A stretch of 21,181 bases of DNA, taken from positions 1-21,181 of the IMG/VR virus record IMGVR_UViG_3300048883_000426; one strand, given 5' to 3'. The notes below the pieces were generated by a model. That model did no database searches and was not told the DNA's origin. It was given only the letters and a program-made list of their open reading frames with translations. Source of the DNA: a virus. This document shows, one piece after another, positions 1 through 21,181 of this stretch; position 1 is the first letter of the stretch; each line of letters starts with the position of its first letter. Position numbers and translations under genes: made by a program.

Positions 1-64
1 TCAAGACTAAATGTAAATTATGATTAATTATAATTTTTTTAATCTCAAATTCTAGTGGTGTCAT
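1..64 (-). CDS. 5' end of a small hypothetical protein, cut by the window edge
   Basis: An ATG at 64 opens a frame that stays open for 21 codons to the window edge, beginning MTPLEFEIKK. A GGAG Shine-Dalgarno-like site lies about 10 bases upstream, at 75-78 on this strand. It would be the last visible member of the minus-strand micro-gene operon, following the 90-residue zinc-ribbon gene after a 33-base gap. Nothing can be said about function. It is supported only by the ribosome site and the operon context. Confidence 0.4.
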   Translation of the reverse strand, partial: MTPLEFEIKKIIINHNLHLVL

Positions 65-97
65 TTCTTATCATCTCCTGCCATTCGTGTACAACTC

Positions 98-370
98 TTA
101 CCTGTCATAGTTAAATCTGTATTTATGCCATATACCATTATCAGTTAACACCTCAACCGATTTTATACTAGTGGAAGTATCCAAACAACCATAACATAAT
201 CCTATTTTATATTTTTCACCAATAACATAGTATGAACCTATCTTATTACACGTATCACAATGTAAAGTAGTACTATATCTTTCAAGTGAGTAGCCTGTAT
301 CAGTACATTCCTTATCAGTCCAATATACTTTGAGTGTTTTATTCAAGTTGATTATCTCTCCATGATTCAT
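98..370 (-). CDS. Small zinc-ribbon protein, 90 residues
   Basis: Ninety residues with two Cys pairs, C38-x2-C41 and C59-x2-C62, spaced as in a zinc ribbon; the regions between are mixed polar and aromatic. There is no signal peptide or membrane segment. Such four-Cys domains usually bind one zinc and serve nucleic-acid or protein contact, but no specific family is recognised. Its start overlaps the preceding gene (339-524) by 32 bases in another frame, fitting a translationally coupled operon. Function unknown; the coding call rests on operon position, codon continuity and the zinc-ligand pattern. Confidence 0.65.
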   Translation of the reverse strand: MNHGEIINLNKTLKVYWTDKECTDTGYSLERYSTTLHCDTCNKIGSYYVIGEKYKIGLCYGCLDTSTSIKSVEVLTDNGIWHKYRFNYDR

Positions 371-524
371 AAGCTAAATCCTCATCATACCCATCACCAT
401 TACATTCTGGGCATGGAAGTGTTTCACATCCATCATCATTATCATCACCAAAATATGAATGTCTTATACCACCATATTCTATGTAACCTTCACCTTCACA
501 TTCTTTACAATCTTTATCTGTCAT
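339..524 (-). CDS. Small DnaJ-type zinc-finger protein
   Basis: Sixty-one residues carrying two motifs of the DnaJ central-domain type: CKECEGEG at residues 6-13 and CPECNGDG at 38-45 (general form CxxCxGxG), with an extra C33 and an acidic linker. In DnaJ these motifs bind zinc and contact unfolded proteins; here there is no J domain, so it is a free-standing zinc module. A GGAGAG ribosome site sits just before the ATG, inside the end of the upstream gene, and the two genes overlap by 11 bases. It might act as a small chaperone-like or protein-binding factor, but this is only inference. Confidence 0.65.
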   Translation of the reverse strand: MTDKDCKECEGEGYIEYGGIRHSYFGDDNDDGCETLPCPECNGDGYDEDLAYESWRDNQLE

Positions 525-720
525 AATCTATCTCTCCTTCAATACCAAACAAACATTCGTTACAACATCCATTTTCAAGTGGTAATTCTTCACTATGTTC
601 ATATATTTTTTGTTTGCACATATTACAAATTTCATATTTACCCTCATCATCTTTACCTGTTATTACTTCATCCTCATAATAAGTCTTAATATGTAAATCA
701 ATCAAATAATCTACACTCAT
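514..720 (-). CDS. Small Cys-rich protein, 68 residues
   Basis: Sixty-eight residues, acidic, with C32-x2-C35 and a C52-C53-x2-C56 cluster that together could hold one zinc. The start ATG shares bases with the stop of the 35-residue gene upstream (ATGA overlap), a strong sign of coupled translation. The N-terminal 30 residues carry no recognisable motif. No family is recognised. It belongs to the same run of overlapping zinc-ligand micro-genes, and its role is unknown. Confidence 0.6.
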   Translation of the reverse strand: MSVDYLIDLHIKTYYEDEVITGKDDEGKYEICNMCKQKIYEHSEELPLENGCCNECLFGIEGEIDYDR

Positions 721-824
721 CTTGCATACTCCTCCCCGACTCGTCCTTCTCCATCACAATAATCACAGAACTCTTCGTCATCTCCTACGAAACCAAAACC
801 GTTACAATCTGGACAAACTCTCAT
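717..824 (-). CDS. 35-residue DnaJ-type zinc-knuckle microprotein
   Basis: A 35-codon frame read on the minus strand encodes two CxxCxGxG-type motifs, CPDCNGFG at residues 4-11 and CDYCDGEG at 20-27, and little else. It is the smallest unit that could fold round one zinc in the DnaJ central-domain manner. Its ATG overlaps the stop of the gene upstream (821-1021) and its TGA overlaps the ATG of the gene downstream (514-720), each by four bases. A GAGGTG ribosome site lies about 7 bases before the ATG. The motif and the double overlap make it a confident gene despite its size; it looks like a paralogue of the 61-residue protein at 339-524. Confidence 0.7.
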   Translation of the reverse strand: MRVCPDCNGFGFVGDDEEFCDYCDGEGRVGEEYAR

Positions 825-1021
825 TCTTTTAACACCTCAACATCTTCAAACGATATAAGATGATCTCTTACCTTATACACAACACAATATACACCATCTG
901 TATCGACACCCATTGATGTAACACAATTACCATCTAACACATCATTACCCCAATCATTAAACATTTCATCAGCACTATCTAAATCAATGGTCACTCTTAT
1001 CTTAGTCAATCTACACAACAC
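821..1021 (-). CDS. Hypothetical protein, 66 residues
   Basis: Sixty-six residues, acidic, ending EVLKE, with a predicted alternation of short strands (IRVTIDLD, VYCVVYKV) that suggests a small alpha/beta fold. It overlaps the 32-residue ORF upstream by 16 bases and the 35-residue zinc protein downstream by four. No zinc pairs or known motif are seen. The start at 1021 is the only ATG near the overlap; it could be slightly shorter. No function is assigned. Confidence 0.5.
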   Translation of the reverse strand: MLCRLTKIRVTIDLDSADEMFNDWGNDVLDGNCVTSMGVDTDGVYCVVYKVRDHLISFEDVEVLKE

Positions 1022-1104
1022 TCCAACTTCATATTTGTTATTTTAATACGTAAGTTATGTATTAACCTCAGCTCTGCTAACTGTGTTTCATTATATTTGG
1101 TCAT
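1006..1104 (-). CDS. 32-residue micro-ORF in zinc-protein operon
   Basis: A 32-codon frame (MTKYNETQLA at the start) predicted to be helical, with a CC pair near the C-terminus. It is preceded by a very good Shine-Dalgarno, GAGGTG, about 6 bases before the ATG, and its end overlaps the next gene by 16 bases. The ribosome site is the main evidence that it is translated. Function unknown. Confidence 0.45.
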   Translation of the reverse strand: MTKYNETQLAELRLIHNLRIKITNMKLECCVD

Positions 1105-1114
1105 TTCTTACACC

Positions 1115-1237
1115 TCAATCTCTATCGTTCCTCATATCAGCTATACGTTCTGCTCTGTCTACTTTACAGTCATCACACATTGATTCGTAGTCGTCTTGAT
1201 AACAGTCTTCCCAATCATAAGGACATGTTTCTGTCAT
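1115..1237 (-). CDS. 40-residue Cys-rich microprotein
   Basis: Forty codons encoding an acidic peptide with C5, C12 and the pair C21-x2-C24, possible zinc ligands, followed by a charged helix (DRAERIADMR). An AGGAG ribosome site lies about 8 bases before the ATG, and the ATG overlaps the stop of the 34-residue ORF upstream (ATGA). No family is recognised; the ribosome site and the overlap argue that it is real. Confidence 0.55.
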   Translation of the reverse strand: MTETCPYDWEDCYQDDYESMCDDCKVDRAERIADMRNDRD

Positions 1238-1338
1238 ACTTCTAACTCCTTTTGTATTGCCTTAGCCTGTACTCTTAACAGTTCAAGCTCTATTAATTCT
1301 TCTGTATCTTTCAACAGTTGTTTCATTTCTTCATTCAT
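1234..1338 (-). CDS. 34-residue helical microprotein
   Basis: Thirty-four codons encoding a strongly amphipathic, leucine- and glutamate-rich helix (MNEEMKQLLK at the start), likely a coiled coil. The start overlaps the end of the 25-residue ORF by 8 bases and the stop overlaps the next start by four. It may dimerise or bind a partner; nothing more specific can be read from it. Confidence 0.45.
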   Translation of the reverse strand: MNEEMKQLLKDTEELIELELLRVQAKAIQKELEV

Positions 1339-1408
1339 AACTTGCACCGTCGCCAATAAAGAACGCTGTGATTTCGTCACTATAATTAATGTAGTGTCTA
1401 TCGACCAT
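1331..1408 (-). CDS. 25-residue micro-ORF, first of the leftmost operon
   Basis: A 25-codon frame beginning MVDRHYINYS. An in-frame stop just upstream fixes the start. A TATA-like CCTATAATTT is centred about 27 bases before the ATG, the spacing used for leaderless mRNAs elsewhere in this window, so this could be the first gene of the operon that runs to the left edge. No motif. Of all the tiny frames this one has the least support as a protein; it might simply be a leader. Confidence 0.35.
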   Translation of the reverse strand: MVDRHYINYSDEITAFFIGDGASYE

Positions 1409-1429
1409 CCCCTGCTTAAAGAGACAAGA

Positions 1430-1440
1430 AATTATAGGAT
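1430..1440 (-). promoter_or_regulatory. Possible archaeal promoter of the leftmost operon
   Basis: TATA-like CCTATAATTT on the minus strand, centred about 27 bases before the ATG at 1408. Just upstream are a small hairpin (AGGAT/ATCCT, within 1435-1452) and a tandem 9-base repeat (ATAGTTAAC twice, about 1482-1500). Confidence 0.35.
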
Positions 1441-1499
1441 ACTCTCAATCCTTTTTCTTTACTGACAAACGTCTATGCTTATGTTAACTATGTTAACTA

Positions 1500-1667
1500 T
1501 TATCCTTCATAATCCCATAAATGACATACATGTATAAATCCAAAATGCCACATCTTAAACGTGCCACCATCATACACACCAATCCTTTGGTCTTTATGTT
1601 TCCATCTACGTGTAGTGAACTCAATCCACCACTCATTATATTCTTTATCCTTTAATGTTATGTTCAT
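1500..1667 (-). CDS. Hypothetical protein, 55 residues, aromatic-rich
   Basis: A 55-codon frame starting MNITLKDKEY, fixed by an upstream in-frame stop. It is rich in Trp, Tyr and Phe (five Trp) and contains a GVYDGGTFKMWHFG stretch that resembles a small beta-hairpin protein. It lies alone between the two minus-strand operons; a weak AT-rich element near 1691-1703 could be its promoter. No family is recognised. Composition and length make a real gene likely but not certain. Confidence 0.5.
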   Translation of the reverse strand: MNITLKDKEYNEWWIEFTTRRWKHKDQRIGVYDGGTFKMWHFGFIHVCHLWDYEG

Positions 1668-1834
1668 TGTAATTCATAAATGTACTCATACTCTATACTC
1701 TATTCCCCCCCTGCGTTCGTGTACAACTTTAATGGGTAAGTATAAGGGGAGTGAGCCCAAAGATAAACTCACACCCTATTGAAGTCATGATATAATATAG
1801 GTGTCTATGCGATTGAACATAGGTAGCAACTATA
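1668..1834. other. Noncoding stretch between the two left-arm operons
   Basis: About 165 bases with no convincing gene. It contains a G-run on the minus strand (1705-1711), a 13-base repeat shared with 84-96 (at 1716-1728), and the nested inverted repeat described separately at 1790-1840. A 19-codon minus frame inside has no support. Confidence 0.5.
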
Positions 1835-1840
1835 TTATAT
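1790..1840. repeat. Nested inverted repeat (11-bp outer, 5-bp inner stem)
   Basis: ATATAATATAG at 1790-1800 is the perfect reverse complement of CTATATTATAT at 1830-1840. Inside, CTATG (1805-1809) pairs with CATAG (1818-1822) round an 8-base loop. The stop codon of the 53-residue gene (1835-1837) lies inside one arm, so in the minus transcript the structure forms at the end of that operon, where it could terminate transcription or protect the RNA end. It could equally be a protein-binding site in DNA. Confidence 0.65.
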
Positions 1841-1996
1841 GTGCTTACTATTATATTCTTTGACTATCTCTGGGTAGTCATGTGTTAACCAATCATTTAT
1901 CTCTGCGTGCCTGATTGTATTACACTCACTACACCAATCACATTCTTGATGTGATATCTCTACCTCTCTACATATTACACACATCATTTTACTCAT
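1835..1996 (-). CDS. Small zinc-ribbon protein, 53 residues
   Basis: Fifty-three codons starting MSKMMCVICR, with C6-x2-C9 and then C19, C22 and C25 followed by H30, a plausible zinc site. The C-terminal half (DWLTHDYPEI and beyond) is likely helical. Translation might begin at M4 or M5 instead. It is the last gene of the operon from 5182 and its stop falls in the inverted repeat at 1790-1840. No known family. Confidence 0.6.
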   Translation of the reverse strand: MSKMMCVICREVEISHQECDWCSECNTIRHAEINDWLTHDYPEIVKEYNSKHI

Positions 1997-2051
1997 CATA
2001 ATCATCATCATCTTTCATAAGCCAAGCCCACTCAGCTCTCTCTTTACTCAT
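1989..2051 (-). CDS. 20-residue acidic micro-ORF
   Basis: A 20-codon frame (MSKERAEWAW start, then a run of Asp) whose ATG overlaps the TGA of the C2H2-like gene by four bases and whose end overlaps the next gene. Evidence is only this overlap pattern, which is the rule in this operon; it may be untranslated. Confidence 0.3.
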   Translation of the reverse strand: MSKERAEWAWLMKDDDDYDE

Positions 2052-2191
2052 GACCATTCAACCTTACCTTCAACAGTATTTCTTTTATCTCTCTTACAAT
2101 GTAGATGCCATGAAGCATGTCTAGTTAATTGTTGTTTAACCATTGATGATTCATCAAACTCTTGGGGACATAAGTTACATTTATATGTCAT
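2048..2191 (-). CDS. C2H2-like zinc-finger microprotein, 47 residues
   Basis: Forty-seven codons with C5-x2-C8, a Phe at the expected place (PQEF), then a helix carrying H25, H29 and H31, close to the C2H2 finger pattern C-x2-C-x(n)-H-x3-H. The tail is basic (CKRDKRN). Such single fingers are common in archaeal viruses and usually bind DNA. The ATG overlaps the TGA of the amidotransferase gene (ATGA), so it is probably co-translated with it. DNA binding is inferred from the fold, not seen directly. Confidence 0.65.
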   Translation of the reverse strand: MTYKCNLCPQEFDESSMVKQQLTRHASWHLHCKRDKRNTVEGKVEWS

Positions 2192-3051
2192 TTATATTCC
2201 CCCTTATTATAATACATTACCTCGTCTTCTATACTATGTTTCTGTAACATTAATTCTTCTTCCAAATCTAATCTGTTACCTATGTCATATATACTTGTCC
2301 CATCTGATAACATATCAGATATTTCTTCCTCACTCACTCCATATATATCAATGAGGTTAACCATCTCTAACTTCTCATCTTCATTAAGATAAGTTATTTG
2401 TTCAGTCATGTAATTGAATGGTTTATTAAACGTTGTCTTAGTTCCAAAAGATTGGAAGCCTGTGCCTGTAAAGTAATCATTACTACACTTCACACCATTA
2501 ACTTTACACCAACCATCACCAAACTTTGTTATACCTTTACTTGATAGTATCGCTATCTTATTCCAACCTGTTACTAGTTTGTTCATACCATTTCTTCCTA
2601 ACTTATGTGCAAGGTAAGCCATAATTCTACTGTCACTATAATTACCTCTTGGTATTGTTTGTGGTTTCTTACAGCCTTTTAAGTAGTTCACTAACACTTC
2701 AGCGTACTCACTCCACGTGCCGTTATGAAACAACACATCTTTAGTTATGTGACTTGCTTCCATGTTTAACTCTACCTTACTACTAATCTCAAACGGGTGG
2801 TTGAGATTCTTTTTAACACCACCAACACTAGCTATTCTAAAGTGAATGATAGCTGTGCTAATTCCTTTAGGCTTCAACTGTTTGTTGATGATTCTATTGA
2901 TTTGTTTTGCTTTGATGCCTTTCTTATATGATACAGTCTTATCATGATTCAACCATGCGATTGAGCCACCATGACTATTCATATCCTCTGCATCTTTGAG
3001 GTCATTCTTTGATGGATAGTTACCATCATCTATACACATTATTACACACAT
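2188..3051 (-). CDS. Class II glutamine amidotransferase (Ntn hydrolase)
   Basis: The protein (287 residues) starts MCVIMC; removal of Met would expose Cys2 as the N-terminal nucleophile that releases ammonia from glutamine. Other family marks follow in order: a GGSIAWL strand near residues 28-34, HFRIAS at 70-75 (substrate-binding loop), NHPF at 84-87, and FHNG at 108-111 (oxyanion/Gly-rich loop). This resembles stand-alone GAT-II proteins of phages and YafJ-like enzymes, without a synthetase domain. Its gene lies three bases after the amidoligase stop, with an excellent GAGGTGATC ribosome site, so the pair is made together. Established work on amidoligases describes GAT-II neighbours; the likely job is to supply ammonia or to handle glutamyl amides for the amidoligase. 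The last about 60 residues are an acidic helical extension. Confidence 0.85.
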   Translation of the reverse strand: MCVIMCIDDGNYPSKNDLKDAEDMNSHGGSIAWLNHDKTVSYKKGIKAKQINRIINKQLKPKGISTAIIHFRIASVGGVKKNLNHPFEISSKVELNMEASHITKDVLFHNGTWSEYAEVLVNYLKGCKKPQTIPRGNYSDSRIMAYLAHKLGRNGMNKLVTGWNKIAILSSKGITKFGDGWCKVNGVKCSNDYFTGTGFQSFGTKTTFNKPFNYMTEQITYLNEDEKLEMVNLIDIYGVSEEEISDMLSDGTSIYDIGNRLDLEEELMLQKHSIEDEVMYYNKGEYK

Positions 3052-3054
3052 TTT

Positions 3055-4050
3055 CTAGATCACCTCCTTGATTTCTAAACTATGTATCTTTGGTTTGTGT
3101 TCATCCAAGTATGTATGTATTATTTCTAATACTTTATTACTTGCTTTGATTCTTAACTCTGGTTTCTGAAATGCTGGGAGCACTCTTATCTCTACTGTTC
3201 TATGTAATGCCCAGCAATAATTGATAAAGCAATATCTTTGGCTTGACTTTGTTGTGTCATACTTTTGTTCAAGTGGTCTAAAGTCATCTTTACAGAAACT
3301 ATTATGACCTTCTAATCTCCTAAAGAATGATGAGTCAACTTTAAGTTTATGCTCATGTCCCCACTTTAACAGTTTTTCTTTGAGTGTATTGTGAAAGTCT
3401 ACATCCATTAGTACTGCATACTCACGGTTTGTTATTCCACCTACATGTATGTGATGACCACATGTATTATTAGTACGTAGTATTGAATCTTCGTTAGCAC
3501 CAAGCCAACTAGTTGATTCATCTTCAGGTAATATTCTACTAACTACCTCTCCATCATCTCCTTCTCCGTTGGAGCAATCACATTCACAATTACATTCACA
3601 ACCACATTCAAAGTCACATTCATGTGACATATTATCGTTGGTTACACAGTTGTATACATGTTCATTGTCTATAAAGTGTGTTCTACATTTATCACACGCT
3701 AGATATTCATCATGATTCTTAAGTTGTATTACTTTACATGACTCACAATCATTATTAGAATGGTTTCTCATGTCACATTCACATGAATCTATATTCTCAT
3801 CACATCTAGAACATGTACGACATTCTTCACATGAACAGGCATCGCATGTATCATGACATATATCACATATATTACAACTTTCACATTCACAGTAGTCACG
3901 ACATTCACAGTCGTCTCTACAACTACCGTTACATTCACTACTATTACCGTCTACATCTACTGAACCGTCATGATGAAAGTCTCCTCTAATAATATCAGAT
4001 TTACTTATATTACCTTCGACTTCATGACCTACTGTAAAGTCACTCGTCAT
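3055..4050 (-). CDS. Amidoligase with 29-cysteine insertion
   Basis: At 331 residues this shows the landmarks of the putative amidoligase family (glutamine-synthetase-like COOH-NH2 ligases): GHEVE at 8-12, HDGSVD at 27-32, GEVVSRIL at 167-174, CGHHIHVG at 197-204 and RTVEIRVLP at 284-292, which in the family bind ATP-metal and substrate. Between DGSVD and GEVVS lies an insertion (about 40-160) with 29 Cys, many as CxC and CxxC, and many acidic residues, probably several zinc sites or a metal cluster. Family enzymes are thought to form amide or peptide bonds on small molecules or proteins. It is followed by the GAT-II gene and preceded, with an 11-base overlap, by an unknown 119-residue gene. 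A GGAG site precedes the ATG. Substrate unknown. Confidence 0.85.
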   Translation of the reverse strand: MTSDFTVGHEVEGNISKSDIIRGDFHHDGSVDVDGNSSECNGSCRDDCECRDYCECESCNICDICHDTCDACSCEECRTCSRCDENIDSCECDMRNHSNNDCESCKVIQLKNHDEYLACDKCRTHFIDNEHVYNCVTNDNMSHECDFECGCECNCECDCSNGEGDDGEVVSRILPEDESTSWLGANEDSILRTNNTCGHHIHVGGITNREYAVLMDVDFHNTLKEKLLKWGHEHKLKVDSSFFRRLEGHNSFCKDDFRPLEQKYDTTKSSQRYCFINYCWALHRTVEIRVLPAFQKPELRIKASNKVLEIIHTYLDEHKPKIHSLEIKEVI

Positions 4051-4399
4051 TATTTATCTCCATTATTTCAAGATAACTACGTTTCAATGAGTTGTATTTC
4101 AAATCACATTGTTTAGTCCAACTTTGTAACTCTTGATTCGAGTATGGTTGAGTATATCTATTTTTATACGCAGTTTGAACTTGTAATGTACTCATAAAAA
4201 ACAAATCTGCTTTGTCATCTAAACGCAATAAATAATCACGTGGGTCTTCTTGTAACATGTATCTGTATGGAAAATCTCCTTCATCATCTTCATAGTTATG
4301 TATGGTTTTGACTAGTCTACTAAATCCATTATTACATGTTGCTAATAACTCAATGCCTTCGTCAATAGGCACGAGTAGTACTTCAAGTTCAATCTCCAT
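4040..4399 (-). CDS. Hypothetical protein upstream of amidoligase, 119 residues
   Basis: This 119-residue acidic protein has an N-terminal strand-rich half (MEIELEVLLVPIDEG) and a helical C-terminal half (NQELQSWTKQCDLKYNSLKRS). It overlaps the preceding gene by 11 bases and the amidoligase gene by 11, with an AGGAG site before its ATG, so it is co-translated with the amidoligase and may be a partner or substrate. No Cys pairs, membrane segments or known motif are present. It is not recognised. Confidence 0.65.
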   Translation of the reverse strand: MEIELEVLLVPIDEGIELLATCNNGFSRLVKTIHNYEDDEGDFPYRYMLQEDPRDYLLRLDDKADLFFMSTLQVQTAYKNRYTQPYSNQELQSWTKQCDLKYNSLKRSYLEIMEINNDE

Positions 4400-4802
4400 T
4401 AGATTTCTCCTTTAGTACTAGCAAAGCACTTCCTGCTCTACTAAATGCTCCAAACCTCATCTTCTCGGGAAGTCCACGATATATTTGTGCTAAACCATTA
4501 ATAATATTCCTTGAGGGAATACTACCATCTTTGGTTTTAATCACAAAACCTCGTAATTCTTCCATCACACAATCGTTATCACTAGCAAATGTATTGCCAG
4601 CATTAAGAAACTCTTGCATGATTGGGTTTTCGGCTGATTTGCCAATTAAATTCTCAGGCTTTGAACCCAAACCCATTATATGCTTTACAGCACTAACAGC
4701 TTGACGGGATTCAATATCTCCCCTAGCTACTGTATTCATGATAATATCTATCACATTTTCAGTACTTGGGTGGTTGATTTCAGTCATGTTTAACTTTGTC
4801 AA
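4389..4802 (-). CDS. Hypothetical protein of the amidoligase operon, 137 residues
   Basis: A soluble, largely helical protein of 137 residues without known motifs; the middle contains a GLGSKPENLIGKSAENP linker. It starts with a TTG at 4802; an ATG five codons inside (4787, MTEINHPS) is an alternative start. Upstream is one copy of a 24-base repeat ending in GGGTTAAAACCC on this strand. Downstream it overlaps the 119-residue gene. Conserved proximity to the amidoligase cannot be tested from one sequence, so a functional link is only suggested. Confidence 0.6.
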   Translation of the reverse strand: MTKLNMTEINHPSTENVIDIIMNTVARGDIESRQAVSAVKHIMGLGSKPENLIGKSAENPIMQEFLNAGNTFASDNDCVMEELRGFVIKTKDGSIPSRNIINGLAQIYRGLPEKMRFGAFSRAGSALLVLKEKSNGD

Positions 4803-4824
4803 GTAAAAAGTGGGGTTTTAACCC
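4801..4824. repeat. 24-base direct repeat, copy 1
   Basis: Matches copy 2 (4911-4934) at 21 of 24 positions and contains the inverted repeat GGGTT-TTAACCC core. In both copies the minus-strand gene before it ends GGT-TAA within the repeat and the next gene starts just after it. Confidence 0.6.
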
Positions 4825-4910
4825 TGTAATTTCATAGCACTTGGATTAATAGCTCTACTATGCCATTTAGACCATGCTATAAGTTCGTTTTGAAGATTCG
4901 TTAACTTCAT
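4818..4910 (-). CDS. 30-residue micro-ORF between the two repeat copies
   Basis: A 30-codon frame starting MKLTNLQNEL and ending in GGT-TAA inside repeat copy 1. Copy 2 lies directly before its ATG. It is amphipathic with two Trp and a basic middle. Support is limited to position in the operon; it could be a remnant produced when the repeat duplicated. Confidence 0.35.
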   Translation of the reverse strand: MKLTNLQNELIAWSKWHSRAINPSAMKLQG

Positions 4911-4934
4911 GAGTAAAAAGGTGGGTTTTAACCC
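4911..4934. repeat. 24-base direct repeat, copy 2
   Basis: Second copy of the repeat at 4801-4824 (21 of 24 identical), 110 bases away. It spans the GGT-TAA end of the 84-residue gene and a T-run (CCTTTTTAC) on the minus strand, so it could act as a weak terminator or a site for an internal start. Confidence 0.6.
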
Positions 4935-5182
4935 AAATGTTGTCCACATTTAGCACAACTATCAGTATCAACATCAAGTATGTGTCTAGGACATTTAATA
5001 TTGCTCAATCCTTGTATAAAGTACTGAGCATAGAGTTCTTCGTCATGTTCCATAACTATAAACTTGTAAACACCTAACACACAACCAAACACAACAGTAT
5101 AGTCTAATCCCTTAGAAGTATTGTTGTATATGAAACAACTTTGATTGATGTTAGGCACGGTTAAACCGTTGATATTTACCAA
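4928..5182 (-). CDS. Small Cys/His protein, first gene of amidoligase operon
   Basis: Eighty-four residues; the N-terminal 60 look like a small beta domain (YTVVFGCVLGVYKFIVMEHD) and the C-terminus carries C64-x2-H67 and C76-x2-C79, a likely zinc site. The start is a TTG at 5182; the ATG at 5190 is out of frame and stops at once. A palindromic TATA element (5209-5220) lies about 33 bases upstream, giving a nearly leaderless mRNA. It opens the operon that leads to the amidoligase. No family is recognised. Confidence 0.6.
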   Translation of the reverse strand: MVNINGLTVPNINQSCFIYNNTSKGLDYTVVFGCVLGVYKFIVMEHDEELYAQYFIQGLSNIKCPRHILDVDTDSCAKCGQHLG

Positions 5183-5844
5183 AAAACCATACGTACGTAC
5201 GTAGTACGAACTATATAGTTTTAGTAATTACAATCTAGTACGCCTGAAGTCATTCTCAATAAGAGTTTATGACTGTCAGTACGTACTGTTTAGTAAAAAA
5301 GTGTGTAAGTAGTACGCTCACACTCGTGCTACCATTAGGTAGCAATCTTTAACCCTTGACCTTCGGTTTTACCCTAATGACCAAGTTTACTCTAGTCCTT
5401 TAAACTAGACACCGAAAAGGCAAGGACTAACTAGCTGGGCTCAGATATTTTGACATAAGGGAATCTGGATTGGAATAACACCATTTTATACCCTCTTGAA
5501 TACTTTTGTAACCACTCGAAACTCTATAAGAGATAATCCAAAGTGGTGATTCATATTTCCTAAACTTTTCGGCTCAAAGCGTTCACACTATAACACGCTC
5601 GTCAAAGCCTAATCATGTCGGAAATGAAGCCCAATGCAAGACCACGAGGGTGTATTGCCTCGCTTACAAGGTTACTGTGCACTACTAATGTATATATCTT
5701 CTAGGCACAAATCCACAGTGTATCAGGAACGAGTTAGCGAGACCCAGTACACATGTAAAAAAAACAGTTTTTGGGAAATAAGAGGTTACAGACAGGAAAA
5801 AAATATTAATACAACTACGATACATATATAATAGAGTTACGGGG
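5183..5844. other. 660-base noncoding region rich in palindromes and stem-loops
   Basis: No credible protein is encoded here. The left part holds three perfect palindromes: 5190-5203 (TACGTACGTACGTA), 5209-5220 (AACTATATAGTT) and 5277-5288 (CAGTACGTACTG). From 5300 to 5741 many complementary arms follow: AGTGTG/CACACT (5300/5319), TGCTACC-ATTA-GGTAGCA (5327-5344), TTCGGT/ACCGAA (5362/5411), TCTAGT/ACTAGA (5391/5404), AGTCCTT/AAGGACT (5394/5422), ACCACT/AGTGGT (5511/5542), GGCT-AGCGT/ACGCT-AGCC (5571-5609), ACTGTG/CACAGT (5674/5714) and CTCGCT/AGCGAG (5659/5736). It could be a large structured RNA or a replication origin with iterated sites. No tRNA, rRNA or intron core was recognised. Confidence 0.55.
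5209..5220 (-). promoter_or_regulatory. Palindromic TATA element of the amidoligase operon
   Basis: AACTATATAGTT, a perfect 12-base palindrome, contains a TATA box placed to start minus-strand transcription near 5189, just before the TTG at 5182. Being symmetric, it could also drive a plus-strand RNA into the structured region from about 5240. GTAC-centred palindromes on both sides (5190-5203, 5277-5288) could be operators. Confidence 0.5.
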
Positions 5845-6450
5845 CTAGGCTTTATTCCTAATCTTATTCGAAATACCCTTTGGTCGACCACCTGCAAACT
5901 GAGGGTAGTTATTTCTAAGTCGTATCTTAACACAGTCTCTACAATATCTAGTCATATTACCAGTCATGGAATTTTTACTATACCCTGTATTTTGGAGGGT
6001 ACGCTTATGACCATTTCTACACTGTATATCTAAAATTAGTATACCATTATTTCTCCTAATTAAACCTATTTTTATACAAACAGGACAACCTCTTTTACCG
6101 TTCTTTTTATCCACAATAACTAAAGTATGACCATCCTTACAAGTTGTGGGGGGTATATGTAATTTACCTCCTATTCCTCTTCCACGCCTAAGGTTTTCTT
6201 TACGTGTAACTATTTCTAAATGATCAAGGTCTACACATAGTCTATTCCTACATAAATGATCTATGTCATAACCTTTTGGTATTTCTCCTTTATATACCAT
6301 GTAAAAAAATCTGTGTGCGTAAAACCTACCTTTGTTAAATTTTACTGATCCGTATCCTCCACTATGTTTCATACCAGTATACTCTAAACAAATACCATTA
6401 ACACGAACATTGTTTAAAATAGTGTCTAAACTAATAGTGTTTATCTTCAT
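5845..6450 (-). CDS. HNH endonuclease with two C-terminal zinc ribbons
   Basis: In this 201-residue protein the HNH_3-type core spans about residues 44-90: AHRFFYMVY, then YDIDHLCRNRLCVDLDHLEIV with D64-H65 (metal and general base), N69 and H77, completing the HNH site; C67 and C72 are the usual structural pair. The C-terminal half has two ribbon-like repeats, C104-x3-H108 with C122-x2-C125, and C144-x3-H148 with C170-x2-C173, probably DNA-contacting. Such free-standing nucleases are typical mobile or homing elements of tailed viruses and nick or cut DNA. A TATA box at 6472-6480, 26 bases before the ATG, gives it its own leaderless transcript. Oligo-T stretches downstream (minus strand, about 5757-5764 and 5797-5803) could end it. 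It borders the structured noncoding region. Confidence 0.85.
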   Translation of the reverse strand: MKINTISLDTILNNVRVNGICLEYTGMKHSGGYGSVKFNKGRFYAHRFFYMVYKGEIPKGYDIDHLCRNRLCVDLDHLEIVTRKENLRRGRGIGGKLHIPPTTCKDGHTLVIVDKKNGKRGCPVCIKIGLIRRNNGILILDIQCRNGHKRTLQNTGYSKNSMTGNMTRYCRDCVKIRLRNNYPQFAGGRPKGISNKIRNKA

Positions 6451-6471
6451 TAATATATTCTATCCAATACC

Positions 6472-6480
6472 TTATATATA
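6472..6480 (-). promoter_or_regulatory. TATA box of the HNH gene
   Basis: TATATATAA on the minus strand, centred 26 bases before the ATG at 6450, with AGG following as at other promoters here. Confidence 0.65.
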
Positions 6481-6511
6481 TCTATCCATTATTACGGTTT
6501 AAAACAAACAC

Positions 6512-6790
6512 TTATATTAGGTATCCTATAGCGAATCCAATCAACCCAATGACACCTAATACTATAACAGTGACAGCAGTACTTATCTTTATATTCTCTC
6601 TATCCCAAATTTTCTTTACCCTCTTATTACATTCATTACATCCTTCTGTTATTTTACCCTTCTTAAAGTCGGGGATAAAACAACAGAATGACCAAGTGTT
6701 ACTTCTACAGTTAGGACATTCCATAGAGTGTCTTATCTTGTTAGTATTAGATATCTCGTCTAACTCATCTTCTCTATCGTCCCAGTCCAA
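6512..6790 (-). CDS. Zinc-ribbon membrane-anchored protein, 92 residues
   Basis: This 92-residue protein has an acidic N-terminus, a zinc-ribbon-like middle (C25-x2-C28, C36-C37, C51-x2-C54) and a single C-terminal membrane helix from about 70 to 92 (VTVIVLGVIGLIGFAIGYL), so it is probably tail-anchored with the ribbon in the cytoplasm. The start is a TTG at 6790 with a GGAG site about 9 bases before it and an in-frame stop directly upstream; the first in-frame ATG would be at residue 23. It ends a small minus-strand cluster beginning at 7538. Role unknown. Confidence 0.65.
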   Translation of the reverse strand: MDWDDREDELDEISNTNKIRHSMECPNCRSNTWSFCCFIPDFKKGKITEGCNECNKRVKKIWDRENIKISTAVTVIVLGVIGLIGFAIGYLI

Positions 6791-6810
6791 TTATTTACAC
6801 TCCAATTATT

Positions 6811-6957
6811 TCACCCTGTTCTAGGGAAACAATCTACACATATAATCTCATGTGATTCAGATAGTTCAACATTACTCTTAAAACATGCATGACATAACCC
6901 GAAATATTTTTCTTTATTACCTTTAATTAGATTCAATAAAGACTTTATTCCGAACAT
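6811..6957 (-). CDS. Small zinc-ribbon protein, 48 residues
   Basis: Forty-eight codons beginning MFGIKSLLNL, an amphipathic helix, followed by C22-x2-C25 and C40-x2-C43, a minimal four-Cys zinc ribbon (LCHAC ... CVDC). Its ATG overlaps the end of the upstream 47-residue gene by 13 bases. Too short for family assignment, but the ligand spacing is regular. Confidence 0.6.
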   Translation of the reverse strand: MFGIKSLLNLIKGNKEKYFGLCHACFKSNVELSESHEIICVDCFPRTG

Positions 6958-7088
6958 CTACTTATACATTCCTTTAATACATTTATACGATAGTCTCTCT
7001 CTGCACTTTTTGTCTCGTTTTCAATATTAGCAAGTACATTGTTAAAGTCTACTAAATGCTCTTTCTTTTGTTTGTCATCTGGGTACAT
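6945..7088 (-). CDS. Hypothetical helical protein, 47 residues
   Basis: Forty-seven codons starting MYPDDKQKKE, charged and predicted to be a long helix. A strong TATA box (TTTATATA, minus strand, 7110-7117) lies 26 bases before the ATG, so it can be made from its own leaderless mRNA even though it also lies within an operon. It overlaps the next zinc-ribbon gene. No known family. Confidence 0.55.
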   Translation of the reverse strand: MYPDDKQKKEHLVDFNNVLANIENETKSAERDYRINVLKECISRCSE

Positions 7089-7089
7089 G

Positions 7090-7215
7090 TTAATCCTCGA
7101 ATTCTTCCATATATAAATCTTTGTAATTGATGTTTTTTGGCATGCTTGATATAAGGCACCAGCAATAACTCTCGTTATTATTTATACATTTGTTGTGATC
7201 GTGTTTATTTGTCAT
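7090..7215 (-). CDS. 41-residue His/Cys microprotein
   Basis: Forty-one codons, starting MTNKHDHNKC and containing a CWC cluster, with H5, H7, C10, C18 and C20 as possible metal ligands. Its ATG overlaps the stop of the 108-residue gene by four bases (ATGA). The promoter of the next gene lies inside its 3' end. It may be a small metal-binding peptide; not recognised. Confidence 0.45.
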   Translation of the reverse strand: MTNKHDHNKCINNNESYCWCLISSMPKNINYKDLYMEEFED

Positions 7216-7538
7216 TTATCAAAAGCATTAATTTCGCCTATTTTGTTAAAGCCTAGATCACCATCTGATGTATTAGGTACTATTTTTTGACCTAATATAT
7301 CTTCATTTAGATTACTATTTGGAACACTGTTCTCCTTATCCGTAGTCTCAATTTCACCTACGGTAGTACCTTCATCATTCCTATTTTTATTAAATTTTGA
7401 ATATCCATCTGTTTTTAATAGTAACTCTGATTGTACTCTTACTAAGCATTTACCTAGTTTGTTAAAAGAATGATCCCCTATTATATCTTTACATGCAAGA
7501 CATATCATCTTCTTAATCTGTTTACTCCCTACTACCAT
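7212..7538 (-). CDS. Hypothetical protein with N-terminal Cys motif, 108 residues
   Basis: The start is set at the ATG at 7538 because a TATA box (TTTATATA, minus strand 7561-7568) is centred 26 bases upstream; a frame six codons longer with TTG is open but would begin too close to the promoter. The N-terminus has an MICLACKD motif with H and C following (zinc-like), and residues 50-108 are low-complexity, Asn-, Asp- and Gly-rich and probably disordered. First gene of the cluster 7538-6512. Function not known. Confidence 0.6.
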   Translation of the reverse strand: MVVGSKQIKKMICLACKDIIGDHSFNKLGKCLVRVQSELLLKTDGYSKFNKNRNDEGTTVGEIETTDKENSVPNSNLNEDILGQKIVPNTSDGDLGFNKIGEINAFDK

Positions 7539-7581
7539 TATATTAGTATATAACAAGCCTTATATAAATGTATTCTGTAAA

Positions 7582-7785
7582 TTACAGTGATGCATATGCA
7601 GCAATCATCCTTTTCTTCTTTCCTATAAACCTTGGTGCAAAATTACAACAAGGACACCTTCTATTCAATAAAAGTGTTAATGAAATCCACGCATCACATC
7701 TAGTACAGAAAGAGTGTTTTGCATAAGTGTCACCGAACGGTCTATTACTCCCCAATCTATCACAAATACCTTTACACCCCTTCAT
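7582..7785 (-). CDS. CPCC zinc-ribbon protein of Nitrososphaerota type
   Basis: Sixty-seven residues: MKGCKGICDRLGS at the start, then C27-x2-C30 and RRCPCCNF at 42-49, ending in a basic stretch. The arrangement (CKGIC, Rxx..RP, Y, C-x2-C, CPCC, basic tail) matches, from memory, a family of small zinc-ribbon proteins present in many copies in ammonia-oxidising archaea, which makes it the best host marker in the window. Those proteins are of unknown function, probably DNA- or RNA-binding regulators. The start is the ATG at 7785, since the TATA box (minus strand, 7803-7814) lies about 25 bases upstream; an ATG four codons earlier would be too close. It has its own promoter. Confidence 0.7.
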   Translation of the reverse strand: MKGCKGICDRLGSNRPFGDTYAKHSFCTRCDAWISLTLLLNRRCPCCNFAPRFIGKKKRMIAAYASL

Positions 7786-7817
7786 ATATAATATCATATA
7801 TAGGATTATATAAGTCT

Positions 7818-7985
7818 TTACCTTAAACTTTCTAATGTAAAAGGTGAATATTGATCTATCTGAACTATGTTAGATTCTTCTTTATCTGATTTACAAAAGT
7901 ACCAAAGACCTATTATCCCAAGTGGAGCTAAGACGATTGTACCGAAACAGAACAAAGAAAAAAAGAACAATAGGATCTTCGACAC
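7818..7985 (-). CDS. Small membrane protein, 55 residues, GTG start
   Basis: Fifty-five codons starting with GTG (MSKILLFFFS), with one long hydrophobic segment from about residue 4 to 30 (probably one or two membrane helices) and a polar, acidic C-terminus. A TATA box (TTATATTA, minus strand 8006-8013) is centred 25 bases before the GTG, which supports this unusual start, and an in-frame stop lies a few codons upstream. It lies directly downstream of the structured RNA at 8019-8113. Role unknown. Confidence 0.55.
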   Translation of the reverse strand: MSKILLFFFSLFCFGTIVLAPLGIIGLWYFCKSDKEESNIVQIDQYSPFTLESLR

Positions 7986-8018
7986 AATACAACTATGTTA
8001 AAACATAATATAAGTGTT

Positions 8019-8113
8019 AGGGAGATAATGTCTCTACACTTTTTCTCCCTACAGGTATCAACCTAAATTAATAGGTTAAGAGGGCTACCGTATGAGGGTA
8101 ATCCCTGACACCT
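8019..8113 (-). ncRNA. Probable small noncoding RNA with three-way junction
   Basis: On the minus strand, AGGTGTC (8113-8107) pairs with GATACCT (8059-8053), one pair being G-U. It encloses GGGATTACC/GGTAGCCC (8105-8097 with 8089-8082, one U-G and one bulged A, 7-base loop) and AACCTA/TAGGTT (8077-8072 with 8065-8060, 6-base loop), with only four unpaired bases at the junction. On the plus strand the same wobbles would be A-C mismatches, so the minus strand is the RNA. A TATA box at 8134-8142 predicts a start at 8112, exactly at the first stem. A second stem AGGGAGA/TCTCCCT (8050-8044 with 8025-8019) follows. No ORF fits. It matches no RNA class known to me. Confidence 0.6.
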
Positions 8114-8120
8114 ATAATAC

Positions 8121-8142
8121 TTTATATAATACCTTATATAAA
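8121..8142 (-). promoter_or_regulatory. Tandem TATA boxes upstream of the small RNA
   Basis: Minus-strand TTTATATAA (8134-8142) and ATTATATAAA (8121-8130). The first places transcription start at about 8112, the base of the predicted RNA stem; the second would start inside it. Confidence 0.6.
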
Positions 8143-8191
8143 CTTACCTATGTACTAAAATTGACCATATATATCTCTCAATTAAACCTCC

Positions 8192-8208
8192 GTTTTGCTT
8201 CGCAAAAC
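8192..8208. repeat. 7-bp hairpin overlapping the stop region of a minus gene
   Basis: GTTTTGC (8192-8198) and GCAAAAC (8202-8208) form a perfect stem with a 3-base loop directly after the stop codon at 8209-8211. It may help end or protect the minus transcript; no T-run follows it on that strand. Confidence 0.5.
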
Positions 8209-8388
8209 TTACTCGTCAGATTCAGGAGGATGACCTTCCCTTATCTCTTTAATTTTGTCCTCACATAAAAATGAAAGTTTCCAGAACGTCTTCTTATCAT
8301 CCATCCCCAACGCCTCTGGGTTTTTACCAAAACATAGTTCAAACCAGCGTATGACTGTTTTATAATCGTTTAACTCAAAGTCTACCAT
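8209..8388 (-). CDS. Hypothetical protein, 59 residues
   Basis: Fifty-nine codons starting MVDFELNDYK, mostly helical (TVIRWFELCF, KTFWKLSFLCEDKIKEIRE), acidic at the end. A TATA box (TATTTAAA, minus strand 8410-8417) is centred 25 bases before the ATG. It is transcribed divergently from the 45-residue gene at 8467. The composition resembles a small soluble virus protein that might bind a host factor; no family recognised. Confidence 0.6.
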   Translation of the reverse strand: MVDFELNDYKTVIRWFELCFGKNPEALGMDDKKTFWKLSFLCEDKIKEIREGHPPESDE

Positions 8389-8407
8389 ATTGCTTTAAAT
8401 ATTACAT

Positions 8408-8444
8408 CCTTTAAATACTTGCTTAAAATAGAAATCTTTATATT
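8408..8444. promoter_or_regulatory. Divergent promoter between the two arms
   Basis: Holds a minus-strand TATTTAAA (8410-8417) for the gene at 8388 and a plus-strand TTTATATT (8437-8444) for the gene at 8467, each 25-27 bases from its start codon. It is the point where transcription direction switches from the left arm to the structural arm. Confidence 0.65.
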
Positions 8445-8466
8445 AAATTTAGTTTTGATATATGAT

Positions 8467-8604
8467 ATGACCAAGGACAAGACTGAGACTATACGGGAAA
8501 CCCCCACTGTAGTTAAAAAGGAAATAGTCAAATCTTGCTCTTGTAACCAAGATATAGGAAGAGATATTAGATGCCGTGATCATGGCGACCCTGACAAAAT
8601 CTGA
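8467..8604 (+). CDS. Small Cys-rich protein before portal, 45 residues
   Basis: The ATG at 8467 (MTKDKTETIR) is chosen because TTTATATT at 8437-8444 is centred 27 bases upstream; the frame extends further 5' but that part overlaps the promoter. The C-terminal half carries CSC, C and H residues (SCSCNQDIGRDIRCRDHGD), a possible zinc site. First plus-strand gene of the structural arm. Function unknown. Confidence 0.5.
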   Translation: MTKDKTETIRETPTVVKKEIVKSCSCNQDIGRDIRCRDHGDPDKI

Positions 8605-8640
8605 CACATAGTCGTCAAAATACGTTAATTTTACAATAAG

Positions 8641-8648
8641 TTTATAAA
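8641..8648 (+). promoter_or_regulatory. TATA box of the portal gene
   Basis: TTTATAAA centred 26 bases before the portal ATG. A second AT-rich block (8651-8660) is too close to serve. Confidence 0.6.
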
Positions 8649-8669
8649 CTATTATATATTCATTATACT

Positions 8670-10535
8670 ATGGGATTACGTGCTAGGATAAGTAGTATAA
8701 CTAAATCTCTTAGCAATGTTAACAAAGGGTATACAGAGTCAACTTCTAGACCATCTGTCGCCCAGCCATACATGGCAACTGACACAGGTGCCAAACTACC
8801 AATTTTTCCATTCCCACTTATAATGATTTATGAGTTGGCTGATAATATTGATGCACTTCGAATTCCTATTGAGACTCTAAATAGAGAGATGTTTAAGAAT
8901 GGTTGGCAGATAACTGAACGGTTCAAGTATAAATGTAATAACTGTTCAAAAGAATTTCAGTATGCTCCTAACGTAGCAGTTGAAGGTGAGGAACCAAAGA
9001 AACTACAAAAGGTACAATGTGACTCCTGTCAGAGTTATGAATTAAGAACACCTGTACCTGAACACAGAAAGATTATTGAAAATTTAATTAATAGACCTGT
9101 TAATGGGAACGCCCAAAATCTAGAAGACGTTGCAAGACAGTTAGAAAGAGATCTAGAGATTGCAGATAATGCATATTTACTTTTGTTAAAGAATTATTTT
9201 ATTGATGATATTACTGGTGAGATAGATAATAAAAAGACAGAGATTAAAGAGTTACTTAGAATAGACCCACCACAAGTAGCAATGATTGCTGACTCTGATG
9301 GTAGAATTGGATATGATGATAAGAGACAAAAGATTTATGTCTGCCCACGATTTGAGCACAGGGATGCGAGATTGTATAATGACAGATGTGATAAATGTAA
9401 TGCTAAAGCATTAAAGGCTATACTTGAAGTTAACTCTGTTTATTCCATAGGTGTACCACATCCTAAAAGAGTAATTTATGCTGAAGGTGAAGTGATTTGG
9501 AAAGCAGGAAAATACAAACCATCTTTGATTTACGGGTTCAGTCCTATTTATGCAGTGTGGAGTAAGGCTATGGCTTTGTCTCACATGGATGAGTATATTA
9601 GAAAGTACTTTGACAAGATGAGACCACCACGAGGATTACTTGTTGTTGCTTCACGTAACTATGAAACCTTTAGAAAGTCATGGGATGCTTTAGAACAGAA
9701 AGCCACCGAAGACCCATACATGATACATCCACTTATGGTTGAATCAGATAAGGGTGGACAAAACATGGCACAGTGGTTAGACTTTACTGGTACATTACAA
9801 GAGTTACAATTCATTGAAATTAGAAAAGAGTTAAGACAAATCATTGGTGCAGTGTATGGTGTGTTACCTTTGTACTATGGTGAGATGGTAGGTGGTTGGA
9901 GTCAGGAAGGATTACAAGTTACAATTACTAATAGAGCAGTTAAATGGGGACAAGATATATTATACAAGTCATTCTTTAAGAAATTTGTAGAGTTAATGGG
10001 TGTTGATGATTGGGATCTCAGATTAGAAGCAGGTGAAGAGAATGATAAACTATCTGAACTACAAAGAGATGGAGTAGAAATACAGAATATGGCTTTACTA
10101 CAACAAATGGGATTCAAAGTTACAAGAACTCACACTGGTGAGTATAGTGTATCACAAATACCAGAACCTATAGATGAATTACAAATGGGAAGAGGTAGAG
10201 GTACTGCTGCACCAGAAGAGAATAGACAAAACTTTGCTGGACAACCAAACCAGAACAGACCATCTGATATTGGTGGTGTTGCACAAGGACACCCAAGTTC
10301 AGGAAGTGGAACTTCTCTCTCACAGAAGAACTTTCCTACTGGAATAACACCTGATAACTTTGATGTGGTAAAAAAGACATTACAATCAGCAATGGATTAC
10401 AACTGGAAGAAAACTAAAACAGTCGATGAACTTAGAAAGTTTACAGGAATAACAGTAAGAGAAGCACGTAATATTGTACAGAATGAGTTTGACATGGTTA
10501 GAAAGTGGGAAGATGAAGAGGAGGATAAAAATTGA
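8670..10535 (+). CDS. Portal protein with two zinc-ribbon insertions
   Basis: A 621-residue protein recognised as the dodecameric portal through which DNA enters the capsid and to which the tail attaches. Family-like parts include IETLNREMFKNGW near 67-79 (typical wing start), RIDPPQVAMI near 197, and a stem/clip region around residues 365-410 with FIEIRKELRQIIGAVYGV and LPLYYGE, as in HK97/SPP1-type portals. Unusual are two Cys sets inside the wing: C89-x2-C92 with C117-x2-C120, and C225, H230, C240-x2-C243, each able to bind zinc. The C-terminal 120 residues are Gly/Gln/Asn-rich then helical. A leaderless start is supported by the TATA box at 8641. No terminase gene lies upstream, where it is commonly found. 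Confidence 0.85.
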   Translation: MGLRARISSITKSLSNVNKGYTESTSRPSVAQPYMATDTGAKLPIFPFPLIMIYELADNIDALRIPIETLNREMFKNGWQITERFKYKCNNCSKEFQYAPNVAVEGEEPKKLQKVQCDSCQSYELRTPVPEHRKIIENLINRPVNGNAQNLEDVARQLERDLEIADNAYLLLLKNYFIDDITGEIDNKKTEIKELLRIDPPQVAMIADSDGRIGYDDKRQKIYVCPRFEHRDARLYNDRCDKCNAKALKAILEVNSVYSIGVPHPKRVIYAEGEVIWKAGKYKPSLIYGFSPIYAVWSKAMALSHMDEYIRKYFDKMRPPRGLLVVASRNYETFRKSWDALEQKATEDPYMIHPLMVESDKGGQNMAQWLDFTGTLQELQFIEIRKELRQIIGAVYGVLPLYYGEMVGGWSQEGLQVTITNRAVKWGQDILYKSFFKKFVELMGVDDWDLRLEAGEENDKLSELQRDGVEIQNMALLQQMGFKVTRTHTGEYSVSQIPEPIDELQMGRGRGTAAPEENRQNFAGQPNQNRPSDIGGVAQGHPSSGSGTSLSQKNFPTGITPDNFDVVKKTLQSAMDYNWKKTKTVDELRKFTGITVREARNIVQNEFDMVRKWEDEEEDKN

Positions 10536-10870
10536 CGAAAAAAACTCATAGATGTGATGATTCCTGTAAGGGAACTCATACAACAGAAGATGCAAAGAAA
10601 ATAAAGTTACCTAGTGGAACTAAGGTAAAATCCACAAAAAAATCATCTAACGCAGCATTTAAAAAGCAGTTAGATAGAATTGAAAAAACTGAATCATTCA
10701 AAAAACCTATAATTACAGATGTCTATAATGCAGATTATTCATTAATAGATGAAACTATAGATAATATTAAAAAAACAAGTAGAAGTATATGTGTTGATAT
10801 CTATTCTTCTAATAATGTCTATCTTATTTTACAAGAAGCTTTAAAAAAAGTGACACTTGCAGATAAATAG
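10532..10870 (+). CDS. Hypothetical protein coupled to portal, 112 residues
   Basis: Starts with a TTG whose bases overlap the portal stop (TTGA), with a strong GAGGAGG ribosome site 8 bases upstream, so it is translated by coupling to the portal. The protein (112 residues) begins with a possible metal site (HRCDDSCKGTH), continues with a Lys-rich linker, and ends in a helical domain (SLIDETIDNIKK to LILQEALKKV). It might be a portal-associated or minor head protein; no family is recognised. Confidence 0.65.
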   Translation: MTKKTHRCDDSCKGTHTTEDAKKIKLPSGTKVKSTKKSSNAAFKKQLDRIEKTESFKKPIITDVYNADYSLIDETIDNIKKTSRSICVDIYSSNNVYLILQEALKKVTLADK

Positions 10871-10889
10871 AATGGATTAATAATCAAAA

Positions 10890-11336
10890 ATGGCAACTAA
10901 ATTAGATTTGAACGCTGGTAGTACATCTATGGGTAAAAAGATAGTTGAAATACATCAAGATAATGAATATACTCATGTAAATAATTATAAAGAAGGGTTA
11001 TGTTTTGGTTGTTTTGGCTCTAATGTTGTAGGTGCATTGGTTGCTGATATTTGTGGTGACTGTGCAGGGAAAAAGGGTAGAGAACCGTTATTAGTATCAA
11101 TCAAACCAATTTATTACGGGATGTGTCATTTTTGTGGTGTATATAAATTTAACATGGAACAAATAAACTGTAGATTATGTCAAAAATGTCACAGGCGTAC
11201 AGCTAATCACATGAAAGAATATAATAAAAAAGGTGGTATGCATGGTGCAGATCCATTTTGGCAATCAATGAGACGTAAACATGGAAAGGATTGGAAACAG
11301 ATAATGTCTAACGGTACAAAGTCTTGGAGACAATGA
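10890..11336 (+). CDS. Multi-zinc-ribbon protein, 148 residues
   Basis: There are 148 residues with four Cys clusters: C38-x2-C41, C55-x2-C58, C79-x2-C82 and C94-x2-C97-x2-C100 with H101 and H107, enough for two zinc ribbons. The C-terminal 45 residues are basic and Gly/Trp-rich (GGMHGADPFWQSMRRKHGKDWK) and look like a nucleic-acid or surface-binding tail. It sits between the portal-coupled gene and the inverted gene. Only a weak AT-rich promoter element (about 10861-10869) is visible. Could be an accessory head protein or a regulator; not recognised. Confidence 0.65.
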   Translation: MATKLDLNAGSTSMGKKIVEIHQDNEYTHVNNYKEGLCFGCFGSNVVGALVADICGDCAGKKGREPLLVSIKPIYYGMCHFCGVYKFNMEQINCRLCQKCHRRTANHMKEYNKKGGMHGADPFWQSMRRKHGKDWKQIMSNGTKSWRQ

Positions 11337-11783
11337 TTAATTATTCTTTAAAACAAATATGATCCTGTCTAACTCAAAATCATAATACCTGTGATCATAA
11401 TCTATAATTTTATTTTCATTTCTATACACAGCATCAAGGTATCTATCAACCTTCCATTTTAATGATGGTTTCCTGAGAAACTTTGGATTAAACTCTAACT
11501 GCATTTTTTTTCTATTAAATTTTATTTTCTCATATTTTATTAATTCGGTACCTTCATTTTCATGTTCACCAAGTTTACCGTTTCTAAAATGTACAAGTGA
11601 TTTTTGTAGGAATGGTCTCTCCTTCTGATCATTTGTGTTAGTTACAACATATAGTTTTTCTTTATTTTGTATGTACATATCAATGATCTTTATTCTTCTC
11701 ATTTTATCTTCCGTATATCCTTTGTAAAAATGGTCAAATGTTTTCATGTCATCAAATATGTATATAGATGAAGCCATTACCAT
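11337..11783 (-). CDS. Hypothetical protein encoded against the structural operon
   Basis: The only minus-strand gene in the right arm, about 148 residues if started at the ATG at 11783; the ATG at 11777 (MASSIYIFDD) is equally placed, being 26 bases from a TTTATTAA-like box at 11799-11808. The protein is basic, with beta strands and helices and aromatic residues near the end (YDHRYYDFELDRIIFVL), no Cys and no membrane segment. Its promoter overlaps that of the divergent gene at 11817, so the two may be expressed alternately. Its orientation suggests an accessory (moron-like) gene added to the module. Function unknown. Confidence 0.6.
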   Translation of the reverse strand: MVMASSIYIFDDMKTFDHFYKGYTEDKMRRIKIIDMYIQNKEKLYVVTNTNDQKERPFLQKSLVHFRNGKLGEHENEGTELIKYEKIKFNRKKMQLEFNPKFLRKPSLKWKVDRYLDAVYRNENKIIDYDHRYYDFELDRIIFVLKNN

Positions 11784-11808
11784 TAAATACAAATACTTGT
11801 TAATAAAT
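11783..11808. promoter_or_regulatory. Overlapping divergent promoters
   Basis: A plus-strand TTAAATAC (11783-11790) is about 30 bases from the ATG at 11817, and a minus-strand TTTATTAA-like box (11799-11808) is about 26 bases from the ATG at 11777. Each TATA box lies close to the other gene's start, so both promoters probably cannot be used at once. Confidence 0.45.
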
Positions 11809-11816
11809 CAAGTGGT

Positions 11817-12032
11817 ATGGGTCTTTTTAATAAAGAAGAAGAAAAAATATGTGATTGTGGTGTAAAAACATACAAATATGTAGGATTCAAAATGTCTTTA
11901 GAGATATGTTATAAATGTGGAAAGTTTGACTGTAGATCAGATTATATAGATGACGATTTTATAAAATTTCTTGTAAAAAACCCTGAGCTTGTACCAGAAT
12001 TAATCAGGCTAAAATATTTAATACCCACATGA
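11817..12032 (+). CDS. Small zinc-ribbon protein, 71 residues
   Basis: Seventy-one residues with CDCG at 13-16 and C31-x2-C34 followed by C39, a compact zinc ribbon, then an acidic stretch and a C-terminal helix (FIKFLVKNPELVPELIRLKYL). No membrane segment. Divergent from the inverted gene. It could bind DNA or a structural protein; no family is recognised. Confidence 0.6.
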   Translation: MGLFNKEEEKICDCGVKTYKYVGFKMSLEICYKCGKFDCRSDYIDDDFIKFLVKNPELVPELIRLKYLIPT

Positions 12033-12064
12033 ATCTTTATAAATTAGAATAGATATTATTTAAC

Positions 12065-12313
12065 ATGGAACAGGTATTCAACTCATTCGTCGAACCATTA
12101 TTATTAGCAATGATGTTAGCAACAGGTGGAGGAATTGTTGCTTTTTTTAGAAAAATGAATAAAACACAGAAAGATTTATGTGAAACTGTGTCAAGATTAC
12201 AAAAAACCCTTATTATTTTAGCTAAAGCCGTAGATAGACAGTCAAACAGACTACATCCAAATGAGGCTAATTCAGACCTAGACGATCTAGTCAAAGAACT
12301 ACTTGATAAATAA
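12065..12313 (+). CDS. Single-pass membrane protein with coiled coil, 82 residues
   Basis: An N-terminal hydrophobic segment (about residues 9-28, PLLLAMMLATGGGIVAFF) is followed by a basic anchor (RKMNK) and a heptad-like helix (LCETVSRLQKTLIILAKAVD), with an acidic tail. This topology (one helix then a cytoplasmic coiled coil) occurs in some phage holin accessory proteins, and the gene is directly before a second small membrane protein. TATA box TTTATAAA at 12036-12043, 26 bases before the ATG. A lysis role is only an inference from context. Confidence 0.6.
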   Translation: MEQVFNSFVEPLLLAMMLATGGGIVAFFRKMNKTQKDLCETVSRLQKTLIILAKAVDRQSNRLHPNEANSDLDDLVKELLDK

Positions 12314-12343
12314 GTTTAAATATAGTCTATTTCAGGGATTTAT

Positions 12344-12607
12344 ATGGTTGAAGCTCTATTAGCAGTAGTAATCGCCACTGTAGCTGGTGCAGTATTAAAC
12401 ACCATTAGGGGATTCCTAGGTTCTGATAGTTCCTATGATATCAAAAAATTCCTTGGTGCTGTAATTGTATCAGGTTTTGCAGGGTTAGCTATTGCACAAA
12501 CAATCGCTTTAAGTGGAGTAGACACGTTAGGACTAATTCTAATTGGTCTAACAGCAGGATTTTCAATAGATTATGCTGTATCTAAAGCAAAAAAAATTAC
12601 AGAGTAA
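12344..12607 (+). CDS. Small multi-pass membrane protein, holin-like
   Basis: Eighty-seven residues with three likely membrane segments: about 3-20 (EALLAVVIATVAGAVLNT), 36-54 and 58-76 (a Gly/Leu-rich pair), and a charged C-terminus (SKAKKITE). Size, segment number and the charged tail are those of class I holins, which form lesions in the cell membrane at the end of infection. Archaeal lysis proteins are poorly known, so the name is tentative; a virion membrane-contact or superinfection role is possible. It has its own TATA box (TTTAAATA, 12315-12322). A T6 run at 12624-12629 follows as a likely terminator. Confidence 0.55.
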   Translation: MVEALLAVVIATVAGAVLNTIRGFLGSDSSYDIKKFLGAVIVSGFAGLAIAQTIALSGVDTLGLILIGLTAGFSIDYAVSKAKKITE

Positions 12608-12623
12608 TTCTGTATTTTATCCC

Positions 12624-12629
12624 TTTTTT
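12624..12629 (+). terminator. Oligo-T terminator after the holin-like gene
   Basis: CCC followed by T6, 17 bases after the stop codon, the usual archaeal intrinsic termination signal. Confidence 0.5.
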
Positions 12630-12674
12630 ATTAACTACAATAATCTTTATTAGTATTGTATAGTTTATTTATAT

Positions 12675-14183
12675 ATGAGTGAAGAGACTCAATCCAAGGA
12701 TATAATTCAGTTTAACCAACTCACTACATCATTAAAGAGTATGGAGACAATTAATTCGGATGAAAGATATTTTGAGGGATTACTCACTGTGCAGATGAAG
12801 GATAAACAGGGAGAAGTCACGATTGTTGATGAACTTTACAAAGTATTACCAATTTGGATGGATAGAGGAGCACCAATTAGTGATACACATTCTAATAGAA
12901 TTATAGGAAAAGGTATTAATTATTCTAAAACCATAGTTAAAGACGAACACGGTGAAGATCTACCAGCTATTAAAATTACAGGTAAGATTTACAAAAACTA
13001 TGAATTAGACAATGTTATTTGGAACAAGATAGTAACCAAAGAATATAGAGGTTTATCATTCGGTGGGGCTACAAGAGCAAACCGTATGCCAATGAAAATG
13101 AAAGACGGGTCTATGGCATATGCACTTGGTGCATTAGAGCATTATGAAGTAGCAGTGTGTAAAGATCCAGCAGTTCCAATGGCTATCATTACTGATTTTA
13201 ATCCTATCGCTAAAGCTAATTATTCATCTACAGTAAGAGATGATAAAATGGTTATTCAATGTACAGATATGGGTTGTTATATAGACAAAGCTGATCTTAA
13301 CGAATCACAAACATTCCAACAAAAAGTAGATGCATTAATCAGAGAAGGTAAGTCAGAAGAATCTGCAAAAAAGATAGTTGGTTCATTTGTACATAAAGAA
13401 GAGTTAACCGAAGGTGGTAAAAAAGTGTTTGATGAAGTTAAAAATGTTGTTGATAGAGATAAAAGAGGTGAAGAAAACCAAATGTATAAATCAGGGTATC
13501 AAACTGAAGCAGGAAATAATCAATTAGGTGGACAAGGTAAAACAGAAGATGATAAGGAAAAACGAGAAAAAGAGGATGAGGAGAAAGAAGATGATAAAGT
13601 TAAACGTAGAGATCATTCAGATGCAGGTGGGGATATACACTCTATGTATAATCAAAACGTAGGAAGAGAAGCATCATCTGGTAGAAAACTTAAAGGAGAT
13701 ACAACTGTAAACCAGACTGGTGGTGTAAGAGGTGGACAGGATACTGCTGTCCAAGGTAGTGGTAAATCTAACGATATTAATATAGTTCAAAAGAAACCTG
13801 AAAGAAATGAAGAGAAATTAATATCAAATATTAAAGTGGTTAGAAATATTAATAATTCACTTGTAAAACACGCACAAATACAACAACTAAAGAAGATTAA
13901 AGGTGCATTACCTGATATGAAAAATCCTAGATATCCAAAAGGAGACATTATTTCAGAATTTCCAGAATCTGATGGATCTAGAGCACAATCAAAAGAAGGT
14001 CAAGCTACAAATGTAAGAGTAAGTCATGCTGGAAGAGGTGGTAAATTTAGACACAGTAGTGAAACATTAGATACAGGCTCTTTACATAATGCAAAATTTA
14101 GAAAATCTATGGATGAACAACTAAAAAAGATTAATGACGATCTTGGAGATGCTCGTGGATGTACCGAACATTTACATGGGTAA
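12675..14183 (+). CDS. Prohead maturation protease with long C-terminal extension
   Basis: The N-terminal 170 of 502 residues match the HK97-type prohead protease fold (S78/XkdF-like): YFEGLLTVQ at 32-40, DTHSNRIIGKG at 70-80 with the likely catalytic H72, an IKITGKIY strand, EYRGLSFGGATR at 123-134 with the likely nucleophile S128, and LEHYEVAVCKDPAVPMA at 154-170, a conserved closing motif. It would cleave scaffold and capsid proteins during maturation. Residues 210-260 form a helical domain, and the rest is charged and low complexity with a His-rich end, possibly a scaffolding part. It lies directly before the scaffold and capsid genes. The TATA box TTTATTAG (12646-12653) supports the ATG. 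Confidence 0.8.
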   Translation: MSEETQSKDIIQFNQLTTSLKSMETINSDERYFEGLLTVQMKDKQGEVTIVDELYKVLPIWMDRGAPISDTHSNRIIGKGINYSKTIVKDEHGEDLPAIKITGKIYKNYELDNVIWNKIVTKEYRGLSFGGATRANRMPMKMKDGSMAYALGALEHYEVAVCKDPAVPMAIITDFNPIAKANYSSTVRDDKMVIQCTDMGCYIDKADLNESQTFQQKVDALIREGKSEESAKKIVGSFVHKEELTEGGKKVFDEVKNVVDRDKRGEENQMYKSGYQTEAGNNQLGGQGKTEDDKEKREKEDEEKEDDKVKRRDHSDAGGDIHSMYNQNVGREASSGRKLKGDTTVNQTGGVRGGQDTAVQGSGKSNDINIVQKKPERNEEKLISNIKVVRNINNSLVKHAQIQQLKKIKGALPDMKNPRYPKGDIISEFPESDGSRAQSKEGQATNVRVSHAGRGGKFRHSSETLDTGSLHNAKFRKSMDEQLKKINDDLGDARGCTEHLHG

Positions 14184-14202
14184 TATAAATGTTTACAGAA
14201 TC

Positions 14203-14220
14203 TTTATAAGCACTTATATA
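14203..14220 (+). promoter_or_regulatory. Promoter region of scaffold-capsid genes
   Basis: Two TATA-like boxes, TTTATAAG (14203-14210) and ACTTATATA (14212-14220), lie about 32 and 22 bases before the scaffold ATG. The pair may raise expression of the adjacent capsid genes. Confidence 0.5.
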
Positions 14221-14237
14221 CAAGAATCTATGATAAC

Positions 14238-14798
14238 ATGGCTCTAGAAGAAATCGTTAAACAAAACGACGACAAAAAAGAAGAAGAAGATGACAAAGAG
14301 GAAGAAGATACTAAAAAATCTTTCGACCAAACTTTGATTGAAACTATTTCTACTTTGACAGAGCACGTAAAAGCACAATCAGAATCATTGGCTGCACTCG
14401 ACGACAGGCTTACTAAAGCCCTAGAAGAAGAACCGAAGACTCAACTTGATTTCCCTAACACTTCAGATGATGAAGGAGTCGGTGAAAAAGTTAAAGTCCC
14501 AGATACCTATCAATCTAACTCTGTGCAAGCAGAATTGGATGCAGATGGTGCTGAAACCGAAGATGACCCAGAAGAACTTGTTATGCAAGAGAAATCTGAG
14601 AAAACTAACTTCGATTTTACAACTGAGACTCCACGACCAACTACATCTGTTGAAACTATAAACAAATCAGATCAAAATGGTTTGAATATGGTATTGAAAG
14701 ATGCAAGAGAGCAAGGTTTTGACAGTTTATCTGTCGTAGCACAAAGGATTTTGAAAGGTGATTACTACACTCCTTCACAAGAGGAGAGTTGGTTCTAA
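14238..14798 (+). CDS. Probable scaffolding protein
   Basis: A very acidic protein (186 residues) with Glu/Asp/Lys runs in residues 8-26, a coiled coil (about 30-65, LIETISTLTEHVKAQSESLA) and a disordered middle, ending in a short helical domain (about 145-186). Placement between protease and major capsid, acidity and the coiled coil are typical of scaffolding proteins, which guide capsid assembly and are then degraded. No sequence motif proves it. The end of the gene is one base from the capsid ATG. Confidence 0.65.
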   Translation: MALEEIVKQNDDKKEEEDDKEEEDTKKSFDQTLIETISTLTEHVKAQSESLAALDDRLTKALEEEPKTQLDFPNTSDDEGVGEKVKVPDTYQSNSVQAELDADGAETEDDPEELVMQEKSEKTNFDFTTETPRPTTSVETINKSDQNGLNMVLKDAREQGFDSLSVVAQRILKGDYYTPSQEESWF

Positions 14799-14799
14799 A

Positions 14800-16014
14800 A
14801 TGGTTCAAATTCGAACTATTGACGAACTAGAGGCACTCTATTATGGACAGAATAGAAACCTAATCAGAAAAGCTGATGCCCCAGTCGTTACATCAACATC
14901 TGGCGTTTTCAACGCTATATTTGGTGCATATGCATGGGCACAACTTAACTTAGAAGCAAATGCTTTTGGTATCTTACCAAAAGTTCCTTGGGATAAATCT
15001 GGTTGGAGGGCAATCACTGCCAAACCAACTTTGAACACAAACCAAGGTAATACTGCACTAGGTGGTACTGCTGAAGGTGGAAATATTGCTGAAACCGTAA
15101 AGCCTACTTTACAAGAGATCGACGTTAGACCAAAGACAGCTCAGTTGCCTTTCAGTGCATCTGAAGTCATGGAATGGCTCGCAACTCACAGTAAAGACGA
15201 TATTTGGGGTGGACTAGGTTCACTTCGATTATATATGGCAGTTCAGCACAAAGAATTCATGAATAGAATGTTACTCGCAGATGTTGAATCTGAAGCAGCA
15301 GCAGCAAGTGCAAATAACTCAGGTACTACCAACTTTGAAACATTGGATAGAATTATTTCTTCCAATGCTGAAGAGACAGCATTAGGTGGTACTTATGACG
15401 GAATGTACGATCCTTGGGCAGCAAACGCTACCATTGATCGTGACGGTTCAGGCACTTTTGACTGTACTGTAGAATCAGCATCAGGTACAATAGGAACAGA
15501 CGGTGTTCTTACCGACGATACACTACGAACTTTCCTTAGAAAGATCCGTATTGCAGCAGGTAAAGATCCAAATGTATTCCTAGGTTCCCACGAAGTTTAT
15601 TCCGAAATACAAGGCTTATACATGCCATCTGTCAGGATTCCAAATCCTTATGGTGAAGCATTAGTACAAGTCGATGTAAATGGAATTCAGACTTTCAAAG
15701 GAACTGGAGTCGGAATTCACGTAGATTCAATCTATGGTATCCCATTCATCCCTTCAAAAGATGCCCCATCTGGTGGTGGAAATGAAGTCGGAAGATTATT
15801 TGCATTAGATACTTCTGATGCAGAAGGTTATGGTTACCCAAGAATTGGAATACAAATCGCAATTCCAACCGAGTACTATGAGGCAACACGTAGAACACCA
15901 GCTTATCCATTCGTTAACAATGCTTTCGTTGAGAAAGGAGTTTACAGAACAATGGGTGAAACTGTTTGTCGTCACTTCAAATCACAAGGTAAAATTAGAG
16001 ATATTAAACTCTAG
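14800..16014 (+). CDS. Major capsid protein, HK97 fold
   Basis: Forms the icosahedral shell: 404 residues from the ATG at 14800 (MVQIRTIDEL), chosen because it follows the scaffold stop at once and has a GAGGAG site about 13 bases upstream; the frame is open further 5' inside the scaffold gene. Landmarks are an N-terminal arm ending in SGVFNAIFGAYAWAQLN, a KVPWDKSGWRAI segment, E-loop-like Gly/Thr-rich residues, an HKEFMNRMLLADVE spine helix around residues 145-160, and a PYPFVNN-like strand near the C-terminus, which fits the HK97-type fold. It is expected to be the most abundant protein; a T-rich terminator follows. Confidence 0.85.
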   Translation: MVQIRTIDELEALYYGQNRNLIRKADAPVVTSTSGVFNAIFGAYAWAQLNLEANAFGILPKVPWDKSGWRAITAKPTLNTNQGNTALGGTAEGGNIAETVKPTLQEIDVRPKTAQLPFSASEVMEWLATHSKDDIWGGLGSLRLYMAVQHKEFMNRMLLADVESEAAAASANNSGTTNFETLDRIISSNAEETALGGTYDGMYDPWAANATIDRDGSGTFDCTVESASGTIGTDGVLTDDTLRTFLRKIRIAAGKDPNVFLGSHEVYSEIQGLYMPSVRIPNPYGEALVQVDVNGIQTFKGTGVGIHVDSIYGIPFIPSKDAPSGGGNEVGRLFALDTSDAEGYGYPRIGIQIAIPTEYYEATRRTPAYPFVNNAFVEKGVYRTMGETVCRHFKSQGKIRDIKL

Positions 16015-16030
16015 TCAACCTATAAAACAC

Positions 16031-16047
16031 TCTTTTTTTATTTTTTT
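16031..16047 (+). terminator. T-rich terminator after major capsid gene
   Basis: CTC, T7, A, T7, ACCC directly after the capsid stop, a strong archaeal oligo-T termination signal separating the capsid gene from the next promoter. Confidence 0.65.
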
Positions 16048-16092
16048 ACCCTTCCTAACCTGTGGTTAACCTCATATGTTAAAATAACTTGT

Positions 16093-16117
16093 TTAATTAA
16101 TTAATTAATTAATTAAC
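16093..16117. repeat. TTAA tandem repeat in capsid downstream spacer
   Basis: About six tandem copies of TTAA in the spacer between the capsid and the next gene. Self-complementary as DNA; may be a slippage-prone tract with no function. Confidence 0.6.
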
Positions 16118-16167
16118 TTTTTACACGTTAGCTAATAGATATAGAAGGAAAATAGGATCGCCTCAAT

Positions 16168-16176
16168 CTTTATATA
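16168..16176 (+). promoter_or_regulatory. TATA box of the 130-residue capsid-associated gene
   Basis: CTTTATATA centred 26 bases before the ATG at 16199. Confidence 0.65.
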
Positions 16177-16198
16177 TGATTATTTTGTCTATTGTGTA

Positions 16199-16591
16199 AT
16201 GGCAATCACAATCGCACAGAATTCAGACCATAAGAGTCTAACAGGAAAGACTTTGTCAGTCCAAGCAGAATTGACTTCTAAATTAAAGTCATGTGTAGTA
16301 GATGTCACCTATGGTGCCTCAGACACATATACTACAAACGGAAACACTGTCGACCTTTCTTTGGGTGGTAGAATCAAAACTGTAATTGGAGCTCAAATAC
16401 TCCATAGTAACGCAGGTCTACTTTTGCAATACGTCCCAGCAGCAGCAGGGGCAGCAGCCACAGGTAAGATTAAAGCTTATGGTCAGGAACCAACAAGTGC
16501 TACAGCAACAGTTGTAGCCCTTGCAGAACTAGATTCATCAGATACAGCAGTCAATTCCTTGACCATACGTATTAGAGTATTTGGTTTTTAA
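16199..16591 (+). CDS. Capsid-associated structural protein, beta-rich
   Basis: A protein of 130 residues rich in Ala, Thr, Ser and Val with alternating strands (VDVTYGASDTYTTNG, LSLGGRIKTVIGAQIL, SLTIRIRVFGF) and a flexible Ala/Gly segment (PAAAGAAATGK). It lies right after the major capsid gene with its own strong promoter and terminator, and has no enzyme motif or Cys clusters. Position and composition suit a capsid decoration or minor head protein. Not recognised as a named family. Confidence 0.6.
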   Translation: MAITIAQNSDHKSLTGKTLSVQAELTSKLKSCVVDVTYGASDTYTTNGNTVDLSLGGRIKTVIGAQILHSNAGLLLQYVPAAAGAAATGKIKAYGQEPTSATATVVALAELDSSDTAVNSLTIRIRVFGF

Positions 16592-16592
16592 C

Positions 16593-16607
16593 CTTTTTTT
16601 TCTTTTT
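16593..16607 (+). terminator. Oligo-T terminator
   Basis: T8, C, T5 two bases after the stop codon of the preceding gene. Confidence 0.6.
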
Positions 16608-16643
16608 AATAACATTTATATTATCAATTATATGTAATTAGTT

Positions 16644-16823
16644 ATGGCACACCATGATATGAAGATTTCACAAAAAATGGTTGAAAAGCATCCACATATT
16701 ATCTATAATCTTATAGGGTATGAGATGAAAAGAACTAATAATATCAATGGTATCCATTATATGAAGACCCCTCATTCTGGTACAGAGGGGGGATTTCTTC
16801 ACATTATTTCATATGAATATTAA
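16644..16823 (+). CDS. Hypothetical protein, 59 residues
   Basis: Fifty-nine codons starting MAHHDMKISQ, with His, Met and aromatic residues and a Gly-rich loop (PHSGTEGGF). A TATA box (TTTATATT, 16615-16622) is centred 26 bases before the ATG, which is the main support that this short frame is expressed. It lies among structural genes but has no recognisable fold. It could be a small virion or regulatory peptide. Confidence 0.55.
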   Translation: MAHHDMKISQKMVEKHPHIIYNLIGYEMKRTNNINGIHYMKTPHSGTEGGFLHIISYEY

Positions 16824-16857
16824 TAATGTTTATATATGACTATTCTTAATGGTTAAC

Positions 16858-17127
16858 ATGGTAGAACTTAACCATAATGTTGCTAATGTTAATGCTGACG
16901 TAGTAGTAAAAGGAGGACATGGTGTAATAGTTGGAGTTAAAGTAATTAAATCAGGATCATCTGGTAGTAAAATAGAACTTAAAAATGGAATTGTTAGTGG
17001 GGCACCAGTAGAATTCACTGTATATGGAGAATCAGTTCAAGACTTAGGAAATATCAATAGAAGGTTTGAAGCAGGCATTTATGCCGATATTACAGGCAAT
17101 GCAGAGTATTTAATAATATTTAAATAA
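16858..17127 (+). CDS. Probable head decoration or fibre-like protein
   Basis: The ATG at 16858 is chosen because TTTATATA (16829-16836) is centred 26 bases upstream; an ATG three codons earlier (16849) is in frame but too near the promoter. The protein (89 residues) is a run of beta strands in the order GVIVGVKVIKSGSSGSKIEL, a turn, VEFTVYGES, and RRFEAGIYADITGNAEYLII, resembling the small beta-sandwich decoration and head-fibre proteins of tailed phages (pattern GxhxxVxVxxxGxxGxhxLxxG ... F..GhY..hxG.A). It may sit on the capsid surface. Confidence 0.6.
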   Translation: MVELNHNVANVNADVVVKGGHGVIVGVKVIKSGSSGSKIELKNGIVSGAPVEFTVYGESVQDLGNINRRFEAGIYADITGNAEYLIIFK

Positions 17128-17147
17128 TAACAAGCATTTATATATTC

Positions 17148-17771
17148 ATGGCAGTTACCTATTGTACAGTCGCTGATGTCTCAGATTTTCTTCGTGTTCC
17201 TATCACTGCTACCACTACTCCAAATAAGGCTCAAGTCACTAAAATTATTAATAGAAAAGAAGAAGAACTTGACAGAAGAATAGGTCATACATTTGGACGT
17301 AATAAACAAATAAGTAGAGAAGTACATGACTTACCATTATTATACACTTATGGTTGGGGTACACCGTTATTTTTAAAACATAGAAATTGTAGGGATATTG
17401 ATTCAGCTCAAGGTGATAAGATAGAAGTTTGGGAAGGTGCAGGTTCCACATATACTGATATAGTTAATGATTCACAATGGTTTGACTTTGAGCCAGTTTA
17501 CGGAAAATTATTTTTAAGAGGTTATATATTTACAATTATTAGAAAACACAGAGTTAGAGTAACATATCGTTATGGTGATGCAACAGTTCCATTAGATATT
17601 ACAGATGCATGTATTAAACTTGTAGCTATAGATTTACTTAACTCTAGTTTTAGAATGGATATTTTGCCAACAGGAGGAGATGGAGCAGACTTTAATTCAT
17701 CTAAATCAGACTGGAGAGCAGATATAGAGAACTGTATTGATAATCGTAGAGAAATATTCTTCATTCCATAA
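17148..17771 (+). CDS. Head-tail adaptor/connector protein
   Basis: Of the type that docks under the portal. The N-terminal helices (YCTVADVSDFLRVP, then VTKIINRKEEELDRRIGHTFG) are like those of gp6/gp15-type adaptors, a beta-rich middle contains WFDFEPVYGKLFLRG and RKHRVRVTYRYGD, and a C-terminal helical part starts DITDACIKLVAIDLLNSS; 207 residues is usual for the family. Genomic position after the capsid module and before tail genes supports it. TATA box TATTTAAATA (17117-17126) is 26 bases upstream, inside the end of the preceding gene. Confidence 0.65.
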   Translation: MAVTYCTVADVSDFLRVPITATTTPNKAQVTKIINRKEEELDRRIGHTFGRNKQISREVHDLPLLYTYGWGTPLFLKHRNCRDIDSAQGDKIEVWEGAGSTYTDIVNDSQWFDFEPVYGKLFLRGYIFTIIRKHRVRVTYRYGDATVPLDITDACIKLVAIDLLNSSFRMDILPTGGDGADFNSSKSDWRADIENCIDNRREIFFIP

Positions 17772-17773
17772 CA

Positions 17774-19087
17774 ATGGGTCATAATATAATATCTGATTTA
17801 AAGGAAAAAACATTTAATAAATTAACATTAAAAGATGCTTCTATAGAAGAATTAATTATTGCTGGATTTAAATCTATGGAGTATAAAGAAATAATATTAA
17901 GTGATAATTCCAAGTTAACATCTATACCAAATAAACAAAAAACTCTTTACACAAGATTTATGAAAGTACTTGCGATGAAAGCTAATCAGGATATGCATAC
18001 AAGATTTAAAATTGAAAAAGGTATAGATTTTATTCCTGCATATGTAACATATAATGTAAGTAAAAAATCTGCAAAAATAGAACCGAATTATAATTTTTTA
18101 AAATTAAAATTAAAAGCTGAGATAGATATGTATGACTGGTTATTAAGTAATAGATCAAACAAACTAGGAATAAAAAACAAGAGGAAGAAAGCAACCCAGT
18201 TAAAAAAATGGTTAGATGTTACTGATGGTGGAGGATCAGGAACCACTCATAATAAATTTAATACTCCTATGGAGGTGAAAAGACCAAGATGGTATAAGGA
18301 CGTATGGAAAATATGGGCAGATAAATATTTTGTGAAAGAATTTTCACTATCAAACTCTGGAGGTAAAAATATATTCACATCATCATCTAATATTGAGAAT
18401 AAATTTCATATAACAAAAGATGATGGAATTCAAAAATACAGAGAGATATTCTCATCACCTATACAATCAGAAAGTTTAAAAAAGGCATTAGATCCTGATA
18501 ATTTTGACGAGTTATTTGGTGATGGTAATACAAAAACATATATTAAAAGATATGATGTAAACGAAAAATTATATAAAAAAATAATGAATAAAGTATTATC
18601 TTCATATTGGGAAGCTGTTCAGAATATTGATGCAAGGATGTTAACATTAGAAGATGTAGAGAATTTAGAATCATCATATCAACCAAACTTTCCTAATATA
18701 AAGAAAATAAGAACTTGGTTTGTTAATAAAGGTATGAAAAACTCAACAAATAAAAATCATAAATATACAACTGAGAAGTTTTTAAACTTAAAATCTAATT
18801 CAGCAAGGGCTAATTTTATTGATAGGGCAGTATTCCTTATTGCAAATTCTATTTATTTAAAAAACCATATACCTTCAAAAAGATCAAGATTTAATAATAA
18901 TAATGTAATTCAAAGTGCAGGAAAAAAAACACCAATAAGTCATGCTAGAAAATACAAGAGAATGAGTAAAAATAGAACTAAATATACAACTAAAAGAACA
19001 AAAGAATATGAAGTATGGAGAACAGATAACAGAAAACTAGGAGCAAATATGAAAAGAAGAGATACACGAAGCAGAAGACAAACTTAA
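17774..19087 (+). CDS. Large basic protein of unknown function in the neck region
   Basis: Begins two bases after the adaptor stop, so it is part of that transcript. The 437 residues are Lys/Asn-rich, mostly helical, with a folded-looking centre (RWYKDVWKIWADKYF, YKKIMNKVLSSYWEAVQNIDARML) and a strongly basic last 60 residues with many Lys/Arg (RKYKRMSKNRTKYTTKRTK). No Cys clusters or enzyme motif. Position between the adaptor and the tail terminator suggests a head-closure, neck or minor head protein, and the basic tail may contact DNA. It is longer than any neck protein I know, so other roles are possible. Confidence 0.6.
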   Translation: MGHNIISDLKEKTFNKLTLKDASIEELIIAGFKSMEYKEIILSDNSKLTSIPNKQKTLYTRFMKVLAMKANQDMHTRFKIEKGIDFIPAYVTYNVSKKSAKIEPNYNFLKLKLKAEIDMYDWLLSNRSNKLGIKNKRKKATQLKKWLDVTDGGGSGTTHNKFNTPMEVKRPRWYKDVWKIWADKYFVKEFSLSNSGGKNIFTSSSNIENKFHITKDDGIQKYREIFSSPIQSESLKKALDPDNFDELFGDGNTKTYIKRYDVNEKLYKKIMNKVLSSYWEAVQNIDARMLTLEDVENLESSYQPNFPNIKKIRTWFVNKGMKNSTNKNHKYTTEKFLNLKSNSARANFIDRAVFLIANSIYLKNHIPSKRSRFNNNNVIQSAGKKTPISHARKYKRMSKNRTKYTTKRTKEYEVWRTDNRKLGANMKRRDTRSRRQT

Positions 19088-19111
19088 TAACTATATATTA
19101 TATATTATATC

Positions 19112-19528
19112 ATGGCTGGCTCTACAATATATGATTCTGCGACTGAACTTAAAACCCTTTTAAATGATAAATGGAGTAATTCAACTACACCAGATATAAC
19201 ATTTGTATGGGAAGAGAGATCTACAGGTTTTATGGACGACAGGCGTGATTTTATACTTATATCACCTACAACTGAAAATACACAATACTTTGGTTTACAT
19301 GGAGAAGATTTTCTCCACGAAGTTTTTATTAATTTACAAGTACATACATTTCAAAATATAGAGCATAATCAAAACGTAGTAAATGAAGTATTTTCTATAA
19401 TAAAATCAAATATAAGAGGTTCTACATACGTTGACCTTATGATTATATCATCGTCAAATAACAATGATTTATATAGGAATATTTATCGTCATAATATAAC
19501 TGTGAGATATAGAAAATTAAATCCATAG
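19112..19528 (+). CDS. Probable tail terminator/completion protein
   Basis: At 138 residues it has the size and strand-helix order of tail terminators (lambda gpU-like): an N-terminal helix (YDSATELKTLLNDKW), strands (ITFVWEERSTG, FILISPTT), FINLQVHTF, a helix (NVVNEVFSIIKSNI) and a final strand (YRHNITVRYRKL). It would cap the tail tube and join it to the head. Location before the tube gene agrees. Sequence alone does not prove the family. An AT-rich TATA-like block lies upstream (19091-19110). Confidence 0.55.
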   Translation: MAGSTIYDSATELKTLLNDKWSNSTTPDITFVWEERSTGFMDDRRDFILISPTTENTQYFGLHGEDFLHEVFINLQVHTFQNIEHNQNVVNEVFSIIKSNIRGSTYVDLMIISSSNNNDLYRNIYRHNITVRYRKLNP

Positions 19529-19533
19529 ATAAA

Positions 19534-19542
19534 CTTTATAAG
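19534..19542 (+). promoter_or_regulatory. TATA box of the tail tube gene
   Basis: CTTTATAAG centred 26 bases before the ATG at 19564. Confidence 0.65.
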
Positions 19543-19563
19543 TCATAGGTATAATATAAATTC

Positions 19564-20547
19564 ATGGTTCGAACTGGTGCTCATGCATATGTAAAGTATG
19601 ACTTTGAAACATTAAACAGTTATGGATCTGGTGGAACTCCAAATAAAAAATTTGGTCTACAGGATAGATTAACCAGTTTATCATTAACAAATAACAGAGT
19701 TAATTTAGCACAATTAAATAAAAATACTATACACGCTTTTGCATACGGTCAACAACAAGGAACAGCATCAATGGGATTCACACTTTCAAACCCTTGGATT
19801 TTCGGAGCACTTTTAGGATCACCAACTTCAGCAGGAGCTTCACCTTATACTCATACTTATAATACAGCAGCCAACCTTAAAACACCAAGAACAATTAAAA
19901 TGGAAGTTGGGTTTGACGGAGCATCAGCAGATATAGTAAGGACATTAAAAGGAGGATTAGTAAATAATCTATCCATTTCAGCAGCAGTTGGTGGACTTGT
20001 AGAATGTACTGCTGATATTACTTATGGACAAGAAGTAGCACCATCAACAGCATTGACTGGAACTCATGTAGCACCAACATTACCTAACGAAGAATTTCCT
20101 TATACTTTTGCACATGCAGAATTAACTTTTGGTGGAAATCTAGTCGCACAATGCCAAGATGTTAATTTAAGTATAGCACAAAACAGCGAACTATTATACG
20201 GATTAGGATCACATTCAGCAGTTAATTCATTTAGAAGAGTGTTAGATATAACTGGCTCATTCAGAGCATCTTTAATTAATAAAGACCTATTAGAAAAATT
20301 ACTTGCACAAATCAAAGCAGATACTTCTACCACCTATCAGGAAACAGTAGGAGGTTCACCAGAATTCAAATTAACATTTATTGAAAATAACACTAATCAA
20401 AAGATTGAAATTACATGTGCTGGATTATCAATAACAGATCAAGCAATCAGTGGAATTGAACCAGTAGAACCTATATTTGAAGAAATTAATTGGCAAGTTA
20501 AAACAATCAGTGTAGTAGCAACAAACACAACCTCAGCAGAAGAGTAA
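19564..20547 (+). CDS. Major tail tube protein
   Basis: This 327-residue protein resembles tube proteins that polymerise into the tail's inner channel. It is beta-rich with typical repeated segments: an RLTSLSLTNNRVNL strand near 35-48, FAYGQQQGTASMGFTLSNPWIFGALLG near 58-84, RTIKMEVGFDGAS, GGLVNNLSISAAVGGLVECTADITYG (tube-family hallmark), a SFRRVLDITGSFRASL strand pair and a closing ISGIEPVEPIFEEINWQV. No Cys cluster. Its gene is followed by the tail chaperone pair, the classic siphovirus order. The leaderless start is fixed by the TATA box at 19534. Confidence 0.8.
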   Translation: MVRTGAHAYVKYDFETLNSYGSGGTPNKKFGLQDRLTSLSLTNNRVNLAQLNKNTIHAFAYGQQQGTASMGFTLSNPWIFGALLGSPTSAGASPYTHTYNTAANLKTPRTIKMEVGFDGASADIVRTLKGGLVNNLSISAAVGGLVECTADITYGQEVAPSTALTGTHVAPTLPNEEFPYTFAHAELTFGGNLVAQCQDVNLSIAQNSELLYGLGSHSAVNSFRRVLDITGSFRASLINKDLLEKLLAQIKADTSTTYQETVGGSPEFKLTFIENNTNQKIEITCAGLSITDQAISGIEPVEPIFEEINWQVKTISVVATNTTSAEE

Positions 20548-20556
20548 GCATAAGGC

Positions 20557-20565
20557 TTTTATATT
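20557..20565 (+). promoter_or_regulatory. TATA box of the tail chaperone gene
   Basis: TTTTATATT centred 26 bases before the TTG at 20586; this spacing decides the TTG start. Confidence 0.6.
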
Positions 20566-20585
20566 AGTCAAATGAAACATTTATA

Positions 20586-20978
20586 TTGACCATTAAATCA
20601 TTTCAAATAGATTGGAAAGATTCTAAAGAAACAATAGAATATGATGATGATATTTTATTTGGTGATCTTGAAAACATATTAAATAAATGTCTTGATTTAA
20701 AAGAAGTTAATAAACCAATAGTTAATATTCCTTTATATAGACAACTAATATTAACAGCCGTAATCACAAAAGCACCTTTCCCTCTAAAAGAAATAGCAGA
20801 GATTAGAAACCTTAAAGCTAGTGTAGCACAAAAGATCATGATGGAGGTCATGAAAGACTACCCTTTAATGAAATATTTGGAAGAGTGGGTGGGGACGTTC
20901 GTGGGAACAGAAGTAGATACCTCGACAGCATCTATTACTACTTCGCCAAAGAGTTCCACTGGACGAAAACACAAGTAG
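20586..20978 (+). CDS. Tail assembly chaperone, short form (gpG-like)
   Basis: The 130-residue protein starts with TTG (20586); the spacing from the TATA box supports it and no in-frame ATG is near. Residues 1-90 are helical and acidic (FGDLENILNKCLDLKE; LYRQLILTAVITKAPF), a form common to gpG-like chaperones, which bind the tape measure protein during tail assembly. The last 25 residues (TSTASITTSPKSSTGRK) are Ser/Thr-rich and look unstructured, as expected for the zero-frame product past a frameshift. The slippery site at 20861-20867 lies at codons 93-94. Confidence 0.75.
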   Translation: MTIKSFQIDWKDSKETIEYDDDILFGDLENILNKCLDLKEVNKPIVNIPLYRQLILTAVITKAPFPLKEIAEIRNLKASVAQKIMMEVMKDYPLMKYLEEWVGTFVGTEVDTSTASITTSPKSSTGRKHK

Positions 20979-21073
20979 ACAGTCAGTCTACTTCGTACCT
21001 AAACATGCTTATTAATGAAAATAAAGAGGTAGATCGTAAAAATCGAATAAATTTAAATAGACGTAAGGGATAA
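20822..21073 (+). CDS. Frameshift extension of tail chaperone (gpT-like)
   Basis: Read in the -1 frame relative to the chaperone and open from 20822 to the stop at 21073. If ribosomes shift at 20861-20867 the product joins the first 94 residues of the short form to 68 residues from this frame, giving about 162. The added part contains RYLDSIYYYFAKEFHWTKTQ and then STSYLNMLINENKE, matching the T-domain form (YYYxAKxxxW ... S..YL..L), which in lambda recruits the tail tube. An internal ATG at 20885 is unlikely to be a start. Confidence 0.75.
   Translation, partial: CSTKDHDGGHERLPFNEIFGRVGGDVRGNRSRYLDSIYYYFAKEFHWTKTQVDSQSTSYLNMLINENKEVDRKNRINLNRRKG
20861..20867 (+). promoter_or_regulatory. -1 ribosomal frameshift slippery heptamer
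   Basis: C-CCT-TTA in the chaperone's zero frame is a canonical X-XXY-YYZ slippery sequence. It is followed by G-rich sequence (20883-20905) that may slow ribosomes. It lies inside the overlap of the two open frames. Confidence 0.75.
21051..21060 (+). promoter_or_regulatory. TATA box of the last, partial gene
   Basis: ATTTAAATAG centred 26 bases before the ATG at 21081. Confidence 0.55.
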
Positions 21074-21080
21074 GATTTAT

Positions 21081-21181
21081 ATGACAGATGAATTTGATAG
21101 TGGAATTTTAGAAGAACTTACCAAAGCTACCAAATTACTTACACAAGTTTCTAAGAATATAAGTAAAATAATGAAAGATAT
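21081..21181 (+). CDS. N-terminal end of the next tail gene, perhaps tape measure
   Basis: Thirty-three codons are visible before the window ends, starting MTDEFDSGIL and continuing as an amphipathic helix (LTKATKLLTQVSKNISKIM). In siphovirus gene order the gene after the chaperone pair is the tape measure protein, which sets tail length and is largely helical; the start seen here is compatible, but too little is present to decide. Confidence 0.5.
   Translation, partial: MTDEFDSGILEELTKATKLLTQVSKNISKIMKD

Follow-up and report, generated by a model that had tools for sequence, protein, structure and literature searches.

The window, by which we mean the whole analysed stretch of 21,181 nucleotides of viral DNA, contains four minus-strand open reading frames (ORFs) of 137, 119, 331 and 287 aa. 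They overlap or abut one another from position 4802 down to 2188 (Table 1), where a preliminary description of this DNA had placed four genes. The 137-aa and 119-aa ORFs share 11 nt, the 119-aa ORF and the amidoligase gene also share 11 nt, and a gap of 3 nt separates the amidoligase gene from that of the class II glutamine amidotransferase (GAT-II). Shine-Dalgarno-like sites are present for the last three genes of the cassette and absent for the first. The cassette is oriented opposite to the structural genes of the same virus. Scans of the four proteins against Pfam, NCBIfam, PHROGs and PADLOC returned a weak GATase_6 match for the GAT-II and nothing else, and tblastn of the window proteins against phage records left the amidoligase and the GAT without a match.

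Table 1. Position of the cassette genes and of their features in the window.
Feature	Position	Strand	Remark
137-aa protein, first gene of the cassette	4389..4802	-	TTG start as listed; ATG at 4787 also possible
119-aa protein	4040..4399	-	Occupies the place of the third partner, family P
Amidoligase of predicted GS fold with Cys-rich insert, 331 aa	3055..4050	-	
Class II glutamine amidotransferase (GAT-II), 287 aa	2188..3051	-	Met-Cys start
Cys-rich insert, amidoligase residues 38-163	3562..3939	-	Presumed zinc-binding
Strong Shine-Dalgarno site of GAT-II, AAGGAGGTGATC / GGAGGTGATC	3058..3067	-	In the last codons of the amidoligase gene

The preliminary description had named the 331-aa protein an amidoligase with intact core motifs, and the alignment bears this out. 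The motifs GxExEG, DGSV, GE.VS, CGxHxH, RY..N and TxExR are intact and in order, and vary little or not at all among 22 sequences including that of the window; residues E10, E12, E168, H200, H202, R272, N277, T285, E287 and R289 are invariant in this set. A profile of other amidoligases, Pfam-positive members among them, built without the window protein and without the Cys-rich members described below, matched the window protein at E=6e-47, and at E=1.5e-51 when the insert was cut out. Compared by hhalign, the Cys-rich clade and the Pfam-positive amidoligase group matched at E=8e-6 over a short stretch. The window amidoligase gave no match to Pfam PF12224 (Amidoligase_2; curated cut-off 22 bits), 5 of the 11 Cys-rich members matched it weakly (best E=0.0022), and the relatives L014 (72 bits) and L178 (24.9 bits) passed the cut-off. 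Lacking such a match, the window protein is described here as a divergent relative and not as a member of the Pfam family. PDB sequence searches with the amidoligase alignment and with the GAT alignment returned nothing, and a search for related loci from one distant amidoligase returned itself alone.

The AlphaFold2 model of the amidoligase (pLDDT 81.8) was compared with known folds by Foldseek. In BFVD it matched phage amidoligases, with E values from 2e-4, and in the PDB all 18 best matches were glutamine synthetase, YbdK or YbdK-like proteins, each individually weak (E 0.08-3.6). Going by what is generally known of glutamine synthetase, the G-x-H-x-H motif and the T-x-E-x-R strand presumably resemble its metal and ATP site. 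The window amidoligase shares with glutamine synthetase and YbdK (GCS2) the predicted fold and the order of the metal/ATP-site motifs, but differs from them by its insert and by an ammonia supply that would come from a separate GAT-II. Both the predicted GS-type fold and the pairing with GAT-II are well supported. The GAT-II itself matches PF13522 (GATase_6) at E=2e-4 and 21.8 bits, under the 27-bit cut-off, and keeps an N-terminal Cys2 together with the motifs FRIAS, HPF, NGTW and SDSR. The residues invariant in 8 viral GAT-II sequences include C2, R72, A74-S75, H85-P86-F87, N110-G111 and D140. From knowledge of the family, we take Cys2 to be the nucleophile and assign their usual roles to the Arg motif, the NG oxyanion hole and the Asp; Cys2 is accordingly termed the presumed nucleophile.

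The amidoligase contains 33 Cys, exactly 29 of which lie at residues 40-159, the number first counted in the preliminary description. Ten other window proteins contain 1.1% Cys, and 29 Cys in 120 residues would have a binomial P of about 1e-29. The 126-residue insert sits between the core strands DGSV and GEVVS. The Cys-rich form, with 21-35 Cys per amidoligase, was found in 11 distinct sequences including that of the window; 8 further amidoligases have, in the corresponding region, a short loop that contains Cys, and the remaining relatives carry none. Across the insert, 20 alignment columns keep their residue in 10 or more of the 11 Cys-rich sequences, and every one of them is Cys. Given these near-invariant Cys, the metal binding that had been proposed for this domain is likely: the insert is presumed to bind metal, most likely zinc, and the 20 positions would suit about five sites. 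In a fold search with the amidoligase model, one viral protein annotated with a LIM domain appeared at rank 45 (E about 0.1).

The insert is acidic and very high in Cys, and searches of Pfam and of PDB sequences matched it to no known zinc domain. These properties would agree with a metallothionein-like metal store or redox switch that plays no part in substrate choice. Set against this, the Cys positions are fixed across the 11 sequences, residues 61-90 of the insert are modelled with high confidence (pLDDT about 88-92), and the insert lies within the enzyme core; we consider such a storage or redox role quite improbable. In the tree of GAT-II the Cys-rich members form one clade (support 99/94) nested among the short-loop relatives. 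Some deep rows of this tree are long-branched, and it is therefore firm only for a single origin of the Cys-rich form, which places the gain of the insert in this virus lineage. Outside one clade, relatives have the enzyme pair but no Cys domain, and for this reason we regard the domain as a late addition and not as part of the basic machine.

The pairing was followed in the best 80 of 105 viral GAT-II relatives, in a search begun from GAT-II. GAT-II is preceded by an amidoligase, at a distance of no more than 700 nt, in 77 of these 80 loci, in line with the coupling to GAT-II put forward earlier; of the remaining three, two are truncated by the start of the contig and the third, L087, shows a 118-aa amidoligase fragment. 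Bacterial genomes yielded 44 GAT relatives, nearly all from Verrucomicrobia, with an amidoligase upstream in 28. Some of the bacterial loci lacking it are short of upstream DNA, and in 7 with enough DNA no full-length amidoligase was detected with these profiles. The preliminary description had stated that related genomes carrying these genes separately and without the Cys domain would speak against it. The second half of this is what we observed outside one clade; the first half is not, since the genes are almost never separate where flanking DNA is available.

All five long sister genomes carry the pair. Across them the amidoligase is 28-35% identical and GAT-II 43-55%, and the capsid protein is 84-90% identical. 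Such fast divergence of the pair would suit a host-facing function, and relaxed constraint fits too. These data also bear on modification of a virion protein, which the preliminary description had named as one possibility; capsid or tail proteins, for example, could be amidated or cross-linked by the cassette. Its occurrence in every long sister genome is what a core function would show, and some genes of the tail region diverge to a similar degree (24-30% identity across the same genomes). However, the cassette does not share the conservation of the capsid protein and is transcribed opposite to the structural module, and comparable phage cassettes sit among replication genes (PMC5498523, PMC3517423). 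Modification of the virion is thus improbable; because of the opposite orientation of the cassette, a host target appears likelier.

In L018, the closest relative, both small proteins encoded upstream of the amidoligase have homologues whose genes are arranged as in the window. There the 137-aa protein is 50% identical, and it also matches a protein of L009 (E=2e-6; hhalign 4e-10), with no match to any family; the homologue of the 119-aa protein, at the same place, is 28% identical. At this place the remaining Cys-rich relatives carry either one ORF or two, too divergent for confident alignment. The four genes therefore stay together in the closest relative, and elsewhere in the Cys-rich group divergent ORFs occupy the upstream positions. 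Many relatives that lack the large insert have a third partner, family P, encoded immediately ahead of the amidoligase or joined to it as an N-terminal fusion. In leave-one-out tests of the profile, most members of P were recovered at E 1e-5 to 1e-17 and L045, L038 and L031 less strongly; P was not seen upstream of the amidoligase in the GC-rich bacterial group. A fold search of the PDB with a model of P (pLDDT 71) gave no meaningful match. By position, the 119-aa ORF likely belongs to P; as a proven member it was rejected, its match in the profile search being not significant (rank 11 of 345). We also considered a conserved upstream peptide of 45-63 aa as a substrate tag and discarded it, as its C-terminus is unconserved and its adjacency to the cassette is not constant.

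The virus had been described as archaeal, and its genes agree with this. Among phage records, its capsid protein matches haloarchaeal tailed viruses only; it is 83-93% identical in most of the sister contigs that hold the capsid gene. A 42-kb sister record, whose amidoligase, GAT-II and capsid genes are 100% identical to those of the window, encodes MCM (9e-73), Rad51/RadA (2e-51), a MoxR-type AAA ATPase (AAA_5, 6e-12) with a VWA partner, and a matrixin-like protease. For Marthavirus, whose members are tailed viruses infecting marine ammonia-oxidising archaea, radA and CobS have been described as typical genes (PMC7678222). The 42-kb sister record combines RadA with a CobS-type AAA ATPase in a tailed virus, the combination that marks this group, and we liken the two as archaeal tailed viruses by gene content. 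On this gene content the host is probably a marine ammonia-oxidising archaeon. Murein is absent from archaea. With MCM, RadA and a halovirus-type capsid, the virus appears to be archaeal, which makes peptidoglycan an unlikely target of the cassette.

Pairs of amidoligase and GATase have been reported in OM43 phages (PMC10580990), and in RIO-1 and phiEco32-like phages they are part of a peptidoglycan cassette (PMC5498523). For phiEco32, Iyer et al. 2009, as cited in PMC10580990, relate cell-wall modification to defence against superinfection. In Arthrobacter phage Kovu a cyclotransferase, an amidoligase and a GAT are consecutive, and the adjacent amidoligase and GAT (gp97-gp98) have the same order as the window pair. 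The pairs of Kovu, the OM43 phages and Pseudomonas phage tf resemble that of the window in the kinds of enzyme, the core motifs and the predicted fold. In contrast with these phage pairs, the window has a 126-residue Cys insert, two additional upstream proteins and an archaeal virus as its carrier, and the gamma-glutamyl cyclotransferase of Kovu is absent from its cassette. Amidoligase-GAT pairs being well known in bacteriophages, the earlier suggestion of a wholly undescribed system is not supported: the enzyme pair itself is known, and what is new here is the Cys insert, the third partner family P and the archaeal-type virus.

The cassette of the RIO-1/phiEco32-like podoviruses shares with that of the window the GAT and the amidoligase and a location outside the structural module. 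It differs in having about seven genes, including an ATP-grasp enzyme, a second ligase and a cyclotransferase, and a murein-walled host; the window cassette shows none of these enzymes, and its host is probably not murein-walled. Identification of the window cassette as a peptidoglycan cassette of this type was therefore rejected, on its gene content and its probable archaeal host. The additional enzymes of the related phage cassettes (COOH-NH2 ligase, ATP-grasp, gamma-glutamyl cyclotransferase), which look suited to peptide chemistry, suggest another role for the pair: the amidoligase could join an amino acid or small peptide to its substrate, with GAT-II as a plain glutaminase or amide trimmer and not an ammonia donor. 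None of these three enzymes was found among the ORFs of the window cassette by Pfam, PHROGs or NCBIfam, however, and the fact that GAT-II almost always lies next to the amidoligase suggests that ammonia is passed on directly. We judge peptide ligation unlikely.

GAT-II has also been reported from two haloarchaeal viruses, PhiCh1 and ChaoS9 (PMC8651126). Natrialba phage PhiCh1 (ORF40, corrected ORF41/42) and Halobacterium phage ChaoS9 (gp44-gp45) have in common with the window a GAT-II in an archaeal tailed virus. In both, an uncharacterised protein of 355-357 aa is encoded 4 nt upstream of GAT-II and contains the colinear motifs GMExE, GSHVH and TIELR; unlike the window amidoligase, it lacks a Cys domain. 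Its comparison with the amidoligase profile was not significant (hhalign E 0.055), and the protein may be amidoligase-like at the level of motifs only. Glutamine amidotransferases serve DNA modification in some phages, which counts for a reading in which the cassette makes a small metabolite or a modified nucleotide, for example an amide for DNA modification. The use of 7-deazaguanine DNA by haloarchaeal viruses (PMC8651126) points the same way. As a weak counter-argument, the selected ORFs scanned on the 42-kb sister record included no queuosine-type enzyme, and production of a metabolite or nucleotide seems to us very unlikely.

We favour, at about an even chance, a cassette for the glutamine-dependent, ATP-driven amidation of a carboxylate other than one of murein, in which the Cys domain would be a docking module that holds zinc. 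GAT-II would hydrolyse glutamine and hand the ammonia to the adjacent amidoligase, which would activate the carboxylate with ATP and metal to form the amide. Folded round several metal ions, the insert could provide a clade-specific docking surface that brings the substrate to the active site, and the small upstream proteins may act as accessory subunits. The substrate would be a macromolecule of the host but not peptidoglycan; a protein or glycan of the cell surface is the likeliest choice. Modifying it could serve superinfection exclusion or host takeover. A more specific version of this amidation scheme is that archaeal viruses re-aimed the phage amidation machine at acidic surface groups of S-layer protein or glycans, with a metal-bound docking domain and a dedicated partner, for an archaea-specific superinfection exclusion; we regard it as speculative and rather unlikely.

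At this locus a known enzyme pair has been elaborated in a way that is real, conserved and specific to one clade, and its archaeal setting misfits the standard explanation of the pair. Phage amidoligase-GAT pairs have for years been guessed to modify peptidoglycan, usually with the explanation that this blocks superinfection. A conserved pair in viruses of peptidoglycan-free archaea means that this guess cannot be general, and it narrows the target to something common to both worlds, or to one that was re-aimed in archaea. The insert illustrates clearly how, in a single virus lineage, a domain has grown within the core of an enzyme. Should the motif resemblance seen in ChaoS9 and PhiCh1 prove right, the question would be open to testing in cultured haloarchaea.

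Immediately upstream of the four-gene amidoligase cassette, a palindrome with T's after it occurs twice; these elements are possibly terminators or parts of a promoter. Further upstream, an HNH endonuclease gene separates the cassette from the small genes that usually precede it. This gene is shared with the 42-kb sister record and was absent from all other records compared, which indicates that it is probably a mobile insertion. Many relatives encode, ahead of their cassette, a conserved acidic peptide of 45-63 residues with the approximate consensus MYxDD...H..DF/DW...EYR...IKECI.

Downstream of the cassette, a cluster of small ORFs carries CxxC pairs typical of small zinc proteins. In sister genomes, a MoxR-type AAA ATPase/VWA pair is located about 3-4 kb downstream of the class II glutamine amidotransferase (GAT-II). 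Sister virus genomes also encode a matrixin-like metalloprotease. Two relatives have a second ligase-like ORF, which by eye resembles phage COOH-NH2 ligases.

Features around the cassette and in related genomes
Feature	Location	Strand	Remarks
Small Cys-rich ORFs	window 98-720	-	
Palindrome then T's (GGGTTAAAACCC..CTTTTTAC)	window 4803-4824, 4912-4933	-	
HNH endonuclease	window 5845-6450	-	PF13392, E=6e-15
Small acidic peptide	window 6945-7088	-	upstream of cassette
Small acidic peptide, relatives	L022:1290-1427; L025:1114-1272; L029:1168-1305; L009:3348-3503; L023:923-1081; L027:1635-1826		
MoxR-type ATPase + VWA protein (CobS/CobT-like)	L143:7626-10385; L140:2516-5281	as cassette	
Matrixin-like metalloprotease	L143:19160-19975; L139:12249-13103		PF00413, E about 1e-5
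Second ligase-like ORF	L046:1993-3156; L181:1707-2720		adjoins amidoligase
Uncharacterised protein, ChaoS9	L189:2423-3496		4 nt upstream of GAT-II
Uncharacterised protein, PhiCh1	L190:1929-2996		4 nt upstream of GAT-II

In ChaoS9 and PhiCh1, the uncharacterised proteins preceding GAT-II contain colinear amidoligase-like motifs; the PhiCh1 protein appears as two overlapping ORFs in the older record of this virus. Judging from these motifs, both proteins may represent an unannotated amidoligase of cultured haloarchaeal viruses.
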